The notes under the pieces are model-generated. The model did no database searches. It was not told the DNA's origin and saw only the letters and a list, made by a program, of their open reading frames with translations. Positions 1-64,000 of a stretch of DNA of 64,000 nt are shown here, piece by piece. The stretch is taken from contig NZ_NFJH01000001.1 in NCBI RefSeq assembly GCF_002159765.1, positions 124,001 to 188,000 of the forward strand, given 5' to 3'. The translations under genes and the position numbers were made by a program. Within the stretch, counting starts at the first letter, position 1, and every line of letters starts with the position of its first letter. The DNA is from Collinsella sp. An268 (lineage in GTDB: Bacteria; Actinomycetota; Coriobacteriia; Coriobacteriales; Coriobacteriaceae).

Positions 1-2
1 TG

Positions 3-128
3 GTGTGCATGGGCTCTCAGATCGTGGGGCCGGAGCTCGCGCTGCACATCGCCGACGAGTTCCTCGCCGCGGATTACGCGGGGGGCCGCCACCAGATCCG
101 CGTGGACATGCTCAACAAGATGGCGTAG
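3..128 (+). CDS. lacA: Galactose-6-phosphate isomerase subunit LacA, C-terminal end (partial)
   Basis: This is the last 41 codons of a gene that starts before the window. The tail contains [20 protein letters not shown] and GRHQIRVDM, which resembles the C-terminus of the RpiB/LacA/LacB family, where a Gly-Arg-His segment precedes the end. It stops 51 bases before lacB, the usual partner subunit. LacA and LacB together convert D-galactose 6-phosphate to D-tagatose 6-phosphate in the cytoplasm. The family is clear; the assignment as LacA rather than a generic RpiB rests mainly on the lacB neighbour. Confidence 0.78.
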
Positions 129-179
129 CCCGGCACCTGCCGCTTCCGATCCTACCCGGTTCACCTGAAAGGATTTCCC

Positions 180-698
180 ATGATCATTGCACTTGGCTGC
201 GATCATATCGTCACCGATGAGAAGACCTACCTCCACGATCGCCTCGAGGAGGCAGGCTACACCGTTATCGACGTGGGCACCCACTCCCACACGCGCACGC
301 ACTATCCCATCTTCGGCAAGAAGGTAGGGGAGCTCGTCGCCTCGGGCGAGGCCGACCTGGGCGTCGTGCTCTGCGGAACGGGCATCGGCATCACCAACTC
401 CGTTAACAAGGTCCCCGGTGCGCGCTGCGCCCTCGTTCGCGACATGACGAGCGCCCTTTACGCCCGCCGCGTGCTGAACGCGAACGTGGTCGGCTTCGGT
501 GGCAAGATCACCGGCGAGTTCCTGATGGCCGACATCATGCTCGCCTTCCTCAAGGCCGAGTACGAGCCGACGCCCGAGCACGATGCCCTGGTGGCAAAGC
601 TCGATGCCGTCAACCAGGCCGACCCCGTCGCCCAGGCCGACCCGCACTTCTTCGACGAGTTCCTGGAGAAGTGGGATCGCGGGGAGTATCACGACTGA
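180..698 (+). CDS. lacB: Galactose-6-phosphate isomerase subunit LacB
   Basis: The protein has 172 residues, the normal LacB length. It opens with [13 protein letters not shown], carries the [16 protein letters not shown] segment that forms the sugar-phosphate site, then FGGKITGE, and ends in [12 protein letters not shown], the near-invariant LacB C-terminus of staphylococci and streptococci. With LacA it isomerises galactose 6-phosphate to tagatose 6-phosphate, the entry of the tagatose pathway. A GAAAGGA ribosome-binding site lies a few bases before the ATG. LacC (kinase) and LacD (aldolase) are not in the window and may lie upstream of lacA. Confidence 0.96.
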
Positions 699-768
699 TA
701 GCGCACCGTGCCCGTTCGGTCGGTTGTCGGACGGTATCAGCTTCGGTCGCTCGTGCATGACGAACGCG

Positions 769-792
769 CCGTCGGGAATCCAATCCCGGCGG
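769..792. terminator. Hairpin between convergent lacB and the lacR-like gene
   Basis: CCGTCGGGA (769-777) pairs with TCCCGGCGG (784-792) over nine base pairs with one G-U pair and a six-base loop. It lies between two convergent genes, where a bidirectional terminator is expected. There is no T-tract on either side, so termination efficiency is uncertain. Confidence 0.4.
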
Positions 793-828
793 TGCGTCCT
801 GCTTCGATTCCATTTCGCGCACGGGGCC

Positions 829-1587
829 TCACATGATGACGCTCGTGTACTTCTCACAGCTTGCGCGCTGCTCGGGTGTGATGCCGGGATCGGTGAGGAC
901 GGCGTCGATCTGGTCGAGGGTGTAGAAGGTGAAGAGGTCCTTCCGGAAGAACTTAGAGGAATCGGCGACGATGTAGCGCTTTCGGCCCTTGTCGAGCGCG
1001 AGGCGCTGCAGATTCGAAATGTCGATGTTGTGGCCCATGACGTCGGGCGCGCAGATGCCGTTCACGCCGAAGAAGACCTTGTCGACGCTGATCGAGGCGA
1101 GTGCCTCCTCGGCGAGGTGCCCGTAGAAGACGTTCGTCTTCGGCCGGTACAGGCCCCCGAGCAGATAGAGCTCGATATACGGGTTGTTCTTGAGCGCATT
1201 GAAGGCGCTCAGGCTGTTGGTGACGACCGACAGGGACTTGCCCTCGAGGTTCATGGCGATGGCCTCGCAGGTGGTCCCCGCGCCCAGGAACACCGCGTCG
1301 CCGTTTTCGATGATGCTGGCTGCGAGCTTCGCGATGTGCTGCTTCTCGTTGAAGTGCTGCTCGAATTTCTTGTCGTGCGTCTGCTCGTGAACGAGCTGCG
1401 GAATCGGTGCCAGGCTCTTCGCTCCGCCGTGCACCCGGGCGATGGAACCCCTCTTCGCGAGCTCGTCCATATCGCGGCGGATCGTCATGGGGGACGCTCC
1501 GAGCAGCTCCGCCGCCTCGGCGACCGTGAGGAGTCCGGTGGCGTTGCAGAGGCGGACGATTTCCTCTTGGCGTTGTACTTTGAGCAT
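829..1587 (-). CDS. DeoR-family transcriptional repressor, LacR-like
   Basis: The protein has 252 residues, typical of DeoR sugar regulators. An N-terminal winged helix (about residues 6-57) contains LTVAEAAELLGASPMTIRRDMDEL followed by the family signature around RVHGGAKS. The C-terminal half is the phosphosugar-sensing ISOCOT-like domain (GAGTTCEAIA, VVTNS, LLGG, KVFFGVNGI). The ATG has a GGAGG site upstream on the minus strand. It is divergent from the PTS operon and convergent with lacB, so it probably represses both in response to a phosphorylated sugar such as tagatose 6-phosphate. That role is inferred from family and position. Confidence 0.9.
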   Translation of the reverse strand: MLKVQRQEEIVRLCNATGLLTVAEAAELLGASPMTIRRDMDELAKRGSIARVHGGAKSLAPIPQLVHEQTHDKKFEQHFNEKQHIAKLAASIIENGDAVFLGAGTTCEAIAMNLEGKSLSVVTNSLSAFNALKNNPYIELYLLGGLYRPKTNVFYGHLAEEALASISVDKVFFGVNGICAPDVMGHNIDISNLQRLALDKGRKRYIVADSSKFFRKDLFTFYTLDQIDAVLTDPGITPEQRASCEKYTSVIM

Positions 1588-1625
1588 TTGCTACCTCCTT
1601 TGCTGGTTTGAAAGTATCACAAAAG

Positions 1626-1645
1626 AACAAACGAAAACAAAATAT
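1626..1645. promoter_or_regulatory. Candidate DeoR/LacR operator, site 1
   Basis: The sequence around AACAAACGAAAACAAAATAT overlaps the likely -35 region of the repressor gene and resembles site 2 (1822-1841). A-rich or T-rich repeated boxes near TGTTT are typical of DeoR-family operators. Binding by the neighbouring regulator is inferred. Confidence 0.45.
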
Positions 1646-1821
1646 TTCGCAAACGGTACGTTAGCAGGGGTGAATGGTAATCTTAGATTCGTTGAGAATC
1701 CTTCTTCCCCGAAGCTGATAACATATTAGATGCGACGATAACCTGTATGAATTTAAGGTTATTAATTAGAGCTTCGTAGGATATGACTGTGCGTTTCCTG
1801 TAATCAGAAAAGCACCAAGAG

Positions 1822-1841
1822 GAAACAAAAACAAACATATT
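1822..1841. promoter_or_regulatory. Candidate DeoR/LacR operator, site 2
   Basis: GAAACAAAAACAAACATATT lies 63 bases before the IIA start. It shares AACAAA blocks and an ATAT end with site 1, in the same orientation and about 196 bases away. Such spacing would allow looping between the two promoters. Confidence 0.45.
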
Positions 1842-1903
1842 CTAGGTTACTTACAAGTTATCGGCATCAGGTTCTGTCAGAGACGTCACATGGGAGGAAA
1901 GCG

Positions 1904-2335
1904 ATGTCGTTCGGAATCATTCTTGCAACCCACGCACACATCGGCGAGGCGTTGCTCGAGGGCGCGGAGATGCTCGCTGGAAAGCAGGATCGTGTCAAGG
2001 CCCTCTCGCTCACCGAGGACACCTCGGTCGAGCAGTTCGAGGCCCAGTTCAACGCTTCGTATGATACGCTCCGGCAGTCCTGCGACTTCATCGTCGTTCT
2101 GTGCGATATCTACGGCGGCTCACCGTTCAACGTCACGTCCCGCACCCTGCTGTCCGGCAAGGAGCTCATCGCGTTCACCGGTGTGAACCTTCCGATTCTC
2201 ATCGATTTGCTCTTCTCGGGCGACCTGACCCCCGACGAGGTCCGCGCGCACGTCGCCGAGACCGCCTCGACCTCGATTCAGGAGGTAAAGGTCCAGTTCG
2301 CAGAGGAGAGCGAAGAGGACGATCTCGACCTGTAG
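1904..2335 (+). CDS. PTS mannose/fructose/sorbose-family EIIA component
   Basis: The protein has 143 residues and is a stand-alone EIIA-Man domain. The phosphoryl-accepting histidine is expected at His10 in FGIILATHAHIG, and the CDIYGGSPFN segment is the other family hallmark. It takes phosphate from HPr and passes it to the EIIB encoded next, in the cytoplasm. The C-terminus is an acidic tail (EESEEDDLDL). The ATG follows GGGAGGAAAG. It is the first gene of the IIA-IIB-IIC-IID operon. The specificity is not readable from this subunit; linked LacAB and sulfatases suggest a galactose-type sugar. Confidence 0.93.
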   Translation: MSFGIILATHAHIGEALLEGAEMLAGKQDRVKALSLTEDTSVEQFEAQFNASYDTLRQSCDFIVVLCDIYGGSPFNVTSRTLLSGKELIAFTGVNLPILIDLLFSGDLTPDEVRAHVAETASTSIQEVKVQFAEESEEDDLDL

Positions 2336-2368
2336 GGTCGTTGGCATACCACGTAGAAAGGGGATACC

Positions 2369-2851
2369 ATGCCACTCAAACTCGTAGACATCGACGACCG
2401 CCTGATCCATGGACAGGTCGCCACGACCTGGATTCCGGATTACGGCATCGAGTCGGTCATCATCGTCAACGATGCCTGCGCGAACGATCCCGTTCAGCGC
2501 TCCATCGCCGGTCTCGCCGTTCCGGGCATCAAGGTCTCGGTCTTCACGGTGGACAAGTTCATCGAGGTGCTCAAGAAGACCACGCTCAAAAAGGTGACGC
2601 TGGTCTTGTTCGGCAACCCGATCGACGCCCTCAAGATGAAGAAGAACGGGCTCGATTTCAACTACCTCAACGTCTCCGGCATGCGCTTCAACGATCAGCG
2701 CCAGCGCATTCACAAGAACATGTCGATCACCGCGGACGAGAAGCGTGCCTTTGAGGAGCTCGAGAGCCTGGGTGTCGAATGCTGGATGCAGACGACGACG
2801 CGCGACAGCAAGGAGCGCGTCCCCGAGCTTCTGAAGAACTTCAAGGGATAA
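2369..2851 (+). CDS. PTS mannose/fructose/sorbose-family EIIB component
   Basis: The 160-residue protein matches a full EIIB of the mannose class. The active-site loop DDRLIHGQVATTW places the phosphorylated histidine at His14. It transfers phosphate from EIIA to the sugar during translocation through IIC/IID. The ATG follows AGAAAGGGG with good spacing, and the gap to the IIA gene is only 33 bases, so the two are cotranscribed. EIIB proteins of N-acetylgalactosamine, sorbose and mannose systems are similar, so I do not assign a substrate from sequence alone. Confidence 0.93.
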   Translation: MPLKLVDIDDRLIHGQVATTWIPDYGIESVIIVNDACANDPVQRSIAGLAVPGIKVSVFTVDKFIEVLKKTTLKKVTLVLFGNPIDALKMKKNGLDFNYLNVSGMRFNDQRQRIHKNMSITADEKRAFEELESLGVECWMQTTTRDSKERVPELLKNFKG

Positions 2852-2885
2852 GCGAGAAGTTCCCTCATTTCTTTTCGGCGGCACT

Positions 2886-2906
2886 GCGGTCCGCCTTCAG
2901 GACCGC
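2886..2906 (+). other. Intra-operon stem-loop between the IIB and IIC genes
   Basis: GCGGTCC (2886-2892) and GGACCGC (2900-2906) form a perfect seven-base-pair stem with a seven-base loop in the 88-base gap before the IIC gene. There is no following T-tract. It may act as an RNA processing or stabilising element that sets the ratio of soluble to membrane subunits. Confidence 0.4.
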
Positions 2907-2939
2907 TGAGATATCCATACTTGCAAAGGAGGATACGGT

Positions 2940-3749
2940 ATGGTTCAAGCACTGCTCCTCGCCATCTGGGCAGGCCTGTGTGAGTGGGACCAGGTGGGCC
3001 CGCACCTCGGGTTCCGCAAGCCCCTGCTCGCTTCGGTCGGCGTTGGCATCATCTTGGGCGATATGACCACGGCCATCATCATCGGTGCGACCATGGAGCT
3101 CATGTGGCTCGGCGTCAACAACATCGGCGCCTATGTTCCGCCCGATGTCATCTCCGGCACCATCGTGGGCGCCTCGCTCGGCATCATGTCCGGCGGCAGC
3201 GTCTCCGAGGCCACGGCACTCGCCGTCGCCATCGGTGTTCCGACCGCGACGCTGGTCCAGCAGCTCAACATCCTGATCATGACCACCAACGCCACGTTCC
3301 TGCACGGTGCCGACAAGGCTATCCAGTCCGGCGAGTTCAAGAGCGTCAACAAGTACTTCTGGAGCGGCGCCATCTGCTTCTTCCTGACCCGCGCCGTGCC
3401 GGTGTTCATCGCCACCGGTATCGGTTCGTACGTCATCGAGAACATCATGGCCTTCCTGCAGAACGATGTGCCCTGGGTGCTCACCGGCTTCAGCCTTGCC
3501 GGCGGCATGATGCCCGCCGTGGGCCTCGCCATGCTGCTCACCATGATGATGAAGAAGAACATGTGGATGTTCCTGCTCATCGGTTTCGTGCTCAACGCCT
3601 ATGTTGGCATCCCCACCCTCGGTTGCGCGATCGCCGCCGCCGCCGTCGCCGGCTTCTATGACTTCGTGCTCGAGGGCCAGAAGAATCAGAGCGCCGCTCC
3701 GGCCGTCGCCACCGCTGGGGACGATGATGGAGAGGAGCATGATCTGTAA
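2940..3749 (+). CDS. PTS mannose/fructose/sorbose-family EIIC component
   Basis: This 269-residue integral membrane protein contains the EIIC-Man pattern: an early FRKPLLASVGVGIILGDMTT block, then GATMELMWLGVNNIGAYVPPD, followed by several hydrophobic helices up to residue 240. It forms the sugar-translocating channel together with IID. The ATG has a strong AAAGGAGG site. The last codon overlaps the first base of the IID gene, so the two are translationally coupled. The C-terminal 30 residues are hydrophilic and probably cytoplasmic. Confidence 0.93.
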   Translation: MVQALLLAIWAGLCEWDQVGPHLGFRKPLLASVGVGIILGDMTTAIIIGATMELMWLGVNNIGAYVPPDVISGTIVGASLGIMSGGSVSEATALAVAIGVPTATLVQQLNILIMTTNATFLHGADKAIQSGEFKSVNKYFWSGAICFFLTRAVPVFIATGIGSYVIENIMAFLQNDVPWVLTGFSLAGGMMPAVGLAMLLTMMMKKNMWMFLLIGFVLNAYVGIPTLGCAIAAAAVAGFYDFVLEGQKNQSAAPAVATAGDDDGEEHDL

Positions 3750-4576
3750 TGGCTCACGTTAGCAAGCACGCCCTGAACAAGGTACTTCTGCGCACCCAGG
3801 GTTGTCAGTTCGCGCATAACTACGAGCGTATGCAGTCGCTCTCGCTCACCTATTGCTTCTCGCCGGTGCTCGAGGAGCTCTACAAGGACGCTCCCAAGGA
3901 GGAGCGCGTTACCGCCGGTCAGCGTTACCTTGAGTACTTCAACACGCACCCGCTCGCGATCCCCTTCATCCTGGGTATCTGCGCCGCTCTCGAGGAGAGC
4001 ACCGACGAGGACCACAAGGATGCCGTCACCGGCATCAAGACCTCGCTCATGGGCCCCTTCGCCGGCTTGGGCGACTCCATGCTCAATCTCACATGGTACC
4101 CGATCGCCGGCTCCATCGGCGCCTCCCTGTGCGTCGACAACGGCTCGCTGATCGGCCCGCTCGTGATGTTCCTGCTCATCAACCTGCTCTACTGGCCGCT
4201 GAAGTACTTCGGCATCCACATGGGCTACAGCAAGGGTATGGAGCTCATCGAGAAGGGCGGCGTCGCCCTCATCGAGCGCCTCGGCAACCTCGCGAACGTG
4301 CTGGGCATCATCGTCGTCGGCTGCCTAATCCCCCAGACGGTCAAGCTGAAGACCGGTCTCGAGTTCGCCTTCTCCGAGGGCGACCCGCTGGTCATCCAGA
4401 ACCAGCTCGACTCGGTCATGCCCTACATCCTGCCCGTCCTTCTCACCCTGGTGTGCTACCACCTCATCAAGAAGGGCAACGGCAAGAACACCGCTCAGGT
4501 CATCATCGGCCTGATCGTGTTCGCGCTCGTGTTCGCTGCCATCGGGTACTACACCGGAGTGAGCATCTTCGCGTGA
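3749..4576 (+). CDS. PTS mannose/fructose/sorbose-family EIID component
   Basis: The 275-residue protein is an EIID of the mannose class: an N-terminal amphipathic region (LRTQGCQFAHNYERMQSLSLTY), then GPFAGLGDSM and a set of membrane helices in the C-terminal half. It completes the permease with IIC. Its ATG shares one base with the IIC stop codon. A perfect hairpin 15 bases after the stop (4591-4623) separates it from the sulfatase gene. The four-subunit order IIA-IIB-IIC-IID is complete, so the system should be functional. Confidence 0.93.
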   Translation: MAHVSKHALNKVLLRTQGCQFAHNYERMQSLSLTYCFSPVLEELYKDAPKEERVTAGQRYLEYFNTHPLAIPFILGICAALEESTDEDHKDAVTGIKTSLMGPFAGLGDSMLNLTWYPIAGSIGASLCVDNGSLIGPLVMFLLINLLYWPLKYFGIHMGYSKGMELIEKGGVALIERLGNLANVLGIIVVGCLIPQTVKLKTGLEFAFSEGDPLVIQNQLDSVMPYILPVLLTLVCYHLIKKGNGKNTAQVIIGLIVFALVFAAIGYYTGVSIFA

Positions 4577-4590
4577 TCGTGAAACCCTGC

Positions 4591-4623
4591 CCGGACCCGT
4601 CAGATGCCGCATGGCGGGTCCGG
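4591..4623 (+). terminator. Stem-loop between the PTS operon and the first sulfatase gene
   Basis: CCGGACCCG (4591-4599) pairs perfectly with CGGGTCCGG (4615-4623) around a 15-base loop. No run of T follows, so it may be a partial terminator or an mRNA stabiliser that lowers sulfatase expression relative to the transporter. Confidence 0.5.
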
Positions 4624-4719
4624 ACCCCCGTGCTTTCCTACGTGGGCGGGATTCATCGCGATCCCTCGCACGCCGGAAAACATGAGCTATATACCCAACA
4701 GGTATGGAAAGGTGGCACG

Positions 4720-6219
4720 ATGAGGACGATTCTTGTCTTGATGGACACCCTGCGCAGGGATATGCTCGGCTGCTACAACCCGGACGGCGCGGCCCGCACG
4801 CCCAACCTCGATGCGTTCGCCCGCGAGTCCCTGACCTTCGACAACCATTGGATCGGTTCCGCGCCCTGCATGCCCGCGCGCCGCGACATCATGTGCGGGA
4901 GGTACAACTTCCTCGAGCGACCCTGGGGACCCATCGAGCCCTTCGATGTCACGATGGTCGAATGCCTGCGGGCGCGTGGCGTCTACACGCACATCGCGAC
5001 CGACCACTGTCATTACGCCCGCACGGGCGGGGAGGGGTACCTCCAGCTCTTCAACACCTGGGAGCTCTTCCGAGGCCAGGAGGGCGACCCCTGGGTCAGC
5101 CGTATCGACGAGCCCGACAACATGCCCGAGACATTCTACGGGCGCGTCCGCGAGCAGTATCAGAAGAATCGTCAGAAGTGGCCCCGCGAGGAGGACATGC
5201 CCTCACCGCGCACGTTCCGGGCGGCATGCGACTTCGTGGACGAGAACGCCCATGACGACAACTTCTTCCTCATGGTCGAGGCCTTCGACCCGCATGAGCC
5301 GTTCGACGTGCCCGATCGCTACATGGAGGAGTACGGGGGCTCCGAGGGGCTCGATCGCGACTACTTCGAGATCCCGCCCTACAAGCGGGTCTCTGACACC
5401 GACATCCCCGACAGCGCCGTCGATTACGTCCAGCGCCGCTACAAGGCCCTGGTGACCTGCACGGACCATTGGTTCGGCACGCTGATCGACAAGCTCAAGG
5501 AGCGCGGCATCTTCGACGATACGATGGTCGTCGTGACCACCGATCACGGATACTTCCTGGGCGAGCGCGACTTTTTGGGCAAGAATTACATGCATCTCTA
5601 CAACGAGCTCGCGCACCTGCCGCTCATCGTCCACTTCCCGGGCGGCGCCCGGTCGGGCGAGCACGCCGGCCAGCTCACCCAGGCGATCGACATCATGCCC
5701 ACCGTCCTCGAGGCGAACGGCTGCCCGGTGCCCGACGAGGTCCTCGGCACCTCGCTGATGCCGCTCGCCACCGACCCCGACGCGCCCACGCGCGATTACG
5801 CCCTGTACGGCGTGCACGCCATGACCGTCAACGTGACCGATGGGCGCTACACGTATTTCCGCGCGCCGGTTCCCGACAACCAGCCCTGCTTCGAGTACGC
5901 GGCCATCCCGCACACCATCCGCCACAAGATGGGGACGGAGTGCCCGGAGGAGATCGAGTGCGGCAGGTTCCTGCCGCGGACGTCCTATCCGGTCTTCAAG
6001 ATCCCGTGCCGCAAGCCCGCCAACATCGACCAGCGCGAGGACTGCCTGGAAGAGGTCCATGACTCCATGCTCTTCGACCTTGCCGAGGATTACGGCCAGA
6101 AGCGCAACCTGGTGGGTGAGGATGCGGATGCCGAGCAGCGCATGGTCGACCTGCTGCGTCGCGGCCTGCGCGAGCATGAGGCGCCCGAGGAGCAGTTCGC
6201 CCGCCTGGGACTGGAGTAG
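4720..6219 (+). CDS. Cytoplasmic Cys-type sulfatase (alkaline phosphatase superfamily)
   Basis: The protein has 499 residues when started at the ATG preceded by GGAAAGGTGG. The metal-site start ILVLMDTLRRDMLGCY fits the sulfatase/phosphatase fold. Residues 50-54 are CMPAR, the Cys-X-Pro-X-Arg core whose cysteine is converted to formylglycine; the usual Thr-Gly at the end of the motif is Cys59-Gly60 here. A second metal motif, TTDHGYFLGE, is present. No signal peptide is visible, so the enzyme should act in the cytoplasm on an imported sulfated sugar. The maturase candidate is the radical-SAM protein at 23238-24332. The substrate is unknown; phosphonate hydrolase-like activity cannot be excluded. 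Confidence 0.86.
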   Translation: MRTILVLMDTLRRDMLGCYNPDGAARTPNLDAFARESLTFDNHWIGSAPCMPARRDIMCGRYNFLERPWGPIEPFDVTMVECLRARGVYTHIATDHCHYARTGGEGYLQLFNTWELFRGQEGDPWVSRIDEPDNMPETFYGRVREQYQKNRQKWPREEDMPSPRTFRAACDFVDENAHDDNFFLMVEAFDPHEPFDVPDRYMEEYGGSEGLDRDYFEIPPYKRVSDTDIPDSAVDYVQRRYKALVTCTDHWFGTLIDKLKERGIFDDTMVVVTTDHGYFLGERDFLGKNYMHLYNELAHLPLIVHFPGGARSGEHAGQLTQAIDIMPTVLEANGCPVPDEVLGTSLMPLATDPDAPTRDYALYGVHAMTVNVTDGRYTYFRAPVPDNQPCFEYAAIPHTIRHKMGTECPEEIECGRFLPRTSYPVFKIPCRKPANIDQREDCLEEVHDSMLFDLAEDYGQKRNLVGEDADAEQRMVDLLRRGLREHEAPEEQFARLGLE

Positions 6220-6330
6220 CCCTCTACTCCGTCGACAGACGATCGACCGCGTTGCGGCAGGCGCCGGGGGGCAGCCCCGCCGCCTGCCGTCCTCGCGTAC
6301 CTGAGGGCGCGACCATTGAGGAGAATGCAG

Positions 6331-6939
6331 ATGGATCTCTGGACCGTTGGCGTGACCATCCTGATCGCCGCCACCGCCTTTCTTGTGCTTACCGAGGTCG
6401 CCAAGCGGCTGTACGTGGGCCAGCTCTCCCAGCTGTTGGAGCAGGGGAGCGTGCACGAGTACCTGGCAACGCTCGACAAGCCGATCGTGAAGCTGATCTT
6501 CCCGCTGTGGAACCGCCTGTTCATGCAGTTCAACGGTTATCTTGCGCTCGACGACTACACCCATGCGGACCGGGTCGCCGCCCGGTTGCTCGGCATGCGG
6601 CAGAGCGCGGCGCAGCGGCGCGAGATCGTGGGCAAGGCCTTCAACTACTACTTGGAGCGCGGTAACGCGCGGGGTGCCGAGGACCTTCTTCACGAGATCG
6701 AGGGATGGGACGATGCCGAGGCCGTCGAGAACGCCCGGATGATGTTCGATATCTACATTCGCCACGGATGGTCCTATATCGACGAGATGGAGGCCCGCCT
6801 GCCCGGGCTCTCCGGCGTCGACCGCGGGCTCCTCGAGCTCCTGCTTGCCGTTCAATATGAGAACAAGGGGGATGCCGCGACAAGCGAGCGCTACCTTAAG
6901 AGCTCGGGCCGCCATATGGCGATGCCCACGGAGGGGTGA
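6331..6939 (+). CDS. Membrane-anchored helical-repeat protein of unknown function
   Basis: The protein has 202 residues. I chose the ATG six bases after GAGGAGA; an upstream in-frame TTG at 6316 and an ATG at 6325 are too close to that site. Residues 1-24 form one hydrophobic segment (VGVTILIAATAFLVLTEVAKR), probably a signal anchor. The remainder is alpha-helical and looks like degenerate TPR repeats (ADRVAARLLGM, YLERGNARGAEDLLHEIEGW, LLAVQYENKGDAATSERYLKSS). It lies between two sulfatase genes and ends four bases before the second, so it is probably part of the same operon. I recognise no named family. Confidence 0.7.
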   Translation: MDLWTVGVTILIAATAFLVLTEVAKRLYVGQLSQLLEQGSVHEYLATLDKPIVKLIFPLWNRLFMQFNGYLALDDYTHADRVAARLLGMRQSAAQRREIVGKAFNYYLERGNARGAEDLLHEIEGWDDAEAVENARMMFDIYIRHGWSYIDEMEARLPGLSGVDRGLLELLLAVQYENKGDAATSERYLKSSGRHMAMPTEG

Positions 6940-6943
6940 CAAG

Positions 6944-8422
6944 ATGTCCCGGGAAACGGTTCGGCCCAATATCGTCCTGATCGTCTGCGACCAGCTGCGC
7001 GGTGACTGCCTGGGCGCCGCGGGGCATCCGGACGTGAAGACGCCCTACCTCGATACCCTCGCCGCCGAGGGCGCCCTGTTCGAGAACGCCTACTCCGCCT
7101 GCCCGAGCTGCATCCCGGCCCGCGCCGCCCTGCTCACCGGTCGCTCCCAGGAGCACCACGGGCGCGTGGGGTATCAGGACGGTATCGACTGGCGCTACGA
7201 CCACTACCTCGCCGAGGAGCTCGGCAACGCCGGCTACCAGACGGCCTGCGTGGGGAAGATGCACGTGCACCCGCCCCGCCTCGCATGCGGGTTCCAGACG
7301 CTCAAGCTGCACGACGGCTACATCGGCCATTACCGCCATGCGGACACCCCGTATTGGCAGAACCAGGCCGTGTCGGACGATTACATGCGGGATATGCGCG
7401 ACCGCCTGGGGGCCTCCTTCGATGTGAACGGCTCCGGTGTGGAGAACAACTCGTGGATCGCCCACCCCTGGATCTACGAGGAGCGCTACCATCCCACCAA
7501 CTGGGTGGTCGACGAGTCGATCCGGTTTTTGGAGACGCGCGACCGCACGCGGCCGTTCTTCCTGACCGCGAGCTTCGTCCGCCCCCATCCGCCCTTCGAT
7601 GCCCCGCAGTCCTATTTCGACGGGTACTATGACCGCGACCTCCGCGCCCCCGCGTGCGGCGACTGGGACGACACCGCCGCCACGGAACGCGACGGCATGG
7701 TGCTCGACAGCGTTCACGGCTGCCGCGACGCCGAGCTCCGACGTCAGGCCATGGCGGGCTACTACGCCTGCATCACGCATGTCGACCATCAGATCGGTCG
7801 TCTCGTCACCGCGCTGGAGAACGACGGGACCTATGCCGACACCGTCGTCGTGTTCACCTCGGACCACGGCGAGATGCTCTTCGACCACTCCCTGTTCCGC
7901 AAGGTGCTCCCGTATGAGGGGAGCGCCCACATCCCGCTCATCGTGCGGGCCGGCAAGCGCGTGATGGCCGGTCGCGGCGCCGAGGCAGTCCCCGCCGGCG
8001 GGCGCCGGGTGCGCGGTGTGGTCGAACTGAGGGACATCATGCCGACGCTGCTCGATTTCGCTGGTGCGCCGGTGCCGGGCACCGTCGATGGCGTCTCGCT
8101 CGCTGCGGCGGCGCTGGGTACGGGCGCGGTCGAGCGCCCCTATCTGCACGGCGAGCACGCGCGCGACCGGGAGCAGTCGAACCACTACATCGTGACCAGG
8201 AACGACAAGTACATCTGGTTCTCGCAGAGCGGCCGCGAGCAGTACTTCAGGCTCGACGAGGACCCGCGCGAGGAGCATGACTTGATTCGCGACCCCGCTT
8301 GCGCGGAGCGCATCGCCCTCCTGCGCTCCCTGCTCGCAGAGGAACTCGCCGGCCGGCGGGAGGGCTTCGTCGAGTCCGGCTCGCTCGTGGCGGGAAGACC
8401 GGTCTCACCCTATCTGGGCTAG
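6944..8422 (+). CDS. Cytoplasmic Cys-type sulfatase, second paralogue
   Basis: The protein has 492 residues from the ATG that follows GGAGGGGTGAC. It starts RPNIVLIVCDQLRGDCLG, the typical first metal-binding strand, and carries a full formylglycine motif CIPARAALLTG at residues 56-66. Later come FVRPHPPFDAP and FTSDHGEMLFDH, both standard in the family. There is no export signal. Compared with the first sulfatase it has a canonical Thr-Gly motif end, so the two probably act on different sulfate positions. It closes the PTS-sulfatase gene group. Substrate specificity cannot be read from the sequence. Confidence 0.9.
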   Translation: MSRETVRPNIVLIVCDQLRGDCLGAAGHPDVKTPYLDTLAAEGALFENAYSACPSCIPARAALLTGRSQEHHGRVGYQDGIDWRYDHYLAEELGNAGYQTACVGKMHVHPPRLACGFQTLKLHDGYIGHYRHADTPYWQNQAVSDDYMRDMRDRLGASFDVNGSGVENNSWIAHPWIYEERYHPTNWVVDESIRFLETRDRTRPFFLTASFVRPHPPFDAPQSYFDGYYDRDLRAPACGDWDDTAATERDGMVLDSVHGCRDAELRRQAMAGYYACITHVDHQIGRLVTALENDGTYADTVVVFTSDHGEMLFDHSLFRKVLPYEGSAHIPLIVRAGKRVMAGRGAEAVPAGGRRVRGVVELRDIMPTLLDFAGAPVPGTVDGVSLAAAALGTGAVERPYLHGEHARDREQSNHYIVTRNDKYIWFSQSGREQYFRLDEDPREEHDLIRDPACAERIALLRSLLAEELAGRREGFVESGSLVAGRPVSPYLG

Positions 8423-8432
8423 ACGCCCGGGC

Positions 8433-8463
8433 GGGCCCGCGCGTAGCCCGCAGCGGCGGGCCC
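8433..8463 (+). terminator. Possible terminator after the sulfatase operon
   Basis: GGGCCCGC (8433-8440) pairs with GCGGGCCC (8456-8463) with a 15-base loop, just after the second sulfatase. A short CTTT follows a few bases later. The lack of a real T-tract keeps the confidence low. Confidence 0.4.
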
Positions 8464-8500
8464 GGCCGCTTTGAAGGCGGCTTTTGCTCCCGTATGGTTG

Positions 8501-8509
8501 TGCTATCCT
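8501..8509 (+). promoter_or_regulatory. Extended -10 promoter element for valS
   Basis: TGCTATCCT is an extended -10 (TGn followed by TATCCT), placed 76 bases before the valS start. No good -35 is spaced properly; extended -10 promoters often lack one. Confidence 0.5.
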
Positions 8510-8584
8510 CTTGTCCTGTTCTACGATTCGATACGCAGGTCCCTGACCCTGCGATTACGCCGTTCGAGTGGGAAGAGATGCCCC

Positions 8585-11299
<2,715 letters not shown>

Positions 11300-11337
11300 G
11301 GGGCGCTGCCGCGCACCGTGGCCGCAACGCCAACGAG

Positions 11338-11371
11338 AGAACCCGTCGGGGGCGCCCGGCGGGTTCTTTTT
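11338..11371 (+). terminator. Rho-independent terminator of valS
   Basis: AGAACCCG at the 5' side pairs with CGGGTTCT at the 3' side around a GC-rich loop, followed directly by a T-run (TTTTT). This is a canonical intrinsic terminator 39 bases after the valS stop. Confidence 0.88.
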
Positions 11372-11466
11372 CGTTGATTTGCCGCGCACGGCCGCGCTCG
11401 AGGTACCATAAGGGGGCGGCCGAGCAAACGACACGACACACGAGACGCCGCGCGCTGGGGGTTATC

Positions 11467-12708
11467 ATGGCCAACTTGGATGACATGCGCGAGTTCCAGC
11501 AGCATTGGCATGCCTACCGCGACGAGGAGCGGCGCCTGGCTGACCTCTGCGCCCGCGTTCCCCTCGATATCTCATCTCTCACCGTTGCAGAGCGCGTGCG
11601 CGATTTATTCGACGCCCCGGAGAACCTCCGCCTCTGCGCCGCTGCGCACGAAGACGTGCTTGCTGCCGCGCTGACGGCGCAGCCGCCCATCACGCAGGCG
11701 GGGGATGCCGCGTGGGGCTGGTGGTTCGAGGATGACGCCTGGCGGGAGTACGCCTTGCTCAAGCCACTCGTCGACGAGCGCGGCGCGCTGCTTGCCGCCC
11801 GCGCGGAGCTGGACGCTAAGATCGAGGCTGCGCTCGCGGCCGATGCGGCGTATCAGGAGGCCTGCCGTGCCGTGGAAGCGTACCGTGCATCCAATGCAGA
11901 GGATGCTGCGGCTCGCGCCGAGCTTGCGCATCGTCTGGAGCACTTGGATGAGGGGTACCGCGCGGCGGAGGGCTCCCGGCTCGCCGGCGCGCGCGCGTCG
12001 ATCGACCCGCGGGTGCGGATTGGTGCGAGCTTCGCGCTGGGCGCGGTGCTGGTCGCGCTGGTACTCGGGCTGCCGTATCTCGACCTCGCGCTTGAGGCGC
12101 GCATAGCGCTCGCCGTCGTTATCGGCTTGGTCGCCCTGCTGCTGGCGAGCGGTCTTCCGTCGCGTGGGGCGGCGCTCGCGCGCGAGCGGCTCTGGACGCG
12201 CGGCGAGCGCGAGCATCTGGAGCGTTCGCTCACCGACCTCGATGCGCGCGTGGCGCTGAGGGCAGACGAGGGCAAGGCGCGGGGCGACGAGGCGGAGGCG
12301 CGGCGCGCGGAGCTCGTGCGTCCCTTCGATGAGCCGCAGGCGAGCATCGCCTCGCATCTGGAGGATGTCGAGGGGCGCATGCTCGCGCTTCTTGATCGCG
12401 ACCTCACCCGGCGTGACGGCACCTATGAGGCGGGCGCGCTCCTCGAGCTCCCCTTTGCCGAGGCCTATGCGACTGCGCAGCAGCGCGAATGGATGCTCCT
12501 CGATGCATGGATGCGCGCCTATCTGGCGGCGCTGCCGCATGAGGTGGAGCATACGGCCAACCTGCGCGCGAGCGAGGAGGTCTGGCTCGAGGCGCACGAT
12601 CCGTTTGGCCGTCGCCATTGGGAGGATACGGACGAAGTCGTCGCGCGCATGGAGGCGGGGGACGCCTCTGACAGCGACCGCGCGCTCGCGCTGGTCACCG
12701 CGGGCTAA
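11467..12708 (+). CDS. Uncharacterised coiled-coil membrane protein
   Basis: The protein has 413 residues from an ATG at 11467. About residues 1-175 are helical and charged, with alanine- and glutamate-rich heptads predicted as coiled coil. Two hydrophobic segments at about residues 183-202 (IGASFALGAVLVALVLGLPYL) and 207-225 (ALAVVIGLVALLLASGL) form a hairpin of transmembrane helices. A second charged helical region follows, and the C-terminal third contains several aromatic motifs (WMLLDAWMRAYLAALPHE). It stands alone between two terminated units. I do not recognise a family. Codon use and the long open frame support it as a real gene. Confidence 0.72.
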   Translation: MANLDDMREFQQHWHAYRDEERRLADLCARVPLDISSLTVAERVRDLFDAPENLRLCAAAHEDVLAAALTAQPPITQAGDAAWGWWFEDDAWREYALLKPLVDERGALLAARAELDAKIEAALAADAAYQEACRAVEAYRASNAEDAAARAELAHRLEHLDEGYRAAEGSRLAGARASIDPRVRIGASFALGAVLVALVLGLPYLDLALEARIALAVVIGLVALLLASGLPSRGAALARERLWTRGEREHLERSLTDLDARVALRADEGKARGDEAEARRAELVRPFDEPQASIASHLEDVEGRMLALLDRDLTRRDGTYEAGALLELPFAEAYATAQQREWMLLDAWMRAYLAALPHEVEHTANLRASEEVWLEAHDPFGRRHWEDTDEVVARMEAGDASDSDRALALVTAG

Positions 12709-12812
12709 ACGGGCACCCTCCTGTTCGATAATATGTCGCATGGAGCGGTCGACTCGTTGGCACCGAGCAACAGCTCGCGGCGCTTCTCGCGTGCGGACAC
12801 GCTGATTCATGA

Positions 12813-14294
<1,482 letters not shown>

Positions 14295-14330
14295 CGGATC
14301 CGGGCGGCCGTACCGTTGTCGCATTTGGGG

Positions 14331-14384
14331 ACGGGGTCGTTTTGTGCATTCTGGGGGAATGGCGCAAAACGACCCCGTTTTCGT
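14331..14384 (+). terminator. Long palindrome acting as a terminator, REP-like
   Basis: ACGGGGTCGTTTTG (14332-14345) pairs perfectly with CAAAACGACCCCGT (14366-14379) and is followed by TTTTC. The stem would terminate the upstream glycoside hydrolase transcript. Its length and its GGGGACGGGG edge also resemble REP-type repeats. Whether it is repeated elsewhere in the genome cannot be checked here. Confidence 0.65.
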
Positions 14385-14406
14385 ATGTGGCGCCCGTCGT
14401 TGACGA

Positions 14407-14490
14407 ATCCGTACACTTCTGACGTTTGGGAGCCCCTTAGCGTCAGAAACGTACGGATTTGTTGTGCTCATCGTCAGAAACGTACGGATA
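14407..14490. repeat. Cluster of 18-bp repeats: one inverted, two direct
   Basis: CGTCAGAAACGTACGGAT occurs at 14441-14458 and again at 14472-14489, and a two-mismatch inverted copy, ATCCGTACACTTCTGACG, lies at 14407-14424. The three copies fall in the 312-base spacer between bglA and fhs, which holds no gene. They may be a small intergenic repeat or regulator sites. Confidence 0.75.
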
Positions 14491-14561
14491 CCGACGTGGT
14501 CGTGCGCGTACTGGGGACGAGTAGTGACGGCGTTTCTCTCCTCAAGCTCCGGCGGAACGTC

Positions 14562-14567
14562 TATAGT
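14562..14567 (+). promoter_or_regulatory. -10 element of the fhs promoter
   Basis: TATAGT lies 40 bases before the fhs ATG. The -35 region is not clearly recognisable. The hexamer TATAGT also precedes other genes in the window, for example near 24386 (minus strand) and 28594. Confidence 0.45.
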
Positions 14568-14606
14568 GGAAGGACATTGTCCGTGCGCATGAGAGGGGTC
14601 GCGTCT

Positions 14607-16280
14607 ATGGCGGAGTACAAGTCGGATATCGAGATCGCGCAGGCGGCGGAGATGCTGCCCATCTCTGAGGTCGCCGCGAAGGTCGGCCTCACCGAGGACC
14701 AGCTCGACCACTACGGGAAGTACAAGGCGAAGGTCGACATCCACGCGCTCAAGGACCTGCCGCGCCGCGCCAAGCTCGTGCTCGTGACCGCCATCAACCC
14801 CACGCCGGCGGGCGAGGGCAAGACGACCACCTCGGTCGGTCTCGCCGACGCCCTCAACCGCCTCGGCAAGAAGGCGGTGCTCGCGCTCCGCGAGCCCTCG
14901 CTCGGCCCGGTCTTCGGCATCAAGGGCGGCGCCGCGGGCGGCGGGTACGCGCAGGTCGTCCCCATGGAGGACATCAACCTGCATTTCACGGGCGACTTCC
15001 ATGCGATCGGCGCTGCCAACAACCTGCTCGCGGCGATGCTCGACAACCATATCCAGCAGGGCAACGCCCTTGGGATCGACCCCAAGCAGATCGTGTGGAA
15101 GCGCGCCGTCGACATGAACGACCGCCAGCTCCGCCACATCGTGGATGGCCTGGGCGGCCGCATGCAGGGGGTCCCCCGCGAGGACGGGTTCGACATCACC
15201 GTCGCATCCGAGGTCATGGCGGCGTTCTGCCTGGCCTCGGACCTCGTGGACCTGAAGCAGCGCTTGGGCCGCATGGTCGTCGCCTACACCTACGCCGGCA
15301 AGCCCGTCACGGCGGCCGACCTCAACGCGGCGGGCGCCATGGCGGCGCTGCTCAAGGACGCCATCAAGCCCAACCTCGTCCAGACGCTCGAGCACACCCC
15401 CGCCTTCGTGCACGGCGGGCCCTTTGCCAACATCGCCCACGGCTGCAACTCCGTGCAGGCGACCGACACCGCGCTCAAGCTCGGCGACTACGTGGTGACC
15501 GAGGCGGGCTTCGGGGCGGATCTCGGGGCCGAGAAGTTCCTCGACATCAAGTGCCGCATGGCGGGGCTCGACCCCGATGCCGTGGTGGTCGTCGCCACGG
15601 TGCGCGCGCTCAAGTACAACGGCGGCGTGGCCAAGGCCGACCTCACGACCGAGAACCTCACCGCGCTCGAGGCGGGGCTGCCCAATCTGCTGCGCCACGT
15701 ATCGAACATCCAGAACGTCTACGGCCTGCCCGTGGTCGTCGCCATCAACGCGTTCCCCACGGACACCGCATCCGAGCTCGCGCTCGTGGAGGAGAAGTGT
15801 CGCGACCTCGGCGTCAACGTCGCGCTGTCCGAGGTGTGGGCGAAAGGCGGCGCGGGTGGCGAGGCCCTCGCCCGCGAGGTCATGCGCCTGTGCGGGGAGC
15901 CGCACACGTTCCGCTACGCGTATGAGAGCGGTGCGAGCATCGAGGAGGCGCTCGACGCAATCGCGACCAAGGTCTATCATGCCGACGGCGTGGACTTCAC
16001 GCCGGCTGCGAGAAAGCAGCTCAAGCAGCTTCACGACAACGGCTTCGGCAACCTGCCCGTCTGCGTGGCGAAGACCCAGTACTCGTTCACCGACGACCAG
16101 CATCTGCTGGGTGCGCCCGAGCACTTCCGCATCACGGTGCGCAACCTGCGCGTATCGGCCGGCGCGGGCTTTGTGGTGGCGCTCACGGGCGACATCATGA
16201 CCATGCCGGGCCTGCCGAAGGCGCCCGCGGCCGAGAAAATCGATGTGCTCGAGGACGGCACCATCGTCGGCCTGTTCTAG
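14607..16280 (+). CDS. fhs: Formate--tetrahydrofolate ligase
   Basis: The 557-residue enzyme condenses formate and tetrahydrofolate with ATP to give 10-formyl-THF. The P-loop-like [20 protein letters not shown] is present, followed by [23 protein letters not shown], which is diagnostic for the family. I start at the ATG eight bases after GAGAGGGG; the longer upstream frame is spacer sequence. The length matches clostridial enzymes. It heads a folate one-carbon group with fchA and folD, so formate can be taken down to methylene-THF or the reverse. Confidence 0.97.
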
Positions 16281-16334
16281 CGGGCCCGCACCCCATCGGG
16301 GCCGCGCGCCCCGCGAACCAAGAGAGGCTTACCT

Positions 16335-16967
16335 TTGACGGAACATCTGACCGACCTTTCCTGCGACGCGTTCACCCGGGCGCTCGCCGCCAAGGTGCCC
16401 GCTCCCGGCGGGGGCGGCGCGGCGGCGCTCGCGGGCGCGCTCGCGGTCGCGCTCTGCTCCATGGCGGGCAACTTCACGGCGGGCAAGCCCCGGTTCGCCG
16501 CGGTGGAGAGCGATGTGCAGCGCATTCTCGCCGAGGGCGAGGGCCTGCGCGCCCGCCTGGTGGCGCTCGTAGAGGCCGATGCCCACGCCTTCGAACCGCT
16601 CGCGCAGGCATATCGGATTCCCGCCGACGACCCGTCGCGCACCGCGCGCATCGAGGATGCCCTGCGCGGCGCATGCTCGGTGCCCATCGAGATCATGCGC
16701 GCCTGCGCCCGGTCGCTTGACCTTCTGGAGGAGATGGGCGAGAAGGGGAGCCGTATGATGCGCTCCGACGTGGGCTGCGGCGCGGCACTCGCCGCCGGCG
16801 CCCTGCGCGCGGCGCATCTGACGGTTCTGGTCAACACCACGTCGCTTGCGGGCGACCCGGTTGCGGAGGCGCTCGAGGCGGAGGCCGACGGGCTGCTCGC
16901 GGCCTACATACCGCGTGCCGACGCGCTGGCTGCTGCCGTGGCGGACGCGATACGCAAAGGGGCGTGA
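16335..16967 (+). CDS. fchA: Methenyltetrahydrofolate cyclohydrolase, FchA/FTCD-C family
   Basis: The protein has 210 residues, the size of a stand-alone formiminotransferase-cyclodeaminase C-terminal domain. The N-terminus LSCDAFTRALAAKVPAPGGGGAAALAGALA is the family hallmark, with a second helix pair around RSDVGCGAALAAGALRAA. It probably interconverts 5,10-methenyl-THF and 10-formyl-THF. A TTG start at 16335 following AGAGAGG is required, since no ATG or GTG fits the conserved N-terminus. Placed between fhs and folD, it supplies the cyclohydrolase step that this FolD seems to have lost. Confidence 0.88.
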   Translation: MTEHLTDLSCDAFTRALAAKVPAPGGGGAAALAGALAVALCSMAGNFTAGKPRFAAVESDVQRILAEGEGLRARLVALVEADAHAFEPLAQAYRIPADDPSRTARIEDALRGACSVPIEIMRACARSLDLLEEMGEKGSRMMRSDVGCGAALAAGALRAAHLTVLVNTTSLAGDPVAEALEAEADGLLAAYIPRADALAAAVADAIRKGA

Positions 16968-16971
16968 GGAG

Positions 16972-17829
16972 ATGGCCGAGCTGTTGCGCGGAGCGCCCAT
17001 CGCGCGCGCCCTCACCGACGAGACCGCGGCGCGGGCGGCGAAACTCAGAGACGCGGGCGCGTGCCCGCGTCTGGTCATCGTGCGCGTGGGGGGAGATCCC
17101 GGCGATATCGCCTACGAGCGCGGGGCCCTGAAGCGCGCGGCCGCCGCCGGCGTTGCCGTCGAGGTCGAGGCGCTGGCGCCGGATACCGCGCAGGGCGAGC
17201 TGATGGCCTGCATCGAGCGCATCAACGAGCGCGCCGACGTGCACGGCTGCCTCATCATGCGGCCTCTCCCCGCGCATCTGGACGAGGGCTCGGTCTCAGC
17301 CGCGCTCGACCCGGCAAAGGACGTTGACGGCATCACCCCGGGGTCGCTCTACGGCGTGTTCGCGGGGCGCGCGACGGGGTTCGCGCCCTGTACGGCCGAG
17401 GCCGTGGTGGAGCTGCTCGAGCGCTCGGGCGTCGCGCTCTCGGGGGCGCGCGTGTGCGTCGTCGGCCGCTCGCTCGTCATCGGCCGCCCGGTGGCGATGC
17501 TGCTCATGGGCAAAAACGCCACCGTCACCATCTGCCATACCCGTACGCGCGACCTCGACGCCACGTGCGCCGGAGCCGATATCATCGTTGCGGCGGCGGG
17601 GCGCGCGGGCACGATCGGCCGGGGCGCCGTCGCATCCGGCCAAGTGGTGGTGGACGTGGGCATCAACGTCGATGCGGCGGGCAACCTGGTGGGGGATGTC
17701 GCCGCAGACGAGGTGGAGCCCGTCGTGGCCGCCCTCACCCCCGTGCCGGGCGGGGTCGGCGCCGTCACCACCGCCGTACTCATGAAGCATGTCGTCGACG
17801 CGTGCGAGCGCGCGGCGCGGAAAGGATAG
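16972..17829 (+). CDS. folD: FolD-type methylenetetrahydrofolate dehydrogenase lacking the cyclohydrolase residues
   Basis: The protein has 285 residues with the FolD fold: KDVDG (116-120), the NADP-site [17 protein letters not shown], and the C-terminal [15 protein letters not shown]. In bifunctional FolD a conserved Tyr-X-X-X-Lys and a Gln before the Pro-Leu-Pro catalyse the cyclohydrolase step. Ungapped alignment with E. coli FolD as I recall it gives Tyr48 but Ala52 in place of the Lys, and Met96 in place of the Gln. The protein should therefore retain only dehydrogenase activity. It starts five bases after fchA, whose product can supply cyclohydrolase. Confidence 0.9.
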
Positions 17830-17831
17830 CC

Positions 17832-18404
17832 ATGTCGGTTGATTTGGAGCGGGCGCAGGCCGCCGTGCGGGAGCTTCTGCTGGCGGTGGGCGAGGATCCC
17901 GACCGCCCAGGTCTTAGGGAGACGCCGGACCGCGTTGCGCGCGCTGCCGCGGAGCTCTTTGCCGGCTACGACGAGAATCCCGCAGCGCACCTGCGCAAGC
18001 AGTTCCACGAGAGCGACAACGAGGAGATGGTCATCGTGCGCGATATCCCGTTCTCCTCGATGTGCGAGCACCATATCCTGCCCTTCACCGGCCGCGCGCA
18101 CGTCGCCTACATCCCGCGCGCCGGGCGCATCACGGGCCTCTCCAAGATCGCGCGCTGCGTTCAGGGCTATGCGCGCCGCCTGCAGCTGCAGGAGCGTCTG
18201 ACCGCACAGATCGCGGATGCCCTCATGGCCGAGCTCGAGCCGCTCGGCGTGCTCGTGGTCCTCGAGGCGGAGCATACGTGCATGACGATGCGCGGCGTGC
18301 GCGCCGCCGGCGCCCTCACCGTGACGTCCGCTGTGCGTGGCGGCTTCAAAAACGATATCAAGGCGCGCGAGGAGGCCCTGCGCCTTCTGGGGCTCAATGG
18401 GTGA
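17832..18404 (+). CDS. folE: GTP cyclohydrolase I
   Basis: The 190-residue protein makes dihydroneopterin triphosphate from GTP, the first step of tetrahydrofolate synthesis. [22 protein letters not shown] contains the zinc ligands Cys and His, with the third ligand in [19 protein letters not shown] and TSAVRGGF are further signatures. It begins two bases after folD, with AAAGGA as ribosome-binding site inside the folD end. The other folate-synthesis genes folB, folK and folP are not in this window. Confidence 0.97.
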
Positions 18405-19071
18405 GAGCGCCGCTTGCGCAGAGGGGGCGGCCGGGCCGGGTTCCCGCCCCGTCTATCCGGACCCCGAGGGCAAGCGCGGGCTCCGCCGCCGCCTCAGGGC
18501 AGAGCGCGCGGCGCTCGAGGAGCGGCGGCGCGCGGAAACCGATGAGATGATCGGGGCGCGCGTGCGCGGGCTCGCGGCGTGGGCGCGCGCCGACGTAGTC
18601 TTCACGTACCTCTCGATCGGCGCCGAGGTCGATACCCGCGCCCTCATCCGGGAGGCCTGGGCGGCGGGCAAGTGCGTGTGCCTGCCGCGCGTCGTCTCGG
18701 GTTCGCGCACGCTCGCGTGGCATCGCGTCCACGCGCTTGACGGCCTTGCGCCCGGTCCCTTCGGCATCGAGGAACCCGTGCCGGGCGTGCACCCCGTCGT
18801 CACCGTGTCCGCTATCACCGATTGCTCGCGCTCGCTCGCCCTCGTGCCGGGCCTCGCCTTCGACCGCGCCGGTTTCCGCTTGGGGTACGGAGGGGGTTAT
18901 TACGACCGGTTTCTCTCCGGGTTTCCCGGCGCGAGCCTCGGTCTGTGCCACCGGCGCTTCCTTGTCGATGACCTCGCCGCCCTGGGGGCGCGCGATGCTT
19001 GGGACCGGCCGGTCGGCACCGTGCTCACCGAGGAGGGCCCGGTGGTTGCGGCGATGTCGGCGCGCGGGTAA
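18397..19071 (+). CDS. 5-formyltetrahydrofolate cyclo-ligase
   Basis: The 224-residue protein converts 5-formyl-THF to 5,10-methenyl-THF with ATP. The signatures are [40 protein letters not shown], and a basic helix near residue 30 ([13 protein letters not shown]) that begins the conserved domain. The gene overlaps folE by eight bases (ATGGGTGA), so the pair is translationally coupled. About 25 extra N-terminal residues before the domain are low-complexity, so a later start is possible, but none is better placed. It salvages the 5-formyl-THF storage form. Confidence 0.92.
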
Positions 19072-19165
19072 GCTGTCAGTGCCCGCGCGGGCCGCATGCT
19101 CGCACGGTAATGCCGAAACGATGATGCGCGCGATGCTCACGCATGGCGCGCCGAGGGGAGGGGCC

Positions 19166-20566
19166 GTGGCCGAGGCGCTTACGCCCAAGACGGATGCATA
19201 TCGGGTGCCCTTTGCGGTGGAGGAGCTCGCATACGAGGAGGCGGTGAGGCTCGCGGCCGATACGGGGACCATCTCGGGCGATGCCGGTCCCCTGCTCGAG
19301 ACCGTCATCGCCATGCTCGACGAGCTCGAGCGTCCGGACCGGCACTTCGACTGCCTGCAGGTGGCGGGCACGAACGGCAAGACCTCCACGGCGCGCTTCA
19401 CGGCGGCGATCCTCGGAGGCGAGGGCAGGCGCGCGGCGCTCTATACCTCCCCTCAGCTCGTGCGCTATCCCGAGCGGATGGAGATCGCCGGGCGCGTCGT
19501 CAGCGACGGGGCCTTCGCGCACGGCGTGTCCGCGGCGCGCGCGGCGGGCCGGCGCGTCAACGACAGGCGGACGGCTGCGGGGGAGCGCGCCTACACCATC
19601 ACCCCCTTCGACCTGCTCACGGTTGCGGCGCTCGTGATTTTCGCCGAGGCGGCGGTCGATGTCGCGGTGCTGGAGGTGGGCATGGGCGGACGCTGGGACG
19701 CCACGAGCGCCACCGACCCCGTCGCCGTCGCCATCACGGGCATCGGCCTCGACCATATGCGCATCCTGGGGGATACCCTCGCCGCCATCGCGGGCGAGAA
19801 GGCCGCGGTCATCAAGCGCGGGCGCGCCGTCACGCTCGGCGAGGGCACGCACGAGCCGAGCGTCCAACAGGTGATGGACGAGGCGTGCCGCGCCGCCGGC
19901 GTCGTGCCCGCCGTCGTGAACCACGTGAGCCTGACCGCGCCGGCGCACCTGGGCGACGCGTTCTCGTTTTCCACCACCACGCGCCGCGCCATCTACACCC
20001 CGCGCCTCATGAAGCCCCTCTATCAGGCGCAGAACGCTGCCTGCGCCATTCAGCTCGCCGAGGACTATCTGGACCGCCCGCTCGACCCCGCGGCGCTCGA
20101 CGAGAGCCTTATGGCCTGCCCCACGCCGGGGCGCTTCGATACGGTGCGGGCCCGTCCGCTCGTGCTCGTCGACGCCTGCCACAACCCGCAGTCGTGCGAG
20201 GCCTTCGTGTCCGCCCTGGGCGAGCTCGCGCCCGCGGTCGCCGAGCGCCCGGCGCTCCTCATCGCCGCCCTGACGGATAAGGACGTGGCGGGCATCGTCG
20301 ACGTGCTCGTGCCGGCGTTCCCGCGCATCGCGGTGACGCAGACCGCATCGCCGCGCGCCCTCCCCGCCGAGGAGCTCGCCGCCCTCGTGGGCGAGAGGCT
20401 CGCTTCGGCGGGACGCCCGCGCAGCGACCTTGCGGGCGTCTACCCATCGGTCGAGGAGGCCCTTTGCGCCTACACCGAAGCCGAAGAGCCGCTTGTGGCG
20501 GCGGGGACCATCACGCTCGCGGGCGAGGTGGCGGGCCTTCTGCGCGTGGGCGCGCGGTCGCGCTAG
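19166..20566 (+). CDS. folC: Folylpolyglutamate synthase / dihydrofolate synthase
   Basis: The protein has 466 residues from a GTG preceded by GGGGAGGGG; an in-frame ATG at 19121 is the alternative. VAGTNGKTSTARF is the ATP-binding loop, followed by LYTSPQLVRYPERMEI, EVGMGGRWDATSA and GLDHMRILGDTLAAIAGEKAAVI, all characteristic of Mur-ligase-type FolC. It adds glutamate to folates, which retains them in the cell. It is the last recognisable enzyme of the folate group that starts at fhs. Confidence 0.95.
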   Translation: MAEALTPKTDAYRVPFAVEELAYEEAVRLAADTGTISGDAGPLLETVIAMLDELERPDRHFDCLQVAGTNGKTSTARFTAAILGGEGRRAALYTSPQLVRYPERMEIAGRVVSDGAFAHGVSAARAAGRRVNDRRTAAGERAYTITPFDLLTVAALVIFAEAAVDVAVLEVGMGGRWDATSATDPVAVAITGIGLDHMRILGDTLAAIAGEKAAVIKRGRAVTLGEGTHEPSVQQVMDEACRAAGVVPAVVNHVSLTAPAHLGDAFSFSTTTRRAIYTPRLMKPLYQAQNAACAIQLAEDYLDRPLDPAALDESLMACPTPGRFDTVRARPLVLVDACHNPQSCEAFVSALGELAPAVAERPALLIAALTDKDVAGIVDVLVPAFPRIAVTQTASPRALPAEELAALVGERLASAGRPRSDLAGVYPSVEEALCAYTEAEEPLVAAGTITLAGEVAGLLRVGARSR

Positions 20567-20612
20567 CGTAGGCGGGGGCGACCACCCCAATCCTAGGGAA
20601 GGGGACCTAATC

Positions 20613-20843
20613 ATGCTGCTGCAGGAGCTCATGCGCCGCCGCGCCTCCTACCGGAACGCCCTCACCGATAAGCCGTGGGGTGCGAAGGAGAGCTATGACC
20701 TCTGCCTCGATTCCGACCTGTTGGGTCGAGAGAAGTGCGCCGAGATCCTTATCGAGGCCGTGAGCGACCTCAAGCTCGACGCGCAGAAGTGCAAGGAGAC
20801 CATCGACCACATCATGGAGAAGTGGGCGGAAAACCACCGCTGA
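20613..20843 (+). pseudogene. Short protein matching the C-terminal end of a cytidylate kinase-like family
   Basis: This 76-residue frame has its own AGGGAAGGGG site and ATG. The segment RASYRNALTDKPWGAKESYDLCLDSDLLG, then CAEILIEAV, resembles the C-terminal third of the cytidylate kinase-like family (often seen as R-X-X-Y-Y-X-X-X-T-G-X-X-W-G and Y-D-L-C-L-X-S-X-X-L-G). The P-loop and nucleotide-binding core are missing, and the upstream sequence is folC in another frame. It is either a remnant or a small protein derived from one. Translation looks possible, so I call it a pseudogene only tentatively. Confidence 0.5.
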
Positions 20844-20954
20844 GCCTCCCTACCAGGGCGCCTGCGGCCGCGCTGTGGTCGCAGGCGCTCGTCGCGCTTT
20901 CGCCTGCCGCGTGACGGCCCGCGCCGACCGTTTTTCCCTGAGGCGCCGGGGGAG

Positions 20955-20960
20955 TATACT
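20955..20960 (+). promoter_or_regulatory. -10 element of the TSUP permease gene
   Basis: GTATACT contains a good -10 (TATACT) 59 bases before the GTG start. The upstream -35 is weak (T-rich, around 20932). Confidence 0.45.
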
Positions 20961-21018
20961 GAGAGCCCTGTGCCCGGCCGGCGCCGTATGCCCCGAGCCC
21001 GATTGTGGGGAGTTGCCC

Positions 21019-21807
21019 GTGTACGTACTGTTCTTCATCATCAGCTTCGGAGCGTCGATCATCGGCGCCATCTGCGGCATCGGCGGCGGCGTCATCATCA
21101 AGCCCGTGCTCGACGCGTCGGGGACGCTCCTGCCCGGCACCATCAACTTCCTCTCGGGATGCACCGTGCTCGCCATGACGTGCTACTCGGTGCTGCGCAA
21201 CCGCCTTTCGGGGGCCACCTCCATCGACGGCAAGACGGCGGTGCCGCTCGCGCTCGGCGCCGCGGTGGGCGGGCTCGCCGGCAAGCAGCTCTTCGACGTG
21301 GTGGAGGGCCTTTTCCCCGACCCGGGGCTCGCCGGCGCGGTCCAGGCGGTGGCGCTCGGCATCATCACGCTCGGCACCCTCGCCTACAACCTCAACAAGG
21401 CGCGGATCCGGACCCTTCAGATCACGGGCGCGCCGGCCTGCGTCGTCATCGGCTTCGCGCTCGGCGTCATGTCGTCGTTTTTGGGAATCGGCGGCGGCCC
21501 CATCAACCTCGTGGTGCTCTACTTCTTCTTTAGCATGGGCACCAAGATGGCGGCTCAGAACTCGCTCTTCATCATCCTGTGCTCGCAGGCTACGAGCACC
21601 GTCACGAGTTTGCCGACGGTGGACTTCAGCGTCATCGACGTCACGCTCATCATCGGCATGATCGTCTGCGGCATCATGGGCGGGGTCTTCGGCCGCCTCA
21701 TCAACAAGCGCATCGACGAGAAGCACGTTGACAAGCTCTTCAGCGGCCTTATGGTCGTCATCATCCTGGTGTGCGTGTACAACGCCGCGAAGCACCTCAT
21801 CGCCTGA
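21019..21807 (+). CDS. Sulfite exporter TauE/SafE-family (TSUP) membrane permease
   Basis: The 262-residue protein has about eight transmembrane helices arranged as two repeats. Each repeat holds the family glycine motif: GAICGIGGGVIIKPVL near the N-terminus and SSFLGIGGGPINLVVL in the second half. Family members export or import small organosulfur or sulfite-type anions. A GTG start is chosen because GGGGA lies seven bases upstream; TTG at 21013 is possible. Its stop overlaps the start of the CLC gene, suggesting co-expression. The substrate is unknown, although sulfite export would fit a sulfatase-bearing genome. Confidence 0.88.
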   Translation: MYVLFFIISFGASIIGAICGIGGGVIIKPVLDASGTLLPGTINFLSGCTVLAMTCYSVLRNRLSGATSIDGKTAVPLALGAAVGGLAGKQLFDVVEGLFPDPGLAGAVQAVALGIITLGTLAYNLNKARIRTLQITGAPACVVIGFALGVMSSFLGIGGGPINLVVLYFFFSMGTKMAAQNSLFIILCSQATSTVTSLPTVDFSVIDVTLIIGMIVCGIMGGVFGRLINKRIDEKHVDKLFSGLMVVIILVCVYNAAKHLIA

Positions 21808-23174
21808 TGGCCGGGCGGATGAAGGGGGAGGGCGCCCCGCGGGCGGGCGCGTGGAGCGAGGGCATCAAGCTGCAGGAACGCGCCCTCATGATGGATGCGC
21901 GCCGGAGCCTGCGCAATCTGCGCGAGTCGACGCGGCTTATGGCGCTCGTGCTTCTAGTTGCCTGCGCCATGGGGGCGGCGGCGTGGGCGTTCCTCGCGGC
22001 GCTCGATGGGGTGACCGCGTTTCGCGACGCCCACGGCTGGCCCGTGTTCTTGCTGCTGCCCGCGGTGAGCGTCGGGACCGCTTGGCTCTACCGCATGTAT
22101 GGCGGGGAGGCCGCGCGCGGCAACAACCTCGTGATCGACGGCGCGGTCACGGGCCGTGCGATCCCGTGGCTCATGGCGCCCTTCACGTTCGTCTGCTCGG
22201 TCGCCACCCACCTCGCAGGCGGCTCGGCCGGTCGCGAGGGCACGGCGGTGCAGATCGGCGGGACCATCGCCGACGCCGTGTCGCGCCGCTTTAATCTCGA
22301 GCCGCATGACCACCAGGACCTTATGATGGCGGGCATCGCGGCCGCCTTCGGCGGGGTCTTCGGCACGCCGCTCGCCGGGGCGTTCTTTGGGATGGAGATG
22401 TGCTACGTCGGGAAGCTCCATTACGCCGCCGGCGTCTACTGCCTCGTCGCGTCGTTTGTCGGCGACTCCGTGGCGACGCTTCTCGGCACGCCGCGCGAGG
22501 CCTACATCATCGGGCGCATCCCGGAGCTGGGGCCGGAGACCATCGCGCTGGCGGTGGCGGCAGGTTTGGTGTTCGGCGTCGCGGCGCGTCTGTTCTCGGG
22601 CGCCATCCGCGTCGTCAGGCGCTTCTATGCGGCGCGCATCACCAACTACCTCGCGGCGGCCCTTGTGGGGTCGCTCGTGCTTCTCGGCGTCTACGCCGCC
22701 TTCGGTCTCTGGCGCTACGCGGGGCTCTCGACATGGCTCGTGGAGGCGGGCTTCGAGGGTGGGACCACGCCCGTGGACGCTCTTTGCAAGCTGGTCGTGA
22801 CGGCGCTCACCCTCGGCGCCGGGTATCAGGGCGGCGAGGTGACCCCGCTCTTCGGCATCGGCGCGGCCCTGGGCGGCTGGATCGGCGCGGTTGCGGGCAT
22901 GGCCCCCTCGTTTATGGCCGCGCTCGGGATGGTGGGGCTCTTCGGCTCCGCGCTCAACGTCCCCATCACCACCATCATGCTCGGCATCGACCTGTTTGGC
23001 GGCCATGCCGCGCCGTACTTCGTCATCGTGTCGTTCGTGGGCTATCTCATCGCGGGGCATCGCGGTGTCTACCCGGCCCAGCGCATCGTCACGCCCAAGT
23101 GGCGCTCGCTCGGCGGCGACGCGGGCGACACCGTGGAGCAGGTGATCGAGCGGCACCGCGACGGGGTGGTGTAG
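21807..23174 (+). CDS. CLC-family antiporter, fluoride-type (CLC-F)
   Basis: The protein has 455 residues with about ten hydrophobic helices. The glutamate gate segment is GGSAGREGTAVQIGG, with Thr where chloride-type CLCs have Pro, and the anion-site loop reads ARGNNLVIDGAV instead of the chloride-type GSGIP. Both features are known in the fluoride/proton antiporter branch. Such proteins expel fluoride to protect enolase and pyrophosphatase. The ATG overlaps the TSUP stop, but it lacks a clear ribosome-binding site; starts at 21819 or 21888 are possible. No fluoride riboswitch was recognised upstream. Confidence 0.83.
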   Translation: MAGRMKGEGAPRAGAWSEGIKLQERALMMDARRSLRNLRESTRLMALVLLVACAMGAAAWAFLAALDGVTAFRDAHGWPVFLLLPAVSVGTAWLYRMYGGEAARGNNLVIDGAVTGRAIPWLMAPFTFVCSVATHLAGGSAGREGTAVQIGGTIADAVSRRFNLEPHDHQDLMMAGIAAAFGGVFGTPLAGAFFGMEMCYVGKLHYAAGVYCLVASFVGDSVATLLGTPREAYIIGRIPELGPETIALAVAAGLVFGVAARLFSGAIRVVRRFYAARITNYLAAALVGSLVLLGVYAAFGLWRYAGLSTWLVEAGFEGGTTPVDALCKLVVTALTLGAGYQGGEVTPLFGIGAALGGWIGAVAGMAPSFMAALGMVGLFGSALNVPITTIMLGIDLFGGHAAPYFVIVSFVGYLIAGHRGVYPAQRIVTPKWRSLGGDAGDTVEQVIERHRDGVV

Positions 23175-23184
23175 CGGCCGCGCC

Positions 23185-23230
23185 GCCGTGCCGGTGATCA
23201 CGCGCGCGGAGCGCCGCGCGGGCGCACGGC
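23185..23230. terminator. Hairpin between the convergent CLC and anSME genes
   Basis: GCCGTGC (23185-23191) pairs with GCACGGC (23224-23230), and a nested CGCGCGG (23203-23209) pairs with CCGCGCG (23214-23220). The location between convergent genes fits a bidirectional terminator without T-tracts. Confidence 0.5.
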
Positions 23231-23237
23231 AGGGGCG

Positions 23238-24332
23238 CTACCGCCGTGCGAGCGCGCGGGCGATGGTGCGCATCGCGGGCGCCGCGTCCTCCAGAAACGC
23301 GCGGTACCCGCACCAGTCCTCGCGGTAGTATGCGATGTTCAGGCGCTTGCAGTTCCTGTGGCAGATGCCCTCGAAGGGACAGTCGGCGCAGGATGCGCAG
23401 GGGCGCCGCGGCTCTGAGAGAAACGCGGCGAGCGCCGGCGCGGCGGCGAGGTCTTCCAGGCTGTCGGTCGCGATGTTGCCGAGCCGGTACTCGTCGAGCA
23501 CGTAGAAGTCGCACGGGTAGACGTCGCCCGAGCTCTCGACCACAAACTGCGGCGCGCACGCGCCGAGCATGCCGCACTGCTGCGGGCGTACACCGGCGAA
23601 AAGCGGGATGAGGTTGTCGAAGAGCGTGACGGACCGGTACCGGCCGCGCTGGAACTCCTCCACCCACAGGCGGAAGAACGCCTTGTAGAACGAGGCGAAC
23701 AGCTCCGGCGTGAGCGAGTACTCGTCCTCGGTGTCATCGAGGCCGGGCAGGCAGGGGATGAGCTGGATATAGTCGAAGTCCTCGCGCTGGTAGAAGCGGT
23801 AGAGCTTCTGCGGGCGCTTGGCGAGCTGCGCGGTGAGCACGGTAAGGATGTTGAAGGCGACGCCGTGCGCGCGCAGGCGGGCGATCGCGTCCATGACGCG
23901 ACGGTACGTGCCAGACCCCAGGGCATCAGGGCGGAGCCAGTCGTGCAGGTCGCGGTAGCCGTCGAGCGAGACGCCGGTCAGAAAGCCGTGCTCTGCCAAA
24001 AACGCCGCCCACGCGTCGTCGATCAGGTACCCGTTGGTCTGGATGGCGTAGTGCACGGTCTGGTGCGTGCGGTGCGCCTCCACGTAGGAGCAGAAGGCCT
24101 CGAAGTACCCGAGGCCGGCGCAGGTGGGCTCGCCGCCCTGGAAGGCGAAGGTGATGTCCGCGTCGTCTGCCAGGGCGAGCGCGCGGTCGATGAGGGCGCG
24201 CATGGTGCCCTCATCCATCACCCCGTGGTTGCGCACCGCGCGATGCTCCGACACGTCGGCGTAAAAGCAGTAGCGGCACCGCATGTTGCAAAGCGCCGAG
24301 GCGGGTTTTACGAGGAAACTGATGCGCTTCAT
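23238..24332 (-). CDS. Anaerobic sulfatase-maturating enzyme (radical SAM, SPASM domain)
   Basis: The protein has 364 residues, typical of anSME. The radical-SAM motif CNMRCRYC has cysteines 15, 19 and 22. FAFQGGEPT is the SAM-binding GGEP, and the SPASM region carries clusters CGMLGAC, VYPCDFYV and CASCADCPFEGICHRNCKR that bind two auxiliary iron-sulfur clusters. It oxidises the active-site Cys (or Ser) of sulfatases to formylglycine. The two Cys-type sulfatases at 4.7-8.4 kb are its likely clients. The ATG follows GGAGG. It is monocistronic and faces the M18 peptidase gene. Confidence 0.93.
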   Translation of the reverse strand: MKRISFLVKPASALCNMRCRYCFYADVSEHRAVRNHGVMDEGTMRALIDRALALADDADITFAFQGGEPTCAGLGYFEAFCSYVEAHRTHQTVHYAIQTNGYLIDDAWAAFLAEHGFLTGVSLDGYRDLHDWLRPDALGSGTYRRVMDAIARLRAHGVAFNILTVLTAQLAKRPQKLYRFYQREDFDYIQLIPCLPGLDDTEDEYSLTPELFASFYKAFFRLWVEEFQRGRYRSVTLFDNLIPLFAGVRPQQCGMLGACAPQFVVESSGDVYPCDFYVLDEYRLGNIATDSLEDLAAAPALAAFLSEPRRPCASCADCPFEGICHRNCKRLNIAYYREDWCGYRAFLEDAAPAMRTIARALARR

Positions 24333-24383
24333 GGGGCCTCCGCGGAAGGGGCGGGCAGATGGCGGCGATATCGCCGGCCCTCT

Positions 24384-24389
24384 ACTATA
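24384..24389 (-). promoter_or_regulatory. -10 element of the anSME gene
   Basis: On the minus strand TATAGT lies 52 bases before the anSME ATG. A perfect 12-base palindrome, GGCGATATCGCC (24364-24375), sits between it and the start and could be an operator or a leader element. Confidence 0.45.
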
Positions 24390-24435
24390 GCGCAGGGCGC
24401 GATGCCGGCGCGCGTGCGGGGTCCCGCCGTGCTAA

Positions 24436-24451
24436 GCTGGTATCAACCAGC
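24436..24451. promoter_or_regulatory. Inverted repeat upstream of the M18 aminopeptidase gene
   Basis: GCTGGT and ACCAGC flank ATCA to give a perfect 16-base palindrome 28 bases before the start. It may be a regulator site in the divergent region shared with the anSME gene. Confidence 0.45.
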
Positions 24452-24479
24452 AGACGAGTTGTGAGGATGTGGTGCCGTG

Positions 24480-25838
24480 ATGGCAGATGAGGTCGGTGCT
24501 CTGGACGGGGACGCGCTCGCGCAGGCGCGGGGGCTCATGGCGTTCATCCGTGAGAGCCCCAGCATGTTCCACACGGCGGCGGCCGTGCGGCGCCGGCTCG
24601 ATGCGGCGGGGTTCACGTACCTCGCCGAGGACGCCGCATGGGATATCGAGCCGGGCGGGCGCTATTACACGTGCCGCAACGCCTCGAGCGTCGTCGCGTG
24701 GGCGGTGGGCTCGCGCCCGACCGGCGGGGCCTCCCGCTATCATTTTCAGGTCGCCGCGGCGCACGGCGACTCGCCCACGTTCAAGCTCAAGAGCAACGCG
24801 CTTCTGGAGGGGCCCGCGGGCGTTCAACGCCTGAACGTCGAGCCCTACGGGGGCATGATCGATTACACGTGGTTCGACCGCCCGCTCACGCTCGCGGGCC
24901 GCGCCCTCGTACGGGTCGGGGGCCGCGTGGAGAGCAGGCTCGTGGCGCTTGACGGCCCGGTCGCGCTCATCCCGAGCCTCGCCGTGCACCTCGACCGCGG
25001 CGTCAACGGGGGCTTCGCCCCCAATCGCGCGCGCGACCTCTGCCCGGTCATCGCGGCGTCGCCCCTTCCCGACGGAGGCACCGGGGCGCTCGTCGCCCAT
25101 GAGCTCGGCGTCGCGCCCGAGGACCTCGTCTCCTCCGACCTCTTCCTGGTCGCCATGGACGAGCCGCGGCTTTGGGGCCCGGGCGACGCGTTCCTCTCCG
25201 CCCCGCGCCTCGACGACCTCATGTGCGCCTACACCGCGCTCACGGGGTTTTTGGAGGCGGACGAGCCCGCCTCGGTCAACGTGTATGCCCTCTTCGATAA
25301 CGAGGAGGTGGGCTCGAATACCAAGCAGGGCGCCCTCTCGACGCTGCTTTCCGACGTGCTCGCGCGCACCTCGGCCTCACTTGGCCTCTCCGACGAGGAC
25401 CTGCGTCGCGCCCTCGCCCGCTCGTTCATGGTGAGCTGCGACAACGCGCACGCGGTGCATCCCAACCGCCCCGACGTCTACGACGAGGGAAACCGCTGCC
25501 GCTTGGGCGGGGGCATCGTCATCAAGGAAGCGGCGAACCAGCACTACTGCACCGACGCCTTCAGCAGGGCGGCCATGATCGAGGTTTGCCGTCGGGCCGG
25601 CGTGCCGTACCAGACGTTTGCCAACAGGAGCGACCAGGCGGGCGGCTCGACGCTCGGCAACCTTTCCAACATGCAGGCGAGCATGCACGGGGTCGATGTG
25701 GGCTGCGCCCAGTGGGCCATGCACTCCGCCTTCGAGACGGCGGGCGCGGCGGACGTGGCGCTCGCCGTGCGCACCCTCTCCGCGTACTTCGCCTGCGACC
25801 TTCGTATCGAGGGGGCGGACGGTTTCGAGGTGCGCTGA
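24480..25838 (+). CDS. M18-family aminopeptidase
   Basis: The 452-residue cytoplasmic metallopeptidase shows the M18 motifs: VAAAHGDSPTFKLK with the first zinc His and bridging Asp, YALFDNEEVGSNTKQGA with the catalytic Glu pair, SCDNAHAVHPNRPD, and the C-terminal MHGVDVG. Members prefer N-terminal aspartate or other residues and form dodecamers. I start at ATG 24480; a GTG three bases earlier is equivalent. It is transcribed divergently from anSME, with no functional link apparent. A housekeeping role in peptide breakdown is likely. Confidence 0.92.
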   Translation: MADEVGALDGDALAQARGLMAFIRESPSMFHTAAAVRRRLDAAGFTYLAEDAAWDIEPGGRYYTCRNASSVVAWAVGSRPTGGASRYHFQVAAAHGDSPTFKLKSNALLEGPAGVQRLNVEPYGGMIDYTWFDRPLTLAGRALVRVGGRVESRLVALDGPVALIPSLAVHLDRGVNGGFAPNRARDLCPVIAASPLPDGGTGALVAHELGVAPEDLVSSDLFLVAMDEPRLWGPGDAFLSAPRLDDLMCAYTALTGFLEADEPASVNVYALFDNEEVGSNTKQGALSTLLSDVLARTSASLGLSDEDLRRALARSFMVSCDNAHAVHPNRPDVYDEGNRCRLGGGIVIKEAANQHYCTDAFSRAAMIEVCRRAGVPYQTFANRSDQAGGSTLGNLSNMQASMHGVDVGCAQWAMHSAFETAGAADVALAVRTLSAYFACDLRIEGADGFEVR

Positions 25839-25872
25839 GCGCCCGGTTTGCGCCGTATGCCGATGCGCGCGG

Positions 25873-25908
25873 GCTGGAGCTGAGTCCAGCGATAGGTAGC
25901 GGTATGAT
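25873..25908 (+). promoter_or_regulatory. Hairpin and -10 element before the ROK regulator
   Basis: GCTGGA (25873-25878) pairs with TCCAGC (25885-25890) around a six-base loop, possibly the end of the peptidase transcript. TATGAT at 25903-25908 is a good -10 for the ROK gene, 60 bases before its ATG. Confidence 0.4.
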
Positions 25909-25967
25909 ACAGCCATCTGGTTTGAGCGGCGTCCCTAGGGGCGCCGCGAGCATGATGGGGGAGAGTC

Positions 25968-27239
25968 ATGGCTCAGGTGCCTTGCGTGGGGACCGCTCGT
26001 CTCAACAGCCGCGCGGTGCGCGATCACAACCTCGCGCTCGTGCTGCACGCGCTCGAGCGGAATCACGGCGGCTCGCGCTCGCTGGTGTGCGGCGCGACGG
26101 GCCTCACGCCGGGCGCCGTCACGCTGCTCGTGAACGAGCTCATGGACGCCGGCTTCCTCGTGACGAGCGATACCATGGAGGCAGAAGGCGGCCGCCGCAA
26201 GAAACAGCTCTCTTTCTCCGACGACTCCTATCCCGTGGCGGTGATCGAGCTGGTGCCCGGTCGGGTGAGGCTCGTATGCGAGGCCTTCGGCGGCGCGCGC
26301 CTCGTGGACGAGACGTATGAGCGCGACTTCCGCGGTGCGGACGCCGGGGATTTCGCAGCGTTTGCCGCCGAGCTCATCTGCGGTCTCGCGCGGCGGCTCG
26401 ATGCGGAGGGGCGCCTTCCCCTCCATGCAGTGGGCGTCATCACCTCCGCGCCGGTGCGCTCCAACCGCTCCGAGGTGCTCGCCAACCTCGATTTCGGCTG
26501 GGAGATGATGGACTTCGGGGCGCTTATCACCCGTGCGCTCGCGGAGCACGGCGTCTCGGCGCCCGTTGTCCTCCTCAAGGATGCCGACTGCGCCGCCTGG
26601 GCGGAGGTTCGCCATATGGAGGACGAGGGCGGGCCGATGCCTGCAGGCACGCTCTTCATCTCCTCCAACGACGGCATCGGCGGCTCGTTCATTCTCGGCG
26701 ATCGCATCTACAACGGGCCCCTCGGGACGGGGATGACCATAGGGCATATCCAGCTCAACCCCGAGGGGGAGCTCTGTTGCTGCGGCAAGCGGGGCTGCCT
26801 CACCACCTATGCGGGGGCGGACGCCCTCCTCGAGGCGAGCGGGCTCGGCCCCTATGCGCGCGCCCACGGGCGGGATGCGGCCGTATGTGAGCTCAGGCGC
26901 CGGTGGCAGGCGGGCGAGGAGCCGGCGCACGGCGCGGTGGAGCGAGCCATCCGCTACGTGCGCGTGGCGATAGAGATCGCGCTCACGCTGCTTGTCGCCG
27001 ACTGCGTGATCGTGGGCGGGTACCTCGCAACGTGCCTCGATGAGATCCTCGCCGTCGAGAACGGCTTCAGCTCTCTCGGCGTCGAGGGCGTGACGGCGCT
27101 CCGCCCTGCGGCGCTTGGGTCCGACGCGGCGGTCTTGGGCGGTCTCATGCGCATGCGCGGCGCCCTCATCGACCATGCGGCGGAGCTCATGCGCGGCGAG
27201 CCGCTCGACGCGGCGACGCTTCTGCAGGACACGTTGTAA
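25968..27239 (+). CDS. ROK-family transcriptional regulator (NagC/XylR type)
   Basis: The 423-residue protein combines an N-terminal winged helix (residues about 15-80, NSRAVRDHNLALVLHALERN and GLTPGAVTLLVNELMDAGFL) with a ROK kinase-like sugar-binding domain. FISSNDGIGGSFILG is the phosphate/sugar loop, and GHIQLNPEGELCCCGKRGCLTTYAG holds the zinc-binding His and Cys residues. Such proteins repress sugar catabolic genes until a sugar or sugar phosphate binds. No target operon lies beside it. It is preceded by its own promoter and followed by a hairpin. Confidence 0.9.
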   Translation: MAQVPCVGTARLNSRAVRDHNLALVLHALERNHGGSRSLVCGATGLTPGAVTLLVNELMDAGFLVTSDTMEAEGGRRKKQLSFSDDSYPVAVIELVPGRVRLVCEAFGGARLVDETYERDFRGADAGDFAAFAAELICGLARRLDAEGRLPLHAVGVITSAPVRSNRSEVLANLDFGWEMMDFGALITRALAEHGVSAPVVLLKDADCAAWAEVRHMEDEGGPMPAGTLFISSNDGIGGSFILGDRIYNGPLGTGMTIGHIQLNPEGELCCCGKRGCLTTYAGADALLEASGLGPYARAHGRDAAVCELRRRWQAGEEPAHGAVERAIRYVRVAIEIALTLLVADCVIVGGYLATCLDEILAVENGFSSLGVEGVTALRPAALGSDAAVLGGLMRMRGALIDHAAELMRGEPLDAATLLQDTL

Positions 27240-27303
27240 GGGGAGATTGTCGCCCAGGTCACACGCGGCGGCTCTGGCGCCGGGCCCATGCGATACCGTA
27301 CGT

Positions 27304-27327
27304 CCGGGGCGGAGCGCGGCGCCCCGG
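27304..27327 (+). terminator. Terminator-like hairpin after the ROK gene
   Basis: CCGGGGCG (27304-27311) pairs with CGCCCCGG (27320-27327) with an eight-base loop and is followed by GGCGTTTC. The short T-run makes it a weak candidate. Confidence 0.45.
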
Positions 27328-27368
27328 GGCGTTTCGGCTAGAGAAGCTGCGCGAGCTTGATCAGGGCG

Positions 27369-27794
27369 ATGACGATCGACCCCCGCCGCCACGACACCCT
27401 TGAGGGCGGCTCGCTCGATGCGCTCCTGGAGTTCCGCGACCCCTCGGGGGCGCCCGCCGCATCCACGGTCTTCCATCGCCTCGGTGATGCGCCCGTGGTA
27501 TGCTACTGCGCCCCCGATCATCCGCTTGCCGCTGCGGGCACGGTGAGCCTCGACGAGCTCGCCGGCGCAGGCAAGGTTGCCATCTGCAACCCGTATACCG
27601 CGGCGGCGGGCATCGCCTACGTCGTCGTGCCGTGCATACCCGACCTGTCCAAGATGGGACTGGTTGCGGTGCCCCTCGGGGGCGGCGATCCCCTTGTGTT
27701 TGGGGTGCGGGTGCGGCGCGGACGCATGACGCATGCGCTCAGCGCCTTCGTTCGCGCCCTCGGGACGTATGTTGAAGAGGTCGCGAACGGCTAG
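27369..27794 (+). pseudogene. Fragment of a LysR-type regulator (effector-binding domain remnant)
   Basis: The 141-codon frame (ATG 27369, alternative TTG 27357) contains GGSLDALLEF, then PVVCYCAPDHPLAAAGTVSLDELAG, which matches the middle of a LysR substrate-binding domain, and ends like one (MGLVAVPLGGGDPLVFGVRVRRG, then SAFVRALGTYVEEV). The DNA-binding half is absent, and roughly 50-60 residues seem deleted between AICNPYTAAAG and IAYVVVPCIPD. No ribosome-binding site is apparent. It is therefore probably a decayed gene. It ends within 20 bases of a large inverted-repeat element. Confidence 0.6.
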
Positions 27795-27804
27795 GGATGA
27801 TAAT

Positions 27805-28049
27805 AAGTAACCCCCCTTGGACAAAACCCGCATCGAAATAATGGTTACGTCCTTCGGCGAACGCATTGAATGGGTCGCCGCACCTTCACCATGGTCGGTT
27901 CAAGGCCCAAGATGACGCGTTGGCATCCCCACAAGGCGCATTTGCGCGGGAAAAGGGGTTTCCAAACGGTATCGGTAGGGTGCTTCAGGTATCGAGAGAG
28001 GCGCCGATGATTATTTCGATGCGCATTTTGTCCATGGGGGGGGGTTATT
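27805..28049. repeat. Element bounded by imperfect inverted repeats of about 38-40 bp
   Basis: The left arm (27805-27842, ending GCATCGAAATAAT) and right arm (28010-28049, beginning ATTATTTCGATGCG) are inverted copies. They share ATTATTTCGATGCG, TTTTGTCCA and a G-run followed by TTA, with a few mismatches. They enclose about 170 bases without a convincing gene. The arrangement fits a MITE-like element, a decayed insertion sequence or a long hairpin. It fills most of the 363-base gap between the LysR fragment and the next gene. Confidence 0.7.
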
Positions 28050-28157
28050 TATATCTGGGGAACCGGTCATTCACGCGGCGGTTCTCTGTGTTTCCCGCTG
28101 ATCGATGGGATTTGGCTTCCGCGGCGTCCAACCTCGCTTACCGCTGGTGCACCTATG

Positions 28158-28454
28158 CTAAGACACTGCGTTGCGACGGCGATGCTCCCTAATCAGCGCC
28201 AGTGCGAGCAGGGCAAGTACCAATGCGTCGAGTATGAGGGCGCAGGCAAGAAACGCGCCGACGGTATCGGCAAAGCCGGACGTGTCGCCTCGCTGCGCAA
28301 AGCCCCAGAGGCACCAGATGACGCCCGTCAGGGAGCCGAGGGCGCAGGCGACTGAGTCGAAGGCGACAAGGCTCCCGAACCGGGCGGCAACCGCCGCGCA
28401 GCCGGCGAGCACGGTGGCGATGATGCCGAGGCCGAGGGTGACGTATGCGTCCAT
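28158..28454 (-). CDS. Small membrane protein of unknown function
   Basis: The 98-residue protein starts at an ATG preceded by AAGGAGG on the minus strand. It has three hydrophobic stretches: about residues 5-28 (VTLGLGIIATVLAGCAAVAA), 31-52 (VAFDSVACALGSLTGVIWCLWG) and 66-88 (AFLACALILDALVLALLALAL). It ends in a basic tail (REHRRRNAVS). I know no family for it. It is transcribed away from the AIM24 gene. A 15-base tandem repeat lies 51-80 bases upstream of its start. Confidence 0.65.
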   Translation of the reverse strand: MDAYVTLGLGIIATVLAGCAAVAARFGSLVAFDSVACALGSLTGVIWCLWGFAQRGDTSGFADTVGAFLACALILDALVLALLALALIREHRRRNAVS

Positions 28455-28504
28455 GGGGACCTCCTTGCGTTGAGGCTCGGTCGTCGGCTCGTTTATACCC
28501 ACAC

Positions 28505-28534
28505 ACACACAAGCTATGCACACACAAGTTATGC
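28505..28534. repeat. Tandem duplication of a 15-bp unit
   Basis: ACACACAAGCTATGC is followed at once by ACACACAAGTTATGC, two copies with one difference. It lies in the divergent promoter region of the small membrane protein and the AIM24 gene and extends from an (AC)n run, so slippage is the likely origin. Confidence 0.8.
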
Positions 28535-28645
28535 GGGATGACGGATGGCGCGGGGCGCGTGCTGCCGGGGGATTCACCGCGGCCACTGCGGGGTATAGTC
28601 GAGAGAGATGTGCGCGGCTGCGGCCGCTCGAGGGGAGGAGAGCCC

Positions 28646-29344
28646 ATGAGGTTTGTGCTTGCCGGCGACACCGATTGCCCTATCGCACGCATCTCGCTCG
28701 GCGAGGGTGATACCGTCAGGACCGAGAGCGGGAGCATGGTGTATTCCCGCGGGGTTGAGATCGCCGGCGGTCTCAATTCCCGGAAGAAGGGGCTTGGCGG
28801 GGTCTTCAGCGCCATCGGTCGCAGCATCACGAGCGGCGAGTCGATGTTCATCACCACGGCGACCGGTACCCAGCCTGATGGCGAGATCGCCGTGGCGCCG
28901 CCTGTGCCGGGCAAGATCGTCGAGCTCAAAGTCGACGACGGGCACCGGTACCGCCTGAACACCGGCGCGTTTCTCGCCTGCGATGACGAGGTCGAGTACA
29001 CGATGGTCAACCAGGGCATCTCTAAGGCGCTCTTCGGCAACACCGGCGGCCTCTTCGTCATGGAAGTTGCGGGATACGGGTCGCTCCTCGTGACCGCGTT
29101 CGGTGACATTCTCGCGCTCGACGTCACGGCGGGCGCTCCGCTTGTCGTCGACAACGAGCACGTGGTCGCATGGGATGCCTCGCTCTCGTATCACATCGAG
29201 GCCGCGAGCGGGCTCGTGGGTTTCACGACGGGCGAGGGCCTGGTGAACACCTTCACGGGCGAGGGCCGCGTCTATATCCAGACGCGCAACCTCGCGAACC
29301 TTGCGCAGGCAATGCACCCCTACCTGCCCACGCAATCCAACTGA
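28646..29344 (+). CDS. AIM24-family protein (TIGR00266-type)
   Basis: The 232-residue protein is a beta-rich AIM24 domain: LGEGDTVRTESGSMVYSRGVEI near the N-terminus, GGLFVMEVAGYGSLLVTAFGDI, and VVDNEHVVAWDASLSYHIE, all typical of bacterial TIGR00266 proteins. The function of the family is not known in bacteria; the mitochondrial relative supports inner-membrane organisation. The start follows GGGGAGGAG. TATAGT at 28594-28599 may be its -10. The AI-2E permease gene begins 31 bases later and is probably cotranscribed. Confidence 0.85.
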   Translation: MRFVLAGDTDCPIARISLGEGDTVRTESGSMVYSRGVEIAGGLNSRKKGLGGVFSAIGRSITSGESMFITTATGTQPDGEIAVAPPVPGKIVELKVDDGHRYRLNTGAFLACDDEVEYTMVNQGISKALFGNTGGLFVMEVAGYGSLLVTAFGDILALDVTAGAPLVVDNEHVVAWDASLSYHIEAASGLVGFTTGEGLVNTFTGEGRVYIQTRNLANLAQAMHPYLPTQSN

Positions 29345-29375
29345 GGCGGGCCGCGCCCGCGCCCTCGAGGAGCTT

Positions 29376-30509
29376 ATGGAACACGCATCTGCAAAGACCA
29401 TAGCGGCCGTAGCGCTCGCAGCGTTCGCCGTCTACCTGGGAATCTACTACTGGCCGACCATCGAGCGGTTCATCGGGCTGATCGCGTCTTCGCTTGCGCC
29501 CATCGTGCTGGGGTTCGTGCTCGCATATCCCCTTAACATCCTGATGAGCTTTTTCGAGAGGCACTTGCTGCCGGGGTCGGCGCATCCGGCCGTTCAGCGC
29601 CTGCGCCCCCTCGCGAGCCTGATCATCGCGGTTGCTGCTCTCGCCGGCATCGTCGCGGCGGTGGTCGTGCTCGTGGTGCCCCAGCTCATCGACTGCATCC
29701 GCCTTCTCGTGTCCGAGGTGCCCGTCGCCCTCTCGGCGCTCGGCGCATGGCTGGAAGAAGCGGGCATCCTCACGCCGGAGACCCTCGACGCGGCGGCGGA
29801 CTCCCTTGCCGCATTCGACTGGAAGGCGGGCGTGGGGGATGCCGCGCAGCTCGTCATGCATGGCGTGGTGGGTGCGGTGTCGGGCATCGCCTCAGGTGTC
29901 GCCACCTTCGCGCTCGCCTTTGTCTTTGCGCTCTTCGTCCTGCTCGGCAAGCATAAGCTCTCCGGGCAGTTCAACCTTGTGCTGGAGCGCTATCTTCCGG
30001 CCCGCGCCCTCGGGCGCGTGCGCTACGTCGCGGGCATCGCCGACGACTGCTTCCACCGGTTCCTCGTCGGCCAGTGCACCGAGGCCGCTATCCTTGGCGT
30101 GCTCTGCGCGCTGGGCATGGTGCTCCTCGGGCTCCCGCACCCCATGATGATCGGGGCGCTGACGGCCTTCATGGCGCTCGTTCCCATCGTGGGCGCGCTG
30201 CTCTCGGGCATCATCGGCGCCTTCCTCATACTCATGGAGTCTCCGTTGCAGGCGCTCGTCTTCCTCGTCTTCATCATCGTGCTGCAGCAGCTGGAGGGCG
30301 ACCTCATCTACCCGCACGTCGTGGGGTCCTCGATTCAGCTGCCGGGCATCTGGGTGCTCGCGGCGGTGACGGTCGGCGGCGGTGCCTTCGGCATCGCGGG
30401 GATGTTCGTGGGCGTTCCGCTGGCGGCCGTGGTGTACCGCCTGATCAGAAACGACGTCTATGCGCGCCGCTCGCACGCCGCGGGTGAGGGCGGCGCGGGC
30501 CGACCATAA
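29376..30509 (+). CDS. AI-2E family (PerM-like) membrane transporter
   Basis: The 377-residue protein has about eight transmembrane helices. The N-terminal pair with SLAPIVLGFVLAYPLNILMSFFE, the central soluble helices, and the late signature HPMMIGALTAFMALVPIVGALLSG followed by GDLIYPHVVGSSIQLPG and VGGGAFGIAGMFVGVPLAAV identify the AI-2E/PerM family. Different members have been linked to autoinducer-2 export or sodium/proton antiport; this one cannot be assigned. A second, truncated family member begins at 63788. Confidence 0.9.
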   Translation: MEHASAKTIAAVALAAFAVYLGIYYWPTIERFIGLIASSLAPIVLGFVLAYPLNILMSFFERHLLPGSAHPAVQRLRPLASLIIAVAALAGIVAAVVVLVVPQLIDCIRLLVSEVPVALSALGAWLEEAGILTPETLDAAADSLAAFDWKAGVGDAAQLVMHGVVGAVSGIASGVATFALAFVFALFVLLGKHKLSGQFNLVLERYLPARALGRVRYVAGIADDCFHRFLVGQCTEAAILGVLCALGMVLLGLPHPMMIGALTAFMALVPIVGALLSGIIGAFLILMESPLQALVFLVFIIVLQQLEGDLIYPHVVGSSIQLPGIWVLAAVTVGGGAFGIAGMFVGVPLAAVVYRLIRNDVYARRSHAAGEGGAGRP

Positions 30510-30593
30510 TCCCGAAGATATAACGTAAATATTCGCTAATAATATTCGGATAGTGTTACCATCTCTATCGAAATCAAGGTAGGGAGGAGTGCC
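30510..30593 (+). promoter_or_regulatory. AT-rich promoter/operator region of the TetR-MFS operon
   Basis: These 84 bases are AT-rich and contain the octamer AATATTCG twice in direct order (about 30529 and 30541), plus TTACC and GGTA half-sites further on. This is where an autoregulating TetR protein would bind. The exact promoter boxes are not certain. Confidence 0.5.
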
Positions 30594-31202
30594 ATGCCGG
30601 CGATATTCACCCCGTCCGATAAAGAAGGGCTCCGGCGCAGCATGCTCGACGCCGGGTGGTCCTGTCTGCTCTCGCGGGGATACCGCGCCATGCGCATCGA
30701 GGACATCGCGCAGGAGGCGGGGATCGCCGCGAGCACGTTCTACGGGTTCTTCTCCTCCAAGACGGCGTTTGTGACCGAGATGGTCGCCGAGAACCGGCGA
30801 GAGCTCGTGGGAGCGCTCGAGCGCGAGCTTGCGCGCGCCGAGCGCGGCGGCGAGCGCGCCGTGCTCGAGCGGTGGATGCGCGAGGTGTGGCATGGTGAGC
30901 GCTGCATCTTCCGGTGCCTGAGCCGGCAGGATTTCCAGAGGATCCGCGCAGGTTTGCCCGACGACGTCGTGATGGGGCCCGAGATGTCCGGCGGTGCGCT
31001 TGCGCGTCTTCTGGAGCGCTCGGTGGGAGAGGCGCGCGATGCGGACCTCGAGCTCGCCGAATCGCTCCAGCGGGTGTGCGCCGTCACGTTGCTCGCGCGC
31101 GACGCTTTCACCGCTGAGGAGCTCGAGCGCGCCGTCGACGCGCTCATCGATATGACACTCGATGCCCTGTTTGGGACCCGGCACGGTAGGGGAGAGGAAT
31201 GA
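30594..31202 (+). CDS. TetR/AcrR-family transcriptional regulator
   Basis: The 202-residue protein has a TetR helix-turn-helix at about residues 15-60 (GYRAMRIEDIAQEAGIAASTFYGFFSSKTAFVTEMV) and a helical ligand-binding C-terminus. The ATG follows AGGGAGG. Its stop overlaps the potential first ATG of the MFS gene, so it is the first gene of an efflux operon and probably represses it until a drug or bile-type compound binds. The ligand is unknown. Confidence 0.93.
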   Translation: MPAIFTPSDKEGLRRSMLDAGWSCLLSRGYRAMRIEDIAQEAGIAASTFYGFFSSKTAFVTEMVAENRRELVGALERELARAERGGERAVLERWMREVWHGERCIFRCLSRQDFQRIRAGLPDDVVMGPEMSGGALARLLERSVGEARDADLELAESLQRVCAVTLLARDAFTAEELERAVDALIDMTLDALFGTRHGRGEE

Positions 31203-31204
31203 CG

Positions 31205-32695
31205 ATGGCAAGAGAGAAGCAGCAGGTGAAGGACGCCCTGCAATTCGATGCGTCCGGCGGACATGATGTCGCTGCGCCCCCTGTGCTCTCACGCGGAAGG
31301 CGGGCGCTCGCCCTGTTCGCCATCCTGTGCATGACCTTCATGGAGACGCTCGACGGTACGATTGTCAATGTGGCGCTCCCCACCATGCAGCGCGAGCTCG
31401 GCGTCGGCGGTACGGAGATCCAGCTCGTCGCAAGCGTGTTCCTCGTGATCACCTGCGCCTTTCTGCTCGTGTTCGGGCGGCTGGGCGACATCGTCGGCAA
31501 GGTGCGCGTCTTCCAGGCGGGCGTCGTGCTCTTCGTCGCGGGCTCGGCGCTCTGTGCCGCCTCGGGAACGCTCGAGTTCCTCGTTGTCGCACGTGCCGTG
31601 CAGGCGCTCGGTGTGGCGGCGAGCCTCGCCAACAACCAGGGTATCATCACCGAGCTCTTCGCCAAGACGCGCGGCCGGGCCCTCGGGCTCGTCGCGACGT
31701 TCACGGCGCTCGGTGCCATGGCCGGCCCCACCATCGGCGGCGTGCTGGTGTCGATCTTCCCTTGGGAGGTCATCTTCCTCATCAACATCCCCATCGGCAT
31801 CATCTCGCTCGCCATCGGTATGTACGCGCTGCCTAACCGCAGGCCCGCGGAGCGCTGTCATTTCGATGTGGCTGGTGCGGTGCTTATCGTGCCTGCAATT
31901 CTGCTCGTGTTTGCGGCGATCACGCTCATGGAGAGCGAGGTCGGCGCGCTCTCGCTCGGTATGCTGGCGGCAGGCGTTGCGTTGCTGGTGGTATTCGGCG
32001 TGGTCGAGCGCCGGCAGGAGGTGCCGCTCGTGCACTTCGGGCTCTTCCGCAACCTGAGTTTCGACATCGACCTCTTCGCGATGGTGCTCGTCTTTCTGGG
32101 GCTCTCCGGTGTGACCATCGTCATGCCATTCTACCTGCAGGATGCCCTAGGCCTCGATCCGGCGGTCGCGGGCTTGGTTATGGCATGCTATCCGCTGGTC
32201 AACGCCACCATCGGTACGCTCTCGGGCGCGCTTTCCGACCGGATCGGCTGCATCAAGCCCACCCTTGCCGGCCAGGCGGTCTTCGCCGTGGGGCTCTTCG
32301 GCCTGTCGACGCTCGCGCTCGCGACGTCCGTTGCCGCGATCGTGCCCATGCTCATGTTCACCTCGCTCGGCAGCGCCATGTTCCAGTCACCCAATAACTC
32401 GCTCATCATGGGGCACGCCGCACCCGAGATGCTCGGCTTCGTGGGATCGCTCGGCAACCTCATGCGCTATTTTGGCCAGTCGCTCGGCACGACGATCTCC
32501 ATGGGCGTGCTGTACGGTACCATGAGCGCGGAAGCGGGCTATCGGGTGACCGGATTTGTCCCCGAGCATCCCGAGCTCTTTATGCACGGGCTCTCGACGG
32601 TGTTCCATCTGCTCGCGGCGCTGGTGGCGGTGGCGCTCGTCGCATCGCTCGTGAGGACCTTCGTCCTTGAGCGCGCGGGGCGCAAGGAGGCGTGA
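31205..32695 (+). CDS. MFS efflux transporter, DHA2 (14-helix) type
   Basis: The 496-residue protein resembles EmrB/QacA drug/proton antiporters. Motif C-like ALGVAASLANNQGIITELF, the early FMETLDGTIVNVALPTMQRELG and GRLGDIVGKVRVF (motif A) are clear, and some 14 hydrophobic helices can be counted. I start at ATG 31205, seven bases after GGAGAGG; ATG 31199 overlaps the TetR stop. Together with the next gene it forms an efflux pair under TetR control. The substrate cannot be predicted. Confidence 0.9.
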   Translation: MAREKQQVKDALQFDASGGHDVAAPPVLSRGRRALALFAILCMTFMETLDGTIVNVALPTMQRELGVGGTEIQLVASVFLVITCAFLLVFGRLGDIVGKVRVFQAGVVLFVAGSALCAASGTLEFLVVARAVQALGVAASLANNQGIITELFAKTRGRALGLVATFTALGAMAGPTIGGVLVSIFPWEVIFLINIPIGIISLAIGMYALPNRRPAERCHFDVAGAVLIVPAILLVFAAITLMESEVGALSLGMLAAGVALLVVFGVVERRQEVPLVHFGLFRNLSFDIDLFAMVLVFLGLSGVTIVMPFYLQDALGLDPAVAGLVMACYPLVNATIGTLSGALSDRIGCIKPTLAGQAVFAVGLFGLSTLALATSVAAIVPMLMFTSLGSAMFQSPNNSLIMGHAAPEMLGFVGSLGNLMRYFGQSLGTTISMGVLYGTMSAEAGYRVTGFVPEHPELFMHGLSTVFHLLAALVAVALVASLVRTFVLERAGRKEA

Positions 32696-34000
32696 TTGGG
32701 CGGTTTGCAGACAGCTGGCGCGGAGGGCGCATGGCGGGTGAAGCTCGCCTGCGTCTGGACCGGTGAGCTCGTATCGGTCCTTACGAGCTCCATCCTGCAG
32801 ATGGGGTTCGTGTGGCACATCACGCTCTCGACGGGCTCCGCGGGCATGCTCTCGCTGGCGTCTCTCGCGGGATTTCTGCCGCTCGCGCTCTTCGGCACCT
32901 TTGCGGGCGTCATCGTCGATCGCCTGCCGCTCAAGCGCGTTCTTGTCGGGGCCGATCTCTTCATCGCGGGGGTGAGCGCCGTGGTGGCGCTCGTCTCGCT
33001 GGCGGGGACGCTCCCCGTAGGGGTCGTTATGGTCGCGCTGTTCTTCCGCGCCGTCGGGAGCGCCTTCCACACCCCTGCGTTCCAGACGCTCACGCCTCTG
33101 GTAGCGCCGACCGAGTACCTGACGCGCCTCTCGGGCGTCACCCAAGCGGTGCAGTCGGGCGGCTACATCCTGGGGACCGCGGTCGCCGCCATCATCTACC
33201 CCCTGTGGGGGCTCACCGCCATGATCGCGCTCGATGTGGCGGGAGCCCTTATCGCCACGGCGGCGGTGCTCGCCGCGCGTCTGGATGTTGGCTCCCGTGG
33301 GATCGGGGGCTCAGGTGCAGCCGAGGCAGAGGCGTCGCGCTCCGACGCCGACGGGGGCGTGGCGGCCGGTATCGCCGCCACCGTGGGCACCCTGCTGGCT
33401 GAGACGATGGAGGGTTGTCGGGTTCTCCGCGGGTACCGCGGGCTGTTTTCCCTGCTCTGGTGCGGCTTCGCCTTCACGCTCTTTTTCTCGCCCATCTCGG
33501 CGCTCTTCCCGCTCATGACCATCGCCCACTTTGGCGGCACGACCGGCGACGCGGCGTTTGCGGAGATCGCGTTCTCCGTAGGCATGATCGCGGGATCGCT
33601 GCTGCTCACCGCGACGGGCGGTTTCAAGAACCGTGCGCTCACCGTGGTCGCGGCGACTGCCCTCTATGGCGCGGCGACGGTTGCGGCGGGGCTTCTCGGG
33701 CCAGACGGGTTCGCGGGCTTTCTCGCCATGAGCTTCCTCATGGGCGCGAGCTCCCCTTGGTATTCCGGACCCCAGACGGCACTCATGCAGGAGAAGATCC
33801 CGCCGGAGTTTCTGGGCCGCGTCTTCGGGCTCTACGGCGCCATCATGTCCTGGGCCATGCCAGCGGGGCTCGCCGTGTCATCGCTCTTTGCGGATGCGGT
33901 GGGCGCGCCCGCCTGGTTTGCGGGCGCCGGCGCCGCGATGGTCGCGCTCGCGGTGGTGACGTGGCTGATCCCGAGCATCCGCAATATTGAGCGGGGCTGA
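32696..34000 (+). CDS. MFS transporter, DHA3/MefA-like type
   Basis: The 434-residue protein has about 12 helices and resembles macrolide-efflux (MefA-like) DHA3 transporters: FVWHITLSTGSAGMLSLASLAGFLPLALFGTFAGVIVDR and a C-terminal SFLMGASSPWYSGPQTALMQEKIPPEFLGRVFG. The TTG start directly follows the TGA of the previous gene and has AAGGAGG five bases upstream. A hydrophilic loop of about 40 residues lies in the middle (GGSGAAEAEASRSDADGG). It is translationally linked to the preceding pump, so the cell makes two MFS proteins from one TetR-controlled unit. Confidence 0.87.
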   Translation: MGGLQTAGAEGAWRVKLACVWTGELVSVLTSSILQMGFVWHITLSTGSAGMLSLASLAGFLPLALFGTFAGVIVDRLPLKRVLVGADLFIAGVSAVVALVSLAGTLPVGVVMVALFFRAVGSAFHTPAFQTLTPLVAPTEYLTRLSGVTQAVQSGGYILGTAVAAIIYPLWGLTAMIALDVAGALIATAAVLAARLDVGSRGIGGSGAAEAEASRSDADGGVAAGIAATVGTLLAETMEGCRVLRGYRGLFSLLWCGFAFTLFFSPISALFPLMTIAHFGGTTGDAAFAEIAFSVGMIAGSLLLTATGGFKNRALTVVAATALYGAATVAAGLLGPDGFAGFLAMSFLMGASSPWYSGPQTALMQEKIPPEFLGRVFGLYGAIMSWAMPAGLAVSSLFADAVGAPAWFAGAGAAMVALAVVTWLIPSIRNIERG

Positions 34001-34076
34001 AGGCTTGGCGCCGCCAGCGCATAGGCGTATGTGCGATATTGTATGAAGCACCGTCAGCGATAGGTGGGTGGGTCGT

Positions 34077-34568
34077 ATGGAGTACCGTATCTGCGAGAAG
34101 CCGGCGTTTCGCTTTGTGGGCGTCATGGCGCGCGTGCCGATGCAGTTTGAGGGCGAGAACCCCGCCATCGCCGCACTTGCCGGCTCTATTACCCAAGAGC
34201 AGCGTGCGGAGATGCATCAGCTGCAAGACGTGGAGCCCATAGAGGTGGTCAACGTCTCATGGGATTCCGACACCGACTTTCAGACAGAGTCCGGTACGCT
34301 CACGCACCTGATCGGGGTGCTTACGACCGTGCGCGAGGCGGGCGCGGGGCTGCATGTCGTCGACGTACCGGCGCTCACCTGGGCGGTCTTTCCTTCGGAT
34401 GGCCTGTTCCCGACCGCCATGCAGCAGACGACGGCAGCCATCTACGGGACGTGGCTTGCCGAGGTGCCCTACGAGCTCGACGGCTTCCGTATGTTCTCGT
34501 TTGCTCGCCCGCGCAAGGACGGGACCGCGTACAGCGAGGTCTGGGTTCCCGTACGTCGGCAGGGGTAG
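34077..34568 (+). CDS. GyrI-like small-molecule-binding protein
   Basis: The 163-residue protein looks like a stand-alone effector-binding domain of the AraC/SoxS-Rob/GyrI type: YRICEKPAFRFVGVMARVPM at the start, VVDVPALTWAVFPSDG in the middle, and YSEVWVPVRRQG at the end. It lacks a DNA-binding domain. Such proteins bind lipophilic cations and may buffer or hydrolyse toxic molecules. The ATG follows AGGTGGG. It sits just after a TetR-MFS efflux operon, which suggests a xenobiotic response, but the two have separate transcripts on current evidence. Confidence 0.82.
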   Translation: MEYRICEKPAFRFVGVMARVPMQFEGENPAIAALAGSITQEQRAEMHQLQDVEPIEVVNVSWDSDTDFQTESGTLTHLIGVLTTVREAGAGLHVVDVPALTWAVFPSDGLFPTAMQQTTAAIYGTWLAEVPYELDGFRMFSFARPRKDGTAYSEVWVPVRRQG

Positions 34569-34571
34569 CGC

Positions 34572-34973
34572 ATGTACGCCGCCGATACCGATCTTGCGCG
34601 GTTCTTCGCGCGCATGCCCGATATGCTGCCCGTTTACCGCATACTCGAGGACCGTATCAACGCGACCTGCGGCGATATCGAGATGCGCGTCCAAAAGACG
34701 CAGATCGCCTTCACCGACCGCTTCGGGTTCGCCTGGGTATCGCTGCCCCTGCGGCGGCGCCGGGACTGGCCTGAGCGCTGCCTTGTCGTGACCTTCGGCC
34801 TTCCGTACCGCAAGGAGTCGCCGCGCATCGCCATCACGACCGAGCCGTATCCCCACCGTTGGACGCACCACGTTCTGGTCGAGCGACCCGAGGATATTGA
34901 CGGCGAGCTCCTCGATTGGATAGGGGAGTCGCACGCGTTCTCCCTCACCAAGCGGCGCGGCGGGCGCCGCTGA
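34572..34973 (+). CDS. DUF5655-like protein
   Basis: The 133-residue protein begins three bases after the GyrI-like gene. RVQKTQIAFTDRFGFAWVSLP and later RWTHHVLVERPEDIDGELLDWIGESHAFS fit the DUF5655 family, often found as a lone domain in Actinobacteria and Firmicutes. It probably folds as a small alpha/beta domain and binds a ligand or protein partner; no enzymatic residues are recognised. The arrangement with the GyrI-like protein suggests a two-gene unit. Confidence 0.72.
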   Translation: MYAADTDLARFFARMPDMLPVYRILEDRINATCGDIEMRVQKTQIAFTDRFGFAWVSLPLRRRRDWPERCLVVTFGLPYRKESPRIAITTEPYPHRWTHHVLVERPEDIDGELLDWIGESHAFSLTKRRGGRR

Positions 34974-35096
34974 CGTGCGCGGGCGCCCGAACTCCGTGCG
35001 CACGTGCCGAGGTGCAGGCGCGCCCCGGCGCGCCGTGACGGCGCCCGAATCGTTCTATGCAGTTGCCGTGTCGGGTGGGGTTAGGTTCGCGTTTGG

Positions 35097-35104
35097 TATA
35101 CAAT
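35097..35104 (+). promoter_or_regulatory. -10 element of the zinc-ribbon gene
   Basis: TATACAAT contains TACAAT or TATACA, 37-44 bases before the ATG. A -35 hexamer is not evident (region GTTAGGTTCGCG). It may also drive the thrS leader downstream. Confidence 0.5.
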
Positions 35105-35140
35105 GGGCCCGTTATCCGCCTTGACGAAAGGTTTCTATCC

Positions 35141-35572
35141 ATGTCGAGTCTTCTTTCCGAGCTGCTCACGCCCGAGCTCATGATGGCCATCTATCTCTTC
35201 ATCGCCTTCATCGTGGCGCTCTACGTGCTCTCCGTCGTGTACGTGTTCGTCGATGCGCGCCGTCGCGGCATCCAGGCGTTCTGGGCGTGGGGCATCGTTT
35301 CGCTCATCCCCTTCATCGGCCTCATCGCCTACCTCGCGCTGCGTCCGCACAGCTATCTCGCCGACCGTGAGGAGCAGGAGCTCGATATGGCGCTTCGCGA
35401 GCGCCAGCTCTCGCACTACGGCACCTGCCCCAACTGCGGCACGCCCATCGAGCGCGACTTCGTGGTCTGCCCGGTGTGCAACACGCAGGTCCGCAACGTC
35501 TGCCCGTCGTGCCATCGCCCGCTCGATGCGCACTGGAAGGTCTGCCCCTACTGCCGTACGCACATCCAGTAG
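35141..35572 (+). CDS. Membrane protein with C-terminal zinc ribbons
   Basis: The 143-residue protein has two hydrophobic helices (about residues 12-32 and 45-66) separated by VFVDARRRGIQAFWAW, a phospholipase-D-nuclease-like membrane hairpin. The C-terminal part carries three CXXC pairs: CPNCGTP, CPVCNTQ and CPSCHRP, and a fourth, CPYCRTH. These form zinc ribbons facing the cytoplasm. The function is unknown. It lies directly upstream of the thrS leader, with no terminator between, so it may be cotranscribed. Confidence 0.8.
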   Translation: MSSLLSELLTPELMMAIYLFIAFIVALYVLSVVYVFVDARRRGIQAFWAWGIVSLIPFIGLIAYLALRPHSYLADREEQELDMALRERQLSHYGTCPNCGTPIERDFVVCPVCNTQVRNVCPSCHRPLDAHWKVCPYCRTHIQ

Positions 35573-35603
35573 GACGGCCGCGCGAATCAGAAAGGTCTCG
35601 TCC

Positions 35604-35648
35604 ATGCCGTTTGTGCGAGGACATAGCTACACTACGCAGACTATCTAG
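35604..35648 (+). CDS. Threonine leader peptide upstream of thrS
   Basis: A 14-residue frame reads MPFVRGHSYTTQTI and ends TAG. It has its own AAAGG site nine bases before the ATG. Three of the last five codons are threonine (codons starting at 35631, 35634 and 35640), followed by one isoleucine. The stop codon lies at the base of the first hairpin of an attenuator-like structure before thrS. This is the layout expected of a ribosome-mediated attenuator that senses charged tRNA-Thr. The call rests on arrangement; translation is not shown. Confidence 0.8.
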   Translation: MPFVRGHSYTTQTI

Positions 35649-35738
35649 GCGTCTGTCCCTTTCCGGGCCGGCAGGTCCTGGACAGGCGCCCCAAATCGCT
35701 CGGCGCCGCCTCGGCGGTGCGGGGCGATTTTCTGTTTT
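35648..35738 (+). promoter_or_regulatory. Transcription attenuator of thrS (pause hairpin, antiterminator, terminator)
   Basis: Segment 1 (GGCGTCTGTCC, 35648-35658) pairs with segment 2 (GGACAGGCGCC, 35680-35690). Segment 2 contains GGCGCC (35685-35690), which can instead pair with GGCGCC at 35702-35707, forming an antiterminator. That would break the terminator, whose stem joins AAATCGC (35693-35699) to GCGATTT (35724-35730), with a nested GCGCCGCC/GGCGGTGC stem and a following TTTTCTGTTTT. The pairings are mutually exclusive. A ribosome stalled on the Thr codons would cover segment 1 and favour read-through into thrS. Confidence 0.8.
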
Positions 35739-35786
35739 GCCCTGCCGTATCCCGTTGCGTTTTCCACCACCAGAAGAGAGGTTCCC

Positions 35787-37550
35787 ATGAAAGTCCTGTA
35801 TAACGACGGCCGCGTCGACGAGTGCCCCGCCGACGAGGTGACCCACGTCATCCGTCATTCCGCTGCGCACATCATGGCCCAGGCCGTGAAGCGGCTCTAT
35901 CCCGAGGCGGACTTCGCCTACGGCCCCGCCACCGACAACGGCTTCTACTACGATATCGACCTCCCCGAGGGCCAGAAGATCTCCGAGGACGATTTCCCCG
36001 CCATCGAGGCCGAGATGAAAAAGATCGTGAAGGAGAACCTCAAGTTCTCCGTGTTCGAGCTCCCGCGCGAGGAGGCCATCGCCCTTATGGAGAAGCGCGG
36101 CGAGAAGTACAAGGTCGAGCACATCGGCGACCTGCCCGATGATGCGCGCATCACGTTCTACCAACAGGGCGAGTACATCGATATGTGCGTCGGCCCGCAC
36201 CTCACCTACACCAAGGCGCTCAAGGCCTTCAAGCTCACCGGTGTCTCCGGCGCCTACTGGAAGGGCGACAAGGACAACAAGATGCTCACGCGCGTGAACG
36301 GCACCGCGTTCGCCACCAAGGCGGAGCTCGACGAGCACCTGCGCCTCATCGAGGAGGCGAAGAAGCGCGACCACCGCAAGATCGGTCGCGAGATGGATAT
36401 CTTCATGATGCGCGACGAGGCCCCCGGGTTCCCGTTCTTCCTCCCCAACGGCATGATCCTCAAAAACGAGCTCCTCGACTACTGGCGCGAGATCCATCGC
36501 GCCGCCGGGTACGTCGAAATCTCGACGCCCATGATCATGAACAAGGAGCTTTGGAAGACCTCCGGTCACTGGGACCACTACAAGGACAACATGTACTCCA
36601 CCGTCATCGACGACGAGGAGTACTGCATCAAGCCCATGAACTGCCCCGGCGGCGTGCTCGTGTACAAGAGCCGGCCGCACAGCTATCGCGAGCTCCCCAT
36701 TCGCGCCGGCGAGATCGGTCTTGTGCACCGTCATGAGATGCGCGGCGCGCTCCACGGCCTGTTCCGCGTGCGCTGCTTCAATCAGGACGATGCCCACCTG
36801 TTCGTCCGGCCGGACCAGCTGACCGACGAGATCGTGGGCGTGGTGAACCTCATCGACTCCGTCTACCAGAAGTTCGGCTTCACCTACCATCTCGAGCTCT
36901 CGACCCGTCCTGAGGACTCCATGGGTTCCGATGAGGACTGGGAGCGCGCCGAGGCAGGCCTGCGCGAGGCCCTCGAGCGCCTGGGCAAGGACTACGTCGT
37001 CAACGAGGGCGACGGCGCCTTCTACGGGCCCAAGATCGACTTCCATCTGGAGGACTCCCTCGGCCGCACCTGGCAGTGCGGCACCGTGCAGCTGGACTTC
37101 CAGATGCCGCTCAACTTCGATCTCGAGTACACCGACGCCGACGGCTCCAAGAAGCGCCCCATCATGCTGCACCGCGTGTGCTTCGGCTCCATCGAGCGCT
37201 TCATCGGCATCCTGATCGAGCACTTCGAGGGCAAGTTCCCCACGTGGCTCGCGCCCTGCCAGGTGAAGGTGTTGCCCGTTTCCGAGAAGAGCCGCGACTA
37301 CGCCCGCAACGTGACGGATCGCCTCGAGGCAGCCGGTATCCGCGCCGTGCTCGACGAGCGCGACGAGAAGATCGGCTATAAGATCCGCGAGGCGCGCAAC
37401 ATCGACCGCCCGCCCTACATGCTCATCATCGGGGAGCAGGAGGTCGAGGCGGGCAACATCTCGGTGCGCGACCGCACGAACGAGACCCATGTGGCCGAGC
37501 TCGATGCCTTCATCGCCGACGTGACGGCCGAGATCGCTGAGCGCCGTTAG
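35787..37550 (+). CDS. thrS: Threonine--tRNA ligase lacking the N-terminal TGS domain
   Basis: The 587-residue enzyme charges tRNA-Thr. Residues 20-180 are the editing domain (HSAAHIMAQAVKRLYP, then YIDMCVGPHLTYTK). The class II core follows with GFPFFLPNGMILKNEL (motif 1 region), KPMNCPGGVLVYKS, the motif 2 sequence RHEMRGALHGLFRVRCFNQDDAH, and motif 3 in LHRVCFGSIERFIGILIEH. A C-terminal anticodon-binding domain closes it. Compared with the usual 640 residues it begins directly at the editing domain and has no TGS domain. The ATG follows AAGAGAGG. Expression is probably controlled by the attenuator upstream. Confidence 0.97.
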   Translation: MKVLYNDGRVDECPADEVTHVIRHSAAHIMAQAVKRLYPEADFAYGPATDNGFYYDIDLPEGQKISEDDFPAIEAEMKKIVKENLKFSVFELPREEAIALMEKRGEKYKVEHIGDLPDDARITFYQQGEYIDMCVGPHLTYTKALKAFKLTGVSGAYWKGDKDNKMLTRVNGTAFATKAELDEHLRLIEEAKKRDHRKIGREMDIFMMRDEAPGFPFFLPNGMILKNELLDYWREIHRAAGYVEISTPMIMNKELWKTSGHWDHYKDNMYSTVIDDEEYCIKPMNCPGGVLVYKSRPHSYRELPIRAGEIGLVHRHEMRGALHGLFRVRCFNQDDAHLFVRPDQLTDEIVGVVNLIDSVYQKFGFTYHLELSTRPEDSMGSDEDWERAEAGLREALERLGKDYVVNEGDGAFYGPKIDFHLEDSLGRTWQCGTVQLDFQMPLNFDLEYTDADGSKKRPIMLHRVCFGSIERFIGILIEHFEGKFPTWLAPCQVKVLPVSEKSRDYARNVTDRLEAAGIRAVLDERDEKIGYKIREARNIDRPPYMLIIGEQEVEAGNISVRDRTNETHVAELDAFIADVTAEIAERR

Positions 37551-37640
37551 GAGGCTTGCACGTCTCGCGCCGAAACGAGCTCTTGGGTGCGCGCCGCATA
37601 GAGATGCCATCTTCCGAAGAGCTTAATAAAACGCGTGAAT

Positions 37641-37674
37641 CCGCCCGACCGCCTCGGTGGCCGGGCGGTTTTCC
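37641..37674 (+). terminator. Rho-independent terminator of thrS
   Basis: CCGCCCGACC at the 5' side pairs with GGCCGGGCGG at the 3' side, followed by TTTTC. It lies 90 bases after the thrS stop and just before the promoter of the next gene. Confidence 0.88.
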
Positions 37675-37676
37675 CG

Positions 37677-37682
37677 TATACT
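37677..37682 (+). promoter_or_regulatory. -10 element of the PLP-fold gene
   Basis: TATACT lies 35 bases before the ATG at 37712, and just after the thrS terminator. A -35 would overlap the terminator stem. Confidence 0.5.
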
Positions 37683-37711
37683 GGTACGGGTATGCACGGA
37701 GAGGGGACACC

Positions 37712-38863
37712 ATGGTTGTGACGCAGGCCGAGCTTGCGCAGGATTTCGCAGAGCGTCAGGGGGCGCGCGCCACCTGGTTCGTCCCTGCCCGCAACACGGT
37801 GGACGTGATCGCCAAGATCGGCCTCATCGGGCCCGACGACCGCCTCGTCGCCTTCGCCGATGATTTTGAGGACGCCGTTCGGGACGGTCTGCCCGGTAAG
37901 GACGTGACGTTGCTCTCCGATCCGCGACCGGACGCATTCCTCGCGGCATCGGGATGGGCGCCCGCCGGCGCCGACACAGGGGCTCCCGAGATAGGGTGGG
38001 GGGACTCCCGCCTCGCGGTTACCGGGTCGCCGGCGTCGTACGCCTACCCTGCCGGCCGCACCTCCCACCGGACGTTCTGGTTCGTTTCCTCTATCGGCGG
38101 GCTCGGTCTGCGCGTTCCCGACCTGCGCGAGCTCTCGCGCGCCGCGCAGGCTGCCGGAGCCCTGCTCATCGTCGACAACACCGTCGCCTCTGCTTTTGGG
38201 TGCCGTCCGCTTATGCTCGGGGCAGCCGTCGCGCTCGAGGCGCTCGACCGCGTGGCGGCAGGGCGTCTCTCCCGCAAGGCGGTGGCCGTTTCCGTCGCGC
38301 GATCCGTGGCGGGCCGCGGTCGCCGCCGCGTCGTGCGCCCCGAGGCCGAGGATGCGTACCGGCTCCTCGCCTTCGGGCTTGGAGGGCCGTCGTCTTCGAG
38401 CTGCGCCGGCGCCCTCGACGCGGAGGACGTCTCGGCGCTCGCGGACGGGCTCGCCACGCTCGACGTCCGCATGCAGCGCCATTTCGACCATGCGCGCGCC
38501 CTTGCGGAATATCTGCGCTGCCATCCCCAGGTGGGGCGCGTCGGGTATCCGGGCCTCCTGACGCATCCGGACGGAGGCGTTGCCGCAACGGTGCTCGAGC
38601 ACGGGTTCGGGCCAGCGGTTGACTTCTGCCTGACCGGCGACGCTCGGGTGCCTGCTCATGAGAGGCACGAGGCGTTTCTCGCCACCTGCGCCGTCGCGCA
38701 CCGGGATGCCCCGGCTGGCGGCGCGACGACGCGGATAAGCGTCGTCTCTCGACGCGATGTGAGCTACCTTCGTATCTTCGCCGGCACGGACGACCCGCTG
38801 TATGTGGCGGACAGCCTCGACCAAGCGCTGCGGCTCTTCTGCAATCCTCCCGAGCCGTTATAG
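37712..38863 (+). CDS. Cys/Met-metabolism PLP-fold protein lacking the catalytic lysine
   Basis: The 383-residue protein follows the cystathionine gamma-synthase family: ALLIVDNTVASAFGCRPLMLGA (the DNT segment that binds PLP), RMQRHFDHARALAEYLRCHPQVGRVGYPGLLTHP, and a C-terminal ATTRISVV-type end. In active members the DNT block is followed by a Ser-X-Thr-Lys whose lysine holds PLP; here the matching stretch is GAAVALEALDRVAAG, with Arg180 at the lysine position. The N-terminal third is also divergent. It should not work as a normal PLP lyase. A regulatory or structural role is possible, or a decaying enzyme. Confidence 0.75.
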   Translation: MVVTQAELAQDFAERQGARATWFVPARNTVDVIAKIGLIGPDDRLVAFADDFEDAVRDGLPGKDVTLLSDPRPDAFLAASGWAPAGADTGAPEIGWGDSRLAVTGSPASYAYPAGRTSHRTFWFVSSIGGLGLRVPDLRELSRAAQAAGALLIVDNTVASAFGCRPLMLGAAVALEALDRVAAGRLSRKAVAVSVARSVAGRGRRRVVRPEAEDAYRLLAFGLGGPSSSSCAGALDAEDVSALADGLATLDVRMQRHFDHARALAEYLRCHPQVGRVGYPGLLTHPDGGVAATVLEHGFGPAVDFCLTGDARVPAHERHEAFLATCAVAHRDAPAGGATTRISVVSRRDVSYLRIFAGTDDPLYVADSLDQALRLFCNPPEPL

Positions 38864-38966
38864 GGGCTTCCGGACTGTCGGCTCCTTTCGAGCGCAGCCC
38901 AATGTCCGCTGGTGCTTGCAAGTGACAACACTATAGGTGAACCAATCCGTGCATCGGGAGGGTGCT

Positions 38967-39539
38967 ATGGGTTCTTTCGATCTGCCCAATCTTATCGAAG
39001 CGCTCGTTTTGGGTGTCGCGCTCGCCATGGATGCCATGGCCGTCACGCTGTCCAACTCGCTTTGCGAGCCTGATATGCCGTGCGGCAAGAAGCTCGCCAT
39101 GCCTGCCATGTTCGCCGTCTTTCAGATGGCGATGCCCATCGCCGGGTTCTTCGGCGGCACGCTCGTCGCACCCCTTATCGAGGCGTATGCGGGCATCGTG
39201 TCGCTCGCGATCCTCGGTTTCGTGGGCGGAAAGATGATCGTCGAGGCCGTTCGCGAGTTGCGCGAACCCGAGGAGTGCCCCACCGTGCGCCTCACCTATA
39301 CCACGATCTTCTTCGAGGCGATCGCAACCTCCATCGATGCGTTCATCGTCGGCGTCTCCCTGTCTGCCAGCGGGGCTAACATCGTGCTTTACGGCGGCGC
39401 CATCGGCATCATGACCTTCCTGTGCTGCGTCGCGATGCTCCTCGTCGGCCGCCGGCTCGGCGCGCACTTCGGTCCGCGCGCCGAGGTCGTGGGCGGAGTC
39501 GTCCTCATCATCATCGGCCTCAAGGCGTTCCTGTCGTAG
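38967..39539 (+). CDS. mntP: Manganese efflux pump MntP
   Basis: The 190-residue protein has six transmembrane helices in two repeats. The conserved acidic motifs are in VALAMDAMAVTLSNSL and in ATSIDAFIVGVSLSASG, which line the ion path. MntP exports Mn(II) and protects against excess manganese. I start at the ATG that follows GGGAGGG; a GTG at 38937 would add ten residues without a ribosome-binding site. No yybP-ykoY-type manganese riboswitch could be recognised in the 103 bases upstream. Confidence 0.93.
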   Translation: MGSFDLPNLIEALVLGVALAMDAMAVTLSNSLCEPDMPCGKKLAMPAMFAVFQMAMPIAGFFGGTLVAPLIEAYAGIVSLAILGFVGGKMIVEAVRELREPEECPTVRLTYTTIFFEAIATSIDAFIVGVSLSASGANIVLYGGAIGIMTFLCCVAMLLVGRRLGAHFGPRAEVVGGVVLIIIGLKAFLS

Positions 39540-39563
39540 CCTCGCGCCCCGCCGCGTCGATGC

Positions 39564-39752
39564 TGTCCGCGCCCTTGGGTCGGTGTAGAGCAGGTGCAGG
39601 GCGGTGGAAGGCGCTCCCAGAAGCGCGGTGGCGGGCTTGAGGGACCATTGACCGGGACCCAAAGCGAGGTCGAGCGGCTCGTCTATCAGCTCGTGCACGT
39701 ACGGAGGGATGCGGTGGAAGCGAAGCGCGGATATATCGCATAGGATCTTCAT
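39564..39752 (-). pseudogene. Remnant of the N-terminal part of an uncharacterised protein
   Basis: On the minus strand a frame begins MKILCDISALRFHRIPPYVH and continues for about 60 residues in protein-like sequence (SLKPATALLGAPSTALHLLYTD) before running into the antisense of mntP. I believe similar starts (K-I/L-L-C-D-I-S-A-L-R) occur in hypothetical proteins of Coriobacteria, but I cannot check. No good ribosome-binding site was seen. It is best read as a truncated gene fragment. Confidence 0.35.
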
Positions 39753-40182
39753 GCGCCCATGGTAGCGGGTGGCTTGCTATTTCTCTGAATTGGAACATTA
39801 GAAATATAGCACTAATAATCAGAGCGTCTGAAACCGTTCTTACCGTGTTTCGAATTGACGCCGACCATAACCTCACGGTAGCCTGACCATGTGAGGTCTG
39901 GATACAGGGGACGGCTAGTTGCGGACGAGAAAGGGGTAAATCGGCGCACGGGATGCAAGGGTGGATCATAGTTGGACTCTCAGGCGGTCCTGCGCCGGCG
40001 CGAGGAAACCGGGAGCATCGCTTGGAGACCCGGAAACCAGATTATATTTATAATAGTATTACGCTAAGTTGTGATGACCGTGTGAAGCTCTCGTGAGCCT
40101 TACGGTTATTACTCATGTAGTGATGAGCGTTCGTCGCTCGGCCCGCATGATCGGGCGCAGGGTGCGGAGAGGGGGAGTGCTC
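39753..40182. other. Non-coding, AT-rich stretch with several hairpins; possible structured RNA
   Basis: This region holds no convincing gene. It contains ACCTCAC (39870-39876) pairing with GTGAGGT (39891-39897), a ten-base palindrome GCGCCGGCGC near 39992, and CCGGG (40009-40013) pairing with CCCGG (40029-40033). GGAAACC occurs at 40004 and again at 40032. Purine-rich single-stranded blocks (GAGAAAGGGGTAAAT, GATGCAAGG) lie between the stems, as in riboswitches or small RNAs. No known class fits. A promoter for the methyltransferase gene is within it. Confidence 0.4.
40049..40054 (+). promoter_or_regulatory. -10 element of the methyltransferase gene
   Basis: A perfect TATAAT hexamer within an AT-rich run lies 129 bases before the start. 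A matching -35 is unclear. Confidence 0.5.
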
Positions 40183-40830
40183 ATGTTGGAAAAGATGGAC
40201 GAGTTCTTCGATGCCCGCTTGGACATCTATGATGAGCATCAACTGACTGAAATCGAATCGGCGCGGGAGTTCTACCCGTTCACCGCGGGGCTCCTGCCTG
40301 AGTCCGCAGGTGCCCGCGTGCTCGACCTCGGGTGCGGAACAGGCCTCGAGCTGGCAGAGTTCTTCAGGCTGAACCCCCATGCCTGCGTTACGGGAATCGA
40401 TCTTGCCCCGGGCATGCTCGCCGAGCTGCGACGGAAGTTCCCCAATCGGGACCTTGATCTCATCTGCGGGTCCTACTTCGAGGTGCCTTTCGAAGCGCAT
40501 TGCTTCGACGCCGCGGTGTCCGTCGAGTCCTTGCACCATTTCACGCGGGAAGAGAAGGTCCCCCTGTACCGTCGCGTGCGCGATGCGCTGGTGCCGCGAG
40601 GGTACTTCGTGCTGACGGATTACTTCGTCGCGTCGGATGAGGAAGAGGCGCGTCTCCAGCGGGAATGTGCGTTGCTGCGCCGCGAGCAGGGGATTGCCGA
40701 CGGTGCGCTCTACCACTTCGATACGCCTTTGACGGTGGCCCACGAGACGGAAGCGCTGCTTGAGGCGGGTTTCGCGCGTGTTGAGCAGCTGGGTGCGTGG
40801 GGCTCGACGGCAACGTTGCGGGCATCGTAG
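40183..40830 (+). CDS. SAM-dependent class I methyltransferase
   Basis: The 215-residue protein has the class I methyltransferase signature ARVLDLGCGTGLELAEFF (motif I), followed by GIDLAPGMLAEL and a post-core SVESLHHF segment. The start is the ATG after GAGAGGGGGAG. It probably methylates a small molecule; the target is unknown. The N-terminal YDEHQLTEIESAREFYPFTAGLLP cap is typical of small-molecule enzymes. It is alone on its strand and convergent with the ModE-like gene. Confidence 0.87.
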   Translation: MLEKMDEFFDARLDIYDEHQLTEIESAREFYPFTAGLLPESAGARVLDLGCGTGLELAEFFRLNPHACVTGIDLAPGMLAELRRKFPNRDLDLICGSYFEVPFEAHCFDAAVSVESLHHFTREEKVPLYRRVRDALVPRGYFVLTDYFVASDEEEARLQRECALLRREQGIADGALYHFDTPLTVAHETEALLEAGFARVEQLGAWGSTATLRAS

Positions 40831-40852
40831 AGCGTTCGCGTCTCCATTTTGC

Positions 40853-41188
40853 CTACAAATCGAGGAGTTCGCCGGTGCGGCGCGCCAGAAGCTCGTTCAC
40901 CTCGGTCTGCAGCGTGCGGTAGGCGGTGACGGCGCGTTCGCCGGCGGGGGTGAGACTCGATCCGCGGGCGCCGTCACGGACCAGCAGCTGGCAGTCGAGC
41001 TGATCCTCCGCCTCGCGGATGATGCGCCACGCCTTGGAGTAGGCCATGCCCAAGCGCTTGGCGGCACGGTTGAGCGAGCGCTCCATGGCGACTCCCTCGA
41101 GCAGCTGCACGCATCCCAGGCCAAAGGCCCCGGGAAGGTCCCGATCTGCGTCTTTCAGAGTGATGCGCGCGGTGGCGACGATGGACAT
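40853..41188 (-). CDS. ModE-like winged-helix regulator (LysR-type HTH)
   Basis: The 111-residue protein is a single winged-helix domain: GCVQLLEGVAMERSLNRAAKRLGMAYSKAWRIIREAEDQLDCQLLVRDGARGSSLTPAGERAV, which matches the N-terminal domain of ModE and of short Mo-responsive LysR-type proteins. It has no C-terminal molybdate-binding domain. The ATG follows GGAGG on the minus strand. Molybdate-related targets are not nearby. The function as a DNA-binding regulator is well supported; its signal is not known. Confidence 0.86.
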   Translation of the reverse strand: MSIVATARITLKDADRDLPGAFGLGCVQLLEGVAMERSLNRAAKRLGMAYSKAWRIIREAEDQLDCQLLVRDGARGSSLTPAGERAVTAYRTLQTEVNELLARRTGELLDL

Positions 41189-41218
41189 AGGCGACCTCCT
41201 CCGGATACACGATACCAC

Positions 41219-41438
41219 GAGTGCGCGGCCTGAGCCGTCTGCGGAAAGATTGCCGCCGTTCGCGGAAGTCCCGTGTTCTTTAGACTAAGTTGCGATTATG
41301 GGATTCCGATTGTTTCCGGTGCATTACAATGCCCGAGAGAATCGCGTGCCAGGCGGTTCTACAGGCGAGGACGTGCGAAGCGCTGCGGTGCCGCTGAGCC
41401 CGGAGGGTTATCGCGCCCAACAAGAGGAGGAGTTACCC
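41219..41438 (+). promoter_or_regulatory. Promoter and 5' leader of the IMP dehydrogenase gene
   Basis: TACAAT at 41325-41330 is a plausible -10; transcription from it would give a leader of roughly 100 bases. The leader contains CGCGTGCCAGGCGG, CTACAGGCGAGGACG and GTGCGAAGCGCTGCGGTGCC, which can form short GC stems. I did not recognise a purine, guanine or PRPP riboswitch. Confidence 0.4.
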
Positions 41439-42953
41439 ATGGCAATGTTTTTCCCCGGTGAGTCGCATACGTTTTCCGAGTATCTGCTGGTGCCCGGGTA
41501 CTCGTCTCACGAGAACATCCCCGCTAACGTGACGCTTAAGACCCCGCTCACTCGCTTCAAGCGCGGTGAGGAGCCGGCCATCTCGCTCAACATCCCCATG
41601 GTCTCATCGATCATGCAGTCCGTCTCGGGCGAGCGCATGGGCATCGCCCTTGCAACCGAGGGCGGCATGGCCTTCATCTACGGCTCGCAGACCCCCGACC
41701 AGGAGGCTGCCATGGTCAAGGCCGTGAAGGACTACAAGGCCGGCTTCGTCGTATCCGATTCGACGCTCACGCCGGATATGACCATGGCGGAGGTCATGGC
41801 GCTCAAGGATAGGACCGGCCACTCCACCATGCCAGTCACCGAGGACGGCACCGCGCACGGCAAGCTGCTCGGCATCGTGACGAGCCGCGATTACCGTCCC
41901 AGCCGCGACGACCCGCAGATGAAGGTCGCGACGTTCATGACGCCGCGCGAGAAGCTCATCGTGGGCGACAAGGACATCACGCTCAAGCGCGCCAACGACG
42001 TCATCTGGGACAACAAGCTCAACGCGCTGCCCGTGGTGGACGAGAACGACTGCCTCGTGGGCATCGTCTTCCGCAAGGACTACGATTCGCATAAATCCAA
42101 CCCCAACGAGATGCTCGATGCCAACAAGCGCTACATGGTGGGCGCGGGCATCAACACGCGCGACTACGCCGAGCGCGTGCCGAAGCTCATCGAGGCGGGC
42201 GCTGACGTGCTCTGCATCGACTCCTCCGAGGGCTTCAGCGAGTGGCAGAAGCTCACGATCGATTGGATCCGCGAGCATTACGGCAACGACGTCAAGGTGG
42301 GCGCTGGCAACGTCGTCGACGCCGACGGCTTCCGTTACCTTGCCGACTGCGGCGCCGACTTCGTGAAGGTCGGTATCGGCGGCGGCTCCATCTGCATCAC
42401 GCGCGAGACGAAGGGCATCGGCCGCGGCCAGGCGACCGCGCTCATCGATGTGTGCCGCGCGCGCGACGAGTACTTCGAGGAGACCGGCGTCTACGTGCCC
42501 GTCTGCTCCGACGGCGGCATCGTGTACGACTACCACATGACGCTCGCTCTCGCCATGGGCGCCGACTTCATGATGCTCGGACGCTACTTCGCGCGCTTCG
42601 ACGAGAGCCCGACGGCGCGTGTGAACGTAAACGGCCAGTACATGAAGGAGTACTGGGGCGAGGGGTCCGCGCGCGCCCGCAACTGGCAGCGCTACGACCT
42701 CGGCGGTGCGAGCAAGCTCGCCTTCGAGGAGGGCGTCGACTCCTACGTGCCCTACGCCGGATCGCTCAAGGAGGGCGTGCAGGCGACGCTGTACAAAATC
42801 AAGTCGACGATGTGCAACTGCGGCGCCAAGAGCATCAAGGAGCTGCAGCAGAAGGCGCGCCTGACGCTTGTCAGCTCCACCTCCATCGTCGAGGGCGGTG
42901 CGCACGACGTCGTCGTGAAGGACCACAACCATCAGACGGTGAGCTACCAGTAG
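41439..42953 (+). CDS. guaB: Inosine-5'-monophosphate dehydrogenase
   Basis: The 504-residue enzyme makes XMP from IMP, the first committed step to GMP. A pair of CBS domains spans about residues 95-220. The catalytic loop is [24 protein letters not shown], with catalytic Cys319; the common bacterial form is GPGSICTTR. The [29 protein letters not shown] block binds the phosphate, and [12 protein letters not shown] is the flap. The [10 protein letters not shown] loop and GIGRGQ are like the Tritrichomonas foetus type, a lineage also found in anaerobic bacteria. The ATG follows AAGAGGAGGAG. Confidence 0.95.
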
Positions 42954-43016
42954 GGGTGTCCCGACGGCGCGCTGCCCCAGCCGCCTTCGTCCCGCATCTT
43001 ATGCACCTGCTTCACA

Positions 43017-43053
43017 GGACCGCCTCTCCCCATGCGGAGGGGCGGTCCTTTAT
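43017..43053 (+). terminator. Rho-independent terminator of guaB
   Basis: GGACCGCCTCTCC (43017-43029) pairs with GGAGGGGCGGTCC (43036-43048) with one G-U pair and a six-base loop, followed by TTTATT. It is a canonical terminator 64 bases after the stop. Confidence 0.9.
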
Positions 43054-43223
43054 TGCGAGAGCGAGCGGCGACTACGGTGTCCGTGGTCGAACATGGCACG
43101 CATCGGGTCGGTCGTTACAAGAAATGGCTGTATCAGAAGATTACGTGGGACGGTGCAGCTTCTTCCCCCTATACTTAGGCGCAAGTCTACACGTTGCCGT
43201 GCGACGCAGAGAGGGTGGTAGTC

Positions 43224-44189
43224 GTGGAGCGCGCTGACGTACGAGATGAGGCCGCCGACGTGATGGATTCCGTTGAGGGCGGCGTCGAGGGGGATGCGGT
43301 CGCCGCGTTTTCTGAGCCGCCGGTAGAACCCTCGCTTCAAGATGACTTCGAGGCGGATGGTGCTGCGCCGGCCTCGGTTGAGGAAGGGGCCAGCGCAGGC
43401 AACCACTTTGCATCCGAGCGGGTAGAAGAGCTGCACCCCGACGAGGAGAGCGCCGACGGCGGCGCCGGTGGTGCCTCGTATTCTGATGGCGGCGCCGATG
43501 CGGGCGAGGGGGCGCAGGGCGCGCCGAGCGATGCGGAGGATGCCGAAGAGGGCGCGCCCGCCGCATCCCGGGCTGATGACATGTTTTCAGAAGATGCGCC
43601 GTTAACGGAGGTTGCGGAAGGCGATGTCCCGGAGGGCGGAGCCGGCGAGACCGGCGCTGCGGCTTCTGCGGCGGCTGCGTTCCGTCGCGCGGCGGACTGG
43701 ACGCACCGCCATGTGGGCGTGTCGGTGCTCATCGGCTGCGTCGCCGCGTCATTGGTGGTCGCGGGCGGTTTCGCCCTCGCGGCACATGGTCTCATGGCCC
43801 AGGTCGATGCCGACGTCGAGGCGCAGGCTGCCGAGCGCCTGGAGCAGGAGGGCGCGGTCGACCCGCTTCTGCCGTATATCGACATGCGGTTCACCTCGTT
43901 CTCACGAGCCGGGTTCCCCACGGTATCCGCAGGGCTCCAATTCTCCATGCCGGACGGCTCGCCCCTGCCCGGGCTCGCACCCGAGCAGTTCTCGCTCGTG
44001 GAGGTCGACGACCAGGGCACCGAGGTGCCCGTGGGCCTTGCCGGCTTCACGTTCGACCCGGCGAGCGGGGCCTGTCAGATGAGCTACACCGCCGACACGG
44101 CGCAGCTCACCGGTTCGCGTACCGTCAAGGTGAGCTTGTCGCCCGAGAGCGGCTACCGCGGCGGCGCGTCGATGTCCTATCGTATATAG
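43224..44189 (+). CDS. Single-pass membrane protein with a long acidic N-terminus
   Basis: The protein has 321 residues from the GTG after GAGAGGGTGG. Residues 1-165 are acidic and low-complexity (Asp, Glu, Ala, Gly, Ser), probably disordered and cytoplasmic. A transmembrane helix follows (VGVSVLIGCVAASLVVAGGFALAAHGLMA). The C-terminal 110 residues look like an extracellular Ig-like or immunoglobulin-type beta domain (DMRFTSFSRAGFPTVSAGLQF to MSYRI). No family was recognised. TTG at 43194 is an alternative start. It may be a cell-surface anchored or signalling protein. Confidence 0.65.
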   Translation: MERADVRDEAADVMDSVEGGVEGDAVAAFSEPPVEPSLQDDFEADGAAPASVEEGASAGNHFASERVEELHPDEESADGGAGGASYSDGGADAGEGAQGAPSDAEDAEEGAPAASRADDMFSEDAPLTEVAEGDVPEGGAGETGAAASAAAAFRRAADWTHRHVGVSVLIGCVAASLVVAGGFALAAHGLMAQVDADVEAQAAERLEQEGAVDPLLPYIDMRFTSFSRAGFPTVSAGLQFSMPDGSPLPGLAPEQFSLVEVDDQGTEVPVGLAGFTFDPASGACQMSYTADTAQLTGSRTVKVSLSPESGYRGGASMSYRI

Positions 44190-44322
44190 CCGAGGGCGCG
44201 CCGGCGGACCCGTCGTATGGGTGCGCGCAGACGGACTGGCGGAGCGGGCGCGCACCGGTCGGCATCGCTCCGTTTCCGTTGCGTAGAGCCGGGGCGCTCT
44301 GGCGCGACGGACGGATGCTTTT

Positions 44323-44331
44323 TGCTAGAAT
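44323..44331 (+). promoter_or_regulatory. Extended -10 promoter element of leuS
   Basis: TGCTAGAAT is a TGn-extended -10 (TAGAAT) 114 bases before leuS. The type is the same as the valS promoter element at 8501. Confidence 0.55.
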
Positions 44332-44444
44332 TGAGCCCGTTACCGCTTAGGCGGGGCCCGCTGCCGGCTTGAGAAGGGGTGCGCGATGCGCGCCTGCGCT
44401 CACGGTGCCTGCGTGAGCCCCGCATCCGACCAAGGAGAACGCAC

Positions 44445-47027
44445 ATGTGCGATTGTGCCGACCAACAGCTAGAGACGACGGAGATTCCGGCGTACGACGC
44501 GCAGGCCATCGAGGCAAAATGGATGCGCATCTGGGACGAAGAGAACCTTTTTGCCGTCGACACCGATCCCGCTAAGCCCAAGAAGTACGTGCTCGAGATG
44601 TTCCCGTACCCTTCGGGCGACCTTCATATGGGCCACGCCCGCAACTACACCATCGGCGACGCCATGGCGCGTCAGGCCCGTATGCGCGGCTTCGACGTCC
44701 TGCACCCCATCGGCTTCGACGCCTTCGGCCTGCCGGCGGAGAACGCCGCCATCAAGCACAACACCCAGGCAGCCGAGTGGACCTACAAGAACATGGACCA
44801 GGCGCTCGCCACGATGCGCCGCATGGGCTTCTCCTACGATATGGACCGGCTCGTCAGGACCTGCGACCCCGATTACTACAAGTGGGGCCAGTGGATCTTC
44901 GAGAAGCTGTGGGAGCGCGGGCTCGTCTACCGCAAGAAGAGCCCCGTCAACTGGTGCCCCACGTGCAAGACCGTGCTCGCCAACGAGCAGGTTACGGAGG
45001 GTAAGTGCTGGAGGTGCGGCTCGGAGCCCGAGAAGCGCGACCTGGAGCAGTGGTACTTCAAGATCACCGACTACGCGCAGGAGCTGCTCGACGACCTCGA
45101 GAAGCTGCCCGGCTGGCCCGAGCGCGTCAAGCAGATGCAGGCCAACTGGATCGGCCGCTCCGAGGGCGCCGAGATCGACTTCACGCTCTGCGATGCGGAG
45201 GGGCAGCCCACCGACACGAAGATCACCGTGTTCACCACGCGCGCCGATACGCTCTTCGGCTGCACGTTCTTTTTGCTCGCGCCCGAGTACGACGGTCTTA
45301 TGGACCTTGTTGCGGGCACGGAGTGGGAGGCTGACGTTCGCGCCGTCGTGGCGGGGGCGGAGAAGGTCTCCGCCGTCGAGCGCGCGCAGGGCACGCTGGA
45401 GAAGCACGGTGCCTTCACGGGGCGCTACGTGGTGAATCCCGTCAACGGCGAGAAGGTGCCCGTGTGGGTCGCCGATTACGTCGTGTCCGATTACGGCACG
45501 GGCGCGGTCATGGCCGTGCCGTGCGGCGACCAGCGCGACTTCGAGTTCGCCCGCAAGTACAACCTTCCCATCGTCCCGATCATCCTCATGGACGACGAGC
45601 GCGCCGCGCTCGAGGAGGCGGGGGAGTCCATCGACACCTATCATGCCGAGTCGGTCGACTGGAGCGAGGCGCATGCCGCCGAGGGCACGCTCGTGCAGTC
45701 CGGCAAGTACACCGGCATGCGCGGCGGCAAGCACTCCGAGGGCGAGGCGGCCATCGTCGCTGACCTCGAGGCCGCCGGCGCCGGCAAGCGCAGCGTCCAG
45801 TTCCGTCTGCGCGACTGGCTCATCTCGCGCCAGCGCTACTGGGGCAACCCCATCCCCGCCGTGCACTGCGAGCACTGCGGCATCGTTCCCGTGCCCGCCG
45901 ACCAGCTGCCGGTGACGCTTCCCGCCAACCTCGACCTCGGCGCCGGCGAGACGCTCGCCGAGTGCCGCGAGTTCTATGAGACGACGTGCCCTGTGTGCGG
46001 GCGTCCCGCCCGCCGCGAGACGGACACCATGGATACGTTCACGTGCTCGAGCTGGTACTACCTGCGCTACTGCGACCCGCATAACGAGGAGCTGCCGTTC
46101 TCCCGCGAGACGGCCGACCGCTGGATGCCCGTTGACAACTATATCGGCGGCATCGAGCACGCCATCCTCCACCTGCTGTACAGCCGCTTCTTCACCAAGG
46201 CGCTGCGCGACCTGGGGCTGCTCGACGTGGACGAGCCCTTCACCAACCTGCTCTGCCAGGGCATGGTGAAGGATGCCAACGGCGAGACCATGTCCAAATC
46301 CAAGGGCAACGTGGTGCCGCCGAGCTCGGTCATCGAGCCCTACGGCGCCGACACCATGCGCCTCGCCATCCTCTTCATCGCCCCGCCCGAGAAGGACTTC
46401 GACTGGGACGAGGACGCCGTCGCTGGCGCCAACCGCTTCATCCGCCGCGCCTGGCGCATCGTGTGGCAGCTCGCGCTGGCGGGCGATGCGGGCGCGACCC
46501 TCAACAAGGGCGCGCTCGATGCCGCCGGCAAGACGCTGTATCGCGAGCGCCATCGCACCCTCGCCAAGTGCACCGAGGACTTCGACCGCCAGCAGTTCAA
46601 CACGGCGATCTCTGCCATCATGGAGCTCGTCAACGCCGCGTCCGCCTACCTCAACGCCACCGATGCCGCCCCCGAGTCCCGTGACCCGGCGCTCTGCCGC
46701 CTCGTCGCGACCGACATCGTGAGCGCGCTCGCGCCCATCTGCCCGTTCTGGGCGGACGAGCTCTGGCACGCGGCGCTCCACAACGAGGGCAGCGTGTACA
46801 CCGCCCCGTGGCCCGCGTTCGATCTCGCGGAGGCGGCGAGCGACACGGTCGAGATCGCCGTGCAGGTTCTCGGCAAGGTCCGCGGCCGCATCGAGGTCTC
46901 GGTCAATGCCACGAAGGACGACCTGGAGCGCGCGGCCATCGCCGCCGCCGGCAAGTGGATCGAGGGCAAGACGGTCGTGAAGACCATCGTCGTCCCCGGC
47001 AAGCTCGTCAACATCGTCGCCAAGTAG
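44445..47027 (+). CDS. leuS: Leucine--tRNA ligase
   Basis: The 860-residue enzyme charges tRNA-Leu. [24 protein letters not shown] contains the HMGH signature, and [11 protein letters not shown] the KMSKS signature. A CPTC...CWRCG zinc knuckle, the CP1 editing domain ([15 protein letters not shown]) and GYLEY-like residues in the C-terminal domain complete the picture. The length is standard for bacterial LeuRS. The ATG follows AAGGAGAA. The leader contains no Leu-rich short frame, so leader-peptide attenuation as for thrS is not suggested. Confidence 0.98.
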
Positions 47028-47039
47028 GCCCGTCGTCCG

Positions 47040-47070
47040 CACACGCCGGGCCCCTCGTGCCCGGCGTGTG
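47040..47070 (+). terminator. Perfect GC-rich hairpin after leuS
   Basis: CACACGCCGGGC (47040-47051) pairs perfectly with GCCCGGCGTGTG (47059-47070), twelve base pairs with a seven-base loop. No T-tract follows, so it may be Rho-assisted or act as an RNA stabiliser. Confidence 0.55.
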
Positions 47071-47151
47071 ATGGATTGGTGGAGAATCGTGCGGTTTTAC
47101 ACCTCGACGGGCTTGTGTTAAGCTCTGTAGCTGGTAATTGAAGTGCAGTTG

Positions 47152-47190
47152 AGAAGGGAGCGGGGTTTCGGCCCTGTTCCCTTCTTGTTT
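47152..47190 (+). promoter_or_regulatory. Attenuator-like hairpin in the rimP-nusA leader
   Basis: AGAAGGGA (47152-47159) pairs with TCCCTTCT (47178-47185), with further GGGG/CCC pairing inside, and CTTGTTT follows. It lies 15 bases before the rimP start, overlapping the region in which NusA-dependent autoregulation could occur. Confidence 0.55.
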
Positions 47191-47204
47191 GAGGAGGGGA
47201 GTAG

Positions 47205-47708
47205 ATGGTCAAGAGCCCGATGGAGCAGCGCATCATCGACGCGCTCGAGACGCTTGCCGCCGAGCACGGCGTCGACATCGTCGATGTCGAGATGGCCGGT
47301 GCGACCAAGGCGCCCTGCGTGCGGGTGCGCCTGGAGGGTGCCGACGGGGAGGCGCTCGGTCTCGATGACATCGCCGCCCAGACCAAGTGGGTGAGCGATG
47401 CGGTCGAGGCGATCGACCCGGTTGCCGGCAGCTACACGCTCGAGGTCTCGAGTCCGGGCATGGCCCGCCCGCTGCGCCGCCCGCGCGATTTCGCACGCTT
47501 CACGGGAGAGGACGTCGACCTGGTGACGACGGCGACCGAGGGCCGCCGCAAGTTCAAGGGCCGGATCGCGGGGGCGACCGAGGAGGCCGTCACGCTCGCG
47601 CTCGAGGGCGACGAGACCGTAACCATCCCCTTTGCAGAGGTAAAGAAGTGCACGCTCAAGCCGGTCTTCGACTTCAAGGGCGGCGCCAAGAAGGAAGGGA
47701 AGAACTAA
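47205..47708 (+). CDS. rimP: Ribosome maturation factor RimP
   Basis: The 167-residue protein acts in 30S subunit maturation. The two-domain RimP signature is seen in the N-terminal VDIVDVEMAGA... and the YTLEVSSPGMARPLRRPRDFARFTGEDVDLVT block. The ATG follows GAGGAGGGG. The stop precedes nusA by one base, so the two are coupled. This is the conserved start of the nusA-infB operon. Confidence 0.95.
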   Translation: MVKSPMEQRIIDALETLAAEHGVDIVDVEMAGATKAPCVRVRLEGADGEALGLDDIAAQTKWVSDAVEAIDPVAGSYTLEVSSPGMARPLRRPRDFARFTGEDVDLVTTATEGRRKFKGRIAGATEEAVTLALEGDETVTIPFAEVKKCTLKPVFDFKGGAKKEGKN

Positions 47709-47709
47709 C

Positions 47710-48966
47710 ATGGCATCCCAGATGATGGAAGCGCTCATGGAGCTCTGCCAGGAGAAGCACATCGACCAGCTCTACCTGATCGACCGCTTGGAGGAGTCGC
47801 TCGCCAAGAGCTACACCGACATCCTGCACCTCCCGTTTGGCGCCGAGGTCACGATCGACCGCGCCACGGGCAAGGTCTACGTCTACGAGCTGGTGCCCGT
47901 GGAGAGCTCCTACAACGAGGAGACCGATGAGTACGGCGAGTTCGAGAAGCGCGACGTGACGCCCAAGGACACGAGCCGCATCGCCGCGAAGCATGCGAAG
48001 GACGAGATCAACGCCATCGTGCGCAACTCCGCCCGCGAGCAGATCTTCGAGGAGTTTTCCGACCGCATCGGCGATATCATCACCGGCACCGTGCTGCAAT
48101 CGACCCCCGACTTCACCATCGTGAAGATCCGCGAGGGCGTCGAGGCGGAGCTCCCGCACTTCGATCAGCGCCGCTATCACGACGAGGACGGGAACCCCAC
48201 CGAGCGCAACGAGCGCCCGGCCGGCGAGCGCTACATGCACAACCAGCGCATCAAGGCCGTAATCATCGACGTGCGCGACCCCAACAACACCGTGCAGCCG
48301 GTCCGCGGCGAACACTCGAGGCCGCCCATCGTCATCTCGCGCACGCACCCCATGCTCATCCGTCGCCTCTTTGAGAACGAGGTGCCGGAGGTCTACGAGG
48401 GAACCGTCGAGGTCATGAGCGTGGCCCGCGAGCCCGGTCAGCGCTCGAAGGTCGCCGTGCGCTCGCTGGACGCCCGCCTCGACCCGGTGGGCGCCTGCGT
48501 CGGCCCCAAGGGCAGCCGCGTGCGCGCGGTCGTCTCGGAGCTCCGCGGCGAGCGCGTGGACGTGATCCTGTGGGACGCCGACCCGGCGCGCTATGTGGGC
48601 AACGCCCTCTCGCCGGCAAAGGTGACCCGCGTGCTCATCGATGAGGAGAAGAACTACGCCGGCGTGATCGTGCCGGACGACCAGCTCTCGCTCGCCATCG
48701 GCAAGGAGGGCCAGAACGCCCGCCTCGCCGCCCGCCTCACCGGCTGGCACATCGATATCAAGAGCGAGACGCTCGCCGCCGACATCCTGCGCAACATGCC
48801 GGCCCGTCCGGAGCCCGAGGACGACCTGATCGATGACGGCGAGCCTGCTCGCTGTCAGTACGTGAGCGAGGACGGCGTGCGCTGCCGCAACCAGGCCCGC
48901 CCGGGATCGCGCTTCTGCGGCGTGCACGAGCAGGATGCCATCGACGCTGCGGAGGACCTCATCTAG
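47710..48966 (+). CDS. nusA: Transcription termination/antitermination factor NusA with a zinc-binding-like tail
   Basis: The protein has 418 residues: an N-terminal RNA polymerase-binding domain, an S1 domain around 135-200, and two KH domains with [40 protein letters not shown] and [24 protein letters not shown]. Unlike most NusA proteins it ends in a short Cys-rich tail: Cys382, Cys392, Cys403 and His406 in the block starting [11 protein letters not shown] and ending FCGVH, the spacing of a zinc knuckle. The usual ylxR gene is absent between nusA and infB, and the tail may have replaced it. Confidence 0.96.
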
Positions 48967-49060
48967 CGGCGGGCGCGGCACCGGCAGGACCGTCCGCGAC
49001 CCACACGTTCGATTGAGCTTTCGCTGGGGCGCCCGTGCGCCCGAGAGGTAGGTGACAGGT

Positions 49061-51745
49061 ATGGCAAAGATCCGCGTATCGAGCCTTGCCAAGGAATTTG
49101 GAATGACCTCCAAGGAGCTTCTGGGCCATCTGGAGGATATGAAGATCCCCGCCAAGACCCCGTCTTCGGCGCTGGAGGACGCATACGTCTCCATGGTGCG
49201 CAAGAAGCTCGCACCCGTGCTCGAGGCCCGCGCCGCCGAGATCGAGGCCGCGCGCAAGGCCGAGGAGGAGGCCGCCGAGGCCGAGGAGCGCGAGCGCCGC
49301 GAGGCCGAGGAGCGCGAGCGGCTGGCCGCCGAGGCGCGCCGCGAGGAGGAGCGCCGTCTCTCCCTCGCAGCCGCAGCGGCCGAGGAGGCGGCGCGGGCCG
49401 CAGCCGCCGCTGCCGAGAAGGAGGCGCGCGAGCGCGCCGAGCGCGAGGCGCGCGAGGCCGAGCTCGAGGCGAAGCGCCGCGCGGTGCCCGCGAGCGACTC
49501 GGGCCAGCGCTTCCGCTCCCTTCTCGACCAGATCGCCGCGCAGGAGGAGGTCCTGAAGGAGCGTAAGGCCGAGGAGGCCCAGAAGAAGGAGCAGAAGGCA
49601 GCCGAGCGCACGCGGCGCGGCGGCGAGCGTCGCGCCGGCCGCAAGAACGAGGCCGCCGCGCGCACGGAGGCCGCTGCCGCTCCGCATCGCCGCAATGCCA
49701 GCGCCCCGAGCGTTCCCGCCGGCATGGACGTTCCCTCGCCCGATAAGGCGGGCAAGGGCAAGCGTCGCCGCGGTGGGCACGTCGCCGAGGAGGACCGTTA
49801 CGCCCGCATGGCGCGCGAGGCGGAGGAGTACAGCCGCGAGCGCGTGCTCGAGGAGGCCCGCGCCGCCGTCGAGGAGGCGAGCCGCGAGTCCACCGGCCGC
49901 CGCAAGAAGCGCAAGGAGAAGCGCGAGCGCGAGGCCGCCCGCGCCGCCGAGGAGCAGAAGATCGAGCAGGCGAAGGCCCAGGGCATCTCGGTCGAGGAGC
50001 TCGACGCCGTCCGCGTCTCCGAGGGCGTGACCGTCGCCGAGCTCGCCGAGGCGCTCGACGTCCCCGCTAACGACATCATCAAGCGCCTGTTCCTGCTGGG
50101 CACGCCGCTCACCATGACGCAGTCCATGTCGAACGACCTCGTCGAGCTCGTCGCCGACGACCTCGGGCGCCAGATCAAGATCATCAGCCCCGAGGAGGAG
50201 AACTCCTTCACGTTCTATGACGATCCGGCGGACCTCAAGCCGCGCCCGCCCGTGGTTACCGTTATGGGCCACGTCGACCACGGCAAGACGAGCCTGCTCG
50301 ACGCCATCCGCCACACCGGCGTCGCCGCGCACGAGGCGGGCGGCATCACTCAGCACATCGGCGCCTCCGAGATCATGATCGGCGGCCGTCAGATCACGTT
50401 CGTCGACACCCCGGGCCACGAGGCGTTCACGGCGATGCGCGCCCGCGGCGCGAAGGTGACCGACGTCGTCGTGCTCGTTGTCGCCGCCGACGACGGCGTC
50501 ATGCCCCAGACGATCGAGGCTATCAACCACTCCAAGGCGGCCGGCGTGCCCATCGTCGTCGCCGTCAACAAGTGCGACAAGCCCGATGCGAACCCCGACC
50601 GCGTGCGCCAGGAGCTCGTCGAGTTCGGCGTCATCCCCGAGGAATGGGGCGGTCAGAACATGTTCGTGAACGTCTCCGCCAAGACGCGCGAGGGTATCGA
50701 CGACCTGCTCGAGACCATTCTTCTTCAGGCCGACGTCCTCGAGCTCAAGGCCAACCCCGACACGTTCGCCTCCGGCTACATCCTCGAGGGCAAGCTCGAC
50801 CGCGGCCGCGGCCCGGTGGCGACCGTCATCGTCAACCGCGGTACGCTCCACGTGGGCGACGCCATCGTCGCGGGCATGTGCTTCGGCCGCGTCCGCGCCA
50901 TGCTCGACCAGCGCGGCCAGAACAAGGGCGAGGCGCGTCCCTCCGACGCCGTGGAGATCCTCGGCCTTGACTCCGTGCCCGTGGCGGGCGACGAGTTCCG
51001 CGTCTTCGAGGACGAGCGCGACGCCAAGAAGCTTGCCGACGAGCGCGCCCTGAAGGCCCGTATCGAGGAGCAGAGCAAGGTCAAGCACGTCACGCTCGAG
51101 ACACTCTTCGACGAGATGAACGAGAACGAGCTCAAGGAGCTCAACCTCGTCGTCAAGGCCGACGTCCAAGGCTCCATCGAGGCGCTCGCCGACGCCCTCG
51201 GCAAGATGGATCAGTCCGAGGTCCGCATCAACATCATCCATTCGGCGGTCGGAGCCATTTCCGAGACCGACGTCATCCTGGCGGCCGCCTCGAACGCCAT
51301 CATCGTCGGCTTTGGCGTGCGTCCGCAGGCCAAGGCCCGCGACCTCGCCGAGCGCGAGAACGTCCAGATCAAGACGTACTCCATCATCTACAAGGCCATC
51401 GAGGACATCGATGCCGCGCGCATCGGTATGCTCAAGCCCACGGAGGAGGAGGTCCAGACCGGTTCCGCGGAGGTCCGCGAGACGTTCCGCGTCCCCAAGG
51501 CCGGCCTCATCGCGGGCTGCATGGTCACCGAGGGCGAGATCAGCCGCGACGACCAGGTGCGCGTCGTGCGCGACGGCGTCGTCGTCTTCGACGGCAAGTT
51601 CGCGTCCATGCGCCGCTTCAAGGACGACGTCAAGTCCGTCAAGTCCGGCTACGAGTGCGGTCTCGGCATCGAGCGGTTCCAGGATATCCATGTGGGCGAC
51701 ATCCTCGAGGCCTACAAGGTCGTCGAGGTCGCCCGCACCGAGTAG
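49061..51745 (+). CDS. infB: Translation initiation factor IF-2
   Basis: The 894-residue GTPase brings fMet-tRNA to the 30S subunit. The N-terminal IF2 domain ([25 protein letters not shown]) is followed by about 300 residues of charged coiled coil rich in Glu, Ala and Arg. The G domain has GHVDHGKTS (near residue 405), DTPGHEAF and NKCDKP; IF2 C-terminal domains complete it. I start at ATG 49061; an in-frame GTG nine bases earlier is an alternative. The long N-terminal extension is typical of Actinobacteria. Confidence 0.98.
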
Positions 51746-51760
51746 GGGAGGCCGGTTCAG

Positions 51761-52249
51761 GTGAAGCAGAACAGCTTGACCCGCCGGCTCTCGGCTCAGC
51801 TGCGCGAGAAGCTCGGCTACATCCTCCTGTTCGAGATCGCGGACCCGCGTCTCGACCTCGTGACGCTCACCGGCGTCGAAGTCGCCCAGGACCGCTCCTT
51901 CGCACGCATCTTCGTCTCCTGTGACGGGGACCGCTACGAGGAGGTCCTGGAGGCCCTCGACGCTGCGCGCGGCCGCATTCGCAGCCTTCTGGCCCGCGCT
52001 CTTGACTGGCGCGTGACGCCCGAGCTCGAGTTTCGCATCGACCGCTCCACCGACGAGGCGGAGCGTATCGCCCGGGCGCTCGAGAACGTGCCCGAGACGC
52101 TTTCCGTGCCGAAGGACGAGGAGGGCTACCCCCTCGCGGCGGATGGCGACGACGCGCCCGTGGCCGACGACGCGGCCGATGAGGGGGACGATCCGGGCGA
52201 CGCGCCGTTTGGCGCCGCTTTTGCCGCCGAGGAGGCGCCCGATGCATAA
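51761..52249 (+). CDS. rbfA: Ribosome-binding factor A
   Basis: The 162-residue protein helps mature the 30S subunit and process 16S rRNA. RLSAQLREKLGYILLFEIADPRLDLVTLTGVEVAQDRSFARIFVS is the RbfA KH-like core. The last 45 residues (EDEEGYPLAADGDDAPVADDAADEGDDPG region) form an acidic tail that is not part of the family core. The GTG start follows GGGGAGG. The stop overlaps the nrnA start. Confidence 0.95.
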   Translation: MKQNSLTRRLSAQLREKLGYILLFEIADPRLDLVTLTGVEVAQDRSFARIFVSCDGDRYEEVLEALDAARGRIRSLLARALDWRVTPELEFRIDRSTDEAERIARALENVPETLSVPKDEEGYPLAADGDDAPVADDAADEGDDPGDAPFGAAFAAEEAPDA

Positions 52250-53276
52250 GGAGCCTCCGCGGGGCGCCTGCGTCGAGTTCGCGGATGCATTCGCGCGCTT
52301 GACGACCCTCGTTGAGGGCGCCCGAACCATCGCCATCTGCGGTCACACCTCGCCTGACGGAGACGCTCTGGGGTCGGTACTCGGCCTCGGGGCGGCCCTG
52401 CGCGCCCGCTACCCGGAGAAGGACGTCACCTTCCTTCTGGCAGACGATGCGCCGGTGCCCCGCATCTACCGGTTTCTCGTCGGTTCGGCCGATCTTGTCC
52501 CGGCGCTCGCCTATGCGGATGCCCCCGACCTCTTTATAGCGGTCGATTGCCCGGTGCTCGAGCGCCTGGCCGATGCGCGGGCGGTCGCCGAGCGCGCCGC
52601 CCATGTGGCCGTGTTCGATCACCATCCGTGCCGCGAGGAGTTTGCCGAGGTCGTCGTGAGGCGCGTCCAGTGCGCCGCCACGGCCGTGCTCATCCACGCG
52701 TTCCTCGCGTATCGCGGGGATCCCATCGCGCCCACGGTTGCCACGGCGCTCCTCTGCGGCATCGTGACGGATACCGGTCGTTTCCAGTATCAGAACGCCG
52801 ACCCCGAGGCCTTCGCGGTGGCGGCGCACCTCGTCTCCTGCGGCGCCGATCCCGCGCGCATCTCGCTCGAGGTCTATCAGAGCCAGCGCATCGAGTACCT
52901 CATGCTCGAGTCGCTCGTCATGGGCCGCATCCGCACCGTGGCGGACGGCCGCGTCGCCTACAGCTTCGCTAGGGCCGAGGATCTGGAGAAGCGCCGCGTG
53001 AGTCAGGACGAGTGCGACGGCCTCGTCGACGTCGTGCGCTCCGTGCAGGGGGTCGAGGTCTGCCTGTTTCTCAAGGAGTGCGCGTGCGGGCTCGTCCGCG
53101 GCAACCTGCGCTCCAAGGGTGCGCTCGACGTCTCCGGCGTCGCCGCCCTCTTCGGCGGCGGCGGGCACGCCGCTGCGGCCGGCTTCACGTACGAGGGCAC
53201 CATAGAGGACGCCCTCGCGGTGGCGCTCCCCAAGCTCACGGAGCTCGTCGAACGCTCAGACGAGCCTGCGGCGTAG
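52242..53276 (+). CDS. nrnA: DHH/DHHA1-family phosphoesterase, NrnA-like
   Basis: The 344-residue protein carries the DHH-type motifs: AICGHTSPDGDALGSVLGLG, IAVDCPVLERL, VAVFDHHPCREEF, LLCGIVTDTGRF, and C-terminal DHHA1 with GGGGHAAAAGF. NrnA proteins degrade nanoRNAs and dephosphorylate pAp; related enzymes hydrolyse cyclic dinucleotide products. It starts inside the rbfA end (eight-base overlap), in the conserved rbfA-nrnA-truB order. Confidence 0.93.
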   Translation: MHKEPPRGACVEFADAFARLTTLVEGARTIAICGHTSPDGDALGSVLGLGAALRARYPEKDVTFLLADDAPVPRIYRFLVGSADLVPALAYADAPDLFIAVDCPVLERLADARAVAERAAHVAVFDHHPCREEFAEVVVRRVQCAATAVLIHAFLAYRGDPIAPTVATALLCGIVTDTGRFQYQNADPEAFAVAAHLVSCGADPARISLEVYQSQRIEYLMLESLVMGRIRTVADGRVAYSFARAEDLEKRRVSQDECDGLVDVVRSVQGVEVCLFLKECACGLVRGNLRSKGALDVSGVAALFGGGGHAAAAGFTYEGTIEDALAVALPKLTELVERSDEPAA

Positions 53277-53285
53277 GGCGGCGCC

Positions 53286-54227
53286 ATGGCAAAGCGACAG
53301 GTGAGCAGGATCAACTGCCTGCTCGGTATCGATAAGCCCCAGGGTATGACCTCGCATGACGTCGTAGCCCGCGTTCGGCGTGCCCTGGGCGAGCGCCGCG
53401 TGGGCCACGCCGGAACGCTCGACCCCATGGCGACTGGCGTCATGGTGGTGGGCATAGGCCAGGCTACGCGCCTTCTGGGGCTTCTGACGCTCGACACGAA
53501 GGCCTACGTGGCGGAGATCTCCTTTGGCGCCGAGACCAACACCGACGACCTTGAGGGAACCGTCACGCGCGAGGCCGCCGTGCCCGCCGAGGTCGGCGAC
53601 GCGGCCTTCGCCCGCGAGGTGCTCGCCGGGATGCACGGGGTCCAGGACCAGGTCCCACCGGCATTCTCGGCCATCTCCGTCGAGGGGGTCCGCTCCTATC
53701 GCCGTGCCCGGGCGGGGGAGGAGGTCGCGCTTCCTCCCCGGCGCATCGAGGTCATCGACGCCCTGCTTCTTGGGGTCGGCGCCGGCCCGCGCGGCCCGGT
53801 CTGGACCGTTGCCTTCACCGTGAGCAAGGGCACCTACATCCGGGCTCTCGCGCGCGACCTCGGGCGCCGTGTGGGTTCGGCGGCGCATCTGACGGCGCTC
53901 AGGCGCACGGCTTCGGGGTCTATCGGCCTCGGCCAGTGCCTCGCGCTCGATGCGGTGGAGCCGGCGGGCGCCCTTCGGAGTGCGCTCGACCCCGTGGCGG
54001 CGCTCGGTGCGTTGGCGCTGCCGCTCCCGGCGGCGCTCGCGGCGGATGTCCAGAACGGCCGCCGCCTGCCGTGGGACGCCGTCGGGCGCGCGCGACCCGC
54101 TCCCGGCCCCGAGCAGCGCATCGCGCTTGTCGCCGACGGCGCTGTCGCCGCCCTCGCGCATGTGGACGCGCAGACCCTCGCGCCCGACCTTGTCTTTCCG
54201 CAACCAATCGGAGGTGTTCGCCCTTGA
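53286..54227 (+). CDS. truB: tRNA pseudouridine-55 synthase TruB
   Basis: The 313-residue enzyme makes pseudouridine 55 in the T-loop of tRNAs. LLGIDKPQGMTSHDVVARVRR and RRVGHAGTLDPMATGVMVVGIGQATRL contain the catalytic Asp in GTLDP; SKGTYIRALARDLGR is a further signature. The start follows the nrnA stop by nine bases, and the stop shares a base with ribF. Confidence 0.97.
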   Translation: MAKRQVSRINCLLGIDKPQGMTSHDVVARVRRALGERRVGHAGTLDPMATGVMVVGIGQATRLLGLLTLDTKAYVAEISFGAETNTDDLEGTVTREAAVPAEVGDAAFAREVLAGMHGVQDQVPPAFSAISVEGVRSYRRARAGEEVALPPRRIEVIDALLLGVGAGPRGPVWTVAFTVSKGTYIRALARDLGRRVGSAAHLTALRRTASGSIGLGQCLALDAVEPAGALRSALDPVAALGALALPLPAALAADVQNGRRLPWDAVGRARPAPGPEQRIALVADGAVAALAHVDAQTLAPDLVFPQPIGGVRP

Positions 54228-55231
54228 TGCCCGATCGCTCGGAACTCGTTAGGGACTTCATGCTGGAGAGCGGCGGCGCGCCGCTCTATCGCCTGGACGA
54301 TTCCGCGCGCTCTGCCGTCCTTCCGCCTGCGGCCATCGCCATCGGCGCCTTCGACGGCATGCATCGGGGCCATGCCGACCTCATCGCCCGTACCGTCGCC
54401 GATGCGCGCGAGCGTGGCGTTGCGGCCTATGCGGTCACGTTCGACCCGGATCCCGACCGCGTGGTCGCCCCCGAGCCCGTGCCGCACCTTCTCGCCATGG
54501 AGGACCGCTGGCGGCTCCTCGCGGCCTCGGGCGTCGATGGCATCGTCGTCATCCCCTTTACCCCCGAGCTCGCCCGGCTCGACCATGCGGCGTTCTTCGA
54601 GCGGGTCCTGCTACCGCACGTACCTTTGGTGTCGGTGCATGTGGGAAGCGATTTCCGGCTCGGCGCCGGCGGGGCATCCACGGTAGATACCATGCGCGCC
54701 TGGCTCCGACCGCGCGGGATCGCGATGTACGGGCATGACCTCGTGTGCGACGAGGGCTCGGTCGTCTCCGCAACGCGCATCCGCCGCTCCCTCGCCCAGG
54801 GGGATGTCGCAGGCGCCGCGCGCGAGCTCGGACGCCGCTTCGCCGTGCGCGGGACGGTTGAGGCGGGGCGCCATGAGGGGACCGATATGGGGTTCCCCAC
54901 GGCAAACATCAAGGTGCCCTCCGGGATCCAATTGCCCCAGGACGGCGTCTACGCCGGGTTGGGCCTCGTCGGGCGCACCGTCTGGCCCGCTGCCATCAAC
55001 GTCGGCATACCGCCCATGTTCGCCGGCTGCGCGGGTTCCGCGATGCTCGAGGCGAACCTCATCGGCTTCACGGGCCAGATCTACGGCGAGGCGTGCGCGC
55101 TCGCCTTCGACCGTCGCCTGCGCGCCTCGCAGGAGTTCGCCTCGCGCGACGATCTCATCGCGGCGGTTCTGGGTAACATCGATGACGTGCGGCAGCAGTT
55201 TGGCGAGAGCGGGGTGGAGCTTGGCCTATGA
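54227..55231 (+). CDS. ribF: Bifunctional riboflavin kinase/FMN adenylyltransferase
   Basis: The 334-residue protein makes FMN and FAD. IAIGAFDGMHRGHADLIART is the nucleotidyltransferase HXGH-type loop, SATRIRRSLAQGDVAGAARELGR links the domains, and the kinase part has GTDMGFPTANIKV. The ATG overlaps the truB TGA. It has a 30-residue N-terminal extension before the family core (MPDRSELVRDFMLESG), so a later start near residue 35 cannot be excluded, but the overlap supports 54227. Confidence 0.95.
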   Translation: MPDRSELVRDFMLESGGAPLYRLDDSARSAVLPPAAIAIGAFDGMHRGHADLIARTVADARERGVAAYAVTFDPDPDRVVAPEPVPHLLAMEDRWRLLAASGVDGIVVIPFTPELARLDHAAFFERVLLPHVPLVSVHVGSDFRLGAGGASTVDTMRAWLRPRGIAMYGHDLVCDEGSVVSATRIRRSLAQGDVAGAARELGRRFAVRGTVEAGRHEGTDMGFPTANIKVPSGIQLPQDGVYAGLGLVGRTVWPAAINVGIPPMFAGCAGSAMLEANLIGFTGQIYGEACALAFDRRLRASQEFASRDDLIAAVLGNIDDVRQQFGESGVELGL

Positions 55232-57240
55232 TTTCCGACGAAGATCGCGAGCGCGTGCGCGCCGCCACCGACTTGGTGGCGCTCGTGCAGGAGACGGTGC
55301 CCCTCCAGCCGCGCAACAAGGAGTTCTGGGGCTGCTGCCCGTTCCACGGCGAGAAGACGCCTTCGTTTCACATCATCCCCGCCACGCAGGTCTGGCACTG
55401 CTTCGGATGCGGTGAGGGCGGCGACTGCTTCTCCTACGTCATGAAGCGCGAGAACCTGTCCTTTCCCGAGTCGATCCGCTATCTGGCGGACCGCGCCGGC
55501 ATCGAGATCCACGACGATTTCGAGGGGCGGCAGCGCGGGTCCAAGCGCTCGCGCCTCATCGAGGTCTGCGAAGCGTCCTCCCAGTTCTTCCACACGATGC
55601 TCATGCGCGGCCGCGACGACCGGCCGCGGACGTACTTCGCCTCGCGCCATATGGGCGGGGCCGTCTGCAAGCGGTACCGTCTTGGATTCGCGCCGGGCCG
55701 CGGTTCGCTCGTGCGGCACCTGACGTCGCTCGGCTTCACGCCGCAGGAGATGGTTGACGCCAACGTCGCCATCCGCCGCGATCGCGGAGCGGTCGCCGAC
55801 CGCTTTTACGACCGGGTCATGTTTCCCATCTTCGACGAGCTCGGCCGCTGCATCGCCTTCGGCGGCCGCATCATGGGAGACGGTCAGCCCAAGTACCTCA
55901 ACACGTCCGAGACCGCGCTCTTCCACAAGAAGAGGAACCTCTACGGCTTCAACTGGGCGAAGGACGACATCGTCGCCCGCGCCGAGGCCATCGTCGTCGA
56001 GGGCTACACCGACGCCATCGCCTGCTGGGAGGCGGACATCAAAAACGTGGTGGCCACGCTGGGGACGGCGCTCACCGAGCACCACGTCAAGACGCTCACG
56101 CGTTTCGTGAAGCGCATCGTCTACCTGTTCGACGGCGATGCCGCCGGGCAGAAGGCGGCCGAGCGCGCCATTCAGTTCATCGAGAACGACGCGATAGACC
56201 TGCGCTGCGTGGTCCTGCCGGCGGGTATGGACCCTATGGAGTTCATCACGGCGGAGGGCGGCGGGGCCCTGCGCGCTCTTATCGAGGACGCCGAGCCCCT
56301 GATGGATTTCGTGTTCCGTAAACTCGGCGAGCGCAGCGACGTGTCGACGCCCGGCGGGCGCACGCGCGCGCTCGAGGATGCGCTCCGCCTCATCTACCCC
56401 TTGCGCGCGAGCTATATGATCGATGCGTACTACCAGCAGGTGGCCGACCGGGTCGGTCTCGATGTGGAGAACGTGCGGGCCGCCGCGCCGCAGATATTCC
56501 GCGCGGTCGAGCGCGAGGAGGCCGACCGCGAGCGACGCGCGGCCGACCGCGAGCGCGCTCAGGCGCGCCAGGCGCACCCCGCCGGGGAGACCGGCGCGCC
56601 CCTGCCGGCGGGGGAGGCCGCGCCGTATGACGAGGTGCCGCTCGATGCCTACGGCCAAGTGCCCCAGGCTCCCGAGCCGGCGGAGACCGCGCCCGTCCAG
56701 CAGCCCGTCATCCTCACCGAGCTCGAGCGCCGCGCCCTGGTGAGCGAGCGCGAGCTGCTCACGCTCCTCACGGCGCACCCCGATACGTTCCGTCCCTACG
56801 CCGAGCGCATCGTGGACATCGACTGGGTCGACCCGCGGCACGAGGCGATCGCCTGGGCCGTGCTCGCCACGCCGGAGGGCACACGTCCGGTCGACGCCAT
56901 GGACGCCGCCCGTGCGGTGTGCCCCGAGGCCGCCGAGCTCGTCTCCTCCGGCCGCATCGGCGCCACGAGCGCGCACCCCACCGAGGTGAACATCAAATTC
57001 CTCCTCGACACGCTCGAGCTCTTCACGGTCAGGCGCCGGCTCAAGACGGCCCAAGGCAGGCTCCGGCAGGGCTCCGGGCTCTCTCCGGAGGAGCGCCGCG
57101 AGCTCACCATCGAGGCCTCGCAGGGCGCCGCGCGCAAAAGGGCGCTCGAGCGGGAGCTGGAGGGCGTGGCCGACCCGTTTGCCGAGACGGCGCTGCCAGG
57201 TGGCGGAGATGTGGCCTCGCAGACGGGGGACGCTTCGTAG
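55228..57240 (+). CDS. dnaG: DNA primase DnaG
   Basis: The 670-residue primase makes RNA primers at replication forks. An N-terminal CHC2 zinc finger (CCPFHGEKTPSFHIIPATQVWHCFGCGEGGD), the RNA-polymerase TOPRIM domain (VVEGYTDAIACWEADIKNVVATLGTAL and YLFDGDAAGQKAAERA), and a C-terminal helicase-binding domain are present. A charged linker rich in Arg, Glu and Ala (about residues 425-455) separates the last two. The ATG overlaps the ribF stop. It precedes rpoD, a standard pairing. Confidence 0.97.
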   Translation: MISDEDRERVRAATDLVALVQETVPLQPRNKEFWGCCPFHGEKTPSFHIIPATQVWHCFGCGEGGDCFSYVMKRENLSFPESIRYLADRAGIEIHDDFEGRQRGSKRSRLIEVCEASSQFFHTMLMRGRDDRPRTYFASRHMGGAVCKRYRLGFAPGRGSLVRHLTSLGFTPQEMVDANVAIRRDRGAVADRFYDRVMFPIFDELGRCIAFGGRIMGDGQPKYLNTSETALFHKKRNLYGFNWAKDDIVARAEAIVVEGYTDAIACWEADIKNVVATLGTALTEHHVKTLTRFVKRIVYLFDGDAAGQKAAERAIQFIENDAIDLRCVVLPAGMDPMEFITAEGGGALRALIEDAEPLMDFVFRKLGERSDVSTPGGRTRALEDALRLIYPLRASYMIDAYYQQVADRVGLDVENVRAAAPQIFRAVEREEADRERRAADRERAQARQAHPAGETGAPLPAGEAAPYDEVPLDAYGQVPQAPEPAETAPVQQPVILTELERRALVSERELLTLLTAHPDTFRPYAERIVDIDWVDPRHEAIAWAVLATPEGTRPVDAMDAARAVCPEAAELVSSGRIGATSAHPTEVNIKFLLDTLELFTVRRRLKTAQGRLRQGSGLSPEERRELTIEASQGAARKRALERELEGVADPFAETALPGGGDVASQTGDAS

Positions 57241-57255
57241 TGTTTTCAATATCGT

Positions 57256-57283
57256 TTGCATGGGGTATAGACACTTGTGATAA
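57256..57283 (+). promoter_or_regulatory. Promoter of rpoD
   Basis: TTGCAT (57256-57261), 16 bases, then TGATAA (57278-57283) forms a good sigma-70-type promoter 35 bases before the rpoD start. It lies between dnaG and rpoD, in a locally AT-rich stretch. Confidence 0.7.
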
Positions 57284-57318
57284 AGTTTTGAACCCTATGA
57301 ACCAAGAAGGGAGACTCT

Positions 57319-58653
<1,335 letters not shown>

Positions 58654-58707
58654 CGCGCGGCTCCTCGGCGCGCCCGGCGCGGCGCGCCGCCCATAGTGCG
58701 GATTCAT

Positions 58708-58743
58708 ACGCCGCCGGTTGCCCCTGTGGGCGGCTGGCGGCGT
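58708..58743 (+). terminator. Terminator-like hairpin after rpoD
   Basis: ACGCCGCC (58708-58715) pairs with GGCGGCGT (58736-58743), followed by TT. The inner GCCC/GGGC adds stability. The short T-run gives moderate confidence. Confidence 0.45.
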
Positions 58744-58783
58744 TTGCGTACGCGGCCGCGGGCATCGCAGGGAGGGATTTCGC

Positions 58784-59215
58784 ATGCTGGCGATTTGCGC
58801 CTACGGGTTCTATGCACTGCTCGCCGCCGCCGCGGTCATCGATGCGCGCGAGCGGCGCCTGCCGCATGGCCTGGCTTTGGCGCTCGTGGTGCTGGGCGCC
58901 GCGTGCGGCCTTGCCGAAGGCGGGGTGGGGACGCTTCTGCCGCGCGCCGCGTCCGCCTGCGCGGTATGCGGCGCGCTCGTCGCCTTCGAGCTTGCCTGGC
59001 GCCGCGTCAAGGGGGCGCCGGGGCAGGGGATGGGGGATATCCGCGCGCTCTTCGCGCTTATGCTCGTGTACCCCGAGGCCGCATTGGCTGCCTATGCGCT
59101 CGCGCTCATCGCCCTCGCCCTCTCATGCGTTGCGGTTCGCTCCCGCTCCCTCCCGCTCATTCCGTTTCTGGTACCGTTCTTTATCTTGTTTACGGGATTG
59201 CTTTCGGGTGCGTAG
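58784..59215 (+). CDS. Prepilin peptidase-like (A24 family) membrane protein
   Basis: The 143-residue protein has four to five hydrophobic helices. Two aspartates of the A24 family are visible: Asp20 in AVIDARERRLPHG and Asp85 in the GXGD motif GQGMGD. It resembles CpaA/TadV-type short prepilin peptidases that remove leader peptides from type IV pilin-like proteins. No pilin or assembly genes are nearby. The ATG follows GGAGGGATTTCGC. It could serve a Tad pilus or competence pseudopilus encoded elsewhere. Confidence 0.7.
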   Translation: MLAICAYGFYALLAAAAVIDARERRLPHGLALALVVLGAACGLAEGGVGTLLPRAASACAVCGALVAFELAWRRVKGAPGQGMGDIRALFALMLVYPEAALAAYALALIALALSCVAVRSRSLPLIPFLVPFFILFTGLLSGA

Positions 59216-59274
59216 CTGTTTTGCGTCCGGTCGATGTGCGATGATAGGTGAAGTCACGAGTGGGGAGGTAGCGT

Positions 59275-60525
59275 ATGCCTTCGCAGGATACCGAGCGGCG
59301 GCGCGCCGTGCGCGCGCGGATGGACCGCATCCAAGACGTGCTCTCCGACGCCCTTGTCGAGCGCATGACCGATGATCGGGCGCGCGGGTGGCTAAACCCG
59401 TATCGCACCGATGACGTACGGGCGCTCCGCCGTGAGGAGCGGCCCGGGGACGCGCCCAACATATGGCGCCCGGCGTTCGTGCGCGATGTGGAGAAGATTA
59501 TCCACACGCCCGCGTACAACCGCTATGCCGGAAAGACGCAGGTCTTCAGCTTCCGCAGCAACGACGACCTGTCGCGCCGCGGCCTGCACGTGCAGCTCGT
59601 GGCGCGCATCGCGCGCGACATCGGGTACGCCCTCGGCCTCAACACCGACCTCATCGAGGCCATCGGCCTCGGCCACGACCTCGGCCACACGCCCTTCGGC
59701 CATGCGGGGGAGCGCTGTCTCAACGAGGTGTTCCACGAGCGCACGGGACGCTGGTTCTTTCACAACGTGCATTCCGTGCGCGTGCTCGACGTGCTCTACG
59801 GTCGGAACATCTCCTTGCAGGTGCTCGACGGGGCGCTCACCCACAACGGCGAGTACGAGCAGCAGGTGTTCGAGCTTTCCGGCTTATCCGGGTTCGAAGC
59901 GTTCGATGACGTCGTGGAGCGCTGCTACACGCAGGGCGGGCTCGCCATCGGGCACCTGCGTCCCATGACGCTCGAGGGGTGCGTCGTCCGCATCTCCGAT
60001 ATCATCGCCTACGTCGGACGCGACCGACAGGATGCCATCGAGGCGGGCCTTCTGGGGGAGGACGCCTTCGAGGACGGTCTCGGCGGCGCCTACAACTCGT
60101 GGATCCTGTCACACGCCGCCGCCGACATCATCGAGCACAGCTACGGTTCGGACCGTATCGCCATGAGCGAGGACCTCTTTTTGGAGATTCGGCGCGCCAA
60201 GGCGGAGAACTACGCCAAGATCTACCGCTCGAGCGGTATCGAGGGGGAGCGCGCCGAGGAGCTCGCGCGAGCCTTCCGCCTGGTGTACGGCCGCTGCCTC
60301 GACGACCTCGCCCGCCGCGACGAGTCGAGCTACATCTTCCGTCATCATATCGCGCGGATCGAGCGGGCGCTCTCGCACTACGGGCGCCGCTACGCGTGGG
60401 AGGCGGATCCCGAGCAGACCGTGGTCGATTACATCGCGAGCATGACCGACGGCTACTTCACCGAGCTCGCGGGACGCTACTTCCCCGAGATCCGGTTCCC
60501 GCGGCGCACGTACATAAACGAGTAG
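59275..60525 (+). CDS. dGTP triphosphohydrolase-like HD-domain protein
   Basis: The 416-residue protein carries the HD motif in AIGLGHDLGHTPFGHAGERCLNEVFHE, an upstream YNRYAGKTQVFSF segment, and DIIAYVGRDRQDAIEAGLL, as in dGTPase-family enzymes. These hydrolyse dGTP or other dNTPs to nucleoside and triphosphate. The ATG follows GGGGAGG. The linked rarA gene, which begins two bases after its stop, suggests a role in nucleotide pool or genome maintenance. The exact nucleotide preference is not known. Confidence 0.9.
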   Translation: MPSQDTERRRAVRARMDRIQDVLSDALVERMTDDRARGWLNPYRTDDVRALRREERPGDAPNIWRPAFVRDVEKIIHTPAYNRYAGKTQVFSFRSNDDLSRRGLHVQLVARIARDIGYALGLNTDLIEAIGLGHDLGHTPFGHAGERCLNEVFHERTGRWFFHNVHSVRVLDVLYGRNISLQVLDGALTHNGEYEQQVFELSGLSGFEAFDDVVERCYTQGGLAIGHLRPMTLEGCVVRISDIIAYVGRDRQDAIEAGLLGEDAFEDGLGGAYNSWILSHAAADIIEHSYGSDRIAMSEDLFLEIRRAKAENYAKIYRSSGIEGERAEELARAFRLVYGRCLDDLARRDESSYIFRHHIARIERALSHYGRRYAWEADPEQTVVDYIASMTDGYFTELAGRYFPEIRFPRRTYINE

Positions 60526-60527
60526 GG

Positions 60528-61919
60528 ATGTCGATGGAGACTTTGTTCAGCGCTCAGGAGAGCGAACGCGCCCGTAACAACGCGCCGCTCGCCGTGCGTA
60601 TGCGGCCGGCGACGCTCGACGAGTACGTCGGTCAGAAAAAGGCGGTGGGTCCGGGGAGCTGGCTCAGGTCGGCCATCGAGCACGACGTGCTCTCGAGCGT
60701 CATCCTCTACGGCCCGGCGGGGACGGGCAAGACCACGCTCGCCCACATCATCGCGCAGCATACGCGCAGCGAGTTCGTCGAGGTCTCGGCGGTTACGGGT
60801 ACGGTCAAGGACCTTCGGCGCGAGATCGACGAGGCGAAGCGGCGCCTCATGGCCTACGACCGCCGAACGATACTGTTCATCGACGAGATACACCGCTTCA
60901 GCCGCTCGCAGCAGGACGCGCTCCTGCATGCGGTCGAGAACCGCACGGTGATCATGATCGGGGCCACGACGGAGAATCCGTACTTTGAGGTCAATTCCGC
61001 CCTGCTCTCGCGCGCGCGGGTGGTGGAACTCGAGCACCTCACGAACGATGAGGTGGCGGAGCTCGTGCGGCGCGCGCTCACCGCCCCGCAAGGGCTCGCC
61101 GGCGGCTACCGTGCCGCCGATGAGGTGGTCGGCGCCATATGCACGCTCGCGGCGGGCGACGCGCGCGCGGCGCTCACCACCCTTGAGCTCGCGAGCGAGA
61201 TGGCGCTCATTCGCTCGGACGGGGCGGGTGTCGCCTGTGATTCCGACGGGGAAGGCGCGGGCGCCATCACCATCACGCTCGAGGACGTGCGCATGGCGAA
61301 CCCGCGCCGCGGGCTCTCCTACGACAAGTCGGGCGATATGCACTACGACATCATCTCGGCCTTCATCAAATCCATGCGCGGCAGCGATCCGGACGCGACC
61401 GTGTACTGGCTCGCCCGCATGATCGATGCGGGGGAGGACCCCAAATTCATCGCGCGGCGCATCATGATCCAGGCCTCGGAGGACATCGGCAACGCCGATC
61501 CCCAGGCGTTCCTCGTGGCCGAGGCCGCCTTCAAGGCGGCGGAGGTCATAGGCTACCCCGAGTGCCGCATCAACTTGGCGCAGGCGGCGATCTACAACGC
61601 GCTCGCGCCGAAGTCCAACGCGTGCGAGGCGGCCATAGACGCGGCGCTCGCCGACGTGCATTCGAGCGGGCAGCGCGAGGTGCCGAGCCATCTGCGCGAC
61701 CGGCACCGGCCGGGTTCGGACGCGTACGGCCCCTACCGGTACCCGCACGATTACCCAGAGGGCTGGGTCGACCAGCAGTATCTGCCCGACGGTCTTGCCC
61801 GCGGCGCCTTCTGGAAGCCGGCGGGGCGCGGGTGGGAGCAGTTCCGGTTCGAGCAGAGCGCGCGCGACCGCAGCGGCAGGGCCCCCGAGGCCCATGACGG
61901 GGAGGGGGCCCAGGCCTAG
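60528..61919 (+). CDS. rarA: Replication-associated recombination protein RarA/MgsA
   Basis: The 463-residue AAA+ ATPase includes PLAVRMRPATLDEYVGQKKAVGPGSWLR, Walker A GPAGTGKTTLAH, Walker B ILFIDEIHRFSRSQQDALL, sensor-1 IGATTENP, and the MgsA C-terminal domain (GLSYDKSGDMHYDIISAFIKSMRGSDPDATVYWLARMIDAGEDPKFIARR). It acts at stalled replication forks. The ATG is two bases after the previous stop. The last 60 residues (ERAR rich in Arg, Gly and Glu) are a divergent tail. The family length is usual. Confidence 0.95.
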   Translation: MSMETLFSAQESERARNNAPLAVRMRPATLDEYVGQKKAVGPGSWLRSAIEHDVLSSVILYGPAGTGKTTLAHIIAQHTRSEFVEVSAVTGTVKDLRREIDEAKRRLMAYDRRTILFIDEIHRFSRSQQDALLHAVENRTVIMIGATTENPYFEVNSALLSRARVVELEHLTNDEVAELVRRALTAPQGLAGGYRAADEVVGAICTLAAGDARAALTTLELASEMALIRSDGAGVACDSDGEGAGAITITLEDVRMANPRRGLSYDKSGDMHYDIISAFIKSMRGSDPDATVYWLARMIDAGEDPKFIARRIMIQASEDIGNADPQAFLVAEAAFKAAEVIGYPECRINLAQAAIYNALAPKSNACEAAIDAALADVHSSGQREVPSHLRDRHRPGSDAYGPYRYPHDYPEGWVDQQYLPDGLARGAFWKPAGRGWEQFRFEQSARDRSGRAPEAHDGEGAQA

Positions 61920-62046
61920 CCGCGCGCGGTGGACGCGCTCATCGGTTGCACGCCGTCCCCCGCGACAGAGCCGGCGCGAAACGGGTACTATAAACGTCTG
62001 TATGTAGGAAGCGGCGTCGCGCCGCGAAACGATACCGGGAGGTACC

Positions 62047-62625
62047 ATGGACCCTCTCCAGATTGTGCTCATCGTCGTCGCCGTGGCGGCTGTGTGGGCG
62101 CTCGTCGAGCTCGCCCTGCTCGCGCGGCGCGGCCGCGATGCCGTGGGGAATCTCGACCGTGCCGTGAGCGACATCAACGACACGCTGGCGGAGGCCAAGC
62201 CCGTCATCGCCAAGCTCGATGACACCCTCGAGGAGCTGCAGCCCGCCGTCCAGCGCGTCGAGCCCCTGCTCGCGAGCGCGAACGTCGCCGTCGATGCGCT
62301 CTCCGCCAATCTCGTCGAGGTCGAGGCCGTGGTGCGCGACGTCTCGTCGTTCACGGGTACGGCCGTCAACGCCAAGCACGCCGCCCGCGGGGTTGCCGAC
62401 AGCGCGAGCGATGCCGTGCAGCGCCTGCTCGGCAAGCGCCGCGGACGCGATGCGGCACCCGAGCGTGCCATCGGACAGGGGGATGCGCCGGATGCGTCGC
62501 CCGCTGTCGATGACGCCGCAAAGGGCGCCCCTGCGGATTCCCCTGAGACGCCCGCCGCTTCTAGTCAGTATTTCACCTACGGCGACGTCGCCGCCGAGCA
62601 GGAGCCGGAGGCCGCACATGAGTAA
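62047..62625 (+). CDS. DUF948-like membrane-anchored coiled-coil protein
   Basis: The 192-residue protein has one N-terminal transmembrane helix (residues 4-24) and then heptad helices (AVSDINDTLAEAKPVIAKLDDTLEELQPAVQRVEPLLASANVAVDALSANLVEVEAVVRDV), like DUF948 proteins. The C-terminus is low-complexity. Related proteins are found with stress sigma factors and cell-wall genes. It has an eight-base overlap with the RsbW-like gene, so it belongs to this stress module. GGGAGG precedes the ATG, and TACTAT at 61986-61991 is a possible -10. Confidence 0.78.
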   Translation: MDPLQIVLIVVAVAAVWALVELALLARRGRDAVGNLDRAVSDINDTLAEAKPVIAKLDDTLEELQPAVQRVEPLLASANVAVDALSANLVEVEAVVRDVSSFTGTAVNAKHAARGVADSASDAVQRLLGKRRGRDAAPERAIGQGDAPDASPAVDDAAKGAPADSPETPAASSQYFTYGDVAAEQEPEAAHE

Positions 62626-62998
62626 CCTGACGGAGCGCCCCATCGCGCTCACCCTCGCTGCCGAGCCCGACCTCGCGCGCCTCGTGCGCATGACCGCCGC
62701 CAATGTCGGCGCGCTGGCGGGTATGTCCGTGGACCGTATCGAGGACATGCGCATGGCCGCCGAGGAGGCGTTCATCTACGCTGCCTCCGCTGACCCGGAC
62801 GGTGCCCTGACCATAACGTTCTCATTTGATGACGACGGCGTGCGGATGACGTTCGAGCTCGCGCTCGATGCGTTCCCCGCGGTGAAGGAGGGCGATCCGG
62901 CAGCCTACGCCGACCTGCTCCTCGCCGCTGTCTGCGATAGCTACGAGCGAACGGACGGGCCGGCGCGCCTCGTGCTCGCTCTCGGGACGGATGCGTGA
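62618..62998 (+). CDS. RsbW-like anti-sigma protein with a degenerate ATPase site
   Basis: The 126-residue protein resembles the GHKL/HATPase fold of RsbW and SpoIIAB at the start (VRMTAANVGALAGMSVDRIEDMRMAAEEAFIYA). In active kinases the N-box Glu and Asn bind Mg-ATP; here the block is EEAFIY, with Tyr54 in place of Asn, and the G1 and G2 glycine boxes with the ATP lid are not recognisable. Its stop overlaps the SigB-type gene. It may be an ATP-independent anti-sigma factor. That it binds the following sigma factor is inferred. Confidence 0.7.
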   Translation: MSNLTERPIALTLAAEPDLARLVRMTAANVGALAGMSVDRIEDMRMAAEEAFIYAASADPDGALTITFSFDDDGVRMTFELALDAFPAVKEGDPAAYADLLLAAVCDSYERTDGPARLVLALGTDA

Positions 62999-62999
62999 T

Positions 63000-63791
63000 A
63001 TGCCGAAGACTTCCGCTACGGGAAAGACCGCTTGGGATAAGGAGAAGACCCACGAGCTCTTCCGCCGCTACAAGGAGGAGGGCGACCGCGACGCCCGCGA
63101 GAAGCTCGTCATGTCCCATCTCAATCTGGTCCGCTTCCTCGCCAACAAGTTCAAGAACCGCGGCGAGCCGCTCGACGACCTCATGCAGGTGGGTTACCTG
63201 GGGCTCCTCAAGGCCATCGACGGATTCGACCCCTCGCGCGGGCTCGAGTTCACCACGTACGCCACTCCCACCATCTTGGGCGAGATCAAGCGCCACTTCC
63301 GCGATAAGGGCTGGTCGGTGCGCGTGCCGCGCCGTCTGCAGGAGCTGTCCGCCAAAGTCAACCAGGCAACCGATGCGCTGACGGTCTCGCTGCAGCGATC
63401 CCCTAAGATCGAAGAGGTCGCCGAGTACGTGGGCGCGACGGTGGACGAGGTGCTCGAGGCCATGGAGTCCTCCTCTGCCTACAGCTCGGTGCCGCTCGAG
63501 GGCACCGGTTCGTCCGAGAACGACGACGCCCCCTCGATCATCGATCGCTATGCGACCGATGATGCTGAGCTCGAGCTCACCGACGACCGCCTCATGATAG
63601 AAGAGGCCCTGGACGACCTTTCGCCCCGCGAGCGCGAGGTGATCGAGCTCAGGTTCCGCGACGGGCTCACCCAGATCGAGATGGCCGAGCGCCTCGGTAT
63701 CTCGCAGGTGCAGGTATCGCGCCTGTTGCGCCGCACGCTCAAGAAGATCCAGGACCGCATCGACCCCAGCGGCACCTTGGCGCGCTCATGA
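63000..63791 (+). CDS. SigB/SigF/SigG-family RNA polymerase sigma factor
   Basis: The 263-residue sigma factor has region 2 (SHLNLVRFLANKFKNRGEPLDDLMQVGYLGLLKAIDGFDPSRGLEFTTYATPTILGEIKRHFRDKGW), region 3 and region 4 (LSPREREVIELRFRDGLTQIEMAERLGISQVQVSRLLRRTLKKIQ). It lacks region 1.1, like stress/sporulation-type sigma factors. The ATG at 63000 is preferred because GGGACGG lies ten bases upstream; ATG 62991 overlaps the RsbW-like gene. Partner-switching control by that protein is inferred. No RsbV-like gene is in the window. Confidence 0.93.
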   Translation: MPKTSATGKTAWDKEKTHELFRRYKEEGDRDAREKLVMSHLNLVRFLANKFKNRGEPLDDLMQVGYLGLLKAIDGFDPSRGLEFTTYATPTILGEIKRHFRDKGWSVRVPRRLQELSAKVNQATDALTVSLQRSPKIEEVAEYVGATVDEVLEAMESSSAYSSVPLEGTGSSENDDAPSIIDRYATDDAELELTDDRLMIEEALDDLSPREREVIELRFRDGLTQIEMAERLGISQVQVSRLLRRTLKKIQDRIDPSGTLARS

Positions 63792-64000
63792 GGGCGGGCG
63801 GCACTGGGCGCGTGCGCACGATCGACTTCGGGCGCCATGACTTCGCCTTCGGCATCGCCCTGCGCATCTGGGCGGTCGTGGGCGGCATCATCATCGGCGC
63901 CGCGATCCTCAACGTCTTCGACGTGCTCGCGCCCGTCATAGAGTTTCTGGCCGTCGGCTCGCTCGTGGCCTTCGTCGCGGCCCCCTTGGTGAACGCCCTC
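63788..64000 (+). CDS. AI-2E family (PerM-like) transporter, N-terminal part (runs off the window)
   Basis: The 71 codons visible include one long hydrophobic stretch (FAFGIALRIWAVVGGIIIGAAILNVFDVLAPVIEFLAVGSLVAFVAAPLVNAL) that resembles the start of AI-2E permeases, including the one at 29376. The ATG overlaps the stop of the sigma gene. It is the second family member in this window and the only one linked to the stress sigma module. Identity is based on this fragment only. Confidence 0.6.
   Translation, partial: MRAGGTGRVRTIDFGRHDFAFGIALRIWAVVGGIIIGAAILNVFDVLAPVIEFLAVGSLVAFVAAPLVNAL

Follow-up and report, generated by a model that had tools for sequence, protein, structure and literature searches.

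How does Collinsella sp. An268 adjust the expression of thrS, its threonyl-tRNA synthetase gene, to the supply of charged Thr-tRNA? Between a zinc-ribbon gene and thrS the forward strand carries, in this order, the Shine–Dalgarno-like site AGAAAGG, a 14-codon frame, a hairpin (1:2) and a terminator, an arrangement that the initial annotation had read as a leader-peptide attenuator. Here, ‘the window’ is the whole stretch of DNA analysed (64 000 nt), and all coordinates are positions within it (Table 1). Comparison with related sequences makes it probable, in our view, that the element is a ribosome-mediated, threonine-dependent attenuator that senses charged Thr-tRNA. Translation of the leader, its Thr codons, the spacing between codon and stem, stem 1:2 and, in most members, the terminator are supported by that comparison. 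That stalling alters termination, the direction of the change and the pairing of segment 2 with segment 3 are steps that we infer.

The thrS leader region and the proposed switch

The initial annotation was correct in its description of the parts and in their positions: a 14-codon leader with its own ribosome-binding site, hairpins and a terminator, followed by thrS. The leader reads M P F V R G H S Y T T Q T I and ends on a TAG stop codon (35646–35648), the G of which is also the first base of segment 1. Its Thr codons, numbers 10, 11 and 13, are ACT (35631), ACG (35634) and ACT (35640). The minimum free energy fold contains both 1:2 (11 bp) and 3:4 (16 bp) and has z=−2.8 against shuffled sequences, bearing in mind that free-energy arguments leave out folding kinetics and proteins. 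The terminator stem extends from 35693 to approximately 35730 (−27.5 kcal/mol), and its T-rich tail runs to 35738.

The synthetase of the window has editing, catalytic and anticodon-binding domains; a TGS domain was not matched in it (35787–37550). Longer threonyl-tRNA synthetases (about 640–670 aa), 47–50 % identical to that of the window, are found in other families of the class. The membrane/zinc-ribbon gene is the direct 5′ neighbour of thrS in many of the class's genomes, among them genomes without the leader.

Table 1. Features of the thrS locus, with window coordinates and the basis of each assignment
Feature	Position	Strand	Basis or remark
Membrane/zinc-ribbon protein gene upstream of thrS	35057..35572		
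Shine–Dalgarno-like site AGAAAGG of the leader frame	35589..35595	+	Sequence reading
Leader, 14 codons, MPFVRGHSYTTQTI*, ATG at 35604	35604..35648	+	Translation; Thr-rich homologues
Base-conserved core CAGACTATCTAGGCGTCTG, with the last Thr codon 5 nt 5′ of stem GGCG	35637..35655	+	Exact or near-exact before thrS across genera
Segment 1, GGCGTCTGTCC (5′ strand of stem 1:2, GGCGUCUGUCC)	35648..35658	+	Covariation, alignments A2 and A3
Segment 2, GGACAGGCGCC (3′ strand of stem 1:2)	35680..35690	+	Covariation
Segments 3:4, intrinsic terminator AAATCGCTCGGCGCCGCC...GGTGCGGGGCGATTT and T-rich tail	35693..35738	+	Hairpin with T-run in homologues
GGCGCC, candidate 2:3 antiterminator partner of the segment 2 GGCGCC	35702..35707	+	Folding with segment 1 masked; not conserved
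thrS, threonyl-tRNA synthetase, 587 aa	35787..37550	+	No TGS domain detected

The position of a waiting ribosome relative to stem 1:2 is central to any such switch. The ribosome footprint was taken, as in toeprints, to reach 12–14 nt ahead of the first base in the A site. With this assumed footprint, the earlier claim that a ribosome stalled on the Thr codons would cover segment 1 holds in part: with codon 13 in the A site, approximately the first six nucleotides of segment 1 are covered and the GGCGCC of segment 2 is freed, but a ribosome on codon 10 or 11 stops short of segment 1 and leaves stem 1:2 intact. A ribosome on the leader stop codon, placed by the same footprint, covers the whole of segment 1.

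With the A site on codon 13, a 6 bp 2:3 helix (35685–35690 with 35702–35707) is predicted at transcript ends 35708–35716. For the helix to fold, segment 1 has to be masked and the transcript must stop short of segment 4; once the transcript is complete, 3:4 prevails whether or not segment 1 is masked. Because 3:4 displaces 2:3 from a transcript end of approximately 35720, antitermination by 2:3 would have to be kinetic.

In the mechanism that we propose, a ribosome with enough Thr-tRNA would clear the Thr codons and depart at the leader stop, and hairpin 1:2 would form. With 1:2 in place, the independent hairpin 3:4 would form as well, and transcription would end before thrS. When charged Thr-tRNA is scarce, the ribosome would wait on the leader Thr codons, and with the last of them in the A site (35640–35642, a codon that is rare in the genome) its leading edge would open the base of 1:2. 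The opened stem would free the GGCGCC of segment 2, which, until segment 4 has been transcribed, could pair transiently with the GGCGCC of segment 3; in this genome, such transient pairing would delay the terminator and allow thrS to be read.

Stem 1:2, the terminator and the route to thrS

The initial annotation had suggested looking for the same leader before thrS in other genomes. A search of 397 genomes of the order with a covariance model of the core placed the element 5′ of thrS in 93 (E≤1e-4), all of them from two families, one comprising Collinsella, Enorma and ‘Candidatus Coprousia’ and the other Olsenella, Thermophilibacter and other Atopobiaceae. The core, CAGACTATCTAGGCGTCTG, is present as a single copy per genome and lies directly 5′ of thrS in nearly all of the loci inspected. 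A core match outside the thrS context (L052) was set aside as chance, as was a match in another actinobacterial family (E 0.003) with no ThrRS match nearby. No convincing element was found beyond the two families, either in 55 other genomes of the class (30 thrS upstream regions of which were read) or in 396 genomes of the phylum. Some close relatives are also without the element, including genomes of the same genus and the larger Collinsella group. In a few genera (L183, L187, L188 and L197) it precedes a thrS just 43 % identical to that of the window, so that the element tracks the function of the enzyme. Base-level conservation before thrS across genera, together with the covariation of stem 1:2, argues that the element is not a product of chance. 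The counts of loci given here and below include related genomes; the statistic on Thr content used representatives.

Stem 1:2 is paired in 98.2 % of cases across 55 sequences and in 98.4 % across a more diverse set of 56. Two-sided changes occur at 6 of its 10 pairs (26 cells), a level reached in none of 500 shuffles, and the three basal pairs, GGC/GCC, are invariant (56/56). A terminator-like hairpin with a T-run is present in 78 of 95 homologous loci; the other 17 have no recognizable terminator and still have the leader Thr codons, the spacing and stem 1:2. Three further pairing schemes found no support among the relatives: at loci lacking a terminator, the thrS start was not consistently sequestered; an extra CAGAC/GUCUG stem did not covary and was broken in several members; and pairing of the leader Shine–Dalgarno sequence with the pyrimidine-rich loop of 1:2 was no better for a locus's own pair than for swapped pairs.

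The 2:3 stem behaves differently from stem 1:2. Its pairing in the relatives was no better than that of shuffled arms (mean z 0.19 across 78 terminator loci), and averaged pair probabilities reached at most about 0.25. We reject 2:3 as a conserved feature, and as the general switch it is not supported. Of the 2:3 stem in the initial annotation there remains that it can form in transcripts of the window, where it yields to 3:4 at full length. The broader claim of that annotation, control by ribosome stalling, agrees with the comparison as regards leader translation, the Thr codons, the competing hairpin and the terminator, but not as regards 2:3 pairing as the general switch.

These results bring in a rival that is less probable than threonine-dependent attenuation through the terminator but is still a real possibility: Thr-dependent translation of the leader would be genuine, the output would not pass through a 2:3 antiterminator, and the terminator would be an optional addition. 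The state of stem 1:2 could then act through access of Rho, through RNA processing or decay, or through an effect of the hairpin on the polymerase. What makes a different output a serious rival is the set of 17 loci that have leader and stem and show neither a terminator nor consistent start sequestration. That 2:3 is not conserved while the GGC/GCC stem base never varies fits the same view. However, a terminator kept at 78 of 95 loci is hard to explain if idle, 2:3 can form at the right transcript lengths in this genome, and in actinobacteria a hairpin may terminate transcription even if no T-run follows it.

More doubtful again is the suggestion that the element represents a distinct subtype of leader peptide, in which the fixed contact that a ribosome waiting at the final, rare Thr codon makes with the base of 1:2 would itself be the switch, and a classical antiterminator would play no part. 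Were this so, one and the same sensor could be coupled to a terminator in certain lineages and to another output elsewhere. Members that lack a terminator, such as L063 and L168, are natural variants through which the essential part of an attenuator could be sought.

The leader frame and its threonine codons

Conservation of the leader frame and hairpin in relatives, on which the initial annotation had staked its reading, is evident in the covarying stem and in the frame itself: a start codon behind a ribosome-binding site, with the frame open up to the motif, was found in 89 of 97 loci, the corresponding figures for the other two frames being 7 and 9. Most relatives have GAAAGG or a similar site 5′ of the leader. 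In near relatives the leader is a 14-residue peptide ending in RTQTI*, nearly fixed in one clade. Diverged leaders, of 8 to approximately 34 residues, retain just T-x-T-x-stop and are often Thr-rich, with runs of up to six Thr codons (...IPTTTTTTI*, ...IPTITTTTI*, ...RTTTTVTI*, ...ATRVTTTVTI*, ...RSTTTL*, MLSPTTRASRPTATR* and ...VVTTGFLTHTTETI*). Across 47 representatives, Thr accounts for 12.6 % of the residues that precede the last Thr, tested against 5.5 % (p about 7e-14). A few leaders (L023, L064 and L065) contain a single Thr.

The codon placed 5 nt 5′ of the stem encodes Thr in all 97 loci (ACT, ACA or ACC), and the residue after it varies freely (I, M, L, F, R, S, T, N, K or A). In L171 the stop codon is one codon earlier and the distance from Thr to stem is unchanged. 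Although ACT accounts for 2 % of the Thr codons in genes of the window, 94 of 97 leaders use it as their last Thr codon, a uniformity that is partly set by the conserved core and to which the way the homologues were found could contribute. In three loci (L057, L058 and L177) the leader stop has been lost (TAG to GAG); the Thr codon and stem 1:2 are retained, and there is no recognizable terminator. Strong purifying selection on the leader peptide is not indicated: the synonymous fraction, 0.32 against an expected 0.26, is slightly raised, as would be expected if translation and the Thr codons are mainly what matters.

Some further features of the leaders were noted. L183, L188 and L197 carry an 8-codon leader, MNRRTQT(F/S)*, before the second, 43 %-identical type of thrS. 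A −10-like box, TACACT, is found approximately 7 nt 5′ of the ATG of this leader, whose mRNA may therefore be leaderless. In L070–L126, the leader codons GCACATATCGCTCGAACG are similar to GCC(A/G)CATATCGCTCGACG, the stretch that precedes the terminator, strikingly so in some loci. Overall, leader codons matched the pre-terminator stretch of their own locus, as a direct repeat, no better than swapped controls did (own 5.06 against swapped 4.83, 11/200), and the resemblance probably reflects relatedness.

The near-fixed RTQTI* ending and 14-residue length in one clade would also suit a nascent peptide that arrests the ribosome at the leader stop in response to something other than Thr-tRNA, and segment 1 is exactly what a ribosome positioned on that stop would cover. 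We consider this improbable, since diverged members keep just T-x-T-x-stop with varied lengths and Thr runs, and since in L171 the stop moved and the Thr-to-stem distance did not.

There is similarly little to recommend the view that ThrRS or uncharged tRNA-Thr binds a conserved RNA, by mRNA mimicry of the Escherichia coli type or in a T-box-like manner, with the short frame being incidental. It is true that bases near the stop codon and at the foot of the stem are conserved beyond the needs of pairing. However, the Thr enrichment and conservation of the leader frame speak against it, the stem and loops vary in sequence, and the ThrRS of the window is without a detected TGS domain. No Rfam family matched the thrS leader region, and the T-box covariance model gave no match at thrS at either the gathering or a relaxed threshold.

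Finally, it is very unlikely that the terminator merely ends the upstream zinc-ribbon gene, with thrS having its own promoter 3′ of the terminator: that gene does end at 35572, and L005 and L007, relatives from the genus of the window that have lost leader and stem 1:2 before thrS, can keep a terminator with the CGCTCG...CGGGCGTTTTT signature at the same place, but this view would leave unexplained why the frame, the Thr codons, their spacing and stem 1:2 are conserved, and no sigma-70-like site was found in 34500–36500.

Relation to known systems

In the literature searched, we found no description of the Coriobacteriales element. Leader attenuators have been reported for trpS and leuS in Streptomyces and for pheST in enterics, in a paper that records no conserved structure among the threonine genes and makes no mention of Coriobacteria (PMC1262725), and hisS leaders are described in bacilli (PMC2965389). 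If our reading is right, threonine joins, on strong comparative evidence, the amino acids whose synthetase genes are controlled by leader peptides, and the element defines a family, apparently absent from Rfam, in two gut-associated actinobacterial families. Judged from sequence, the type of control would be one already known, with an unusual geometry and a candidate antiterminator.

The closest precedent by gene is thrL (MKRVRPFLETTPGFVPAR*), proposed in 2021 from RNA-seq to lie before thrS in Streptomyces lividans and described as leaderless and as having a single hairpin that lacks a U-run (PMC8079986). The initial annotation had called stalling a different solution for the control of thrS, a phrase that needs softening in view of this earlier proposal. 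Both elements place Thr codons in a short frame before thrS of an actinobacterium, but they have no sequence or spacing in common. The Streptomyces trpS and leuS systems likewise represent leader-peptide attenuation of synthetase genes in Actinobacteria, for other amino acids.

By architecture, the element resembles pheST of E. coli, with its pheM leader, and the classical trp, thr, his and leu attenuators, which share a short leader with cognate codons, an early hairpin and an intrinsic terminator; pheST, a comparison named in PMC1262725, also shares a synthetase gene as the target. In contrast to these systems, segment 1 here begins at the leader stop instead of overlapping the regulatory codons, 2:3 is not conserved, the core is conserved at the level of bases, and some members have no terminator.

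The E. coli thrS operator has the same target gene, but there ThrRS represses translation, whereas here a Thr-rich leader and a terminator precede the gene. T-boxes follow the same logic of sensing charged tRNA, although none was matched at thrS. T-box-like matches, below the curated cut-off, do precede ileS, ilvD and pheS of the same genome (L200, L201 and L202), so that T-boxes and, for thrS, a leader peptide appear to coexist in it. T-box-like ileS, ilvD and pheS beside a leader-peptide thrS would allow the choice of sensing system to be compared inside one organism.
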